Origin: Caldifarciminota bacterium
GTDB lineage: Bacteria > Hydrothermota > Tepidihabitantia > SM23-42
NCBI GenBank assembly: GCA_020355325.1
Contig: CP070664.1
Coordinates: forward strand, 1,938,358 to 1,984,833
DNA length: 46,476 nt
Direction of reading: 5' to 3'
Position 1 is the stretch's first letter; each line of letters opens with the position of its first letter. The notes beneath the pieces were generated by a model that saw only the letters and a program-made list of their open reading frames with translations, had not been told where the DNA came from and searched no databases. Shown here piece by piece: positions 1-46,476 of the stretch. The translations under genes and the position numbers were made by a program.

Positions 1-3000
1 TAAAATAGGTCTAAATCACCAAAGTTCGGCGAGGCAAAGAGATAATCATACACGACCGTCGGCCAGCCCAGTGCATAACCAGGATTCATCCGACCGATAA
101 CCGTGTCCGAACTCACACTACAATTCATCGACGAATCAACCACCACCACATAGTAGTAGTAATCAAAACCAGCCTGCACCCCATCATCCTCATACAGACA
201 GACACCAACCAGATGATTGTTTAACAACATATATGGACCACTCCGATTTACTGACCGATACACCCGATACCCATACGCACCAAAAACCTGCGACCAGCCA
301 AGCACCACCGACGCTTCAGCACCACGCGACCAGATCATAGCCACCGGGCCAGGTTCATCTACCCAAAACTCACGACTCACCACCTCATAACCCTGATCGT
401 ATAACCTGAGATTCAAATGCACGAGCCCAGAATCGGTAAGATATACCCAGAAAGAATCCGGCTCAGAAGACGCCACACCATTCACTCCGACATGCGGCAA
501 CACCACCACACTGTCTAACACAAGCACCGTATCTGAAAGCGCACTGATTACACCCAATACCGAATCCGCAATCGCATGCCCATAATTGACCACAGACAGC
601 ACAAACCCAAGTGTATCACCGATCACTTCAATATCTTGACCAAAATGCGCTAACACCGGTGCCGAACCCACCACCTGAAAACTATCCTCACTCACCGACC
701 CCGAATAATTCAAGACCAGAGAAAAATTAAAATCATGCTCATCCGGCATCACATCCGAGACCTGAATATAAAAGGGCGTGAGACAACGACTCACCTCACC
801 CGGCCCAATATCCACAAACGATGTTGTATCAATCACTACCGTCAATAAACTATCCGCGCACAGCAGCCGACCCAACACCCCACTGGCAAGTGCACCACCA
901 ACATTCCTCACCTCACAATATATACAAATATCTTCACCAGGATTGATGACACCATTACCATTGCCCAGGGAATCAACAATAACACAATCCTCATACACAC
1001 AATAAGAAACACGCGGCTCCACCATAACCGAATCAATATGCGGAATATACCTTCCGGCCAATACCGTATCACACACGGCATACTTCAAATAACCAGACGA
1101 CTCCGTCCTCACCTCACAGGAGACAACACCATTATGCGCCATTACCCGTCTATAGGTCTCGCCTTCTTTATATAATATAACGGCGCTCGAAACATCTGGC
1201 TCAACCGAAATCACAATGGTATCAATACCCACCTGAATAGTATCCGGTGTTATCGTAATCGCAGTATACTGCGTCGGCATACTGTCCCATAGTACCAATG
1301 CTGGATCACCTAAGAGTGAAAGCGAAAACTGGTAGAGACGATACCAGTTATCCCAATGCGAATCAGGAATATAAGGAATCTTAGAAAGTGCGTTTGCCTC
1401 TGATAGCGGAAAATAAAACAAAGAGTCAAAGAGATACATCAAATAATTTTCATGGAGATAGGTCTCGCACGGCATCGTCGGGCCGATGTAGCCAATACCA
1501 CCACCAGAAGGATTCAGTATCCAGTGTTTACTCAAACAATCCGATTGAAATGGATTTGTGTAGCACGTTGAAACGATCATCAACGCATGATCTGCATTGG
1601 TCAATGAATCGAAGAAGAAGTTCGTTGCATATTCGGTTGGATTCGTTTTGACGCGCATTATATTGACATCGCCATGCCCTAATCCAGTAACGATGTTATA
1701 TCCAGCGTAGAGAGAATCCTTCAGATCCTGGAGTGGTTTTTCATTCAAAAAATGTTTAACAAACCAAGGAGGAAGATGATCACTCAATCTGAGTGCCATT
1801 TGATAGGCATCATCAGGCACGACAAAGTCTGAGGAGAAGAAGAGTGCCTTAATCTGGGTATTGGTGGTTGTTGGACATATGTAGGAATATACTTTACCAA
1901 GGTATTGTCGAACCTCATCACTACTCGTTGTTGGTAATCTGCCCACAAAGACATCGGGATAGAGGTCTAATAAATCACTCGTCTCGCCAAATCGCTCATC
2001 GCCATCGAAATTCCAATTGCCATCGAGGTCAGAAAAGTATAGATCGGTAACCGCATGAACCGGCCATTGATTATAAATAGGTTCCATCCAAATCCAGCGT
2101 GTAGGAATTTCTGGCACGTCGCCACCCATCAAGACATAGGCGACACCCCATTTTTCCATTGCATCTTTTATAAATTTCCTTAATCTCTCAGCATCATCGA
2201 CCCCTATGTAGTGCTGTCGTACCCACGACATCGTTTTTATAGCCGTGTTGTACCCCAGTAATTTTTTGAATCGCGCAAAATCTTTGTAGCCATCTACTTG
2301 TTCATCTGTCGTAACGATAAGAAAATCGACAGGAGGACCTAACAAAGAAGGCAAATCAGTGGGTGCCAAATCCTCTGGATTCTCTTCAATATACGAAGGC
2401 GGTTTCCTCAGAGCATCATAAAGTGCATCTTTGTTAATGACAATACTGGAGAGGAATTTTTCGAATGCATTTTTCACGAGGCGCGTTTCACGTCGTGGAA
2501 AAACACCTGGTTCACACGGCTCGGTTTCAATTTCAATTTTCAGCTCTTTCAGCAGCGAGAGTTTTCCTTCTCGTGGCTGGTAACGAAAAGGGATGATACT
2601 GACTTGCGCAACATGATAACCTCTCATGGTGCCTGTGTGTGCTGAAATAATAATTTCATACGGATACAAATTAGAGGAACCATAAATACGCGCATCCGGC
2701 TCGGTAAATTGATAATTGTCTCCTATACGCAGTTCATTCTGTTTGGGATAAATGTAATAATACCCTGGCAAGTCTCTCCACTCGGCACTTAAAATCTTTA
2801 TATCTTTTAATCTCTGGCCTCGAGGTAATAAATATGTGGAGGTGACCGCTGGCAGCTCTGGTGCACCCGATGCAATGGGCGAATGAGCCTTCGGCATCAC
2901 GATGCGGTCAAACCGATGAAATTTTTCAATACGGTACACGATATCCTGAACAGGGATAGAATAAATTTCATTCGAGAGGAGAAAACGAAATGAAATGAAT

Positions 3001-3026
3001 AAGAGTACCAATACTAATCGTCTCAC
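1..3026 (-). CDS. C25 (gingipain-type) cysteine protease, secreted, 3' end outside window
   Basis: The reading frame is open for 1008 codons and runs off the left edge, so the C-terminus is unseen. Family C25 are secreted cysteine endopeptidases. The start is a GTG; residues 1-20 are a hydrophobic signal peptide. An N-terminal prodomain-like region (about 25-200) precedes the peptidase domain (about 220-560). The catalytic His is H451 in a GLGHGD motif and the catalytic Cys is C488 in VSTCYT; the 37-residue spacing is close to that in gingipains. CARDB-like beta domains and a fibronectin-III-like stretch follow (about 600-980). The last visible residues (GWP, SPNFGDLD) resemble the beginning of an FG-GAP/VCBS repeat. 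A C-terminal sorting domain may lie beyond the edge but cannot be checked. A promoter lies directly upstream, so it is probably transcribed on its own. Confidence 0.88.
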   Translation of the reverse strand, partial: MRRLVLVLLFISFRFLLSNEIYSIPVQDIVYRIEKFHRFDRIVMPKAHSPIASGAPELPAVTSTYLLPRGQRLKDIKILSAEWRDLPGYYYIYPKQNELRIGDNYQFTEPDARIYGSSNLYPYEIIISAHTGTMRGYHVAQVSIIPFRYQPREGKLSLLKELKIEIETEPCEPGVFPRRETRLVKNAFEKFLSSIVINKDALYDALRKPPSYIEENPEDLAPTDLPSLLGPPVDFLIVTTDEQVDGYKDFARFKKLLGYNTAIKTMSWVRQHYIGVDDAERLRKFIKDAMEKWGVAYVLMGGDVPEIPTRWIWMEPIYNQWPVHAVTDLYFSDLDGNWNFDGDERFGETSDLLDLYPDVFVGRLPTTSSDEVRQYLGKVYSYICPTTTNTQIKALFFSSDFVVPDDAYQMALRLSDHLPPWFVKHFLNEKPLQDLKDSLYAGYNIVTGLGHGDVNIMRVKTNPTEYATNFFFDSLTNADHALMIVSTCYTNPFQSDCLSKHWILNPSGGGIGYIGPTMPCETYLHENYLMYLFDSLFYFPLSEANALSKIPYIPDSHWDNWYRLYQFSLSLLGDPALVLWDSMPTQYTAITITPDTIQVGIDTIVISVEPDVSSAVILYKEGETYRRVMAHNGVVSCEVRTESSGYLKYAVCDTVLAGRYIPHIDSVMVEPRVSYCVYEDCVIVDSLGNGNGVINPGEDICIYCEVRNVGGALASGVLGRLLCADSLLTVVIDTTSFVDIGPGEVSRCLTPFYIQVSDVMPDEHDFNFSLVLNYSGSVSEDSFQVVGSAPVLAHFGQDIEVIGDTLGFVLSVVNYGHAIADSVLGVISALSDTVLVLDSVVVLPHVGVNGVASSEPDSFWVYLTDSGLVHLNLRLYDQGYEVVSREFWVDEPGPVAMIWSRGAEASVVLGWSQVFGAYGYRVYRSVNRSGPYMLLNNHLVGVCLYEDDGVQAGFDYYYYVVVVDSSMNCSVSSDTVIGRMNPGYALGWPTVVYDYLFASPNFGDLDLF

Positions 3027-3034
3027 GATACTTA

Positions 3035-3062
3035 ATTCTATATACTCTCGAAAAAATGTCAA
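3035..3062 (-). promoter_or_regulatory. Sigma-70-type promoter of the C25 protease gene
   Basis: The minus strand shows TTGACA, a 16-bp spacer and TAGAAT. The GTG start lies 8 nt after the -10, so transcription should begin about 1-2 nt before the start codon. No Shine-Dalgarno sequence would be in the transcript. Confidence 0.6.
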
Positions 3063-3160
3063 GGATGATTGTAGAGGCTTCTGATTTTTATAGAAATCTC
3101 TCGTAATAATATCGATGGAGGCACAAATGTCTTCTGTATGTGAAAGTCAAGAGAAATATT

Positions 3161-3766
3161 TTATCCGTCTGTTCCGATGACCCGTATGCCCTTCGTGCCC
3201 GAATCATCCTCGAGTTTTATGAACCGGTGAGGGTACTCTTTTTCAAACCAGAAATAGATGTGCGTTCTGATGAAGAACACCCTCGGCGTGAGCTCGACCT
3301 TCCAGCAGGGTATATCACCAAACGGCGTAGTAATAACCTCTTCACCAACGACTTTCACATGAGCATTGATGATCATGAGTTCGGGTACGTGGAGGCGGAT
3401 CATGGTATCAAAATCGGCTGTATAGTTAAACCCCCGAAAGGCAAAATCGAGCGTGTGCCGGTCATAGATAGGTCGATCATCTCGATAGCTACGTTCAAAC
3501 CCCTTAAACCAGACATTAAATTTCTCATCCCGTGAAATCTTTAACTCTACGTTGCCTTTCACGATTTTGTGAATGAACAGTGTTCCTAAATTGATACTAT
3601 CGAGTATAACATCAATGGTTCGGTCTGATTCATAAAAAATGTGATAGCCAAGGCTGTCCTTTTCAGACACGACATCCATCCTCCCTACCTTACCCTTCTC
3701 ATACGTTTCATAGATAAAAATTTCTTTGTTTGGCAAGATTTGCAAGAATAAGAATAATAGTATCAT
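3161..3766 (-). CDS. Exported DUF3108-like protein
   Basis: The product is 201 residues with a short hydrophobic N-terminus (about 1-14) consistent with an export signal, then a beta-rich region. The C-terminal third, with VITTPFGDIPCWKVEL followed by an aromatic strand (IYFWF) and a PHRFIKLE strand, resembles DUF3108 periplasmic or outer-membrane-associated proteins of unknown function. The family assignment is from pattern memory only. It follows the HAD gene by 16 nt and is probably in the same transcript as galT and the HAD gene. It ends 134 nt before the promoter-bearing C25 gene. No enzyme motif is visible. Confidence 0.7.
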   Translation of the reverse strand: MILLFLFLQILPNKEIFIYETYEKGKVGRMDVVSEKDSLGYHIFYESDRTIDVILDSINLGTLFIHKIVKGNVELKISRDEKFNVWFKGFERSYRDDRPIYDRHTLDFAFRGFNYTADFDTMIRLHVPELMIINAHVKVVGEEVITTPFGDIPCWKVELTPRVFFIRTHIYFWFEKEYPHRFIKLEDDSGTKGIRVIGTDG

Positions 3767-3782
3767 TTTACGTAATCAACCC

Positions 3783-4484
3783 TCATACACCAGAGCCTAT
3801 GTTTTTTCCTGAGAGTTTATCAACAATTTCAAGAACCTGCACGATATCATCGATTTCAAAGTCGGCTCCAGAATGCACGGTGCCGAATGTATCGCCGTAG
3901 CGGGCGAAAATGGTTGTCATTCCTAATAATTTCGCTCCAACAATATCGCGCTCTGCCCAGTCGCCAACCATGATTGCCCCTTCTGCCTTAATGTGTAATT
4001 TTTGCAATACCATTTTAAACGGCTCAGGCGCTGGTTTCTTTTTGTTCGTATCTTCGAACGTAATGACAACACTGAACATGTGGTGGAGATTTAACTGATA
4101 CAACCTGAGCCATGCTTGTAATCGCGGCGCATCGCTCACAACAGCGAGCCTTACGCCTCGCTTAATAAGTTCCATCAGCGTCAACTGTACGTGTGGGTAG
4201 AGTACAAGCGCAGCCTCACGCGCGCGACGATAACCGACAATTCCAGCAGCATGAACACGATAATCGATTTTCCCCAACTCCTTTGTCAGAAACTTATCGA
4301 AAACCCGCTGATCTTCAATGCCTTCCTGATCGTAAATTTTGTAAATCTTTTTCTTTGCCTCTTCTTTCGGCATTTTTAATCCAGCATCGATCATTGCCAG
4401 TACAGCTGCCTCGATCGCCGCTTCCTTCATCGCCAAAAAATCGACGAGCGTATTATCTAAATCAAAAATGGCTGCCTTGATCAT
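3783..4484 (-). CDS. HAD-superfamily phosphatase (subfamily IA)
   Basis: A 233-residue cytoplasmic hydrolase. Motif I is DLDNTLVD (nucleophile Asp8, acid/base Asp10), motif II is VVSDAP, motif III lies in the KKPAPEPF segment, and motif IV is GDWAERD. An alpha-helical cap sits between motifs I and II, typical of phosphoglycolate-phosphatase or pyrimidine-nucleotidase-like members. The substrate cannot be read from sequence. Its ATG overlaps the stop of the GalT-like gene (ATGA), so the two are translationally coupled. A role in sugar-phosphate metabolism beside GalT is a guess from context. Confidence 0.88.
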   Translation of the reverse strand: MIKAAIFDLDNTLVDFLAMKEAAIEAAVLAMIDAGLKMPKEEAKKKIYKIYDQEGIEDQRVFDKFLTKELGKIDYRVHAAGIVGYRRAREAALVLYPHVQLTLMELIKRGVRLAVVSDAPRLQAWLRLYQLNLHHMFSVVITFEDTNKKKPAPEPFKMVLQKLHIKAEGAIMVGDWAERDIVGAKLLGMTTIFARYGDTFGTVHSGADFEIDDIVQVLEIVDKLSGKNIGSGV

Positions 4485-5491
4485 AGACTCGAACGCAGGG
4501 CACTTGCCGCCCTTTCTGGTGAAAAGCGATTTATATAGAAACCGGTTCCAAGCTCAAATCCAGTCGTCCGATAGATGCGCGGGGTAATTTCAATATGCCA
4601 GTGATAATCCTGCTGGATTGTTTGCCAATAACCCGTCCGTGGTATGAGGTTTGGACTATCATTGAGAATAAGATTATATGGCACATCACCAAGTACAAAA
4701 TACATTAACTGTAAAATTTTTTTCAGGGCCTGAGCGAGGTCGACGATCTCTTCATGCTCGATTTCTTTGTAACTAAAGGAGTGACGTTTGGGGAGAATTA
4801 GTATTTCGAACGGAAACCGCGAGGCATACGGTGTCACAACAACAAATTTGTCACTCTGAAAAACGAGTCGATCTGCCATCTCTATTTCCTGCTGAATAAT
4901 GTCGCAAAAGAGACACCGCTCCTTATAACCGTAATACTCGCGTGCACCATTCAGTTTTTGTTTAATGCGAACGGGCGTTGCTGGCAGGGCAATGAGATCG
5001 GAATGCGTATGGATGATAGTCGAAGCACCGGCAAGACGGCCGTGGTTCTTAAATATGAGTATGTAACGCATCCTCTTATCCTTATGAAGATCTACTATAC
5101 GCTCACGGTACGTGCGCAAAACATGACCGATCTGTTCGTCTGAAAGATCGAAAAAATTTAAAATGTGCTCAGGGGTCTCAACAATAACCTCATTCGCACC
5201 AGTCCCCGTTACCATATCATAAACGCCCACACCAGTTTTTTCAAGCTCACCCTCAATCCTCAATATAGGTTTGATATTAGGAATAACTCTCACTTTCCAG
5301 CCTGGCGTATTCGGCTTTGTGCCGTCCCTGATAGCATAAATCTCATTTGGTGTTCTATTCTCTTTACCTTCATCAAAAGGACAATCTTCGGCTGCTTCTG
5401 GTCTCGGCAATGGTACTTGCGGAAGAGCATCATTCTCTGTATCAACAATAACCCATGTGTCAGTGACAATATCTCTTCTTACTTCTGACAT
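4481..5491 (-). CDS. GalT-like HIT-fold nucleotidyltransferase
   Basis: About 336 residues, the right length for galactose-1-phosphate uridylyltransferase (UDP-glucose + Gal-1-P to UDP-Gal + Glc-1-P) and related HIT-fold transferases. Family features: N-terminal RRDIVTDTWVIV, a FDEG segment, the active-site region GRLAGASTIIHTHSDL, a CLFCDI Cys pair, and C-terminal WHIEITPR. The histidine motif is H-T-H-S-D; most relatives have H-x-H-x-Q, so the Gln that contacts the nucleotide phosphate is replaced by Asp (see findings). The ATG at 5491 is chosen over the TTG three bases upstream; both follow AGGAGG closely. It could be a DUF4921/4931-type or ADP-sugar phosphorylase-like enzyme instead of true GalT. 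Confidence 0.8.
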   Translation of the reverse strand: MSEVRRDIVTDTWVIVDTENDALPQVPLPRPEAAEDCPFDEGKENRTPNEIYAIRDGTKPNTPGWKVRVIPNIKPILRIEGELEKTGVGVYDMVTGTGANEVIVETPEHILNFFDLSDEQIGHVLRTYRERIVDLHKDKRMRYILIFKNHGRLAGASTIIHTHSDLIALPATPVRIKQKLNGAREYYGYKERCLFCDIIQQEIEMADRLVFQSDKFVVVTPYASRFPFEILILPKRHSFSYKEIEHEEIVDLAQALKKILQLMYFVLGDVPYNLILNDSPNLIPRTGYWQTIQQDYHWHIEITPRIYRTTGFELGTGFYINRFSPERAASALRSSL

Positions 5492-5601
5492 CAAACCTCC
5501 TCGTTTAAACCAGAGTTATTCGGTAAACGTTATTGGGCATCGCCACCCGTATCGTTATACGTGTATCGTCTTTCGTATTTTTTTACCGTTTAACGATACC
5601 A

Positions 5602-6288
5602 TCAGACGATACGAGCCGCTGTGCCGTAAAACGACCAACGATCCACCGAGCCTAATTCTCTCGCCTTCTCCCTTGCCATTGTGTGCGCATACCGTAGCGG
5701 TTCGGGAATCCGGTATTTCGTTGTCGAAGCGAGTACAAAGTTTCGACAGTCACTCATATCAACGAGATTTCCAGGAGAAACAAAAAGAGGTCTAACATTT
5801 TTTCTCGTTCGCAGCACAATACCAATTCTCTTTTTGCCATCTCGTATGTAGGTATAACGACCACGACCTAAACGAGGCACGGTGTAATCACCATAGAGGT
5901 GTGATTTAGCACAGCCGATTGTTGCCACGCCTAACATCACACCGACATGTGATGCGAGACCTAACCTGCGCGGGTGGGCAATACCTTGACCGTCGACAAG
6001 TATAAGATCTGGTTTTTTTCTTAATTTTTTATAGGTCTTTACAATAACTGGAATTTCCCGAAAAGATAGAAAACCGGGTATATAGGGAAACGTACTTGAG
6101 GCCTGCGCAAAAGCCTCATCAACCACGTATAAAGAGGGAAATTCAAAAACACCAATACAGCCAAAAAGGAGTTCCGCTTTCTGCGCAACATCAACACCAG
6201 CAATATATTGAACCGTACCGTGTATCTTTTTGATTCTCACGCGCTGTGCTAATTTGTGTTGACGTTTTATGAGTTTGTCTAACCTCAA
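5602..6288 (-). CDS. nfi: Endonuclease V (deoxyinosine-specific)
   Basis: A 228-residue enzyme that nicks DNA near deoxyinosine, starting repair of deaminated adenine. It shows the family's metal-binding acids: Asp in IAGVDVA, Glu in GFLSFREIP, Asp in LILVDGQG. It also has the AHPRRLGLASHVG block and a YIPGFLSFRE substrate-binding block. The start is taken as TTG at 6288: the glmS TAA stop lies in the same frame only three codons upstream, and no ATG occurs nearby. No clear ribosome site is visible, so translation probably couples to glmS termination 6 nt away. Confidence 0.92.
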   Translation of the reverse strand: MRLDKLIKRQHKLAQRVRIKKIHGTVQYIAGVDVAQKAELLFGCIGVFEFPSLYVVDEAFAQASSTFPYIPGFLSFREIPVIVKTYKKLRKKPDLILVDGQGIAHPRRLGLASHVGVMLGVATIGCAKSHLYGDYTVPRLGRGRYTYIRDGKKRIGIVLRTRKNVRPLFVSPGNLVDMSDCRNFVLASTTKYRIPEPLRYAHTMAREKARELGSVDRWSFYGTAARIV

Positions 6289-6294
6289 AAGGAT

Positions 6295-8124
6295 TTACTC
6301 GACGGTTACACTTTTTGCGAGATTACGAGGTTTATCTACATCGAGACCCTTAAAGTCGGCTATATAATAAGCAAGAAGCTGGAGAGGAAGCACGGTAAGG
6401 AGTGGGTAAAGAGGATCAATTGTATAAGGAACACAAATGGCATGATCAACATACTTTTTTAAATCGGTATCGCCCTCAGAACAAACTGCAATCACGATTC
6501 CATATCTCGCCCTAATTTCTTCGATGTTCGAGAGCACCTTATCATAGATTGCATCCTTGATTGCAATCACGACAACGGGCATATCTTTATCAATCAGAGC
6601 AATAGGACCATGCTTCATTTCGGCAGCTGGATAGCCCTCTGCATGAATATACGATATCTCTTTCAATTTCAATGCACCCTCTAATGCAACCGGGAAGTTG
6701 TATCCTCTGCCAAGATAGAGAAAGTTCTTGTGATCCTTGAAGGTCATTGCAATCTCTTTGATCTGTTGAGGCAAACACTCAAGCAGGTCACTCAGTTCGT
6801 CAGGAATACGCTTTATTGCCTCAATAATGATTCTCCCCTCATCTATTGAGAGTCTTCGCAGTCGTCCCAGGAGTAGTGAGAGCAAGGCGAAAGTCATGAT
6901 CTGCGCCAAAAATGCCTTTGTCGAGGCAACCCCGATCTCTGGACCGGCGTGAATATAGATGCCGGCATCGGTTTCGCGGGCAATTGTACTGCCCACGACA
7001 TTACAGATGCCAAGGACCGAAACACCGTGTCGCTTCGCCTCACGCAATGCGGCGAGCGTATCAGCAGTTTCACCGGATTGTGAGACGACAATACAGACCG
7101 TACGTTTGTTGAGAACCGGCTTTCGATAACGAAATTCAGAACCGTATTCAACCTCAACCGGTATCCCTGCTAAGGATTCTATCATATACTCACCAATCAA
7201 TGCCGCGTGCCAGGACGTACCACAGGCGACGATAATAATTCGATCGGCATCTCTTAATCGTTCCGTATAATCGGCAATGCCGTTGAGTCGGGCAATACCG
7301 TCGTCATAGTTCAGTCGACCACGAATCGTGTCTCGTAAGATTACTGGCTGCTCACAAATTTCTTTGAGCATGAAGTGATCATAACCACCTCGCTCGATCT
7401 GCTCTAGGGTCAATGTAACATGCTCAATCTCGGGTGTAATGAGACCCACATCCCGTCTATCGATTTTCACGTGGTCTTTCTCTACTTCGGCAATCTCGCC
7501 GTCTTTTAAATAGATAACTTGGTCGGTGTGGCTTATGATTGCGGCCAGGTCTGATGCAGCGATATACTCATCCTTTCCCTTCCCAATGACTAATGGGCTC
7601 CCCATCCTCGCTACAATGATTCTATCTGGGCAGTCGAGTGAGATAATCACCAAGCCGTATGTTCCTTCAAGGTAACTACACGACTTCTTCACTGCCGCCA
7701 TCATATCGCCATTGTAAAATTCTTCAATTAAATGCGGAATCACTTCAGAATCGGTGTCTGATATAAACTTGTGATTCTTTTCTTCGAGGAATTTCTTTAA
7801 GGTTCGATAGTTCTCAATAATTCCATTATGCACGACAGCAAAACGATTTTTGCAATCGGTATGGGGATGTGCATTAACATCATTCGGTACACCATGTGTT
7901 GCCCATCGGGTATGAGCAATTCCAACGTTCGATTGTGGCACTGAAACTTCTATTGTCTGAGCAAGCTCATTGACTCGACCCGCTACTTTCCTTAGAAAAA
8001 TATCATTCTGTGTGATCAAAGCAATACCAGCAGAATCATACCCTCTATATTCTAAGCGATGTAATCCTTTGATTAATACGTTCGTCGCATCATTCTTACC
8101 CACATAACCGATTATTCCACACAT
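6295..8124 (-). CDS. glmS: Glutamine--fructose-6-phosphate aminotransferase
   Basis: Makes glucosamine-6-phosphate from fructose-6-phosphate and glutamine, the first step to UDP-GlcNAc for cell wall and LPS. At 609 residues it has the normal length. Met1-Cys2 begins MCGIIGYVG, so Cys2 is the N-terminal nucleophile of the glutaminase domain (1-240; AHTRWATHG, HNGIIENY). Two SIS isomerase domains follow (about 285-425 and 455-590; CGTSWHA, SQSGETADT, EGYPAAEMKHGP). The C-terminus ends KSVTVE as in the family. No glmS ribozyme can exist here, because the promoter sits about 7 nt from the ATG. Confidence 0.97.
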   Translation of the reverse strand: MCGIIGYVGKNDATNVLIKGLHRLEYRGYDSAGIALITQNDIFLRKVAGRVNELAQTIEVSVPQSNVGIAHTRWATHGVPNDVNAHPHTDCKNRFAVVHNGIIENYRTLKKFLEEKNHKFISDTDSEVIPHLIEEFYNGDMMAAVKKSCSYLEGTYGLVIISLDCPDRIIVARMGSPLVIGKGKDEYIAASDLAAIISHTDQVIYLKDGEIAEVEKDHVKIDRRDVGLITPEIEHVTLTLEQIERGGYDHFMLKEICEQPVILRDTIRGRLNYDDGIARLNGIADYTERLRDADRIIIVACGTSWHAALIGEYMIESLAGIPVEVEYGSEFRYRKPVLNKRTVCIVVSQSGETADTLAALREAKRHGVSVLGICNVVGSTIARETDAGIYIHAGPEIGVASTKAFLAQIMTFALLSLLLGRLRRLSIDEGRIIIEAIKRIPDELSDLLECLPQQIKEIAMTFKDHKNFLYLGRGYNFPVALEGALKLKEISYIHAEGYPAAEMKHGPIALIDKDMPVVVIAIKDAIYDKVLSNIEEIRARYGIVIAVCSEGDTDLKKYVDHAICVPYTIDPLYPLLTVLPLQLLAYYIADFKGLDVDKPRNLAKSVTVE

Positions 8125-8130
8125 AAAAAT

Positions 8131-8158
8131 ATTATACAGAAAGCTCAGTCAAAGTCAA
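8131..8158 (-). promoter_or_regulatory. glmS promoter, leaderless architecture
   Basis: Minus strand: TTGACT, 16-bp spacer, perfect TATAAT, then only 6 nt (ATTTTT) before the ATG of glmS. A start site 7 nt after the -10 falls on the A of the ATG, so the mRNA should have no 5' UTR. Confidence 0.7.
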
Positions 8159-8185
8159 GACGGCTAAAACCACTCCAGACTCTCC

Positions 8186-8213
8186 TTGACATCGCTCTCA
8201 TATTACGTATTAT
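8186..8213 (+). promoter_or_regulatory. Promoter of the nqr-like operon
   Basis: TTGACA, 16-bp spacer, TATTAT, divergent from the glmS promoter with the two -35 elements about 27 nt apart. A leader of about 40 nt carries AAGGA just before the ATG at 8262. Confidence 0.65.
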
Positions 8214-8261
8214 TAAGTCGAATAACAGCGTCTACAATGGATACAACTCAGTAAGGAATAT

Positions 8262-9254
8262 ATGCAGACAGAAAAGAAGACTAATAAGATTTTACTGAAG
8301 CAGCCGATCATGCGCAGGGTAATCATTGCTACTGTACCCTGCATCTTTGCTTCTATTTATTTCTTTGGATGGCGTTCACTCGCTGTCGTGCTCGTCTCAT
8401 GCACGCTCGGCTTTTTGACCGAATACGTCTTCGTACGGAGACGTGGAGAACCGGTCAGCGAGGCGGTGTTCGTCTCGGCAATTCTGTACGCGCTCATTAT
8501 GCCACCCACGGTGCCATGGCACGTTCTCATCATCGGCATTGTCTTCGCCATCGTCTTTGCAAAAATGGTTTTCGGAGGCTTTGGTTACAATATTTTCAAT
8601 CCCGCAATGGCAGGACGGGCTTTTGTGTACATCTGTTTCCCGGTCGCGCTGACATCCACGTGGTCGCCTCCTGCCCAAGGTCCATGGGGTGCGCTCACGC
8701 TATGGACAACGGCTGTGCGACCCGACGTCATTACCGCGGCGACACCTATGGCATTGGTGAAGGCAGGACAGATTGCGCCTCCACCTGTGCTCGATCTCCT
8801 CATCGGACGTATTTCAGGCACGATGGGCGTCACCAGTGCTCTCGCCATCATCATCGGAGGCCTCTATCTCTTTATCACGAGAACTGCCAATCGCTGGATT
8901 ATCATTACGGTGATTGGGGTGTACGCGATATTGAATGGCCTGCTCATGTTACTGCCTGTGTCTGGTGCACCGAGTATCTTGCCGGCGCTCCTAGGCGGCG
9001 GCTTTCTGTTCGGTGCCTTCTTCATGGCGACTGATCCGATCAGTGCACCAAAGCTGCGACCGGCACAGATCATCTATGCTACAATTATCGCTCTCAGTAC
9101 ATTCATTATACGCAACTTCTCGGTCTTCAATGGCGGACTCATGTTCTCGATACTCCTGGCAAACATGTTCGCACCCATCCTCGACTACGGTTTCAAGGGT
9201 CGCCAGAAAAAAAACCAAGAAGTGCTTTCTTCACCAGAAGGAACTGCACAATGA
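8262..9254 (+). CDS. nqrB: NqrB/RnfD-like membrane subunit of ion-pumping NADH dehydrogenase
   Basis: 330 residues, mostly membrane helices. The NPAMAGRAF block is a signature of NqrB/RnfD. The covalent FMN site is DVITAAT, with Thr161 as the expected flavinylated residue; family consensus is D-x-x-S/T-G-A-T, so the Gly is Ala here. A second signature, FFMATDPISAPK, is in the C-terminal part. The protein is nearer in length to RnfD than to classical NqrB (about 410). It is the first gene of a five-gene operon and its stop overlaps the next start (ATGA). Confidence 0.9.
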   Translation: MQTEKKTNKILLKQPIMRRVIIATVPCIFASIYFFGWRSLAVVLVSCTLGFLTEYVFVRRRGEPVSEAVFVSAILYALIMPPTVPWHVLIIGIVFAIVFAKMVFGGFGYNIFNPAMAGRAFVYICFPVALTSTWSPPAQGPWGALTLWTTAVRPDVITAATPMALVKAGQIAPPPVLDLLIGRISGTMGVTSALAIIIGGLYLFITRTANRWIIITVIGVYAILNGLLMLLPVSGAPSILPALLGGGFLFGAFFMATDPISAPKLRPAQIIYATIIALSTFIIRNFSVFNGGLMFSILLANMFAPILDYGFKGRQKKNQEVLSSPEGTAQ

Positions 9255-9871
9255 GCATGAGAGAAAAGAACTGGTTCCCGATCCTCTATATGTTCATCAC
9301 CACCCTACTCCTCAGTGCAGTCGTCATCGCCTTTGGTACTATCACCCGTCAGCGCGTGAAAGACAATGAACGCATCGCCTTTGAGCGGGCCGTGCTCGAG
9401 GCGTTACCCATCGATTTATCTGGTAGAACCTCACCATCCGAAATTCACATAACGTATCGAGAAAACATAACAGAACCGACGAAATCGACCGCTGGTGCCC
9501 TCGGCTATAGAAAGAATGATTCACTCATTGCCTATGCCCTTCCCATAGACGGTCCTGGCTTCTGGGCACCTATTCGGGGTGTCATAGGCATCGCTGCAGA
9601 CAAACAGACAATAACCGGTATCTCTTTTTATGACCAGAACGAGACGCCTGGTCTCGGCGGAGAAATCGTTAAATCAGAATTCAGAGACCAATTTGTCGGA
9701 AAACGCTTGGCAGATGAAGGCACGTCTCTTGAGATACGCATGGTCAGCGTCGAGCTCGATGAAAGCTCAGTCCACGCCATCACCGGTGCCACGCAAACGA
9801 GCACGAGGCTCAATAAGTTTCTTGACAAACGGCTTTCGGCATGGCGCGATGCCATGAAGGAAATAGAATAA
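9251..9871 (+). CDS. nqrC: NqrC/RnfG-like FMN-binding subunit
   Basis: 206 residues with one N-terminal membrane helix (about 8-30) and an extracytoplasmic FMN-binding domain. The flavinylation motif is HAITGAT-Q-T near residue 178, with Thr181 as the expected FMN-bearing residue. The FYDQNETPGLGGEI segment is typical of the family. The Asp three residues before the T-G-A-T core, expected for recognition by the flavin transferase ApbE, is His here. No apbE gene is in the window. Two ATGs (9251 and 9257) are possible starts. Confidence 0.9.
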   Translation: MSMREKNWFPILYMFITTLLLSAVVIAFGTITRQRVKDNERIAFERAVLEALPIDLSGRTSPSEIHITYRENITEPTKSTAGALGYRKNDSLIAYALPIDGPGFWAPIRGVIGIAADKQTITGISFYDQNETPGLGGEIVKSEFRDQFVGKRLADEGTSLEIRMVSVELDESSVHAITGATQTSTRLNKFLDKRLSAWRDAMKEIE

Positions 9872-10509
9872 TGCGCAGTCAGCCCAAGATGCAGAACATT
9901 GTACTGGATGGTCTGTGGGGTAACAATCCCATTTTCCGCCAAATTCTCGGTATCTGCAGCGCCCTCGCAGTCACCAATCTCGTACTCAATACCATGGTAA
10001 TGGGCATAGCGGTGATTTTTACGACGGCACTATCGAGTCTCACCGTCTCGGCGCTTCGTCGATGGACGCCCCGTGTCATCCGCATGATGATCGAAACCCT
10101 CATCATTGCCTTTTATGTCATCCTCTTTGACCAGGCACTCAAGGCCTACTGGCCAGACATGAGCCGTAACCTCGGTCCGTATGTCGGTCTCATTATCACA
10201 AACTGCATCATCATGGGTCGTGCCGAGGCATTTGCCAATGCGAATCCACCTGGTCTATCCTTCATCGATGGGTTCTTCTCGGGTGCTGGCTATGCATGTG
10301 TACTTCTTGTGGTCTCCATCGTGCGTGAACTTCTCGGCATGGGATCGATTCTCGGCATACCGATGCCCTTCTTCTCCTCTGCCTTATGGGACCGCTGGAT
10401 TATCATGGTCATGCCTCCAGGCGCATTCTTCACGCTCGCAGTTATTTGTTGGATCTTTCGATCGGTCCAGGCTGCCAAAGAGACCCAAGTACCAGGAGGA
10501 AAAAAATGA
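9871..10509 (+). CDS. nqrD: NqrD/RnfE-like membrane subunit
   Basis: 212 residues, about six membrane helices. GPYVGLIITNCIIMGRAEAF is the family hallmark. Cys in GICSAL and in ITNC are the positions that, in the Nqr structure, help bind an intramembrane [2Fe-2S] cluster shared with NqrE. The ATG at 9871 is used because it overlaps the nqrC stop (TAATG) and follows AAGGA; an earlier in-frame ATG at 9841 would lie inside nqrC and add unrelated residues. Confidence 0.92.
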   Translation: MRSQPKMQNIVLDGLWGNNPIFRQILGICSALAVTNLVLNTMVMGIAVIFTTALSSLTVSALRRWTPRVIRMMIETLIIAFYVILFDQALKAYWPDMSRNLGPYVGLIITNCIIMGRAEAFANANPPGLSFIDGFFSGAGYACVLLVVSIVRELLGMGSILGIPMPFFSSALWDRWIIMVMPPGAFFTLAVICWIFRSVQAAKETQVPGGKK

Positions 10510-11108
10510 CGCTCAGTAGCCACATGATACACCTCATGGTCATCCTCTTCGCCTCCATCTTTACCGATAACATCCTGCTCGCTCGCTTTTTAGGCATGTG
10601 TTCGTTCCTCGCGGTCTCCCGCCAGGTTAAGACCGCGGTCGGACTCGGCCTTGCCGTCGTCTTTGTCATGACCTGTACGGTTGCGCTCGATTGGTTGGCC
10701 TATCGCTACATTCTCCAGCCCTATCAGATCGAATATTTCCGCTTCATTCTGTTCATCGTCATCATTGCTGCCTTCGTGCAATTCATAGAAATGGTGATAG
10801 AGCGCTATTCACCAGTCCTCTACCAGAACCTGGGCATCTTCCTCCCCTTGATCACGGTGAACTGTGCGATCTTGGGTGCGTCTCTCTTCATGGTTATCCG
10901 CGAATATACACTCCTTGAGGGTATCTTCTTCGGACTGGGCAGCGGCATTGGGTGGATGCTCGCGATCGTGGCCATGGCAGGCATCAGGGAGAAACTGACC
11001 CATGCCCGTATTCCGAAAGGATTACAGGGACCAGGTATCACTCTCATCATTGCCGGCCTCATGGCACTCGCCTTCATCGGTTTCACCGGTGTACTCTCTG
11101 GTGGTTAA
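10506..11108 (+). CDS. nqrE: NqrE/RnfA-like membrane subunit
   Basis: 200 residues, six predicted helices, homologous in inverted topology to NqrD. It keeps the two cluster-binding Cys regions (LGMCSFLAVS and TVNCAILG), the N-terminal FTDNILLARFLG signature, and the C-terminal AMAGIREKL block. The start ATG overlaps the nqrD stop (ATGA) and follows an AGGAGG site. Confidence 0.93.
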   Translation: MTLSSHMIHLMVILFASIFTDNILLARFLGMCSFLAVSRQVKTAVGLGLAVVFVMTCTVALDWLAYRYILQPYQIEYFRFILFIVIIAAFVQFIEMVIERYSPVLYQNLGIFLPLITVNCAILGASLFMVIREYTLLEGIFFGLGSGIGWMLAIVAMAGIREKLTHARIPKGLQGPGITLIIAGLMALAFIGFTGVLSGG

Positions 11109-11144
11109 GGGCATGATTGATTGTACGTACCAACAGCATAAACC

Positions 11145-12257
11145 ATGGGTACGACCGCTGTAGCTATTTTCATCATCAGTGGTGTCGGCGCCTTCCTCGC
11201 GACACTGCTTGTCTTCGCCGAACGAGTCATCACGAATTACGGAGACATTGAAATAGATATCAACAGTGGCGAGAAAAAGTTCACGGTGAAAGGTGGTGGC
11301 TCGCTATTGGAAACGCTCAACGCGCAGAAAATCTTCATTCCATCGGCATGCGGTGGTCGCGGAACCTGCGCATACTGTAAAGTAAGAGTTACAGAGGGAG
11401 CGGGTTCGCTCCTTCCGACTGAAGAACCCTACATGAACGCACAGGAGCGCGCCGAAGGGATTCGACTCTCCTGCCAGGTCAAGGTGCGCAATGCATTAAA
11501 GATTCAGATCCCGGAATCACTCTTTGCCATCAAAGAGTACGTCTGTGTGTGCGAAAAAATCACAGACTATACCTATGATATGAAGCAGTTCAACCTGAAG
11601 TTGGTAGATCCTCCAACCATCAAATATACGCCGGGACAATATATTCAGTTCCTGGCGCCAGCCTACGAGGGCAGTCCGGAAGAAGTATACCGCGCTTACT
11701 CAATCTCATCTGATCCGGCAGACAAGAGCACGATCGAGCTGATTGTTCGACGCGTACCCGACGGCATTTGCACGACCTACCTCTTCGACCATCTCAAGGA
11801 AGGCGATCGGGTGAAAATAAATGGTCCCTATGGACAGTTCTTGCTTCGCGATACAAGTGTACCGATCATCTTTATCGCAGGCGGTTCTGGTGTAGCACCA
11901 ATAAAGTGTATGTTGCACGAAATGAAAAACGCAGGCAATACACGTAAAGCCATCTTCTTCTTTGGAGTGCGTACTACAAAGGACCTCTTTCTCATTGATG
12001 AAATGAAAAATTTTGAAAAAGAGCTCGCTCACTTCACGTTTGTTCCCGCAGTGTCTCAACCAGAAGAGGGGTCAAACTGGCAAGGAGTAACCGGCCGTGT
12101 CACCAATGTTGCTGAAGACTACCTTAAAAAACAATCCGACGCAAAAGAATATGAAGGATATCTATGCGGGAGCCCTGGCATGATTGACTCATCGATTCGG
12201 GTTCTCACCGCATGTGGTATTCCTGAGGAAAAAATTTATTACGATAAATTTTCATAA
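11145..12257 (+). CDS. nqrF: NqrF-like NADH-oxidising subunit
   Basis: 370 residues. A membrane anchor (about 4-28) is followed by a plant-type [2Fe-2S] domain with ACGGRGTCAYC and a fourth Cys in LSCQVK (ligand pattern C-x5-C-x2-C...C). Next is an FAD domain with RAYSIS and an NADH domain with GGSGVAPIK and YLCGSPGM. The C-terminus YYDKFS matches NqrF. The subunit would take electrons from NADH and pass them by FAD and [2Fe-2S] into the pump. It follows nqrE by 36 nt with no obvious ribosome site. Rnf complexes lack this subunit and use RnfB and RnfC instead, so its presence makes this an Nqr-type cluster. Confidence 0.93.
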   Translation: MGTTAVAIFIISGVGAFLATLLVFAERVITNYGDIEIDINSGEKKFTVKGGGSLLETLNAQKIFIPSACGGRGTCAYCKVRVTEGAGSLLPTEEPYMNAQERAEGIRLSCQVKVRNALKIQIPESLFAIKEYVCVCEKITDYTYDMKQFNLKLVDPPTIKYTPGQYIQFLAPAYEGSPEEVYRAYSISSDPADKSTIELIVRRVPDGICTTYLFDHLKEGDRVKINGPYGQFLLRDTSVPIIFIAGGSGVAPIKCMLHEMKNAGNTRKAIFFFGVRTTKDLFLIDEMKNFEKELAHFTFVPAVSQPEEGSNWQGVTGRVTNVAEDYLKKQSDAKEYEGYLCGSPGMIDSSIRVLTACGIPEEKIYYDKFS

Positions 12258-12270
12258 ATGTGAGGGTGCG

Positions 12271-12729
12271 ATGAAAAAATCACCACAACAAGAAAAACTC
12301 GAAGCGCTCTTGAAATCATCAAAGTTTTCGATGTGTGGCTTTATGGGTGATGACAAGCGCAACCTCTGGGAAGTTATCGACACAGACGCGACAGCGATTG
12401 AGAAGCTCGGTAAGAAACAAGAGGAAATTGCCGCGCGCATGCAACACCTCACCGATCTCGCGGCGTCGGGTCTCGGTGACTGGGTACAGGTTGGAAAAAA
12501 CCTGCAGGTTTCCGCAGACGATAATAGAGGAATGATCCCATGCCCGTGGCCACACCACAAACGGTGTCTGAAAAGAATCACGACCGCCAGGCACTCTGCA
12601 ACTGGCAGAACCATACGCTGGTCAGACCTCAATATTCACCTTATTAAAGAACATGGCTTTTTCGAGGGCCGCGGTTCTCCTTTCAGAATCGAACCACAAG
12701 AGCTGGTAAAAATCATCTTCTGCGAGTAA
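12271..12729 (+). CDS. Hypothetical cytoplasmic protein after nqrF
   Basis: 152 residues, not recognised. The ATG at 12271 is chosen, 13 nt after nqrF and preceded by GAGGG; an upstream in-frame start at 12184 would lie within nqrF. The N-terminal third is helical and charged (KLGKKQEEIAARMQHL, possible short coiled coil). The middle has a GDWVQVGKNLQV strand, and a C-terminal segment has PCPWPHHKRC with Cys and His residues that could bind metal. There is no signal peptide or membrane helix. The tight link to nqrF suggests co-transcription; the function is unknown. Confidence 0.7.
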   Translation: MKKSPQQEKLEALLKSSKFSMCGFMGDDKRNLWEVIDTDATAIEKLGKKQEEIAARMQHLTDLAASGLGDWVQVGKNLQVSADDNRGMIPCPWPHHKRCLKRITTARHSATGRTIRWSDLNIHLIKEHGFFEGRGSPFRIEPQELVKIIFCE

Positions 12730-12819
12730 GAACAGATTAGCTCCTCCGTTCTCCTCATACGAAAAAGTGCTTATCTCCTCGGCTCCCGTGCTCCCCCTCT
12801 CCTCTGCATAAAAATATCC

Positions 12820-12855
12820 TTGACAATGTTCTTTTTTTATATATAATTATGAAAA
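12820..12855 (+). promoter_or_regulatory. Promoter with PerR/Fur-like box, first Fur-family gene
   Basis: TTGACA (12820-12825), 16-bp spacer, TATAAT (12842-12847). A 15-bp site at 12841-12855 matches the PerR-type 7-1-7 consensus TTATAATTATTATAA at 12 of 15 positions and covers the -10 and start point, so binding would block transcription. The expected start site is about 12854, next to the ATG at 12855. Confidence 0.6.
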
Positions 12856-13316
12856 TGAAAGTCAAAGTCAAAAATAAGATGCTCCTCAAAGACTACTTCA
12901 CATATAAATCCAAACGGGGGCTCAAGACATCACAAAAGAGGCTCTTCATCATCGATTATTTTCTTAACGAAGACCGCCATTTCAGCATCGAGGAGTTGTA
13001 TCATGAAATTAGAAAAATTAATTCGCAGATAAGCTTTTCGACCGTGTATCGGACACTTCGGTTACTGACAGACTGCGGGCTCGCGCAGGAATGTTGTTTT
13101 GCCGAAGGCATGGTGCGATACGAACCCGTTCATAAGGCACGACACCACGACCACCTCATTTGCAGAAAATGTGGCAGGATTATCGAATTCGAAAATAGTG
13201 AAATTGAAAAACTCCAGAATCATGTCGCAAAAAAATTTGGTTTTCTTGTTGTCTCCCACGCATTGGAACTGTACGGCTTGTGTACTATGTGTCAAAAAAA
13301 ACAGAGGAGATCATAA
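12855..13316 (+). CDS. Fur-family metalloregulator (first copy)
   Basis: About 153 residues: an N-terminal winged-helix DNA-binding domain (ISFSTVYRTLRLL is the recognition region) and a C-terminal dimerisation and metal domain with HHDHLICRKCG and a second Cys pair (CTMC), giving the structural Zn site CxxC...CxxC. Family members are Fe- or peroxide-responsive repressors. It stands directly before feoA and feoB, and its own promoter holds a PerR/Fur-like box, so it probably represses itself and iron uptake. A second ATG at 12849 is possible but lies upstream of the predicted transcript start. Fur versus PerR cannot be settled by sight. Confidence 0.88.
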   Translation: MKVKVKNKMLLKDYFTYKSKRGLKTSQKRLFIIDYFLNEDRHFSIEELYHEIRKINSQISFSTVYRTLRLLTDCGLAQECCFAEGMVRYEPVHKARHHDHLICRKCGRIIEFENSEIEKLQNHVAKKFGFLVVSHALELYGLCTMCQKKQRRS

Positions 13317-13317
13317 C

Positions 13318-13557
13318 ATGCCACATATCGACTTAACGCAGATGAAGGCTGGACAACGTGGCTCGGTCGTCGCCATTCAGGGTGGACACGGCATGCGGGC
13401 ACGTCTCGAGTCTATGGGCATACGGCCTGGAGTGATGTTAACAAAGCTGAGCACTCAATTTATGCGTGGACCAATCACTGTTCGAGTTGGAACGGCGCAC
13501 ATAGCAATAGGATTTGGCATGGCGCGCCGAGTTATCGTTACGCCGGAACCAGAATGA
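13318..13557 (+). CDS. feoA: FeoA, ferrous iron transport accessory protein
   Basis: 79 residues with an SH3-like fold typical of FeoA: LTQMKAGQRGSVVAIQGG, RLESMGIRPG, and the C-terminal AIGFGMARRVIV. It interacts with FeoB and is needed for full Fe2+ uptake. AGGAG precedes the ATG. It begins one base after the regulator's stop and its own stop overlaps the feoB start (ATGA), so the three genes form one operon. Confidence 0.92.
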   Translation: MPHIDLTQMKAGQRGSVVAIQGGHGMRARLESMGIRPGVMLTKLSTQFMRGPITVRVGTAHIAIGFGMARRVIVTPEPE

Positions 13558-15311
13558 AAAAAATTGGGAAGCACAATATCAACACCATAGCAAAACAGGT
13601 TTTATTAATCGGCAATCCTAATGTCGGAAAGAGTGTCATATTTTCGCGACTAACAGGCGTTGGCGTCATTGCCTCGAATTATCCAGGAACGACGGTTGAA
13701 TTTAGTAAAGGATTTATGGGTTCTGGCACCAATAAAATGAGGGTAATCGATGTGCCTGGAAGTTACAGCCTCAATCCCATATCACCGGCAGAAACCGTTG
13801 CGGTTGAAATGCTCGAGCGTTCAATCAAAGAAAAAAATAGTATCATTATTAATGTTGTAGATGCTACAAATTTAGAAAGAAATTTAAATTTAACACTGCA
13901 GCTCCTCAAAAAAGATATACCGATGATCGTCGCACTCAACTTGTGGGATGAGGCAAAGCATATTGGTATTTCAATCGATGTCAAAAAACTGGAACAGATT
14001 CTCGGTGTGCCGGTCGTACCCACCGTCGCGATAACAGGCGAAGGCATCAAAGAATTAGTGAAAAGACTTCATGAAGCAGAAAAAGGAATATATCAGTATG
14101 ATGATAAGGAGCGGTGGCACGAAATTGGAAATATAATCAACGAGGTTCAAATCATCAAGCACAAACATCACACCATCGGTGAGCGCCTCGGCGATTTGAC
14201 GATTCACCCGTGGACAGGCGTCCCTCTAGCACTCATTATACTACTCGTCACATTTTATATCATTCGATTCATTGGCGAAGGACTCATTTCTGCTCTCTTC
14301 GAGCCCTTTTTTGAAAACCTGTGGGCACCAGTCATGATGGGCTTGTCCCGTATGCTCGGGAGCACGGGCATCATCCACGACCTCCTCATCGGCAAGCTCA
14401 TCGATGGAGGAATCGATTTTGGTGAGTCGTTTGGTATACTAACGACAGGTTTGTTCGTCCCGTTTGCTGCCGTCCTGCCATACATCATCGCATTTTATCT
14501 CGTCTTGAGTTTTCTCGAAGACTCGGGATATCTCCCCCGACTCGCGATTCTCCTCGATAAAACAATGCACGTTATTGGCCTGCACGGATTAGCAATCGTC
14601 CCCATGTTCCTCGCCTGCGGTTGTAATGTTCCTGGTATCATGGCAACTAGGATTTTAGAAACAAAGAGAGAACGGTTCATCGCCGCAACACTGATGTCGA
14701 TCTCCATTCCCTGCATGGCACAGACAGCCATGATATTTGGCCTGCTGGGGAAATACGGCCCGCAGGGACTATTTCCTGTATTTATAACGCTCGCGTTGGT
14801 CTGGCTCATTACCGGAAACCTCATGAGAGTATTCATCGGAGGCGAGAGTCCAGAAATCTTTACCGAAATCCCGCCGTACCGTCTCCCCTATTTTGGCGCC
14901 CTCTTAAAAAAGGTCTGGATGCGCATCCACTGGTTTTTTCTTGAGGCAGTTCCCTTTGTACTCGTAGGCGTATTCATCGTGAATATACTCCATACGACGG
15001 GTGTCGTCTCATTTGTAGGAAGAATTGCTGCACCGCTGATCACGAGACTCTTGGGGCTGCCACTCGAAGCCGTTGGGGCATTGCTCATTGGCTTTTTGAG
15101 AAAAGACCTCGCAGTAGGCATGCTGGCACCACTCGGTCTTTCTCTCAAACAACTCGTTGTGGCGAGTGTTGTCCTGACAATGTATTTCCCCTGCGTTGCA
15201 ACATTTGTCGTAATTCTGAGGGAATTGGGTATCGTCGATATGGCCAAGGCGGCAATCATCATGGTCACATCGGCTTTTTTGATAGGAAGTCTGCTCAATC
15301 TTATACTATAG
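13554..15311 (+). CDS. feoB: FeoB ferrous iron permease
   Basis: 585 residues. The N-terminal GTPase domain has G1 GNPNVGKS, G3 DVPGSY and G4 NLWD. A short linker leads to the membrane domain (from about 220) with Gate-type motifs, including LACGCNVPGIMATR and PCMAQTA. It imports Fe2+ through the inner membrane. It is short for the family (often 650-800), mainly because of a compact region between the GTPase and membrane domains and no C-terminal soluble tail. Its start overlaps feoA. It ends with TAG, which shows TAG is read as a stop in this gene. Confidence 0.95.
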   Translation: MKKIGKHNINTIAKQVLLIGNPNVGKSVIFSRLTGVGVIASNYPGTTVEFSKGFMGSGTNKMRVIDVPGSYSLNPISPAETVAVEMLERSIKEKNSIIINVVDATNLERNLNLTLQLLKKDIPMIVALNLWDEAKHIGISIDVKKLEQILGVPVVPTVAITGEGIKELVKRLHEAEKGIYQYDDKERWHEIGNIINEVQIIKHKHHTIGERLGDLTIHPWTGVPLALIILLVTFYIIRFIGEGLISALFEPFFENLWAPVMMGLSRMLGSTGIIHDLLIGKLIDGGIDFGESFGILTTGLFVPFAAVLPYIIAFYLVLSFLEDSGYLPRLAILLDKTMHVIGLHGLAIVPMFLACGCNVPGIMATRILETKRERFIAATLMSISIPCMAQTAMIFGLLGKYGPQGLFPVFITLALVWLITGNLMRVFIGGESPEIFTEIPPYRLPYFGALLKKVWMRIHWFFLEAVPFVLVGVFIVNILHTTGVVSFVGRIAAPLITRLLGLPLEAVGALLIGFLRKDLAVGMLAPLGLSLKQLVVASVVLTMYFPCVATFVVILRELGIVDMAKAAIIMVTSAFLIGSLLNLIL

Positions 15312-15348
15312 TATCTCACGGTTTCTCCTCTCTCCTGTTGAAATATCC

Positions 15349-15384
15349 TTGACATGTGTCATTTTTTAATTATAATGATTACAT
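15349..15384 (+). promoter_or_regulatory. Promoter with PerR/Fur-like box upstream of ferredoxin gene
   Basis: TTGACA (15349-15354), 16-bp spacer, TATAAT (15371-15376). The 15-bp site at 15370-15384 (TTATAATGATTACAT) matches the PerR consensus at 12 of 15 positions. AAATATCCTTGACA is identical to the stretch ahead of the first Fur-family promoter (12812-12825). Confidence 0.6.
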
Positions 15385-15385
15385 A

Positions 15386-15514
15386 ATGAAAATAATTTCA
15401 AATATGAAGAGATTAAAAAATTGTTTTGTGGAAAGATCTTTCACTCATGATTTAACATTGACTCGACACATTTGTCAAAACAGATGTATGGAGGCATACG
15501 ATGAAGAAAGTTAA
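15386..15514 (+). other. Leader ORF resembling the 5' end of a Fur-family gene
   Basis: A 42-codon ORF begins 9 nt after the -10 and overlaps the ferredoxin start in another frame. Its first 12 codons (MKIISNMKRLKN) align with the start of the second Fur-family protein (MKMITNIHKLKN), and the DNA from the -35 to that point is also similar. It then diverges. It may be the remnant of a duplicated regulator whose promoter was kept, or a translated leader. No independent ribosome site is present. Confidence 0.4.
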
Positions 15515-16292
15515 AAGAAAGATCATTAAGATTGATGAGGAACTGTGCGATGGATGCGGGAACTGCGTCCCTGCCTGTCCCGAGCAAGCATTACAGATTA
15601 TCGACACGCCAAAAGGCAAAAAAGCAAGATTAGTGAAAGAGCTTTATTGTGACGGGCTCGGTGCCTGTCTTGGTAACTGTCCAACCGGTGCATTGACGAT
15701 CGAGGAAGAAGAGGCAGAACCCTATAACGAAGAAGCAACAATCGCTCGGATAAAAGAGATGGCACCCGAGATGTTAGAAACGCATCTCAAGCATCTGAAC
15801 GAGCATGCGCAAGAACTACCTGAACACCACACACACAAGATGTCGAAAAAGATGACCGCCTGTCCCGGTTCCCAGATGTTACACTGGTCAGAAAAGAAAA
15901 AACCATCTAAAAAAACCGCTACGATTCCATCAGCATTAAGACAGTGGCCTATACAACTACATTTGGTCCCAGCATTCGCTCCCTATTTTCAGAACGCAGA
16001 TTTGGTGATCGTTGCCGATTGTGTTCCGTTTGCCTATGCAAATTTTCATCAGGATTTTCTGCAAGGCAAGGCGATTGCAATTGGCTGTCCAAAGCTTGAC
16101 GACGCTGATTATTATGTAGAAAAAATCACCCAACTAATAAAAAGTGCGAAGCCTAAGAGTATAACGGTTTTAAATATGGAAGTTCCTTGCTGTTTCGGTC
16201 TCGTCCATATCGTACAACAGGCAATAAAACAAGCAGGGAAGAAAATACCATTCGAGTCGGTGACGATCGGCATCAAGGGTGAAAAAATATGA
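15501..16292 (+). CDS. 4Fe-4S dicluster ferredoxin-domain protein
   Basis: 263 residues. The N-terminal ferredoxin domain (1-75) has a first cluster motif CDGCGNCVPACP and a second CDGLGACLGNCPTGAL. A charged linker leads to a larger C-terminal domain with further Cys (VADCVPFAY, AIGCPKLDD, VPCCFGLV) that may bind another cofactor. This architecture is common in strict anaerobes and usually annotated only as an iron-sulfur protein; its redox partner is unknown. GGAGG lies 7 nt before the ATG. The promoter's box suggests peroxide or iron control. Confidence 0.88.
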   Translation: MKKVKRKIIKIDEELCDGCGNCVPACPEQALQIIDTPKGKKARLVKELYCDGLGACLGNCPTGALTIEEEEAEPYNEEATIARIKEMAPEMLETHLKHLNEHAQELPEHHTHKMSKKMTACPGSQMLHWSEKKKPSKKTATIPSALRQWPIQLHLVPAFAPYFQNADLVIVADCVPFAYANFHQDFLQGKAIAIGCPKLDDADYYVEKITQLIKSAKPKSITVLNMEVPCCFGLVHIVQQAIKQAGKKIPFESVTIGIKGEKI

Positions 16293-16309
16293 AACCGTTG
16301 ACCTCTTCT

Positions 16310-16327
16310 GAAACAACCAGTTGTTTC
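16310..16327 (+). repeat. Perfect 8-2-8 inverted repeat
   Basis: GAAACAAC-CA-GTTGTTTC, 17 nt after the ferredoxin stop and 10 nt before the next -35. There is no T-run behind it. It could be an operator for the next promoter or a weak hairpin; the 2-nt centre favours a protein-binding site over a terminator. Confidence 0.5.
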
Positions 16328-16337
16328 CACTATCGGC

Positions 16338-16373
16338 TTGACATACTATTATTTCTGATTATAATGATTCCAT
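16338..16373 (+). promoter_or_regulatory. Promoter with PerR/Fur-like box, second Fur-family gene
   Basis: TTGACA (16338-16343), 16-bp spacer, TATAAT (16360-16365). The site at 16359-16373 (TTATAATGATTCCAT) matches the PerR consensus at 11 of 15 positions. The ATG is 9 nt after the -10, so the transcript leader should be only about 3 nt. Confidence 0.6.
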
Positions 16374-16374
16374 C

Positions 16375-16827
16375 ATGAAAATGATTACAAATATTCATAA
16401 GTTGAAGAATCTATTGAAAACAAAAGGCCTGAAACCGACATATCAACGACTGAAGGTTCTTCAATATCTGGATAAACATATGGACGAACATCCGACCGTT
16501 GAGGCAATCTATGAATCACTCTCAAAGGAGATCCCAACGATATCGATGACGACGATTTACAACACCGTAAATGCCTTTCTTGAAAAGGGATTGGCATCTG
16601 CTATCACGATCACCGGAACAGAGGTAAGGTATGATTATATTACATCTCATCATCATCATTTTCTCTGTAAAAAATGCGGGAGAATTATAGACATCGATAT
16701 TCAATGTCCGATTATGGCAGGGAGAAAAAAACGAACACATGGTCATAAGATTGAAGAGGTGCATGGATATTTCAAGGGTGTTTGTAAAGATTGTCTGGAA
16801 AAAGTACACGTTAAGGCTAAACATTGA
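16375..16827 (+). CDS. Fur-family metalloregulator (second copy, PerR-like)
   Basis: 150 residues. The winged helix (about 10-85) has the recognition region ISMTTIYNTV. The C-terminal domain has HHHHFLCKKCG and CKDC, the structural Zn site of PerR/Fur. The protein is only moderately like the first copy, so they are probably distinct sensors, for example peroxide and iron. It probably controls itself and the oxygen-defence genes downstream. No ribosome site can be present in the predicted near-leaderless mRNA. Calling it PerR is an inference from context and the box shape. Confidence 0.88.
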   Translation: MKMITNIHKLKNLLKTKGLKPTYQRLKVLQYLDKHMDEHPTVEAIYESLSKEIPTISMTTIYNTVNAFLEKGLASAITITGTEVRYDYITSHHHHFLCKKCGRIIDIDIQCPIMAGRKKRTHGHKIEEVHGYFKGVCKDCLEKVHVKAKH

Positions 16828-16889
16828 TGTGCTCGCCGATGTCATAATAGTGAAAAAATTACGGCGATTTTAAAATATAAGGAGGAAAA

Positions 16890-17114
16890 ATGAAAGAAAA
16901 AGTCGAGAAGGTTTTAAACGACATAAGACCGGGCTTACAAGCGGATGGCGGTGACGTGGAATTGGTTGACGTAAGTGACGACGGCGTGGTGAAGGTAAGA
17001 CTCACCGGCGCATGCGCAGGCTGTCCCATGAGTACGATGACACTCAAAATGGCAATCGAACAGCGGTTAAAAGAGAAAATCCCTGAGGTAAAAGCGGTTG
17101 AACAGGTCCTCTGA
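16890..17114 (+). CDS. Nfu-type Fe-S carrier (NifU C-terminal domain)
   Basis: 74 residues forming a complete stand-alone NifU C-terminal domain: [16 protein letters not shown] and the cluster-binding CAGC in [12 protein letters not shown]. Such proteins carry [4Fe-4S] clusters from the scaffold to target enzymes. A strong AAGGAGG precedes the ATG. It links the regulator block to the stress island and complements the IscU/IscS-like pair at 23.7-25.7 kb and the Mrp ATPase at 38.8 kb. Confidence 0.93.
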
Positions 17115-17235
17115 AGGTAGACATTCTATTGAGGGTCTTTCTGTCCACCTCTCTGATCGAATTTCTTGAACATAGTGATCAATGAGAGAAAAATGGATGA
17201 GTGTTTGAGGAGAACGCGGAAGAGGAGAAAATGTT

Positions 17236-17658
17236 ATGACGAAAGGTAACGATAAGGTCTCTTTTAGAACCGGTGATTTATCATCAAAAGAGATCGAATC
17301 TTTGCTCAACACCTTACCAGTAGACATTACGTTTGTCGATAGAGAGGATACAGTGCGGTACTTCAGTCAGACAAAAGAACGAATATTTCCGAGAACAAAG
17401 GCAGTCATTGGACATAAGGTTCAGCAGTGTCATCCAGAAAAGAGCGTCCACGTCGTCAATCAGATATTAGAAGATTTTAAAAATGGTCGACGAGACAAGG
17501 CTGAGTTTTGGATTAACATGAATAAGAGACTCATCTTTATACGATATTTCCCGGTGCGTGACACCAATGGTGATTACCTCGGATGTCTCGAGGTCACCCA
17601 AGATATCACGGATGTGAAAGCGATCGAGGGCGAAAAGAGACTGCTGGACACAGAATGA
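17236..17658 (+). CDS. Single-domain PAS protein
   Basis: 140 residues comprising essentially one PAS domain, like the C-terminal PAS of DUF438 proteins: DITFVDREDTVRYFS, RTKAVIGHKVQQCHPEKS, RYFPVRDTNGDYLGCLEVTQDIT. No kinase, DNA-binding or cyclase domain is attached, so it may be a free sensor or a haem- or flavin-binding redox switch. An AGGAGA site precedes the ATG. It sits just before rubredoxin and the flavodiiron protein, so an oxygen- or redox-sensing role is plausible but unproven. Confidence 0.82.
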   Translation: MTKGNDKVSFRTGDLSSKEIESLLNTLPVDITFVDREDTVRYFSQTKERIFPRTKAVIGHKVQQCHPEKSVHVVNQILEDFKNGRRDKAEFWINMNKRLIFIRYFPVRDTNGDYLGCLEVTQDITDVKAIEGEKRLLDTE

Positions 17659-17697
17659 GTGTAAAAACGGCCTGAACAATGAGTGGAGGAGGCTACT

Positions 17698-17856
17698 ATG
17701 AAGAAATACAGATGCACTGTTTGTGGTTATGTGTATGACCCAGAAAAAGGCGACCCGGATTCTGGAGTAAAGCCGGGAACACCCTTTGAAAAGTTACCGG
17801 GTGACTAGGTATGCCCAGATTGTGGGGCAGGCAAAGATCAATTTGAAGAGGAGTAA
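17698..17856 (+). pseudogene. Rubredoxin with in-frame TAG at the conserved Trp37
   Basis: Reads as a complete 52-residue rubredoxin except that codon 37 is TAG (17806-17808). The four Fe ligands are all in frame: C6 and C9 in CTVCG before the stop, C39 and C42 in VCPDCG after it. The stop replaces the Trp (TGG) that normally precedes VCPDCG, a single G-to-A change. Rubredoxin donates electrons to flavodiiron protein and rubrerythrin-type peroxidases, and the flavodiiron gene starts 3 nt after this one. GAGG precedes the ATG. The rest is undamaged, so this is a recent mutation, a sequencing error, or a read-through codon. Confidence 0.88.
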
Positions 17857-17859
17857 TAA

Positions 17860-19059
17860 ATGGCAATAAGAGAGTTGAAACCAGACATCCATGCGATCGG
17901 CGCGATAGATTGGGATAGGCGTCTTTTCGACGAACTCATCCCCCTTCCCGATGGCACGACATATAATGCATACCTCATCAGGGGCAGTGAGAAAACCGCA
18001 CTCATTGATACGGTGGACCCAACAAAAGAGCATGAATTATTTGACAACATAAAAAAACTCAGGGTCGAGAAGATTGATTATGTGATTCCTAACCACGCTG
18101 AGCAGGATCATTCTGGCACTATCCCAAAAATTCTTGAACAGTACCCTGATGCCAAGGCAGTCACCAATTCAAAGTGCAAGAGCATGCTCATAGATCACCT
18201 CTTGATTCCTGAAAAGAGGTTTGCTGAAGTGAACGACAGAGACACGATATCTTTAGGAAATAGAACCCTGGAGTTCATCATCGCTCCCTGGGTACATTGG
18301 CCCGAAACAATGTTAACCTACCTGCGAGAAGATAAAATTCTCTTTCCATGCGACCTCTTCGGCTCCCATCTTGCAAGGAGCGATCTCTATGCTGTTGACG
18401 AAGCAAAGGTCTATGAGTCAGCAAAACGATACTATGCAGAGATTATGATGCCATTCAGAAACAACATCAAGAAACATATGGAAAAACTCAAACAGTATGA
18501 TATCGAGATGATTGCGCCGAGCCATGGACCAATCCATAATAAGCCTGAATTTATATTAAATGCTTACGCAGAGTGGATATCTGATGACGTAAAGAATGAG
18601 GTTGTTATCCCCTACGTCTCTATGCACGGGAGTACGGATAAAATGGTAGGTTATTTTGTCGATGCACTCATGAGGCGGAATATAGCCACGAAACCATTTA
18701 ATCTCACAAAAACAGATATTGGAGAACTGGCCATGTCGCTCGTCGATACCGCCACCATCGTCATTGCGACTCCTACGGTTCTCGTGGGTCCACACCCGGC
18801 TGCAGTATATGCAACGTATCTCGCCAATGCCCTGCGACCAAAGACAAAGTTTGCATCGGTGATTGGTTCATATGGATGGGGTGGAAAGATGCTGGAAACG
18901 ATCACAGGAATGCTCGGAAACCTGAAGGTAGAATTACTATCACCGGTCATCGTCAAAGGGCATCCCAAGAAACAAGACTTCGCATCTTTAGAAAAATTGG
19001 CAGAAGAGATTCTTGCAAAACATAAGGAAATCGGTATAATTCAACCGGAAGGAGGTTGA
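17860..19059 (+). CDS. Flavodiiron protein (A-type flavoprotein, FprA family)
   Basis: 399 residues. The N-terminal metallo-beta-lactamase-like domain binds a diiron site: HAEQDH, the WVHWPETM histidine, CDLFGSH and APSHGP. The C-terminal flavodoxin domain (about 250-395; SMHGSTDKM, GSYGWGG) carries FMN. Such proteins reduce O2 to water and/or NO to N2O without making radicals. The electron donor is normally rubredoxin, whose gene directly precedes it. GAGGAG lies 7 nt before the ATG. Confidence 0.95.
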   Translation: MAIRELKPDIHAIGAIDWDRRLFDELIPLPDGTTYNAYLIRGSEKTALIDTVDPTKEHELFDNIKKLRVEKIDYVIPNHAEQDHSGTIPKILEQYPDAKAVTNSKCKSMLIDHLLIPEKRFAEVNDRDTISLGNRTLEFIIAPWVHWPETMLTYLREDKILFPCDLFGSHLARSDLYAVDEAKVYESAKRYYAEIMMPFRNNIKKHMEKLKQYDIEMIAPSHGPIHNKPEFILNAYAEWISDDVKNEVVIPYVSMHGSTDKMVGYFVDALMRRNIATKPFNLTKTDIGELAMSLVDTATIVIATPTVLVGPHPAAVYATYLANALRPKTKFASVIGSYGWGGKMLETITGMLGNLKVELLSPVIVKGHPKKQDFASLEKLAEEILAKHKEIGIIQPEGG

Positions 19060-19061
19060 GA

Positions 19062-19556
19062 ATGAGTATATTTGAACCGAGTGAAATCTTTCAATTTGCA
19101 ATCCGAATCGAAGAAAATGGCGAAAAGTTTTATCGCCGTATGGCTCAAAAATTCGATGATCCAGAAGTGGGAGGGCTCTTTTCTGCCCTCGCCGATGAGG
19201 AAATTAAGCATAAGTCAGTATATGAGAAGATGGTTTCGAAGATAGAAAAATATGAACCATTCGAGAGTTACCCGGGCGAGTATTTTGAGTATCTCCGTGC
19301 CTATGCAGATACCCATATCTTTACTCCTAAAAAATTAGAAGAAGAGATGGCAACCATCAATGATGCAACTTCAGCACTCAAGTTCGCCATTGCTCGAGAA
19401 CTCGATTCTATCCTGTACTACGAGGAAATAAAAAAGCTCGTTCCTCAGAGTGAACGCGGTCTCATTGATAAAATCATTGAGGAAGAACATCGCCATTTTG
19501 TGAAACTATCGTCTTGCAAGGCGAGTAAAGATGCAGCATGCGTACGGAAGGAATAG
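19062..19556 (+). CDS. Ferritin-like diiron protein (rubrerythrin-type, no rubredoxin domain)
   Basis: 164 residues, a four-helix bundle. Diiron ligands appear as RIEENGEKFY, ADEEIKH, ARELDSILYYEE and EEEHRHF. There is no C-terminal rubredoxin domain. It probably reduces peroxide or handles iron. The ATG at 19062 is used, 6 nt after AGGAGG; a TTG at 19056 overlapping the previous stop is less likely. It follows the flavodiiron gene by 2 nt and should be co-transcribed. Confidence 0.87.
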   Translation: MSIFEPSEIFQFAIRIEENGEKFYRRMAQKFDDPEVGGLFSALADEEIKHKSVYEKMVSKIEKYEPFESYPGEYFEYLRAYADTHIFTPKKLEEEMATINDATSALKFAIARELDSILYYEEIKKLVPQSERGLIDKIIEEEHRHFVKLSSCKASKDAACVRKE

Positions 19557-19741
19557 ATGAGCAAACCACCACTGAGAAGGGCTTGCATGATGGGTGTTTC
19601 GAAGGGTAGTTTTACAATAAAAAATTACAGGGTTCAAAAGGGAGCAAAGCATAGTGAGGAAAGAAACCAGTATCATCTGTTGTGGTAAACAGATGAAAAA
19701 GAAAATCAAAGAAATAATCAGTTTTTAAGAAAGGAGATAAC

Positions 19742-20161
19742 ATGGCATCAAAAGAACTTCTTGATTTCCTTAACAAAGCAATAGCAAGGGAATTGCAGGT
19801 TACAATACAATACATGTGGCAACATGTTCTATGGAAAGGAGTTAAGGGTTTTGCAGTGAAGGACGAACTCAAGGCAATCGCTATAACTGAAATGAAGCAT
19901 GCCGAGGAGATTGCCGAGAGGCTCGCCTATCTTGGTGGCGTACCGACGACTACACCAGAACCAATCTTTGTAGGCGGAACCCTCAAGGAGATGATCGAGA
20001 AGGATAAAAAAGACGAAGAAGGAGCAGTGAAGCTCTACAAGCAGATAATAGACGTTGCCGGAAAAGAAAAAGATGAAACAACGAGAAGAATGTTTGAGAA
20101 AATATTGGCGGATGAGGAGGAACACCTCGATACATTCACCGGTCTCCTGGAAGAAATCTGA
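19742..20161 (+). CDS. Ferritin/bacterioferritin-like protein
   Basis: 139 residues, one four-helix bundle. Candidate ligands: ARELQVTIQY, TEMKHAEE, KDEEGAVKLY and ADEEEHLD, the E...ExxH...E...ExxH pattern of bacterioferritin-like proteins. It resembles short archaeal and clostridial members that oxidise and store Fe2+. AAGGAG precedes the ATG. The 185 nt before it contain no convincing gene. A bulged hairpin follows at 20193-20216. Confidence 0.87.
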   Translation: MASKELLDFLNKAIARELQVTIQYMWQHVLWKGVKGFAVKDELKAIAITEMKHAEEIAERLAYLGGVPTTTPEPIFVGGTLKEMIEKDKKDEEGAVKLYKQIIDVAGKEKDETTRRMFEKILADEEEHLDTFTGLLEEI

Positions 20162-20192
20162 ACACGATTCTCTCACAAAAGAACTATAGAGA

Positions 20193-20216
20193 GCGACGGG
20201 GAAAAATTTCCCTCGC
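20193..20216 (+). terminator. Bulged hairpin after the ferritin-like gene
   Basis: GCGA..GGGAAA and TTTCCCTCGC can pair around a short A/T centre with a small bulge. No T-run follows, so it may be an attenuator or RNA-stability element and not an intrinsic terminator. Confidence 0.35.
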
Positions 20217-20277
20217 TTGCCAGGACGGAACGTTAAGCAAAAATAATAATCAACCATAAAGTGCAAAGGAGTAAGAA

Positions 20278-20805
20278 ATGGCAGAGATAGGCCAAGACAT
20301 GCTCAATGTCATTAAAGAATCAATTACATTAGAGGTCAATGGCAGAAGTTTTTATGAACATGCTGCAGAAATTACGAATAATGATTTGGGCAAAAAAATG
20401 TTTAAAAAACTTGCCGAGGATGAAATCAGTCACATCAAAAAATTTGGCGAAATGTTCACTAATGCACTCGGCAGCGATGAATGGAAAAAGTATATTTAGC
20501 AACAAGAACAGAATAAATCTACTGTTCTCGAAGAACTGAAGGCTCGGATACAGAAGCAAGAAAAACAAGAACGGACAGGCGAAATGGAAGCATTAAGAAT
20601 TGGATTGGAGCTCGAGCGGAAATCTATCGATCACTACAAGAAATCGGCCCAACAAACAGACGACACAGCGGCGCAAGAGATGTTCAATAAACTCGTCGAT
20701 GTAGAAGAATTCCACTATGACATGCTCCAGGCGCAATATGATCACCTTACCGGCTCGGGGTTCTGGTTTGATATCGCTGAATTTCGAATGGACGCTAAAT
20801 ACTGA
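20278..20805 (+). pseudogene. Two-domain ferritin-like protein interrupted by in-frame TAG
   Basis: The 73 residues from 20278 end at TAG (20497-20499), but the same frame stays open for 101 further codons to TGA at 20805. Together they make about 175 residues with the layout of the intact relative at 22573-23088: a first diiron helix pair (TLEVNGRSFYEHA, AEDEISH), a charged linker (LEELKARIQKQ) and a second pair (LELERKSIDHYKKSA, DVEEFHYDML). The stop falls in the linker after DEWKKYI. Without read-through only half of the ligand set is made. An internal ATG at 20584 could restart the second half, but no clear ribosome site precedes it. AAGGAG precedes the first ATG. Confidence 0.82.
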
Positions 20806-20867
20806 TAGAAAAATTCTTACGAAAAAACTGATACTACCCAAATCTACTGTTTCCTCATCAGGAGGCG

Positions 20868-21806
20868 ATGACTGTGGATAATGTAGCGATTCGAACAGTT
20901 GTGCCCATTCTATTACTCATCGGGATTGGTGCCGCGTCAAAGAAGTTTGGCATTCTCAAACCTGGCGATGAACGCGTACTCAGTTCCTACATCTATTATT
21001 TTGCATTACCTGCCCTTCTTCTTGTAAATATTGCAGAAACAATCTTTACGGCTCAGACATTAAAATTCATGGTCGCCGGCGTCATCCCTGTCATCACCGT
21101 TTTGCTCATCTATCTCATACTTCATATACTATTTCGGTTTGCACGAAATTCGTTTTACCTCCTGACCTTGAGTACGATATTCGGTAGTTGGGGGTTCTAT
21201 GGTATCCCCTTCGTAATGTTTGCCTTTCCTACGCGGCAGGCAGAACGCCTGGCTATCTTGGCGCTGGTTTCTATCGCAGTGGTGAGTTTTTCTATAGCAC
21301 TCACGATTCTTGAACTGTACAAACTCCGGAAAACCACAATAGGAAAAGGATTACTTCAGGTGGCAAAACGATTATCGAGGAACCCTTTGATCCTCTCAAT
21401 CGCCTGCGGTTTTCTCCTCGCACTCACTGGTATAAAACTTCCCTCTCCCCTCGCTACGTCATTACATATGTTAGGCGGAACAACGGCGACAGTAGCGATT
21501 TTTCTACTCGGTGCTTTCCTCTACGGAAGGAAGTACACAAACATCATCACCGCACTGAAGTTGGGTTCACTGAAGATACTATTGTTACCTCTCATTGCCG
21601 TTGTCACCACGAGATTACTCAATATATCCGACCCTGAACGATCGATCCTCATCCTCATGCACGCAATGCCCGTTGCCCTCTCTATGATTGTGCTGAGCGA
21701 GCGTTATGATTTTTACAAAGACACAATCGCGACACTCATTCTCGTATCATCGATCGGCGCAGTCGTCTATTTAAACCTGTGGCTCTTCGTCCTCGGTCAT
21801 CACTAA
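20868..21806 (+). CDS. AEC-family (auxin efflux carrier-type) permease
   Basis: 312 residues, about ten membrane helices in two repeats of five. The N-terminus has VVPILLLIGIGAASKKFGILKPGDE and YYFALPALLLVNIAE, as in bacterial AEC/malonate-type transporters. The C-terminal half contains ALTGIKLPSPL and HAMPVALSMIVLSERYDF. The substrate is unknown; relatives export or import small organic acids. GGAGG precedes the ATG. It interrupts the ferritin-like series and has no evident functional tie to it. Confidence 0.87.
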   Translation: MTVDNVAIRTVVPILLLIGIGAASKKFGILKPGDERVLSSYIYYFALPALLLVNIAETIFTAQTLKFMVAGVIPVITVLLIYLILHILFRFARNSFYLLTLSTIFGSWGFYGIPFVMFAFPTRQAERLAILALVSIAVVSFSIALTILELYKLRKTTIGKGLLQVAKRLSRNPLILSIACGFLLALTGIKLPSPLATSLHMLGGTTATVAIFLLGAFLYGRKYTNIITALKLGSLKILLLPLIAVVTTRLLNISDPERSILILMHAMPVALSMIVLSERYDFYKDTIATLILVSSIGAVVYLNLWLFVLGHH

Positions 21807-21831
21807 ATAAAAACCTAATCGAGATTATAAC

Positions 21832-22479
21832 ATGCTTAAGCTGGCGATTGATACGATGAGCAAGGGTCTGCGTATCGATAATTATAGACTGTATACAAAA
21901 AAAGTTCTCAGGGGCCGATTTCGTGAAGAGGTGAATGTTGACCTCTGGTTGCGTAAAAACAATGCTGACGTTCATCTCATGTTTCTCAAAGTATTCTATG
22001 GCAGACCACCGTATTACAAACCATGGGTAGAATTCTTCAATATAAATGAACACGTGAAGATAAAAAACATGGAGATTGATTATTTCGATTCTCCTGTCGA
22101 AACCGCATTGTTACAGCTCTTTGCTCAACACATTGAACCGGGTGAAAATATGTTTGTTGAGTATGATAATGACAAGGAAACGAAAAAACAGCTCGAGGTC
22201 GGGTTTCCAGAACCTGTCAGCCGTCTTGGCTACAAATTATTCAACCTTGGTTTTACGTGGTTTAAGGACTGGTATTTTCCTGAAGGGTTTATGGAGGGTG
22301 ACCAGAAGCTACAGGCAGAGAAGCCGCTCAATGAAACACAGAAAATGCGCCACCTTGAGAGAATAGCACACCACGTACAAGCATTTCTTGAGCGTATAAA
22401 CGAGAGAAGCTCGGAATGGTATGCAGAGCGTACACTTGAGAGGGCTCATAGCATACTCAGGAAACTGAGCGATAATTAA
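21832..22479 (+). CDS. Conserved hypothetical protein (possibly DUF1122)
   Basis: 215 residues, cytoplasmic, no signal peptide or membrane helix. The striking block is RLGYKLFNLGFTWFKDWYFPEGFMEGDQKLQAEKP (about 125-160), which I associate from memory with the uncharacterised DUF1122 family; this needs a profile search. The C-terminal 50 residues are helical and charged, possibly a coiled coil. It begins 25 nt after the permease with no strong ribosome site. Function unknown. Confidence 0.7.
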   Translation: MLKLAIDTMSKGLRIDNYRLYTKKVLRGRFREEVNVDLWLRKNNADVHLMFLKVFYGRPPYYKPWVEFFNINEHVKIKNMEIDYFDSPVETALLQLFAQHIEPGENMFVEYDNDKETKKQLEVGFPEPVSRLGYKLFNLGFTWFKDWYFPEGFMEGDQKLQAEKPLNETQKMRHLERIAHHVQAFLERINERSSEWYAERTLERAHSILRKLSDN

Positions 22480-22572
22480 TGAAGGTTTCATTTCAAAAGT
22501 ATTTCTATAGTAATAGTAGTAAATCTTTTATGTGAAAGTTTGTCTAAATATGTGAGGGCGGGAAAGGATTAA

Positions 22573-23088
22573 ATGATGGATAAGAAAAAGGCAATCGCAG
22601 GTCTTAAAATTGCCCTTCAGACCGAGCTGAACGGCATAGAGTTTTATAAGATGGCAGCCGAGAGGACCGACGATAAGAAGGGGAAAGAGGTCTTCTCCAT
22701 GCTGGCAGAGGATGAAGTCAAACACTTCAACACGCTGCAAAAACATTATCAGTCATTGATTACATCATCGAAGTGGGCACCCTCGATATCACTGGGCGAG
22801 GCGTCGACGATATTCAAGGGAGAAAGTCCAATATTCTCGGATGAGCTAAAATCTCGAATCCGGGAAAAGCACTTTGAGATGTCGGCACTCAGTATTGGTG
22901 CACTCTTGGAATCAAATTCCATCGATTTCTATCGGCAGATGAAAGAATCAACCGATGACGAAATTGCAAGAAAATTATTCGCAGACCTCCAGAAGTGGGA
23001 AGAGGAACATCTCGAGGCGATTACCAAGCAGCTCGATCTGTTGAAAGAAGAGTACTGGGCAGAACAGAAATTCACTCCGTTGTTCTGA
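22573..23088 (+). CDS. Two-domain ferritin-like diiron protein
   Basis: 171 residues arranged as two helix-pair halves. The first has QTELNGIEFYKMAAE and AEDEVKHF; the second LLESNSIDFYRQM and QKWEEEHLEA, giving the E/ExxH ligand set of rubrerythrin-like bundles without a rubredoxin domain. It is the intact homologue of the TAG-interrupted gene at 20278-20805. Several ATGs (22573, 22576) could start it; GGAAAGG lies upstream. It leads the TusA-DsrE-IscS-IscU cluster. Confidence 0.86.
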   Translation: MMDKKKAIAGLKIALQTELNGIEFYKMAAERTDDKKGKEVFSMLAEDEVKHFNTLQKHYQSLITSSKWAPSISLGEASTIFKGESPIFSDELKSRIREKHFEMSALSIGALLESNSIDFYRQMKESTDDEIARKLFADLQKWEEEHLEAITKQLDLLKEEYWAEQKFTPLF

Positions 23089-23121
23089 AAAGGTACATCT
23101 GCCGAGAGGGAGGAGATAGAA

Positions 23122-23361
23122 ATGCAAGAAACGAAACCGAGAAAAACGCTGGATTGTATTGGATTATACTGCCCGCAGCCGCTCTTTCAAACACGCGAAC
23201 AGATCGATTCGATCGAAGTAGGGGAAATTTTGGAAGTTCTCGCTGATGATCCAGCAGCAGAAGAGGATTTAAAACGTTTTGCAAAACGAACAGGGCATGA
23301 AATCGTCTCTATTGAGAAACAAGGAGATGTTTTAAGATTTTTAATCAGGAAAAATAAATAG
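23122..23361 (+). CDS. TusA-family sulfur carrier
   Basis: 79 residues with the TusA fold. The active-site motif is YCPQPLFQTRE (CPxP), whose Cys carries a persulfide. TusA proteins pass sulfur from a donor to acceptors such as DsrE-type proteins. GGGAGGAG precedes the ATG. The TAG stop is followed in the same frame, after three codons, by the DsrE start. Confidence 0.9.
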   Translation: MQETKPRKTLDCIGLYCPQPLFQTREQIDSIEVGEILEVLADDPAAEEDLKRFAKRTGHEIVSIEKQGDVLRFLIRKNK

Positions 23362-23370
23362 GAGTTTATC

Positions 23371-23733
23371 ATGGATAAAAAGAAATCTATACTGTATGTC
23401 CAAACGAGCGATATACCAGAGAGGCAGTATTCGCCACTGGTCTTGGCTCAGACCGCAAAGGCAATGGATCTCGATGCAAAAGTCTACTATTTGGGTCAGG
23501 GCTTGAGAATATTAAAGCCCGGCGAGGCAGAAAAGATTAAACTGGGAGCCTTCCCGAGCGTCGCCGAGATGATGGAAAAGACCCTTGCAATGGGTATTGA
23601 AATTTATGTGTGTGAGGCATCGAAACAGATGCTCGGTTGGGAAAAAGTTGAGTTGATACCCGGTGTAAAGATCGTCGGAGCTGGGACCTTAAACGATTTA
23701 GCACTCGAAGCCGACGCGACGATGTGGTTTTAG
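23371..23733 (+). CDS. DsrE-family sulfur-relay protein
   Basis: 120 residues with a DsrE/DsrF-like fold: N-terminal strand SILYVQTSD, PLVLAQTAKAMD, YLGQG, and IEIYVCEASKQMLGW, whose Cys is placed where DsrE proteins hold a persulfide. It follows TusA directly, matching the usual TusA-DsrE sulfur relay. GGAG lies before the ATG. In this context it may deliver sulfur to the IscS-like/IscU pair. Confidence 0.88.
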   Translation: MDKKKSILYVQTSDIPERQYSPLVLAQTAKAMDLDAKVYYLGQGLRILKPGEAEKIKLGAFPSVAEMMEKTLAMGIEIYVCEASKQMLGWEKVELIPGVKIVGAGTLNDLALEADATMWF

Positions 23734-23750
23734 ACGGAGAGCCGGCTCAT

Positions 23751-24905
23751 ATGGATGTGTACCTCGACTATCAATCTTCAAAGCCTGTTGATCCGCGGGT
23801 GATCGAGGCGATGCAGCCGTATTTTTATACTACGTTCGGAAACCCCTCTTCCCTGCACAGTAGTGGTGACAAAGCTACAAGGGTACTGGACCAGTGCCGT
23901 CATACTCTTGCCGACTTCATCCACGCCCAACCAGATGAAATCATATTTACCTCTGGTGCGACCGAGTCGAACAATCTTTCACTCATCGGCTATGCCATGC
24001 GCAATAAAAATAAGGGAAACCACATACTCATTTCCGAAATCGAACACATTTCCATTCACAACATCGCGAAGTACCTGGAAAAGAATGGCTTTACCGTCAC
24101 AAAAATTCCTGTAGACCAGTATGGCAGGGTCGGTCTGAGAAAAATCGAGGAGAGAATAACCGAAAAAACAATTCTCATCTCGATTGGCTATGCGAACAAC
24201 GAGATAGGGACGGTGCAACCAATAGCTGAGATTGGCAAACTCTGTAAGGGAAAAGGCATTGCATTCCATACAGATGCCGTGGCTGCAGAAGGCCTTTTAC
24301 CCCTCGATGTAGAAAAAGACAACATCGATCTCCTCACGCTTTCCTCCAATGATATCTATGGGCCAAAAGGTGTTGGCGTGCTGTATGGAGCAAAAGGCTT
24401 TCGCATGACTCCGATCATTATCGGCGGTGGTCAAGAAAACGGTCTACGCTCCGGCACAGAAAACATTCCAGGCATTGTCGGAATGGCAAAGGCAGCAGAG
24501 ATAATTCAAAAGGAAATGGCTGAAGAGGTAAAACGATTTCAAGGGTATCGCGACCGGCTCATCGAGAACATACTCAAAACGATTCCACGGTCGCATTTGA
24601 ACGGTCATCCGACCGAGCGACTTCCAAACAATGCACATTTCAGATTTGACGGAATTGAAGGTGAGTCGCTTCTTTTATCATTGAAAGATAAGGGTATAGC
24701 AGCGTCAACCGGTTCTGCCTGTTCGTCAAAGACGTTGGAACCTTCACACACGCTCATTGCGCTGGGGCTTTTACATGAAGAGGCACATGGCTCTCTGGAA
24801 TTTACGTGTGGTCGATTCAATAGAGATAACGATATTGATGCGGTTCTCAAAGCACTGCCTGAAGTCGTCGAGCGATTGAGAAAGCTATCACCGCTCTATA
24901 AATAA
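23751..24905 (+). CDS. IscS/NifS-like protein lacking the PLP lysine
   Basis: 384 residues, class V aminotransferase fold, the usual IscS length. Present: TSGATESNN, EHISIHN, GGGQENGLRSGTEN, and the mobile-loop Cys324 in TGSACSSKT. Missing: the lysine that forms the PLP aldimine (normally SGHK-YGPKG) is Asp201 in SSNDIYGPKG, and the PLP-contacting Gln of the DAxQ motif is Ala178 in HTDAVAAEG. It therefore should not carry out PLP-dependent cysteine desulfuration. From memory, the Archaeoglobus fulgidus IscS has the same Lys-to-Asp change and was reported inactive. The ATG at 23751 follows GGAGA; an earlier in-frame start would overlap DsrE. The IscU-type gene follows directly. Confidence 0.88.
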   Translation: MDVYLDYQSSKPVDPRVIEAMQPYFYTTFGNPSSLHSSGDKATRVLDQCRHTLADFIHAQPDEIIFTSGATESNNLSLIGYAMRNKNKGNHILISEIEHISIHNIAKYLEKNGFTVTKIPVDQYGRVGLRKIEERITEKTILISIGYANNEIGTVQPIAEIGKLCKGKGIAFHTDAVAAEGLLPLDVEKDNIDLLTLSSNDIYGPKGVGVLYGAKGFRMTPIIIGGGQENGLRSGTENIPGIVGMAKAAEIIQKEMAEEVKRFQGYRDRLIENILKTIPRSHLNGHPTERLPNNAHFRFDGIEGESLLLSLKDKGIAASTGSACSSKTLEPSHTLIALGLLHEEAHGSLEFTCGRFNRDNDIDAVLKALPEVVERLRKLSPLYK

Positions 24906-24925
24906 TAGAAAAGGAAAGGAGGAAT

Positions 24926-25699
24926 ATGAAGTCTACACAATATTCTGAAAAAGTCTTAGATCATTTTCGGAATCCAAGAAATGTCGGTACGCTGGAGGGA
25001 GAGAACGTCGCCGTAGGACGCGTCGGAAATCCTGTGTGTGGCGACCTCATGGAGTTCTACATTAAGGTCAAGGATGACACAATAGAAGACATAAAATTCA
25101 AGACATTCGGCTGTGGTTCGGCAATTGCCACGGCGAGCATGATAACAGAGTTGGCCAAAGGGAAAACTATTGAAGAAGCCCTCAAAATCACACGCCAAGA
25201 TGTCGCCGATGAATTGGATGGTCTTCCTCCCATAAAAATGCACTGCTCGAATCTTGCCGCGGATGCACTCAAGGATGCAATTCATAATTACAAGACGAAG
25301 CAAAAGCCAAAGGGAGAAGTGCCCGAAGAAGCAAAAGAGTGTAAAGAAGGTATTGCCGGAGTAGATAAATTTATCGATAGAGGCGTTTACTTTACGGTCG
25401 ACGATCCAACAACACTCAAAGACAAGCGAACCATGGTGCTGGACAGAGGAGAACAATCGATCAATCTCGCCCTCGAATTGACAAAACATACATCGAGGGT
25501 CGTATTCGTTACACCTACGAAAGATATCTCCGCATCACCGGATTTAAAGACGAAATTAAAACAATCGGATATTAAGGTTCTCTACGAATCAAAGATCTTA
25601 GAGATTACAGGCGTGAGCGAAGTAGAAAAGGTTCGTATCCATGATCTCAATGAGGATGAAGAGTACGAACTTTTCATAGACGCGCTTATCATACTATAA
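24926..25699 (+). CDS. IscU scaffold fused to a degenerate thioredoxin-reductase NAD domain
   Basis: 257 residues. Residues 1-125 are a complete IscU: Cys38 and Asp40 in GNPVCGDLM, Cys63 in TFGCGSA, Cys107 in KMHCSNLA. After a charged linker, residues about 145-257 follow the NADPH-binding domain of thioredoxin reductase: RGVYFTVDD sits where the redox CxxC would be and has no Cys, VLDRGEQSINLALELTK replaces the GGGxSAxEEAL Rossmann motif, then RVVFVTPTKD, and the segment ends DALIIL. The nucleotide Gly-rich loop is lost, so it may be a binding or regulatory module. A strong AGGAGG precedes the ATG. Confidence 0.85.
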   Translation: MKSTQYSEKVLDHFRNPRNVGTLEGENVAVGRVGNPVCGDLMEFYIKVKDDTIEDIKFKTFGCGSAIATASMITELAKGKTIEEALKITRQDVADELDGLPPIKMHCSNLAADALKDAIHNYKTKQKPKGEVPEEAKECKEGIAGVDKFIDRGVYFTVDDPTTLKDKRTMVLDRGEQSINLALELTKHTSRVVFVTPTKDISASPDLKTKLKQSDIKVLYESKILEITGVSEVEKVRIHDLNEDEEYELFIDALIIL

Positions 25700-25764
25700 G
25701 TGGTCTTAACATTTATAGGCTCTCACTATGTCGTACTATTAATTAAATAATAAAGGAGGATACT

Positions 25765-26187
25765 ATGACAGTAACGATAGAACAAATTATCACATTACTC
25801 AATAAAGATTTAGAGTTAGAATACTCTGCAGCCATTCAGTACATCAATCATGCTGCCGTCATGACCGGTGCAGAGTTTGGTGATATCATTAAGGAGTTAA
25901 AGATCCACGCGAATGAAGAAATCCAACATGCAGTGATACTGGCAGATCAGATCGACTACTTAGGAGGATCGCCCAGTGTTAATGTCGGCAAGATAATGAC
26001 ATCCAAAGACAATAGAGAAATGTTGCAACAGGATTTAGACGGAGAGGAGGATGCGATTAAGAGATATAAGATGCGAGTAGAACAGGCAGAATCCCTGAAA
26101 GAATACGCCCTGGCACAGCAATTGAGAACAATTCTGGCAACCGAGCAAGAACATGCCATGGATCTGAAACAGGCACTCGGGAAATAG
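25765..26187 (+). CDS. Bacterioferritin-like diiron protein
   Basis: 140 residues, one four-helix bundle with LNKDLELEYSAAIQY, ANEEIQHAV, DGEEDAIKRY and ATEQEHAMD, the E...ExxH...E...ExxH set. It resembles the copy at 19742-20161 more than the rubrerythrin-like copies. AAGGAGG precedes the ATG. It ends in TAG immediately followed by the ATG of the DUF2156 gene in the same frame. Confidence 0.87.
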   Translation: MTVTIEQIITLLNKDLELEYSAAIQYINHAAVMTGAEFGDIIKELKIHANEEIQHAVILADQIDYLGGSPSVNVGKIMTSKDNREMLQQDLDGEEDAIKRYKMRVEQAESLKEYALAQQLRTILATEQEHAMDLKQALGK

Positions 26188-27096
26188 ATGCCACCAGAAT
26201 TTCCCCATTTCAAATCTATTCAACTCGAGGACCGCGAATTCATACGGCCGAGACTCTGGGAGTATCAACCAGAAACATCTGAACTCACTTTTACGAATCT
26301 TTTCATCTGGCGTTCGCACTATGGATGCACGTGGTCTGTCTATAAGCATTGGCTAATCTGTCTGTTCAACAATGGGGACACACCATGTATTCTACAACCA
26401 ATCGGCCCAGCACCGAGACAGGAAATCACCCGCGTGCTCCTCGAGTGGCTTGCCAAAGAAAAGGCGGCTCCACCACGTATTGAACGCGCCGACCGCCGGT
26501 TCGTAGCAGAGGTTCAGCAAATAGACAATGTTCGTATAGAACCGACACGAGAACACTTTGACTATGTCTATAGATCAACTGATCTCAAAACGTTAGCTGG
26601 TGCGAAGTACCATAGGAAGAAAAACCACATCAATACGTTTCATCGCACACACTCGTTTACCTATAGTAAACTCACTGAAAAACATATGAAGGCATGTATG
26701 GAGCTCATCGAAGTGTGGTGTGGAATGCGTCGATGTGAAGAAGATATGAATCTATTGGGCGAATGGGAAGCAATCGGTGAAATCCTGGCGCATTATCAGG
26801 AACTCAATGTGCATGGAGGAGTAATCCTTCTTGATAACAAAGTTGAAGCATTCACAATAGGCGAATTACTTAACAATAAAACTGCAGTCATACATATAGA
26901 AAAAGCGAATCCGGAATTCAATGGTCTCTATGCCGTGATGAATCAACAGTTTGTTGAAAATACGTGGAATAGCGTGCCCTTCATCAACCGAGAGCAGGAT
27001 CTCGGTGTTGAGGGACTGCGCAAGGCAAAGCTTTCATACCACCCCGAACGGCTCGTTGAAAAATTCCGAATTACATTATCGCAGAGTGGCAGATGA
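26188..27096 (+). CDS. DUF2156-domain protein (GNAT-like acyltransferase fold)
   Basis: 302 residues. Signature blocks: [17 protein letters not shown] near the N-terminus, [14 protein letters not shown] in the middle, and [20 protein letters not shown] near the end. DUF2156 is the C-terminal domain of lysyl-phosphatidylglycerol synthases and has a tandem GNAT fold; stand-alone members are mostly uncharacterised, possibly tRNA-dependent aminoacyl transferases. It has no membrane part. Its ATG directly abuts the TAG of the preceding ferritin-like gene and no ribosome site is visible, so translation must restart or couple there. Its stop overlaps the copA start. Confidence 0.85.
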
Positions 27097-29543
27097 TGGA
27101 AAAAAAGAAGAAAAAAAAGACCGAGTTCAAAATTACCGGAATGACATGTGCGACCTGTGTCACGACAATTGAACATTCACTATCTAAACTCAATGGCGTC
27201 AATAACGTGAAAGTAAATCTCGGTAACGAAACCGCTCAGGTTGATTATGACGCTACAAAGTTGAAGCTTACAGACTTAGAGAAAGCAGTAAAAGATGCAG
27301 GATACGATGTCATACATGAAAAGGCAACATTGAAAGTTGGTGGCATGACCTGTGCAACCTGCGTAGCAACCATTGAGAACGCCTTGAAACAGATCGACGG
27401 GACGACCGACGTCAGTGTCAACCTCGGTGCTGAAAAGGCATACGTTACATACAATCCGAAACTCGTAACGATTGCCGATATGAAGAAGGCGATCGAGGAT
27501 GCCGGCTATCAGTATCTTGGTGTCGAAGGAGAAGAGATAGGCGATGAGGAAAGGATTGCACGCGAAAAAGACTTAAAAGAAAAGAAGAAAAGATTCATCA
27601 TCGGCTTTTCCATCGGTATACCATTGATGATCTTGATGTATCTACCGATACACCTCCCCCTCCTTATGCCATACGTCATGTTCGTCATTGCGACACCGGT
27701 TTTCGCTTATATAAGTTTCCCTATATTCAGAGCAGCCTATCGCGCACTCAAAAACAGAACCCTCAACATGGACGTGATGTATTCCCTGGGTATCGGCGTC
27801 GCATTCATCGCGAGTATATTAGGAACATTCGAGATTATACTCTCACGAGAGTTTCTTTTCTATGAAGCCGCAGTCATGCTCGCCTCATTCTTAACCTTTG
27901 GACGATACCTTGAGGCGCGGGCAAAAGGGAGGACATCAGAATCGATAAAAAAACTCATGGGGTTGCAGCCAAAGACTGCTACTGTGTATCGCGAGGAGCA
28001 AGAAATCGAGATACCGATTGAGGACGTTCTTGTTAATGATGTCATCGTCGTAAAACCCGGAGAAAAGATTCCTGTCGATGGAGAGGTTGTGGATGGCTCG
28101 AGCTATGTCGATGAATCGATGATTACGGGCGAACCCATTCCACGATTAAAAAGACGAGGCGACACGGTAGTCGGAGGAACACTCAACAAGAATGGTATCA
28201 TCAAATTTAAGACAACAAAAATCGGAAAGGATACTGTTCTCGCGCAAATAATTCATCTGGTGGAAGAGGCCCAAGGATCAAAGCCACCAGTACAGCGCAT
28301 CGCCGATCGCGTCGTGAGCTATTTCATACCCACTGTCCTATCGATTGCTATTCTTACGTTCATCATCTGGTACGTCGTCCTCGATTATACGCTCCTGTTT
28401 GCCCTGACTCGCTTAATCTCTGTCCTCGTTATTGCCTGCCCCTGCGCCTTGGGTCTGGCAACACCCACTGCAGTCACCGTGGGAATTGGCCGCAGCGCAG
28501 AACTCGGTGTACTCATTAAAAATGGTGAAGCACTCGAGACATCGGAAAAACTGACGACCATTATATTCGATAAGACAGGAACATTGACAAAAGGTATGCC
28601 AGAAGTCACGGATGTAGTAGCAATAGAGATGGATAAGCGCGAACTGCTCAAGCTCGCAGCGAGCGTTGAGCACAATTCTCAACACCCATTAGCCGAAGCT
28701 GTAGTACATAAAGCCCAAGAAGACGGCCTCAAGCTTGAAAAGACGAAAGGATTCGACACCGTTGAAGGAAAGGGAGTCAAGGCACTCGTTGATGGCAAAG
28801 AAGTGCTTATCGGTAATAGAATTTTTCTCGATGAAAAAAATATTATCATTTCAAAAGATATTCAAGAAAAAATTGTTCAGTTTGAGGATCACGGAAAAAC
28901 AGTGGCACTAGTCGCAATCGATAAGCAGATGGGTGGAATTATCGCCATCGCCGATACGTTGAAAGAAACAACGAGTCAGGCGATTAAAGAATTAAAAAAA
29001 TCGAAATTGAACGTGGTCATGATAACCGGCGATAATAAGAGGACAGCGCATGCGGTTGCCAGACAAATCGGTGTTGAAACAGTCTTGGCCGAGGTTCTCC
29101 CCCAGGATAAAGCAGCCGAGGTTAAAAGGCTACAGGAAACAGGAGAGGTCGTAGCATTTGTCGGCGACGGTATTAATGATGCACCGGCGCTCGCCCAAGC
29201 CGATATTGGTATCGCCATCGGCAGTGGAACCGATGTCGCAATCGAGAGTGGTGAGATAGTGCTCATCAAAGACGACCTCATGGACGCGGCCGCGGCTGTC
29301 CAGTTGGGCAGAAAAGTAATGACAAGGATAAAGCAGAACTTGTTCTGGGCATTTGCATATAACACCGCACTCATCCCCGTAGCAGCAGGATTACTCTATC
29401 CTCTTGCGAGAATTACATTCAGACCCGAATTCGCCGGGTTCGCAATGGCCATGAGTTCAGTAACAGTGGTAACGCTTTCTTTAATGTTAAAGGGATACAT
29501 ACCGCCGGCAAAAAGAGAGACAAGGGAAGAGGAGACAGGGTGA
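27093..29543 (+). CDS. copA: Copper-exporting P1B-type ATPase
   Basis: 816 residues. Two N-terminal heavy-metal domains each have GMTCATC (near residues 16-22 and 88-94). Eight membrane helices follow, with the ion-binding CPC in [11 protein letters not shown], the phosphorylation site DKTGTLTKG, the HP motif in SQHPLAEA, and GDGINDAP. The CPC/HP combination indicates Cu+ export. The C-terminal membrane segment has [11 protein letters not shown] and MAMSSVTVV, as in CopA. It overlaps the DUF2156 gene (ATGATGG). Copper export fits defence against metal damage to Fe-S clusters. The 3' end lies in an imperfect repeat. Confidence 0.95.
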
Positions 29544-29751
29544 CACGGTGATAATGGAACAAAGAATAACAATGATGCAATGATGAGAAATTTTTATCGG
29601 CGTAATCTGTTTTTTTAATCGCTGTAATCGATTTTTCTGTACAGCAGAAAAAGAGACAAGGAGATAAGGTGAAACAAAAACCTGCGTCCATCCGCGTATC
29701 AGCCAAAGGCTGATCTTCTGCACGGCAGAAAAAGACGAGGAGACAAAGTGA
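29507..29751 (+). repeat. Three imperfect direct repeats and small hairpins
   Basis: Copies at 29507-29543, 29642-29672 and 29723-29751 share the pattern GGCAGAAAAAGA-CAAGGAGACAAGGTGA; the first forms the end of copA. The second and third are each preceded by TTCTG and can fold TTCTG(C)/GCAGAA hairpins (29636-29650, 29716-29730). A perfect 7-3-7 hairpin, ATCAGCC-AAA-GGCTGAT, is at 29698-29714. No gene is seen between 29544 and 29841. Confidence 0.6.
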
Positions 29752-29780
29752 GAAAAGATTATTGTTCTCAAAATTTTTCA

Positions 29781-29819
29781 ATTCGTGTTTATTCGTGTCC
29801 TATTTGTGTAAATTCGTGT
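29781..29819 (+). repeat. Four 10-11-bp-phased copies of ATTYGTGT
   Basis: ATTCGTGT begins at 29781, 29791 and 29812, and ATTTGTGT at 29802. The period of 10-11 bp keeps the copies on one face of the helix. They lie 20-60 nt upstream of the YHS gene. They may be an operator array, or simply a dispersed intergenic sequence. Confidence 0.5.
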
Positions 29820-29841
29820 AATAAAAAGGGAGGTGATAAAC

Positions 29842-29997
29842 ATGGCAATCGATCCTATTTGCAAGATGGAAGTAAGTGAGGAAACTGCTCAGTACAAGAG
29901 TGAATATAAAGGTAAGACCTATTACTTCTGTGCACCGGGCTGCAAAAAAAAGTTTGACGAAAACCCTGACCAGTATGCCAAAGAATCAGAGGAGTAG
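29842..29997 (+). CDS. YHS-domain protein
   Basis: 51 residues forming a single YHS domain: DPICKMEVSEETAQYKSEYKG and YYFCAPGCKKKFDENP. The Cys residues (CKM and FCAPGC) suit heavy-metal binding, and YHS domains often occur beside or within copper ATPases. AGGGAGGTG precedes the ATG. The next gene after copA, it may be a small copper chaperone or sensor. Confidence 0.88.
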   Translation: MAIDPICKMEVSEETAQYKSEYKGKTYYFCAPGCKKKFDENPDQYAKESEE

Positions 29998-30028
29998 TAA
30001 TACTGCTTTATAATAGCAAGGAGACACA

Positions 30029-30313
30029 ATGGAAATGAAACACATCGAGGGTAAGAATCGGGGAAAAATCTTACTCTACGCATTGAGCACCTGCGTATGG
30101 TGTAAAAAAACCAAGCGATTACTCAATAATTTAGGTGTGGCCTATGATTATGTCGATGTCGACCTCCTTGATACAGAGGAGAAAGACAAAATAAAAAGAG
30201 AGATCGCTCGCTGGAATCCACGGACGTCGTTTCCTACAATTGTCATAGATGATAACAAATGCATCGTTGGCTTTGATGAGAAAAAAATCAAAGAGGAGAT
30301 TGGAAATGAGTAG
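30029..30313 (+). CDS. Glutaredoxin-like thiol-disulfide protein
   Basis: 94 residues with a thioredoxin fold. The redox motif is CVWC in [16 protein letters not shown], the cis-Pro segment TSFPTIVID, and a C-terminal GFDEKKI. It resembles anaerobe NrdH/glutaredoxin-type proteins reduced by ferredoxin-linked reductases. Its stop overlaps the next gene, a ferredoxin:disulfide reductase, which is its likely reductant. AAGGAG lies upstream of the ATG. Confidence 0.88.
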
Positions 30314-30818
30314 CGAACAAAATATAGACCAAAAAGAGATACAAAAACTGTATGAAAAACTCAAGAAAGAAGCAGAGGCCGGCGGTTACCACCTCAACCC
30401 TGATGTTGCGTTTGCACAAGAACTCGTCTACGGATTACTGGTTAATGAAAAAAGATATGGCTACTGGTCATGCCCATGCAGGTTAGCATCGGGTACAAAA
30501 GAAGAAGACCTCGATATTATATGCCCCTGCGATTATAGAGATCCGGATTTGAACGAATTTGATACCTGTTATTGCGGGCTCTATGTGTCACGTGCCGTCG
30601 TCGAGGGTAAAAAAGAGATCAGTAAAATTCCTGAACGACGTCCTCCAGAAGCGGAAAGAAAGAAAACAGAACCCAAAGCAGAAGGCACTACCCTTTCGGC
30701 TCTACCCTATCCTGTCTGGCGATGCAAGGTCTGTGGCTACTTATGCGCACGGGATGAGCCACCCGAAGTGTGTCCAATATGCAAAGCGAAAAAAGAAAGA
30801 TTTGAGAGGTTCATGTAA
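30306..30818 (+). CDS. Ferredoxin:disulfide reductase catalytic subunit fused to rubredoxin
   Basis: 170 residues. Residues 1-115 match the catalytic subunit of ferredoxin:thioredoxin reductase: CPC at 56-58, CPC at 73-75 and CYC at 88-90 supply the [4Fe-4S] ligands and the active disulfide. After a charged linker, residues 138-170 form a compact rubredoxin domain (C140, C143, C156, C159). The fusion would take electrons from ferredoxin or rubredoxin and reduce the overlapping glutaredoxin. The ATG at 30306 overlaps the glutaredoxin gene by 8 nt. A similar fused enzyme is known from methanogens. Confidence 0.9.
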
Positions 30819-30841
30819 TACACATTGATATAAATAGAAAG

Positions 30842-32962
30842 ATGAATATGAATAACGTAAAACCTAAAGTGACTCGTAATCGCTTAGCGAACGCAAAGAG
30901 TCCCTACCTTCTTCAACACGCACAGAACCCGGTAGACTGGTTTCCATGGGAAGATGAAGCCTTTGAAATAGCGCAGAACGAGAATCGACCTGTCTTTCTC
31001 TCTATCGGGTATTCGACCTGCCACTGGTGTCACGTGATGGCAAGAGAGTCATTCGAAGATCGTGAAGTGGCAAAACTTCTAAACGAATTTTTTGTCTGCA
31101 TTAAGGTTGACCGTGAAGAGAGACCCGACATAGACCACATATATATGACTGTCTGTCAGCTCATGACTGGCAGGGCTGGCTGGCCCTTGACCATTATCAT
31201 GACTCCGGATAAGCAACCGTTCTTTGCTGCGACTTATATTCCAAAGACAGCACGGTTTGGCAGCATCGGTATGATGGAATTAATACCGAAAATCAAATCC
31301 CTATGGATGACTCAGCAAAATCAGATCGTAAACGTTGCTCAGCAGACCATCAATGCATTGAGAAAGACTACTGTCGATCTCCCTGATGACGATTTAGATC
31401 GAGTCGTATTAAAGAACGCATATCGAGCACTCTTAGATAGTTTTGATGAAAAGCATGGTGGCTTTGGCTCCGCTCCAAAATTTCCAACGGCACATAATCT
31501 TCTTTTTCTCCTCCGTTACTGGAAGCGAAACAAGGAAGAAAAAGCCCTGGCTATGGTGGAAAAAACATTACGAGCCATGCGCCAAGGTGGTATTTATGAC
31601 CATGTTGGATTCGGGTTTCACCGCTACTCGACCGATGAGCGATGGCTTCTCCCGCACTTTGAAAAGATGCTCTATGACCAGGCACTGCTCTCGCTTGCCT
31701 ACATAGAGGCTTATCAGGCGACTGGAAACCAGGAATTTGGTGATACGGCAGCAGAAATCTTCACCTATGTACTGAGGGATATGACATCTGCAGAAGCCGG
31801 ATTTTATGCGGCAGAAGACGCGGATAGCGAAGGTGAAGAAGGAAAATTCTACTTTTGGACAGAACAAGAAATCAATGAAATATTGGGTAAAGATGCGTCT
31901 ATATTCATTAAATTGTTTAATATAAATCAAAATGGTAACTTCGTGGACCAAGCAGCAAGCAAAAAGAATAGAAATATTCTCTATCTTGAGAAAACACGCT
32001 CATCCATTGCCCGAGACTTCGATATATCTCCGGATGAAGTAAAGAGTCTCATTGAAAAATTCCGCAGACGTCTGTTTGATGCACGAAAAGCACGTGTTTC
32101 TCCTCATAAAGATGACAAAATACTGACCGACTGGAATGGACTGATGATCGCTGCGCTCGCAAAAGGAAGCCAGGCCCTCCATGAACCTGCCTATGCCGAA
32201 GCTGCACAAAAAGCTACAGATTTTATACTCAAAAGTCTGCGAACACGGGATGGTCACCTCTTTCATCGGTACCGAGACACAGAAGCTGCTATCCCGGCGA
32301 ACCTCGATGACTATACCTTTTTCATCTGGGGATTGATTGAACTCTACGAGGCGACATTCAATATAAACAATCTGGAAACCGCGCTTGAACTGAACAATAC
32401 CATGCTGAAACACTTCTGGGATGAAAACCGAGGCGGGTTCTATTTTACACCGGACACAGGCGAACCATTATTGGTCCGGCCAAAGCAGAGTTTCGACAGT
32501 GCAATGCCATCTGGTAATTCGGTTGCACTGCTCAACCTCCTGCGGCTCGGCCGCATAACAGCCAATCACGATTATGCAGAAAAAGCAGCACAGATGATAC
32601 GTGCATTTGCACGAAGAATAAAACAATCTCCGCTTGCACACACTCAGTTTCTCGCGAGTTTTGATTTTGCACTCGGACCCCACTCTGAGGTGGTGGTCGT
32701 TGGAAATTCACATGCACCAGATACACAGAAGATGCTCGGAATGTTAGGCAGATATTTTGTACCAAATGCGGTCATACTACTTCGGCCTACAGAAGAACAA
32801 TCTCCTCGTATCACACGTCTTGCCCCGTATGTAGAGAAACAGAAGACCATAGATGATATGGCGACTGCGTATGTATGTGTCAATCACACGTGCACCGCTC
32901 CAACCACTGATGTTCATACGATGCTTGGGTTACTTAACAGAAGATTGAGCGAAGAAGAATAA
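30842..32962 (+). CDS. DUF255 thioredoxin-domain protein (YyaL/SSP411 family)
   Basis: 706 residues. The N-terminal thioredoxin-like domain begins [21 protein letters not shown] and carries a CxxC in [10 protein letters not shown]. The C-terminal two thirds form an (alpha/alpha)6-toroid like N-acylglucosamine 2-epimerases: [53 protein letters not shown]. The family is widespread and its reaction is unknown. It is full length. Weak RBS (GAAAG); the ATG at 30842 or 30848 could start it. Position after the disulfide reductase fits redox context. Confidence 0.92.
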
Positions 32963-32973
32963 GGTAAACATTG

Positions 32974-33102
32974 ATGGCCGTTGAAATGTCAAATGTTGTT
33001 ACCGAAATGAGACAAGACATGACCGACGAGCACAGCAAAGCCGTTTGTCATGCGCCTTTGTTCGATGGTGAGCACAAAAATGAAAAGCGTGATCTATTAT
33101 AA
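32974..33102 (+). other. Possible 42-residue ORF of unknown reality
   Basis: An ATG-initiated frame with acidic/Met-rich sequence (MAVEMSNVVTEMRQDM) fills the gap before the nicotinamidase gene. There is no recognisable motif and only a weak AAGG upstream. It may be chance. Confidence 0.2.
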
Positions 33103-33122
33103 GACAAAAAGGAGGAAAAAAG

Positions 33123-33746
33123 GTGATACACGAGAAAAACGCGCTTCTCATCGCTGATGTCCAGAATGACTTTTGTCCAGGTGGACGTCTTGCGGTGAGG
33201 AATGGGGATAAAGTCATACCTATCATCAACAGCATTGTCAAGAAATTCTATAAAGTAGTAGCAATCCAAGACTGGCATCCACAAGATCATGTCTCGTTTG
33301 CCATGAATCATCCCGGTAAAAAAGCCTACGATGTAGTAGACGTGAATGGCGTCGAGCAAGTCCTTTGGCCGGCCCACTGTGTTGTCGGAACAAAAGGTGC
33401 TGATTTTCATCCTGAACTGAATACAAATAATTTCCATCTCATAGTGAGAAAGGGAACAAATCCAAAAATTGATTCATATTCAGCATTTATGGAAAATGAC
33501 AAAACAACAATAACAGGACTCGAAGGTTACCTTAAGGGATTGGGAATCACGCAGGTCTATGTGTGTGGACTCGCTACAGATTACTGTGTTTTTTACTCTG
33601 CAATGGATGCAGTCAACTTTGGCTTCAATACATACGTCGTCCTCGATGCCTGCAGAGGTATTGATGTTCCTGAGAATAATATACAAAAATCTATCGACAC
33701 CATGAAGGAAAAGGGTATTAAGATAATAGAGTCTTCAGAACTTTAG
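33123..33746 (+). CDS. pncA: Nicotinamidase
   Basis: 207 residues, isochorismatase-like fold. It hydrolyses nicotinamide to nicotinate for NAD salvage. Catalytic Asp is in LLIADVQNDFCPGG, Lys in the LIVRKGTNP segment, and Cys in CGLATDYCVFYSAMDA; metal-binding residues lie in DWHPQDH. The start is GTG at 33123, set by GGAGG 8 nt upstream. The pncB gene follows by 5 nt, so both salvage steps are in one operon. Confidence 0.93.
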   Translation: MIHEKNALLIADVQNDFCPGGRLAVRNGDKVIPIINSIVKKFYKVVAIQDWHPQDHVSFAMNHPGKKAYDVVDVNGVEQVLWPAHCVVGTKGADFHPELNTNNFHLIVRKGTNPKIDSYSAFMENDKTTITGLEGYLKGLGITQVYVCGLATDYCVFYSAMDAVNFGFNTYVVLDACRGIDVPENNIQKSIDTMKEKGIKIIESSEL

Positions 33747-33751
33747 AAAGA

Positions 33752-35212
33752 ATGAGAAATTTTGCACTCCTCACAGACATGTACGAACTGACTATGATAC
33801 AGGGATACTATTTTTCAAACCCTAACCAGGAAGCAGTATTCGACATGTTTTTCAGGCGCCAGCCGTTTGACGGAGGATTTACAATATTTGCTGGCCTCGA
33901 TCCCCTCATCGATGCGATCTCGAGTATACGTTTTACAGATGAGGAGATTGCATATCTCGATTCACTGGGTCTCTTTAAACCCGAATTCCTACATTATCTT
34001 GGAAAATTTAAATTTACCGGAGATATATACTCGGTCAAAGAGGGAACCGTCGTTTTCCCTCACGAACCCCTGCTCCGTGTTCAAGGACCACTCATTGAGG
34101 CACAGTTTCTCGAAAGTGTAATACTGAATTTCATAAATTTTCAATCTCTGATTGCAACAAAAACTGCACGCATTGTCATCGCCTCTGGTAACGGAGCAAT
34201 TATTGAATTCGGTCTGCGCCGTGCACACGGAAGCGATGGTGCAATTTCGGCGGCGCGAGCCGCATTTATTGGTGGCGCTTTTGCAACCTCGAATGTGCAT
34301 GCCGGTAAAATGTTCAATATTCCTGTAAGAGGAACAATGGCACACAGCTGGGTCATGAGTTTCAATACTGAACGAGATGCCTTTGAAAACTATGCAGAAC
34401 TCTATCCTGAACAATGCGTATTGCTCGTCGATACATTCGATACCCTCAAATCAGGTGTGCCCAATGCCATTCACGTCTTTAAAAAATTGAAAAAGAAAGG
34501 AATAAAGGATTTTGGCATACGACTCGACAGTGGCGATCTCGAATACCTGAGTAAAGAAGCACGAAGAATGTTCGATGAGGCAGGACTCCGAGAGGTGAAA
34601 ATTTATGCGTCCAATGAACTCGATGAATGGATCATACATCAGATTATTGAAAATGGAGCTCCCATTGATGCCTGGGGTGTTGGCACAAAACTCGTGACTG
34701 CTGACAAGGATCCTTCACTGACAGGAGTATACAAAATTGTTGCAACAAATGATGGGCGAGGATTCCAGCCACGGCTGAAAATCTCAAACAACCCAGAAAA
34801 AATAACAAATCCTGGGATAAAAAATACGTACCGGTTCTATGATAATGACGACAAGATGATCGCTGATTTAATTTGTCTCGATGAGGAGGATTTGTCAGAA
34901 AAAATCGAAAGAAAGGAGTCTCTCAGATTCAACCATCCGAGTATTAATTATGCTCATTTCATGCTCAGGGATTATGCCCACGCAACGAAATTACTGCATC
35001 CAGTCATACTCAAAGGAAAAAGAGTCGACCGATCACCATCTCTACAGGACATACAAAATTTCACAAAATCCCAGATCAACAGTCTCGATGCAACGTATAA
35101 GAGACTCTTAAATCCTCATATCTATAAGGTGAGTTTGTCTAACGATTTAAAAGAACTTAAACAAAATCTCATTAAGGAGTATTGCGCAATGTTTAACAAT
35201 GAAAGGAGGTGA
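33752..35212 (+). CDS. pncB: Nicotinate phosphoribosyltransferase
   Basis: 486 residues, the size of the PncB/NAPRTase family. It converts nicotinate and PRPP to nicotinate mononucleotide. Visible blocks: [44 protein letters not shown] (active-site His), [16 protein letters not shown], and GVGTKLVT. Its last codons run into AGGAGGTGA, which is also the ribosome site of the desulforedoxin gene, so the two are coupled. Confidence 0.94.
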
Positions 35213-35217
35213 AAGAA

Positions 35218-35343
35218 ATGCCAAAGGTCCAGAAAGTCGGAGAAGTTTTCAAGTGTGAAATTTGCGGTAATGTCGTTGAAGTAAAAGAAGCCGGTGGTGG
35301 TGAGTTAATCTGCTGCGGAGAACCGATGAAGTTAATGAACTAA
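35218..35343 (+). CDS. Desulforedoxin-type small iron protein
   Basis: 41 residues matching desulforedoxin and the N-terminal domain of desulfoferrodoxin: FKCEICG and LICCGEPM supply the Cys4 iron site. It probably shuttles electrons to the superoxide reductase 133 nt downstream. AGGAGG, inside the end of pncB, lies just before the ATG. Confidence 0.93.
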
Positions 35344-35476
35344 GCACATTGCTGCGAACAATGAGCTAATAAGTTCTCTTGTGTTTCGATATGTTGAAAC
35401 AAAATGAAATCCGTATGCATCCTTCCATCATCAGCTTGCATCTGTTTGTTTTATGAAAGAAAAACAAGGAGGTAAC
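35344..35476 (+). other. Intergenic gap between desulforedoxin and superoxide reductase
   Basis: No gene. It holds an inverted repeat TGTTTC (35382-35387) and GAAACA (35396-35401) with an 8-nt loop and no T-run. The AGGAGG for the next gene is at its end. Confidence 0.4.
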
Positions 35477-35872
35477 ATGATTGACTTAACGAAAATTTTT
35501 CAATCGGCAGATTGGAAAAAGGAAAAGCATGTGCCCGTTATCGAGGTACCGCCAAAGGTCAAAAAAGGTGAAAACTTTAGAGTAACGGTAAGCGTAGGAA
35601 AAGAAATCACTCATCCCAATACGACAGAGCACCACATTACCTGGATTGATGCCTATTTTCACGCAGAGGGAGCAAAATTCCCCCATCACCTCGGCAGATT
35701 TGAGTTTCTAGCCCATGGCTCATCCACCGAAGGGCCAAATACCAGCACGGTCTACACACACCCTGAGACAACGTTCGTCTTCAAAACCGACAAGCCCGGC
35801 ATCGTGTTTGCATTTTCTTACTGCAATATACATGGCCTATGGTCCAATTCACAAGAACTGAAGGTCGAGTGA
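35477..35872 (+). CDS. Superoxide reductase (neelaredoxin type)
   Basis: 131 residues, the catalytic domain only. It reduces superoxide to peroxide without releasing O2. The Fe ligands are all visible: His18 in EKHVPVI, His46 and His52 in THPNTTEHH, and Cys116 and His119 in YCNIH. Glu16-Lys17 is the conserved EK pair that guides substrate. The desulforedoxin domain found fused in desulfoferrodoxin is a separate gene here. The ATG at 35477 follows AAGGAGG; an upstream in-frame start would include that site. Confidence 0.94.
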   Translation: MIDLTKIFQSADWKKEKHVPVIEVPPKVKKGENFRVTVSVGKEITHPNTTEHHITWIDAYFHAEGAKFPHHLGRFEFLAHGSSTEGPNTSTVYTHPETTFVFKTDKPGIVFAFSYCNIHGLWSNSQELKVE

Positions 35873-35898
35873 AAAAGGACTCATGGGCATCGAAAACT

Positions 35899-35925
35899 GA
35901 AGCCCGGGTAGTGCTCCTGGGCTTC
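35899..35925 (+). terminator. Hairpin after superoxide reductase gene
   Basis: GAAGCCCGGG and CCTGGGCTTC pair (one G-U) around a 7-nt loop, 26 nt after the stop. The stem is strong, but no T-run follows, so it may be a factor-dependent terminator or mRNA-stabilising end. Confidence 0.55.
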
Positions 35926-35960
35926 GTGGGGATACAAATATCCTCACGTGAGACGGGCAT

Positions 35961-36377
35961 ATGAAAAAAAAGAATCATACATGTGACCACATAGGTCTCT
36001 TAAGTGGCAATGCAAAAAGATTAGCAAAATTCTATACCAAAAAATTGGGATTTAAAAAGACAAAAGAAGAACTATTGCCTACATCAATTATGCAACCTAT
36101 ATTTCATATTTCGTGTGATTGCATCTTTATCAAATTGGTCAGTGGAAATGTGATGATTGAACTATTCGAGCCGACTTCATTGTCGATGCGCAGGAGACAT
36201 AGTGACACAGCCGGCATACATCATTGGGGATACTGCGTTGGCGATAGGGAAAAATTCGTGTCACAATTAAAAAAGAAGAATGTGAAAATTATCACGGTAA
36301 AGAGAAATGACCATTCAGTATACTTCATCACCGATCCCGATGGTAACAGAATCGAGATTCGCGATAACAAAAAGTAG
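35961..36377 (+). CDS. VOC-superfamily (glyoxalase/bleomycin-resistance-like) protein
   Basis: 138 residues: two beta-alpha-beta-beta-beta modules. DHIGLLSGNAKRLAKFYTKKLGF is the N-terminal module with a metal-ligand His. VMIELFEP carries a Glu, GIHHWGYCV a His, and DPDGNRIEIRD the last Glu. The full H/E/H/E set suggests an active metalloenzyme, perhaps handling methylglyoxal-like or lactyl substrates, but the substrate is unknown. No clear ribosome site. Confidence 0.82.
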   Translation: MKKKNHTCDHIGLLSGNAKRLAKFYTKKLGFKKTKEELLPTSIMQPIFHISCDCIFIKLVSGNVMIELFEPTSLSMRRRHSDTAGIHHWGYCVGDREKFVSQLKKKNVKIITVKRNDHSVYFITDPDGNRIEIRDNKK

Positions 36378-36390
36378 AAAGAGAACTCTA

Positions 36391-36409
36391 CACGATACTA
36401 TGAATCGTG
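36391..36409 (+). repeat. Small hairpin between VOC and peroxiredoxin genes
   Basis: CACGAT and ATCGTG flank a 7-nt loop. Too short to be a sure terminator. Confidence 0.3.
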
Positions 36410-36435
36410 AACACCTGCAGAAGAGGAGGTAAGTT

Positions 36436-36903
36436 ATGAAAGAAAAGCAAGTTTTAAAAGTAGGAAAAAAAATTCCTGATTTCACCCTGAAAGACCAGCA
36501 CAACAAGGAAGTGCGTCTATCTGACCTCAAGGGCAGAAAAGTACTTTTGTCCTTTCATCCACTTGCCTGGACAAGCGTCTGCGCTCAACAGATGCAGTCG
36601 CTAGAGGCAAATGTTAAACGATTTGAAGAACTAAATACTATCGCACTCGGCGTGAGTGTCGACACGATTCCATCGAAGCATGCTTGGGCGAAGCAACTGA
36701 ACATAACCAAGACGAGATTGCTCTCAGATTTTTGGCCACATGGCGATGTCGCACAGAAATTGGGTCTCTTTCGAAAACACGAAGGCTTTTCAGAAAGGGC
36801 GAACATCATTGTCGATGAAGAACAAAAAATAGTATTTACAAAAATTTATGAACTTCCTCAATTGCCAGATATAGAAGAAATCATACGTACCTTAAAAAAA
36901 TAA
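36436..36903 (+). CDS. 1-Cys peroxiredoxin
   Basis: 155 residues, AhpC/TSA fold. The peroxidatic Cys49 is in PLAWTSVC, matching P-x3-T-x2-C. No second Cys occurs anywhere, so the resolving thiol must come from a partner such as the thioredoxin-like or glutaredoxin proteins in this island. The active-site Arg is probably in SERANIIVD. It removes peroxides made by superoxide reductase. GGAGG precedes the ATG. Confidence 0.92.
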   Translation: MKEKQVLKVGKKIPDFTLKDQHNKEVRLSDLKGRKVLLSFHPLAWTSVCAQQMQSLEANVKRFEELNTIALGVSVDTIPSKHAWAKQLNITKTRLLSDFWPHGDVAQKLGLFRKHEGFSERANIIVDEEQKIVFTKIYELPQLPDIEEIIRTLKK

Positions 36904-36916
36904 AGGAGGATACAGC

Positions 36917-37402
36917 ATGAATAAAGAATCTAAAACAAAAGTAGATGATCTTTTACATGCAGCAATGAATGCCGAAATAGAGGCACAGAAGTTTTATACA
37001 CGTGCCGCAGAAAAGGCGCAGAGCAGTGCGGGTAAGACGTTCTTTCAAGAACTTGCCGATTTTGAACAGCACCATTATACGAAAGTCAAAGGCATCATCG
37101 AATCGAGAAACAAGGGAGTCAAACTCGACGTTTCAAAATCAGAAATTGCAATGAGAGAAATAAAACCAGAGGTCGAAGGAGAATTCGAACCAAACAAGGA
37201 TGAAATAGTAGAGATTTTGACGCTCGGCATCAAGGCGGAACGAGAGGCGCAGGAAAGATACAATAAAATAGCTGACCACATGGATGACCCAGAAGGTAGG
37301 GAAATTTTCAAGGGACTTTCCGAGGACGAGAGGCGACATCACGATCTCCTCGAGGCTCAGTACTACCAGATATCGAATAAGGGCACGATCATCTGGGAAT
37401 AG
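36917..37402 (+). CDS. Two-domain ferritin-like diiron protein
   Basis: 161 residues with two helix-pair halves: NAEIEAQKFYTRAAE and ADFEQHHYT in the first, IKAEREAQERYNKIAD and EDERRHHDLLEAQYYQI in the second. It lacks a rubredoxin domain. It is the sixth ferritin-like gene of the window and closest in layout to those at 20278 and 22573. AAAGGAGG precedes the ATG, 13 nt after the peroxiredoxin, so they form an operon. Confidence 0.87.
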   Translation: MNKESKTKVDDLLHAAMNAEIEAQKFYTRAAEKAQSSAGKTFFQELADFEQHHYTKVKGIIESRNKGVKLDVSKSEIAMREIKPEVEGEFEPNKDEIVEILTLGIKAEREAQERYNKIADHMDDPEGREIFKGLSEDERRHHDLLEAQYYQISNKGTIIWE

Positions 37403-37540
37403 TTTAACAAATCGTTAATGGTTATATGGCATTGCAGCCCGTTTCGTTCAGGGGCATGGTTTTCAGTTGTTGAGACGAAAAACGACAAACGAATAACAAT
37501 ACTGGCCGCGATGCCTCATAACGAATAACAAGGTGTTAAG

Positions 37541-38104
37541 ATGACTGTCAAACAGGCAATTCGTGAAAGGAGGGCTTATCGTTCTTTGGAGCCTGTCAAA
37601 ATAACCGAGGAACTCATAAAAGACCTTGCCGAGAGTGCCAAACTTTTCTGTTCATGTTTCAATAATCAACCATGGCGATACGTCTTCGTGTATGAACCAG
37701 ACATGCTCAAGAAAATGCATGATGCACTATCCAAAGGAAATGAATGGGCACGAGGAGCATCAATGATCATTGCAGTTTTCAGTAAACCAGAGTTCGACTG
37801 CGTCATTAGAGATAGGAAGTACTACTTATTCGATACCGGTATGGCAACCGCAGCCCTCATACTACGGGCAACCGAATTGGGATTGGTCGCACACCCGATA
37901 GCTGGATTCAGCCCTAAAAAAACAAGAGAGGTACTCGGCATTCCCGACGACATGGAGGTCATCACATTGGTTATCGTCGGCAAGCATTCGGCAACAATCA
38001 GCCCAGTGCTCTCACAAGAACAGATTGAAGCAGAGAAAAAGAGACCAGAACGGTTCCCTTTAACAAAATTCGTCTCTCTGAACAGATATCAACAATATCA
38101 ATGA
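37541..38104 (+). CDS. Nitroreductase-family FMN oxidoreductase
   Basis: 187 residues. The N-terminal IRERRAYRSLEP holds the FMN-binding Arg residues, FNNQPWRYVFV is the usual S/N-QPW motif, and the TGMATAALILRATELGL helix completes the cofactor site. The partner substrate cannot be told. No strong ribosome site. Its stop lies beside the start of the next thiol-redox gene. Confidence 0.9.
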   Translation: MTVKQAIRERRAYRSLEPVKITEELIKDLAESAKLFCSCFNNQPWRYVFVYEPDMLKKMHDALSKGNEWARGASMIIAVFSKPEFDCVIRDRKYYLFDTGMATAALILRATELGLVAHPIAGFSPKKTREVLGIPDDMEVITLVIVGKHSATISPVLSQEQIEAEKKRPERFPLTKFVSLNRYQQYQ

Positions 38105-38121
38105 AAGGAGTGACTAAGACA

Positions 38122-38781
38122 ATGCTCGAAGAAAAAATAAAAGACGAAGTAAAAAAGATGTTCAGTCATTTAAAAGAACCGATAAAACTTATTGTATTTA
38201 CGCAAGACGGTTTAATTACCATTCCAGGACAGGAATGCGCAACCTGCAGGGACAATCGTCAACTCATGGAAGAAGTCACTACTCTTTCTGATAAAATCAG
38301 CATCGAGGTCTACGATTTCGTGAAGAATAAGGAGAAAGTAGAGCAGTACAAAATTGATAAAATTCCCGCTACTGTGATCGAAGGACAAAAGGACTATGGA
38401 ATACGGTTTTATGGTTTACCAGCAGGTTATGAATTCCCAACGCTGCTCAATGCTATTAAGGTTGTATCGACCATAAACCCAGAACTCTCGGACATTACCC
38501 TGGCTACGTTGAAGACGTTATCAAAACCTGTTCATATTCAGGTATTTGTCACTCTCACCTGTCCGTACTGCTCATCAGCCGCCGCGACTGCTCACAGAAT
38601 GGCTTTTGAAAGTGACCACATCACAGCAGATGTAGTCAACGCTCAAGAGTTTCCTCAACTTGCGCAAAAGTACAACGTCTTTGCTGTACCAAAAATAGTG
38701 ATAAATGAAACCACGCAGTCCGAGGGAGCACTCCCCGAAGAGAAATTCCTCGAAAAGATAATCGAAGCAGCAACGAAATAA
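38122..38781 (+). CDS. Double-thioredoxin-fold protein (PDO/glutaredoxin-like)
   Basis: 219 residues from the ATG at 38122. Two thioredoxin-fold units: the first has CATC ([10 protein letters not shown]), the second CPYC ([10 protein letters not shown]) with cis-Pro in FAVPKIVIN. This is the architecture of protein disulfide oxidoreductases of thermophiles and anaerobes. It likely keeps peroxiredoxin or other proteins reduced. AAAGGAG lies 11 nt before this ATG; an ATG at 38101 overlapping the nitroreductase stop is an alternative. Confidence 0.9.
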
Positions 38782-38788
38782 CGCAAAG

Positions 38789-39607
38789 ATGATGAAACAT
38801 CAAATAAACGAAGAAGCTAAGAACATTACGGAAACACTCAGTAACATCAAAAAAAGAATTTTAGTCTTCTCAGGAAAGGGAGGGGTGGGTAAAACAACTG
38901 TAGCGGTGAATCTCAGTTTTGCTCTGAGCGAACAGAGGTTAAAGGTGGGTCTTTTGGATGCTGACATTCATGGGCCTAATGTTGCGAAAATGCTCGGTGT
39001 CGAAGGAAGACGGCTAGAATCAGCAGGTGAAAACAAAATTCTTCCCATTGCAGTAACCAAAAATTTAAGCCTCGTCTCAATGGCATTTCTCCTCCGTGAT
39101 GAAAATACACCCGTCATCTGGCGCGGCCCGTTAAAAATGAAACTGATTCAGCAATTCCTCAGTGATGTAGCATGGGGGAAACTTGATTATTTGGTAATTG
39201 ATTCACCACCCGGTACAGGCGATGAACCACTCTCAATTGCTCAATTGATTCCGGCAACGGGTGCACTAATTGTAACCACCCCTCAGGATATCTCACTCCT
39301 TGACTCACGAAAAGCCGTCAATTTTGCAAGAAAGCTTAATTTCACGATCTATGGTATCGTCGAGAATATGAGCGGCTTGGTGTGTCCCCACTGTGGCAAA
39401 CAGATTAATCTCTTCAAAGAAGGCGGTGGAGAAAGAGCAGCGCTCGAGCTTGGCGTTCCATTTCTTGGTAAAATCCCCATTGATCCGAAAATTGTTGAAT
39501 TGAGTGATAGCGGAAAACCATTTATAATCCACTCACCTGAATCCAAGGCGTCGAAGGCTTTCCAAGAGATCGTAGCGAAAATCTTACACATGAACAGGAA
39601 TTCATGA
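38789..39607 (+). CDS. Mrp/NBP35-family Fe-S carrier ATPase
   Basis: 272 residues. The deviant Walker A is GKGGVGKTT, Walker B lies in [13 protein letters not shown], and the cluster-binding CxxC is in VCPHCGKQ. These P-loop dimers bind and deliver [4Fe-4S] clusters. It complements Nfu and the IscU fusion in the same window. Two ATGs (38789, 38792) are possible and no ribosome site is evident. It is the last gene of this operon. Confidence 0.93.
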
Positions 39608-39863
39608 ATGTTTTCAGCATTTTTAAAATCTCTTCTCGCCAAACCTTTAAAGCTCATAGTATTGAACATGCCTTCTTATTTCGGGAAATAACGCGCCTGT
39701 CTCAACACCCTCTTGCTGCATCGAAGAGTACCTGAGGCTTCTTTCAACAATCGTGTCTTTTCTATTCTACCATTACCCTCCAACACTGTCGCCCAAAATG
39801 GACCATTTTTTATTGAGAATTGAGCGAGTATAATTTTCCCCTTCCTTAATTATCGAAAAATAT
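39608..39863 (+). other. Convergent intergenic region
   Basis: Lies between the mrp stop and the stop of the minus-strand GGDEF gene. No gene is seen. A perfect 7-1-7 palindrome, AAAATGG-A-CCATTTT, followed by TT is at 39795-39809 and could end transcription from either side. Confidence 0.4.
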
Positions 39864-40397
39864 TTACTTCTTTGATTCAATACTCTTCTTTCTAATACCC
39901 CCAACACCGGATCTTCCACGCCTCTTGGCATCATAGAGAGCCTCGACCGCTATTTTCAGTAACTTGTTGAAATCCTCCGCATCATCTGGATGCGACGCAA
40001 CACCTGCGCTTATTGTTATGTCTAACTCGCCGAATTTCTTCCCTTTACACTGTCGCACTATTCGTTTATATACATGCTCAGCGTCAAACCGCTTACTGTT
40101 CGGCATGACACACACAAACTCATCGCCACCATACCGGACAACAATATCAGTCGACCGCAAACTGGACTTCAAAAATTGCGAAAATTCAACAAGTACCTTA
40201 TCTCCCTTCGCGCGTCCGTATGTATCATTTATTCTTTTGAGCTGGTCTATATCAACGATCATAACTGAGTAGGGAATGTTACGCACGCGAAATTCTTCGA
40301 TGTCTTTCTGTTTTTCTTTTAAATAACGTTTATTGTGAATACGCGTCAGATCATCAATCAAAACAGAAGAGCCATTACGTTTTTTTGTTTTTTTCAT
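39864..40397 (-). CDS. GGDEF-domain protein (diguanylate cyclase)
   Basis: 177 residues: a short basic N-terminus and one complete GGDEF domain (LTRIHNKRYLKE, VDIDQLKRINDTYG, RYGGDEFVCVMP). The active GGDEF motif is intact, and an RSTD inhibitory site stands five residues before it, so it should make c-di-GMP under product inhibition. There is no sensor or membrane domain. It is the only c-di-GMP gene in view. Confidence 0.92.
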   Translation of the reverse strand: MKKTKKRNGSSVLIDDLTRIHNKRYLKEKQKDIEEFRVRNIPYSVMIVDIDQLKRINDTYGRAKGDKVLVEFSQFLKSSLRSTDIVVRYGGDEFVCVMPNSKRFDAEHVYKRIVRQCKGKKFGELDITISAGVASHPDDAEDFNKLLKIAVEALYDAKRRGRSGVGGIRKKSIESKK

Positions 40398-40408
40398 TAT
40401 TGTAACTA

Positions 40409-40437
40409 ATAATATACTTAAAATCTCGATATGTCAA
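40409..40437 (-). promoter_or_regulatory. Promoter of the GGDEF gene
   Basis: Minus strand: TTGACA, 17-bp spacer, TATTAT, and 11 nt to the ATG. The leader would be only about 5 nt. Confidence 0.55.
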
Positions 40438-40448
40438 TACATTTTCTA

Positions 40449-40476
40449 TTGACTTAACTGAAAAAAAGATTATCAT
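40449..40476 (+). promoter_or_regulatory. Promoter of the otsAB-ABC transporter operon
   Basis: TTGACT, 16-bp spacer, TATCAT, 16 nt to the ATG at 40493. It is divergent from the GGDEF promoter with 11 nt between the -35 elements. Confidence 0.55.
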
Positions 40477-40492
40477 AATAAAGAAGTATATT

Positions 40493-42673
40493 ATGGTAAA
40501 GTTAATAATAGTCTCAAATAGACTCAGAGTTACGGTAGCAAAAAGAGAAGGCAAACTGAGATTTCACGCAAGTGCAGGCGGCTTGGCAACCGGATTAGAT
40601 TCTTTCTATAAATCATATAACAGTTTGTGGATAGGGTGGCCAGGAATTGCTTCAGAAAGAATAAGAGAAGAAAAAAAACAAATCGAAAAAAAATTAAGAT
40701 CCGAAAGCTGTTACCCGGTTTTCATTTCTCAACATGACATCGATAATTATTATCACGGTTTTTGTAACAAGACGATCTGGCCTCTTTTTCACTACTTTAC
40801 TCAGTATACGGTATACGGTAAGAATTTGTGGGAGTCCTACAAACGTATTAATGAACACTTCTGTCATGTCGTTACGAAAATAGCACAGCCGAATGACACA
40901 ATATGGATACATGATTATCAGCTGATGCTTTTACCACAGCTTCTACGAAAAAAAAATCCTGGTGCAACAATTGGATTTTTCCTGCATATCCCGTTTCCCT
41001 CGTCCGAGGTCTTTCGATTACTTCCATGTCGTAAAGAAATTATTGAAGGAATCCTCGGTGCAGACCTTATAGGATTTCATACCTATGATTATGTGCACCA
41101 TTTCATAGAAAGTATGCGACGCCTCTTAGGCTATGAGCACGAGTTTGACCAAATTACTACTGACAATCGCATTGCAAAGATAGATGCATTTCCTATGGGT
41201 ATTGAATATGAACGTTTTGCCGAAGCCGTTGATGACGAGAGCGTACAGAGAGAAATCAAAAAAATCAGAAATAAAGTGGGAGATCGAAAAATAATTCTTT
41301 CGATTGACCGATTAGATTATACAAAAGGCATACCACAAAGGCTTGAAGCATTTGACTATTTTTTAGAAAAAAATCCCCACTACAGGGAAAAAGTCACACT
41401 CATTCTTGTTGCGGTCCCGTCGCGGGCAGGTGTTGAGCATTATGCGTTATTGAAGAATCGAGTAGATGAATTAATTAGTCGAATCAACGGGAGATATGGA
41501 ACAATCGGATGGATGCCTATCTGGTACCTCTACCGCTTTCTCGCTTTCAAGAATCTTGTTCCGCTCTACAATATTGCGGATGTTGCGCTCATTACTCCTC
41601 TCCGGGATGGTATGAATCTCATCGCAAAGGAATTTATTGCAACCAAAACTGATCGCAGAGGCGTTCTCGTTCTTAGCGAAATGGCAGGTGCGTCGAAGGA
41701 ATTAGGGGAGGCCATTATTGTCAATCCAAATAATAAAGAAGAGATAGCACAGGCGTTAAAGAACGCCCTCACGATGCCGGAATCAGAACAAATGAGGCGA
41801 AATGAAATCATGCAGAGACGGCTCAAGCGATATAATGTCGAACGATGGGCACATGATTTCATGGATCGACTCTATCATATCAAAAAATTTCAACAAGACA
41901 TGGTCTCAAAAAAATTAATTCCAGAAACAATAAACACGCTCGTCAAAGATTACGCAAGGAGCAAACGGAGCCTCATAGTGCTGGATTACGACGGAACCCT
42001 CATCCCATTTTCTGGAGACCCTGCAAAAGTAAAACCCGATAATAAGCTTTTCAAACTCCTGAAAACCCTTGCTGACAACGTAAAGAATGAAGTCATCATA
42101 ATTAGTGGAAGAGGGAAACAAATATTAGAAACATGGTTCAAAGATCTTCCCATTAGTTTTATTGCTGAACACGGTGTCTGGGTTAAAGAAAAAAATGAGG
42201 GCTGGGAGCTCGTAGAACCATTACGGAATGATTGGAAAGATCTCATAAAACCGATCTTAGAACGCTACGTTGACCGAACTCCAGGTTCTCTCATCGAGGA
42301 AAAAGAGTTCTCGCTCGTATGGCATTACAGAAAGGTCGATCCTACATTAGCCCTGATACGAGCTGGAGAATTAAAAGAAGCCTTGCTGAATTTAATAGGC
42401 AGTCTCAACCTTGGAATTTTGGAAGGCAGCAAAATTATTGAAATCAAGAATGTGGGGATAAACAAGGGTCGTGCCGTATTAAAATGGATTCCAAAAGAAA
42501 AATGGGATTTCATCATCGCGATCGGTGATGATTGGACTGATGAAGATACATTTGCCGCCCTGCCCGATTGGGCATACACAATCAAAGTAGGCTTAGGTTT
42601 GACGAAAGCACGATTTAATATTGATTCGCCTGCTGAGGTCCGGCAGCTCTTAGAAACTTTGGTGAGGGTATGA
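40493..42673 (+). CDS. otsAB: Bifunctional trehalose-6-phosphate synthase/phosphatase
   Basis: 726 residues. Residues 1-465 are an OtsA-type GT20 transferase (IVSNRL, WIHDYQLMLLP, GFFLHIPFPS, SIDRLDYTKGIP, TPLRDGMNLIAKEF), joining UDP- or GDP-glucose to glucose-6-phosphate. Residues 485-726 are an OtsB-type HAD phosphatase (LDYDGTLIPF, IISGRG, GDDWTDEDTF), which removes the phosphate to give trehalose. Such fusions are usual in plants, fungi and some bacteria. The stop overlaps the start of a sugar-binding lipoprotein gene, so making and importing the sugar are coupled. Confidence 0.95.
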   Translation: MVKLIIVSNRLRVTVAKREGKLRFHASAGGLATGLDSFYKSYNSLWIGWPGIASERIREEKKQIEKKLRSESCYPVFISQHDIDNYYHGFCNKTIWPLFHYFTQYTVYGKNLWESYKRINEHFCHVVTKIAQPNDTIWIHDYQLMLLPQLLRKKNPGATIGFFLHIPFPSSEVFRLLPCRKEIIEGILGADLIGFHTYDYVHHFIESMRRLLGYEHEFDQITTDNRIAKIDAFPMGIEYERFAEAVDDESVQREIKKIRNKVGDRKIILSIDRLDYTKGIPQRLEAFDYFLEKNPHYREKVTLILVAVPSRAGVEHYALLKNRVDELISRINGRYGTIGWMPIWYLYRFLAFKNLVPLYNIADVALITPLRDGMNLIAKEFIATKTDRRGVLVLSEMAGASKELGEAIIVNPNNKEEIAQALKNALTMPESEQMRRNEIMQRRLKRYNVERWAHDFMDRLYHIKKFQQDMVSKKLIPETINTLVKDYARSKRSLIVLDYDGTLIPFSGDPAKVKPDNKLFKLLKTLADNVKNEVIIISGRGKQILETWFKDLPISFIAEHGVWVKEKNEGWELVEPLRNDWKDLIKPILERYVDRTPGSLIEEKEFSLVWHYRKVDPTLALIRAGELKEALLNLIGSLNLGILEGSKIIEIKNVGINKGRAVLKWIPKEKWDFIIAIGDDWTDEDTFAALPDWAYTIKVGLGLTKARFNIDSPAEVRQLLETLVRV

Positions 42674-43947
42674 TGTACAAAACTATTTTATCTATCATCA
42701 TCGCAGCTATTGTTCTTTCAAACTGTGCCGATAAAGAACCAGCATTAACATTTGCCGTTGGCGGAGCCCCCAACGAAGTAGAATATTGGGAAAAATTGAT
42801 CGAGTACTTTACAGACTCCACCGGCATTAAGGTCACGTTAATGAGGCAACCAACGGATACCGACCAAAGAAGACAGGGGCTGGTCATACCGTTGAAGGCA
42901 AGGAAGAACGATCCCGATGTCTTCCTCATGGATGTCATATGGGTCGGCCAATTCGCCTCCTCTGATTGGCTTTTGCCACTGGATACTTATATTGAAGCCG
43001 ACGTTATCGATCTGCACAGTTTCTTTAGCAATATTATTTCTCAAGTAGATATGTACAATGGAAAGCTCGTTGCCCTTCCTGTCTACAATGATTGTGGGTT
43101 ACTTTACTATAGAAAAGACCTCCTGGAGAAATATCGATTTCCGGTTCCTACCACCTGGTATGAACTCAGAAAAACGGCAGTAAAAATCCAAAACGAAGAA
43201 CGCGGCGCGGCTCCTCATATATACGGCTTTGTTTGGCAAGGAGCCCAATATGAAGGTTTAATCTGTACATTTCTCGAATTTGTTGCTTCGAACAGAGGTG
43301 GCATCACCGATGCTACTGGAAACATTATCGTTCATAACAGAGAAAATATTGAAGCCCTTCAATTCATGAAAGAGTTGATTCACCGGGATGCTATCTCGCC
43401 ACCAAACACCTTCACTGAAATGAAGGAGGAGGAGGTGAGGTTATCGTTCGAAAACGGTCACGCCCTCTTCGAACGGAACTGGCCTTATGCATGGGGTCTT
43501 CACAAACGGGATGAATCACCAATAAACGATAAGGTAGGAGTCGCCATTCTACCTAGATTTTCGGACGGCACTCATGCAGCGACGCTCGGTGGTTGGCATA
43601 TCGGAATATCGAAATATGCCGATACACCGGATAAAGCATGGCAGCTCGTGAAATTCATCGTCTCGTATGATATTCAAAAAAAACTCGCACTCGATTTAGG
43701 TTGGAATCCTGGCAGGAGCGATCTTTATAATGACGCACAGATCAAAAAACACATGACACATGTTACGGTTTTACAAAAAGCATTTGAAAACTCTGTAGCA
43801 AGACCGAATCTACCATACTACACACAAGTTTCTGAAGTCTTACAACGATATGTGAATGCTGCGCTTTCAGGGAGTATAACACCTGCCGAGGCACTCGAAC
43901 GAGCACAGAAGGAGATCGAAGAGGTAGCGCAGACATACCATGAGTAG
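42670..43947 (+). CDS. ABC sugar-binding lipoprotein (trehalose/maltose type)
   Basis: 425 residues. An N-terminal signal with a lipobox-like LSNC (Cys19; Asn at -1 is unusual) suggests a lipid anchor. The rest is a type-1 extracellular solute-binding protein: VEYWEKLIEYFTDSTGIKV, DVFLMDVIWVGQFA, ALPVYNDCGLLYYRKDLL, FERNWPYAWGL, LGGWHIGIS. This resembles Thermococcus/Thermus trehalose-maltose-binding proteins. It overlaps otsAB by 4 nt and the first permease by 8 nt. Confidence 0.92.
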   Translation: MMYKTILSIIIAAIVLSNCADKEPALTFAVGGAPNEVEYWEKLIEYFTDSTGIKVTLMRQPTDTDQRRQGLVIPLKARKNDPDVFLMDVIWVGQFASSDWLLPLDTYIEADVIDLHSFFSNIISQVDMYNGKLVALPVYNDCGLLYYRKDLLEKYRFPVPTTWYELRKTAVKIQNEERGAAPHIYGFVWQGAQYEGLICTFLEFVASNRGGITDATGNIIVHNRENIEALQFMKELIHRDAISPPNTFTEMKEEEVRLSFENGHALFERNWPYAWGLHKRDESPINDKVGVAILPRFSDGTHAATLGGWHIGISKYADTPDKAWQLVKFIVSYDIQKKLALDLGWNPGRSDLYNDAQIKKHMTHVTVLQKAFENSVARPNLPYYTQVSEVLQRYVNAALSGSITPAEALERAQKEIEEVAQTYHE

Positions 43948-44803
43948 AGAACTACGAGAGGCTATTCCATTCGTTGTGCCTCTTGTTCTCTTCATATGTC
44001 TTTTTATACTACTTCCCGTTGTTGGTACCTTTTGGAGCAGTTTATGGCGGGATGTTTCATTCATTACACGGGAATTTATTGGTTTTGAAAACTACCTGAG
44101 ATTATTCAAAGACCTTCAGTTTTGGCGTGCCACATTCTTTACGCTTCTTTTTCCATTCGTGTCGGTATCGCTCGAAATGATTTTCGGAATAATCATTGCA
44201 CTCGTCCTGAATGAGCAATTTCGTCTTCGGGGAATCGTAAGAGGCATTGCCTTACTGCCGTGGGCAATCCCGAGCGTCATTGGAGCACGGATATGGCAAC
44301 TCATGTACCGCTACGACTATGGACTCGCCAACTATATATTGAAAACCATTGGCATCGGTCCCGTCAATTGGCTCGGAAGCCCAATCAGTGCGTTTCTCTC
44401 ACTCGTTGTCGCTGATGTGTGGAGAACCACTCCGTTTGTAGCAATCATTCTCCTCGCTGGTCTGCAAACGGTTCCTGAAGATCTCTATAAACAAGCACGC
44501 GTTGATGGAACGAATGCTCTCCAGCGATTTTTCAAAATCACCCTTCCACTCATAAAACCCATCGTCATCGTCGCTCTGCTCTTTAGAACAATCGATGCAA
44601 TTCGAGTCTTCGACCTCATCTATGTGATCACGGGCGGAGGACCCGGCGGTATTACAACGTCACTTTCATTGTATGGCTACAAATTTTTCTTGCTCGGTGA
44701 CTTTGGTTATGGCTCATCCGTATCTATTATCCTCTTCCTCGTCGCATTTCTCTTGGCAATCGGGTACGTAAAGATCGGAAGATTCAGAGAAGCTCCACTA
44801 TGA
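43940..44803 (+). CDS. ABC sugar permease, MalF type
   Basis: 287 residues, six membrane helices. The EAA loop that contacts the ATPase is QARVDGTNALQRFFKITLPLIKP (about 188-210). The LLPWAIPSVIGARIW and FDLIYVITGGGPGG blocks are typical of carbohydrate MalF-type permeases. It lacks the long N-terminal extension of enteric MalF, as is usual outside enterobacteria. Confidence 0.93.
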   Translation: MSRELREAIPFVVPLVLFICLFILLPVVGTFWSSLWRDVSFITREFIGFENYLRLFKDLQFWRATFFTLLFPFVSVSLEMIFGIIIALVLNEQFRLRGIVRGIALLPWAIPSVIGARIWQLMYRYDYGLANYILKTIGIGPVNWLGSPISAFLSLVVADVWRTTPFVAIILLAGLQTVPEDLYKQARVDGTNALQRFFKITLPLIKPIVIVALLFRTIDAIRVFDLIYVITGGGPGGITTSLSLYGYKFFLLGDFGYGSSVSIILFLVAFLLAIGYVKIGRFREAPL

Positions 44804-45627
44804 TACAAGAACGGTCAAAAAACATTATGCTGAGCCTCGGAACACTATTCGTGCTCGGATTCTGTCTTACTCCTTTTGTCTGGATGGTCATCATTTCTCT
44901 CAGTAAGCGACCGGATTTTTTGATCCGAGACATTTCACCATTTACCCTGGCGAATTATATCGATATTCTGTCCCTCGAAAACCTTCACTTTCTCGATTAT
45001 TTAAAAAATAGTGTTGTCGTCGCGGGTGGTACAGCCATCGTGAGTGGAGTGATTGGTGCACTCGCTGCCTACGCCGTCTCGCGAATCTCCTTTCCGGGGA
45101 AAATCGCGCTCATCTTCGGAGTTCTTGGTTTATCAATGTTTCCGCAGATATGTATTGTCGGCTATCTCTATAAATTCATGAGCAGTCTCGGCTGGATCAA
45201 TACGCACAGCGGTCTGATTCTTCCATATATCTCCTGGAGCCTCCCACTCGCGCTCTGGATACTCATGAGTTATTTCTCACAAATACCACGTGAGTTAGAT
45301 AAGGCTGCGCATATCGATGGCGCGACCAGGTTACAGATACTCTTTAAAGTTATTTTACCCATTGCGCTTCCTGGATTTCTGTCTACAATACTACTCCTCT
45401 TTATGTTTTCATTCAATGAATTTCTTTTTGCACTCATGCTGACAACAGACTTCAGGGCAAGAACGGTTCCCGTGGGTATCGCACTCTTTCAAGGACTCCA
45501 CGGTGAACTGCCCTGGGGCTATATCATGGCTGCCTCAGTAATCTCATCGATTCCGGTCATCCTGATTGCTTTGTTCTTTCAACGACACATTATCCAAGGG
45601 TTGACACACGGAGCCGTTAAGGAATGA
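44800..45627 (+). CDS. ABC sugar permease, MalG type
   Basis: 275 residues, six membrane helices. The EAA loop is KAAHIDGATRLQILFKVILPIALPG (about 166-190). FSFNEFLFALMLT and the C-terminal QRHIIQGLTHGAVKE match MalG. It overlaps the genes on both sides by 4 nt (ATGA), so the transporter is translated as a coupled set. Confidence 0.94.
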   Translation: MIQERSKNIMLSLGTLFVLGFCLTPFVWMVIISLSKRPDFLIRDISPFTLANYIDILSLENLHFLDYLKNSVVVAGGTAIVSGVIGALAAYAVSRISFPGKIALIFGVLGLSMFPQICIVGYLYKFMSSLGWINTHSGLILPYISWSLPLALWILMSYFSQIPRELDKAAHIDGATRLQILFKVILPIALPGFLSTILLLFMFSFNEFLFALMLTTDFRARTVPVGIALFQGLHGELPWGYIMAASVISSIPVILIALFFQRHIIQGLTHGAVKE

Positions 45628-46476
45628 GTTCTGTTGGTGTAAATATCAAAGGAATACATAAATATTTTTATTCTATTCATAGAGGAAAAATTGTTGCCTT
45701 AAAAGATGTCGACCTTGAAATACGTCAGGGTGAGTTCTTCGTCATTCTCGGACCTAGCGGGTGTGGCAAATCTACCCTTCTCAATATCATCGCTGGGTTG
45801 GAGAAACCAAGTTCCGGAGAGATTTGGTTCGACGAGCACCTTGTTTGTTCAGCAGAAAAGAAATTCTATTTAAATCCCAAACAGAGAAACGTTGCCATGG
45901 TATTCCAATCATATGCGCTCTATCCACACATGACCGTCTATGATAACATCGCCTTTCCGCTCAGTATCGCACGGGCTGCGAAAAATCACATAGATGAACG
46001 TGTACGCGGCGTCGCGGAAATGCTTCACATCATACAACTCTTAGGGGTAAAACCGCGCGAACTGAGTGGCGGACAGCGACAGAGGGTTGCTATGGCGCGA
46101 GCGATTATTCGCCATCCGAATCTCTTTTTGCTCGATGAACCCCTTTCGAATCTTGATGCAAAACTCAGAGTGAAGATGAGGAGCGAACTCAAGACATTAC
46201 AAAAAACATTAGGCGTTACAACAGTCTACGTCACCCACGATCAGGTAGAAGCGATGACCTTGGGCGATAGAATTGCTGTTCTCAAAGACGGCGAAGTACA
46301 GCAGGTTGCTCGGCCGCTCGAGATCTACAATGATCCCATGAACACCTTTGTAGCCGGTTTTCTGGGAACACCACCAATGAACCTCTTACACGCGCGCGTA
46401 CTCAAAAAGGGCAAAATGACTTTTCTCGTAACGGGCGACATGGAATTAGCAGTACCGCAAGAAATGCTAACGTCGG
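45624..46476 (+). CDS. ABC transporter ATPase, MalK/UgpC type, cut by right edge
   Basis: 284 codons are visible and the 3' end is outside the window. Walker A is GPSGCGKST, the Q-loop VFQSYALYPHMTV, the signature LSGGQRQRVAMARA, Walker B LFLLDEPLSNLDAKLR, and the switch His in TVYVTHDQVEAM. The beginning of the C-terminal TOBE regulatory domain follows (FLGTPPMNLL). It powers the two permeases. The start overlaps malG by 4 nt and AAGGA precedes it. Confidence 0.95.
   Translation, partial: MSSVGVNIKGIHKYFYSIHRGKIVALKDVDLEIRQGEFFVILGPSGCGKSTLLNIIAGLEKPSSGEIWFDEHLVCSAEKKFYLNPKQRNVAMVFQSYALYPHMTVYDNIAFPLSIARAAKNHIDERVRGVAEMLHIIQLLGVKPRELSGGQRQRVAMARAIIRHPNLFLLDEPLSNLDAKLRVKMRSELKTLQKTLGVTTVYVTHDQVEAMTLGDRIAVLKDGEVQQVARPLEIYNDPMNTFVAGFLGTPPMNLLHARVLKKGKMTFLVTGDMELAVPQEMLTS

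Follow-up and report, generated by a model that had tools for sequence, protein, structure and literature searches.

IscS proteins without the catalytic lysine are already known. The IscS of Archaeoglobus fulgidus, represented by the structures 4eb5, 4eb7, 4hvk and 4r5f, carries aspartate at the lysine position (Asp199) within the motif SSNDIYGPKG, retains the loop cysteine and the lysine that follows it, and is partnered by IscU. It has no desulfurase activity owing to the change of lysine to aspartate, and IscS1 of Methanosarcina acetivorans (MA0808) is likewise reported to be without the catalytic lysine; the latter occurs with IscU1, which at 24.2 kDa is larger than usual, and with four genes of unknown function, and it formed inclusion bodies when expressed in Escherichia coli (PMC7585200). 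PMC9769115 describes an A. fulgidus IscS-IscU complex in which a [2Fe-2S] cluster is ligated by Cys321 of IscS. In the canonical E. coli system, with structures of IscS (3lvm) and of its complexes with TusA (3lvj) and IscU (3lvl), TusA receives sulfur from IscS, for which it competes with IscU; its cysteine lies approximately 4 Å from the IscS loop cysteine, and its Asp45 and Asp51 are implicated in sulfur transfer (PMC2854127). TusA and DsrE proteins are also known from other relays, namely TusA-TusBCD for tRNA and DsrE/TusA in sulfur oxidisers, and genomes without SufS, with mechanisms as yet undefined, have been discussed (PMC8351635). In the searchable open literature we found no description of a subfamily of lysine-less IscS proteins that spans both domains and neighbors TusA and DsrE; the original A. 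fulgidus papers lay outside that search and may mention the neighbors.

The window analyzed here is a stretch of 46,476 nucleotides from a Caldifarciminota bacterium, and it encodes an IscS-like protein of 384 amino acids, without the PLP lysine, at positions 23751 to 24905 of the forward strand. The open reading frame is intact, and its translation carries SSN-D201-IYGPKG, DAVA178 and GSAC324; an in-frame GTG lies upstream of the start at 23724, and its use would make the gene overlap that of DsrE. Asp201 (codon 24351 to 24353) stands at the position of the aldimine lysine and is preceded by Asn200, where lysine-type proteins have histidine, the two codons reading AAT-GAT at 24348 to 24353. 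The register is certain, as lysine fills the Asp201 column in all 46 lysine-type IscS proteins compared. Ala178 (24282 to 24284) replaces the active-site glutamine and Glu350 (24798 to 24800) the C-terminal arginine, and Cys324 (24720 to 24722) on the mobile loop is followed three residues later by Lys327 (24729 to 24731). The initial annotation had recognized the aspartate in place of the PLP lysine, the missing glutamine, and the retention of the loop cysteine and of the overall fold, and translation, alignment and structural comparison bear it out on all of these.

The protein has a class-V aminotransferase fold (Pfam Aminotran_5, 256.6 bits). Its AlphaFold2 model has a mean pLDDT of 90.3, with weak regions at residues 224 to 226 and at the cysteine loop, residues 323 to 328, where pLDDT falls below 50. 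The best PDB matches to the model in Foldseek were the A. fulgidus structures 4hvk, 4r5f, 4eb5 and 4eb7, at 54 to 56% identity, TM scores of 0.93 to 0.94 and rmsd values of 1.4 to 1.8 Å, and a sequence search likewise placed A. fulgidus IscS at the top with 476 bits, compared with 350 bits for the best lysine-type enzyme. E. coli IscS also matches the model in fold (TM 0.94 in Foldseek) and shares with the window protein the loop cysteine and both TusA and IscU as partners, but the two are 42 to 43% identical in sequence, and the PLP lysine, histidine, glutamine and arginine of the enzyme are all missing from the window protein: the Schiff-base motif (S/A/G)HKxYGPKG is absent, and columns 178, 200 and 350 hold Ala, Asn and Glu. 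What it shares with the inactive A. fulgidus type is the aspartate after SSN and placement in the same clade, and the parallel that the initial annotation drew was correct. The two differ at column 350, which is Leu in A. fulgidus IscS, and in that both the A. fulgidus and the M. acetivorans proteins are archaeal. The window protein passes only the broad NCBIfam subfamily model NF002806 (327.9 versus 304 bits), and "cysteine desulfurase" is probably a misannotation across the whole subfamily.

An alignment of 125 of these aspartate-type proteins (D-types) with 46 lysine-type proteins extends the comparison beyond the single lysine. None of the 125 D-types has lysine at the aldimine position, column 178 is Ala, Pro or Val in every one, and column 200 is always Asn, although this asparagine and Asp201 are partly a selection effect, the search motif itself having named N-D. 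At column 350, arginine was found in only 1 of the 120 D-types with a residue there. Among the lysine-types, in comparison, Gln178, His200 and Arg350 are each present in 45 of 46. In this enzyme class, the C-terminal arginine is expected to bind the carboxylate of the substrate. Cys324, Asp175, Thr71 and Arg233 are retained in all 125 D-types and His99 in 124, while Asn150 is variable; Lys327, Arg298, Arg84, Lys107 and Ser234 are new constants common to the D-types. With the lysine, Gln178, His200 and Arg350 lost and Cys324 kept, the desulfurase site has been abandoned as a whole and the sulfur-bearing loop retained. The initial annotation, which had missed the changes at His200 and Arg350, had allowed that another conserved lysine might take the aldimine position, and the alignment of D-types and lysine-types contains none. 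Lys327, present in 122 of 125 D-types and 5 of 46 lysine-types, is the only newly conserved lysine near the active cysteine; it belongs to the mobile loop, three residues past that cysteine, and stands outside the aldimine column of the alignment. A TusA-binding surface specific to the D-types was also sought and none was found, columns 47 and 50 of helix alpha2, where TusA binds in E. coli, being alike in D-types and lysine-types.

Some loci show further variation at the same positions. Two archaeal loci with a TusA-DsrE-IscU operon, L237 and L238, have asparagine in place of the aspartate that contacts the PLP ring nitrogen (HVNATAA), and L238 has glutamate in place of Asp201 (SSNELYGPRG). 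Threonine, serine or asparagine at the lysine position, combined with Ala or Gly at the glutamine position, was seen in L157 and L158 (1492 to 2655 in both), L159 (1429 to 2652) and L189 (2974 to 4197). The Thr and Ser forms, whose genomes share the class of the window genome, branch at the edge of the clade formed by the Asp and Glu proteins.

Scanning a species-genome collection with a degenerate DNA pattern for N-D-x-Y-G-P-K-G-x-G gave at least 116 further D-type stretches, at least 85 of them archaeal and at least 31 bacterial. The archaeal matches among those listed include Bathyarchaeota (39), Methanobacteriota in current NCBI usage (11), Asgard groups, Thermoplasmatota, Nitrososphaerota and Hadarchaeota; the bacterial ones among those listed include Caldifarciminota/WOR-3, Stahlbacteria, Aminicenantes, Eisenbacteria, Nitrospinota, Aerophobota and deltaproteobacterial lineages such as NaphS2 and Syntrophaceae. 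Searching proteins within the phylum of Methanoperedens brought in the Archaeoglobus group and more methanogen-related archaea, with the variants SSNDIYGPRG, SSNDMYGPQG and one SSNE. Within the family of the window genome, which includes genomes labelled candidate division WOR-3 and Stahlbacteria (G012 and G015, the genomes of loci L065 and L070), 20 of the 22 other genomes searched have a D-type match at 70 to 77% identity, which is partial in two of them. Relatives of the same order and class but of other families gave matches of at most 50% identity over most of the protein, and those fetched have lysine or, in three cases, Thr or Ser. A sequencing error or chance as the source of Asp201 was rejected, given that at least 116 other genome records, and the relatives of 70 to 77% identity, have aspartate in this position.

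The D-types appear to share one origin. A first maximum-likelihood tree set them apart from the lysine-types except for one very long lysine-type row (L200), which caused the two changes of the D label on that tree. A second tree left out L200 and two further long rows, included methanogen-type rows and had 13 signature columns masked; in it, all 81 Asp or Glu rows fell on one side of a branch with SH-aLRT support of 96, joined only by two variants, one with Thr and one with Ser, and the window protein lies in this clade together with the A. fulgidus-type IscS, the placement that the initial annotation had proposed to examine by alignment and tree. The tree with the Asp and Glu proteins as a single clade had the higher likelihood and was not rejected (p-AU 0.94). 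One ancient loss of the lysine is thus the simplest reading of the sequences, repeated loss being formally possible. Pairwise dN/dS among close D-type pairs ranges from 0.04 to 0.29, indicating purifying selection.

The operon in the window lies on one strand, tusA ending 9 bp before dsrE, dsrE 17 bp before the iscS gene and this 20 bp before iscU, in agreement with the initial description of an intact, operon-embedded gene beside iscU. Across the 107 D-type loci with at least 1.2 kb of upstream sequence, TusA was found directly upstream on the same strand in 94, DsrE in 63, both in 61 and either in 96, leaving 11 with neither. The control set comprised 44 loci with enough flank, of lysine-type and a few Thr, Ser or Asn-type proteins, drawn from genomes that carry D-types or from relatives of the window genome, and none had TusA or DsrE on the IscS strand within 2.5 kb (Fisher p 4.5e-28); TusA lay nearby on the opposite strand in three of them. 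IscU follows in 96 of 114 D-type loci, compared with an IscU nearby in 16 of 49 lysine-type loci. In A. fulgidus, one locus has TusA-DsrE-IscS-IscU and the other DsrE-IscS-IscU, the protein of the latter being a 100% match to the crystallized IscS. Bacterial members are common among anaerobes, with at least 31 in the records, and linkage to TusA or DsrE is usual for D-types; the initial view of the bacterial case as a rarity was not supported.

Pfam scans of flanking proteins (75 upstream and 85 downstream) gave only thin and scattered recurrences, of HAD/P-type ATPases, rubrerythrin and acetyltransferases, and with no consistent fifth gene the core module consists of four genes. Promoter and terminator scans returned no more than chance. 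In the window, a rubrerythrin-like protein (22573 to 23088, forward strand) is encoded 33 bp upstream of tusA, a place that is conserved in the family, and a ferritin-like protein (25765 to 26187, forward strand; Pfam Ferritin, 81 bits) downstream of iscU, as also in L146, L148 and L062. More broadly, 17860 to 26187 resembles a stress and iron island, with flavodiiron-type, several rubrerythrin-like and two ferritin-like proteins around the operon, and a similar island is present in the relatives L062, L083, L102 and L127. Two consecutive 73-amino-acid frames (20278 to 20499 and 20584 to 20805) match rubrerythrin domain positions 2 to 55 and 87 to 136 and represent a split or broken rubrerythrin. 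Farther along, 30249 to 30818 encodes a ferredoxin:thioredoxin reductase catalytic chain with a C-terminal rubredoxin-like domain, directly after a glutaredoxin-like gene at 30029 to 30313.

The partner proteins, all encoded on the forward strand, retain the residues expected of sulfur carriers and a scaffold. TusA (23122 to 23361, 79 amino acids; Pfam TusA, 91.4 bits) has its sulfur-carrier Cys17 at codon 23170 to 23172. Among the TusA neighbors of D-types, Cys17 is kept in 103 of 104 and Asp43 and Asp49, which correspond to Asp45 and Asp51 of E. coli TusA, in all 104. The motif D-C-x-G-L/F-Y/F-C-P was present in the operon TusA proteins examined; it was rejected as a signature unique to the module, similar motifs occurring in some other TusA proteins. 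The DsrE-like protein (23371 to 23733, 120 amino acids; Pfam DsrE, 59.8 bits) has Cys81 at codon 23611 to 23613, a residue found in 75 of 75 DsrE neighbors. These families and carrier cysteines are those of the known TusA/DsrE relays; the difference is that in the window they are joined to an IscS-IscU pair. The IscU protein (24926 to 25699, 257 amino acids) consists of an IscU/NifU_N domain with Cys38, Asp40, Cys63 and Cys107, conserved in 105, 105, 104 and 102 of 106 IscU neighbors, respectively, and a C-terminal extension.

That extension (25331 to 25696), which the initial annotation had overlooked, is what remains of a thioredoxin-reductase-like NAD(P)H domain and has no CxxC, as matched by TIGR01292 (57.6 bits), Pyr_redox_3 and, in Foldseek, thioredoxin reductases. 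An IscU_C match inside the same reading frame was found at 53 D-type loci with enough downstream sequence. The fusion takes the form of a full-length flavoprotein of 440 to 470 amino acids in Methanoperedens and ANME-2 relatives, with a nucleotide-binding GxGxxG at the start and no CxxC in the central domain, whereas the A. fulgidus IscU has 156 amino acids and no such extension. Full-length fusions of IscU to a thioredoxin-reductase-like flavoprotein without the CxxC pair were seen on the reverse strand in L084 (602 to 1954), L045 (4494 to 5828) and L068 (720 to 2144). Conversion of persulfide sulfur to sulfide needs a reductant, and an electron-supplying origin of the IscU domain is therefore plausible. 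In the window, this domain looks degenerate.

The window genome is a single contig of 2.85 Mb, in which the operon copies of TusA and DsrE are the only members of their families. The search for a canonical IscS that the initial annotation had recommended found two lysine-type genes, with SGHK-FCGPKG at C1:30672 and SAHK-FYGPKG at C1:1688938. The genome also encodes three IscU proteins and gave no match for SufB/D, in a search that was positive in 14 of 14 control genomes. Among 42 D-type genomes surveyed, 10 had no lysine-type IscS above 200 bits, including the Bathyarchaeota chromosomes G086 and G095, several of the ten being fragmentary. In these, the sulfur must therefore come from something other than a close IscS paralogue. 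G086, G092 and G098 still encode distant class-V proteins with an HK motif, and with these and the fragmentary assemblies in mind, cysteine may yet be the sulfur source in the ten genomes.

We give an even chance to the reading that the window protein belongs to an ancient IscS subfamily and is PLP-dead, acting not as a cysteine desulfurase but as a sulfur-accepting, cluster-ligating partner of IscU in a relay from TusA and DsrE through Cys324 to IscU. In such a relay, TusA and DsrE would carry sulfane sulfur as cysteine persulfides, with inorganic sulfur or another desulfurase as its origin, and would pass it to Cys324 on the mobile loop. The loop would then swing to the IscU scaffold, where the persulfide, the cysteine thiolate or both would help to build a [2Fe-2S] cluster; at minimum, Cys324 would ligate the nascent cluster on IscU. 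The reductase-like extension of IscU, where intact, would supply electrons. The adjoining iscU and the conserved cysteine are consistent with an IscU complex and cluster ligation of the A. fulgidus kind. From sequence and by analogy, we infer the direction of flow, the source of the sulfur and cluster building as the product, and the passage of persulfide is suggested by the conserved cysteines and the known contact between TusA and IscS (PMC2854127). As sulfur in E. coli flows from IscS to TusA, the reverse flow is a proposal only, and as the two lysine-type IscS proteins of the window genome could supply sulfur, the route may still depend on cysteine. The residue losses, purifying selection, the single clade, the gene linkage and the conserved relay cysteines speak for the relay; DsrE upstream in only 63 of 107 loci, the 11 loci with neither carrier and the degenerate reductase-like domain of the window IscU speak against it.

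Of the other explanations, the one that survives best is that the protein is purely structural, a docking partner giving a cysteine ligand to an IscU [2Fe-2S] cluster that sulfidic anaerobes would assemble from free sulfide, with TusA and DsrE only co-expressed and serving another sulfur step. PMC7585200 cites the proposal of such a role for A. fulgidus IscS, to which the title of Pagnier et al. 2015 also points, and some Bathyarchaeota do keep the IscS-IscU pair without upstream TusA or DsrE. We nevertheless consider this account unlikely, since TusA or DsrE linkage recurs in 96 of 107 loci across two domains and in 0 of 44 lysine-type loci, and since the TusA and DsrE of the window genome occur only in this operon. 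Sulfur might instead move outward, with the IscS-IscU pair as a reserve of clusters or sulfur that TusA, followed by DsrE, would draw on for tRNA thiolation or another cofactor. This would agree with the E. coli direction (PMC2854127), but an IscS without PLP chemistry has no means of its own to load sulfur and IscU is its near-constant partner, and we regard such a store as quite improbable. We hold equally little expectation that the altered pocket catalyzes a different PLP- or PMP-dependent reaction: His99, Asp175, Thr71 and Arg233 are kept, so the cofactor may still bind, and PLP is shown in the A. fulgidus complex 4EB5 according to a figure legend of PMC9769115, but the lysine, Gln178, His200 and Arg350 are gone, and the ring-nitrogen aspartate has become asparagine in the archaeal L237 and L238, so the pocket is drifting. 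A decaying pseudogene carried along in the operon, to which the lost catalytic residues might point, is refuted in practice by the low dN/dS, the open reading frames, the single old clade and identities of approximately 70 to 77% across several bacterial phyla.

The initial interpretation thus stands for the lysine loss, the operon and the A. fulgidus parallel, and falls for rarity. What was a structural curiosity of A. fulgidus, an IscS unable to desulfurate cysteine, becomes a family found in both domains, and its stable gene neighborhood hints at the origin of its sulfur; with four small proteins, one possible answer is directly testable. A broader and more tentative possibility, to which we incline less than to the relay itself, is that this is a hitherto undescribed form of Fe-S assembly, widespread among anaerobic archaea and bacteria, in which an IscS with PLP chemistry permanently lost would be loaded by TusA and DsrE from inorganic sulfur, IscU clusters would be made without cysteine desulfuration, and in some lineages reduction would be NAD(P)H linked and fused to IscU. 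The module bears on the number of anaerobes, methanogens and related organisms that supply their Fe-S clusters with sulfur while lacking a functional cysteine desulfurase, and its TusA/DsrE setting suggests another sulfur route into these clusters in anaerobic bacteria and archaea.
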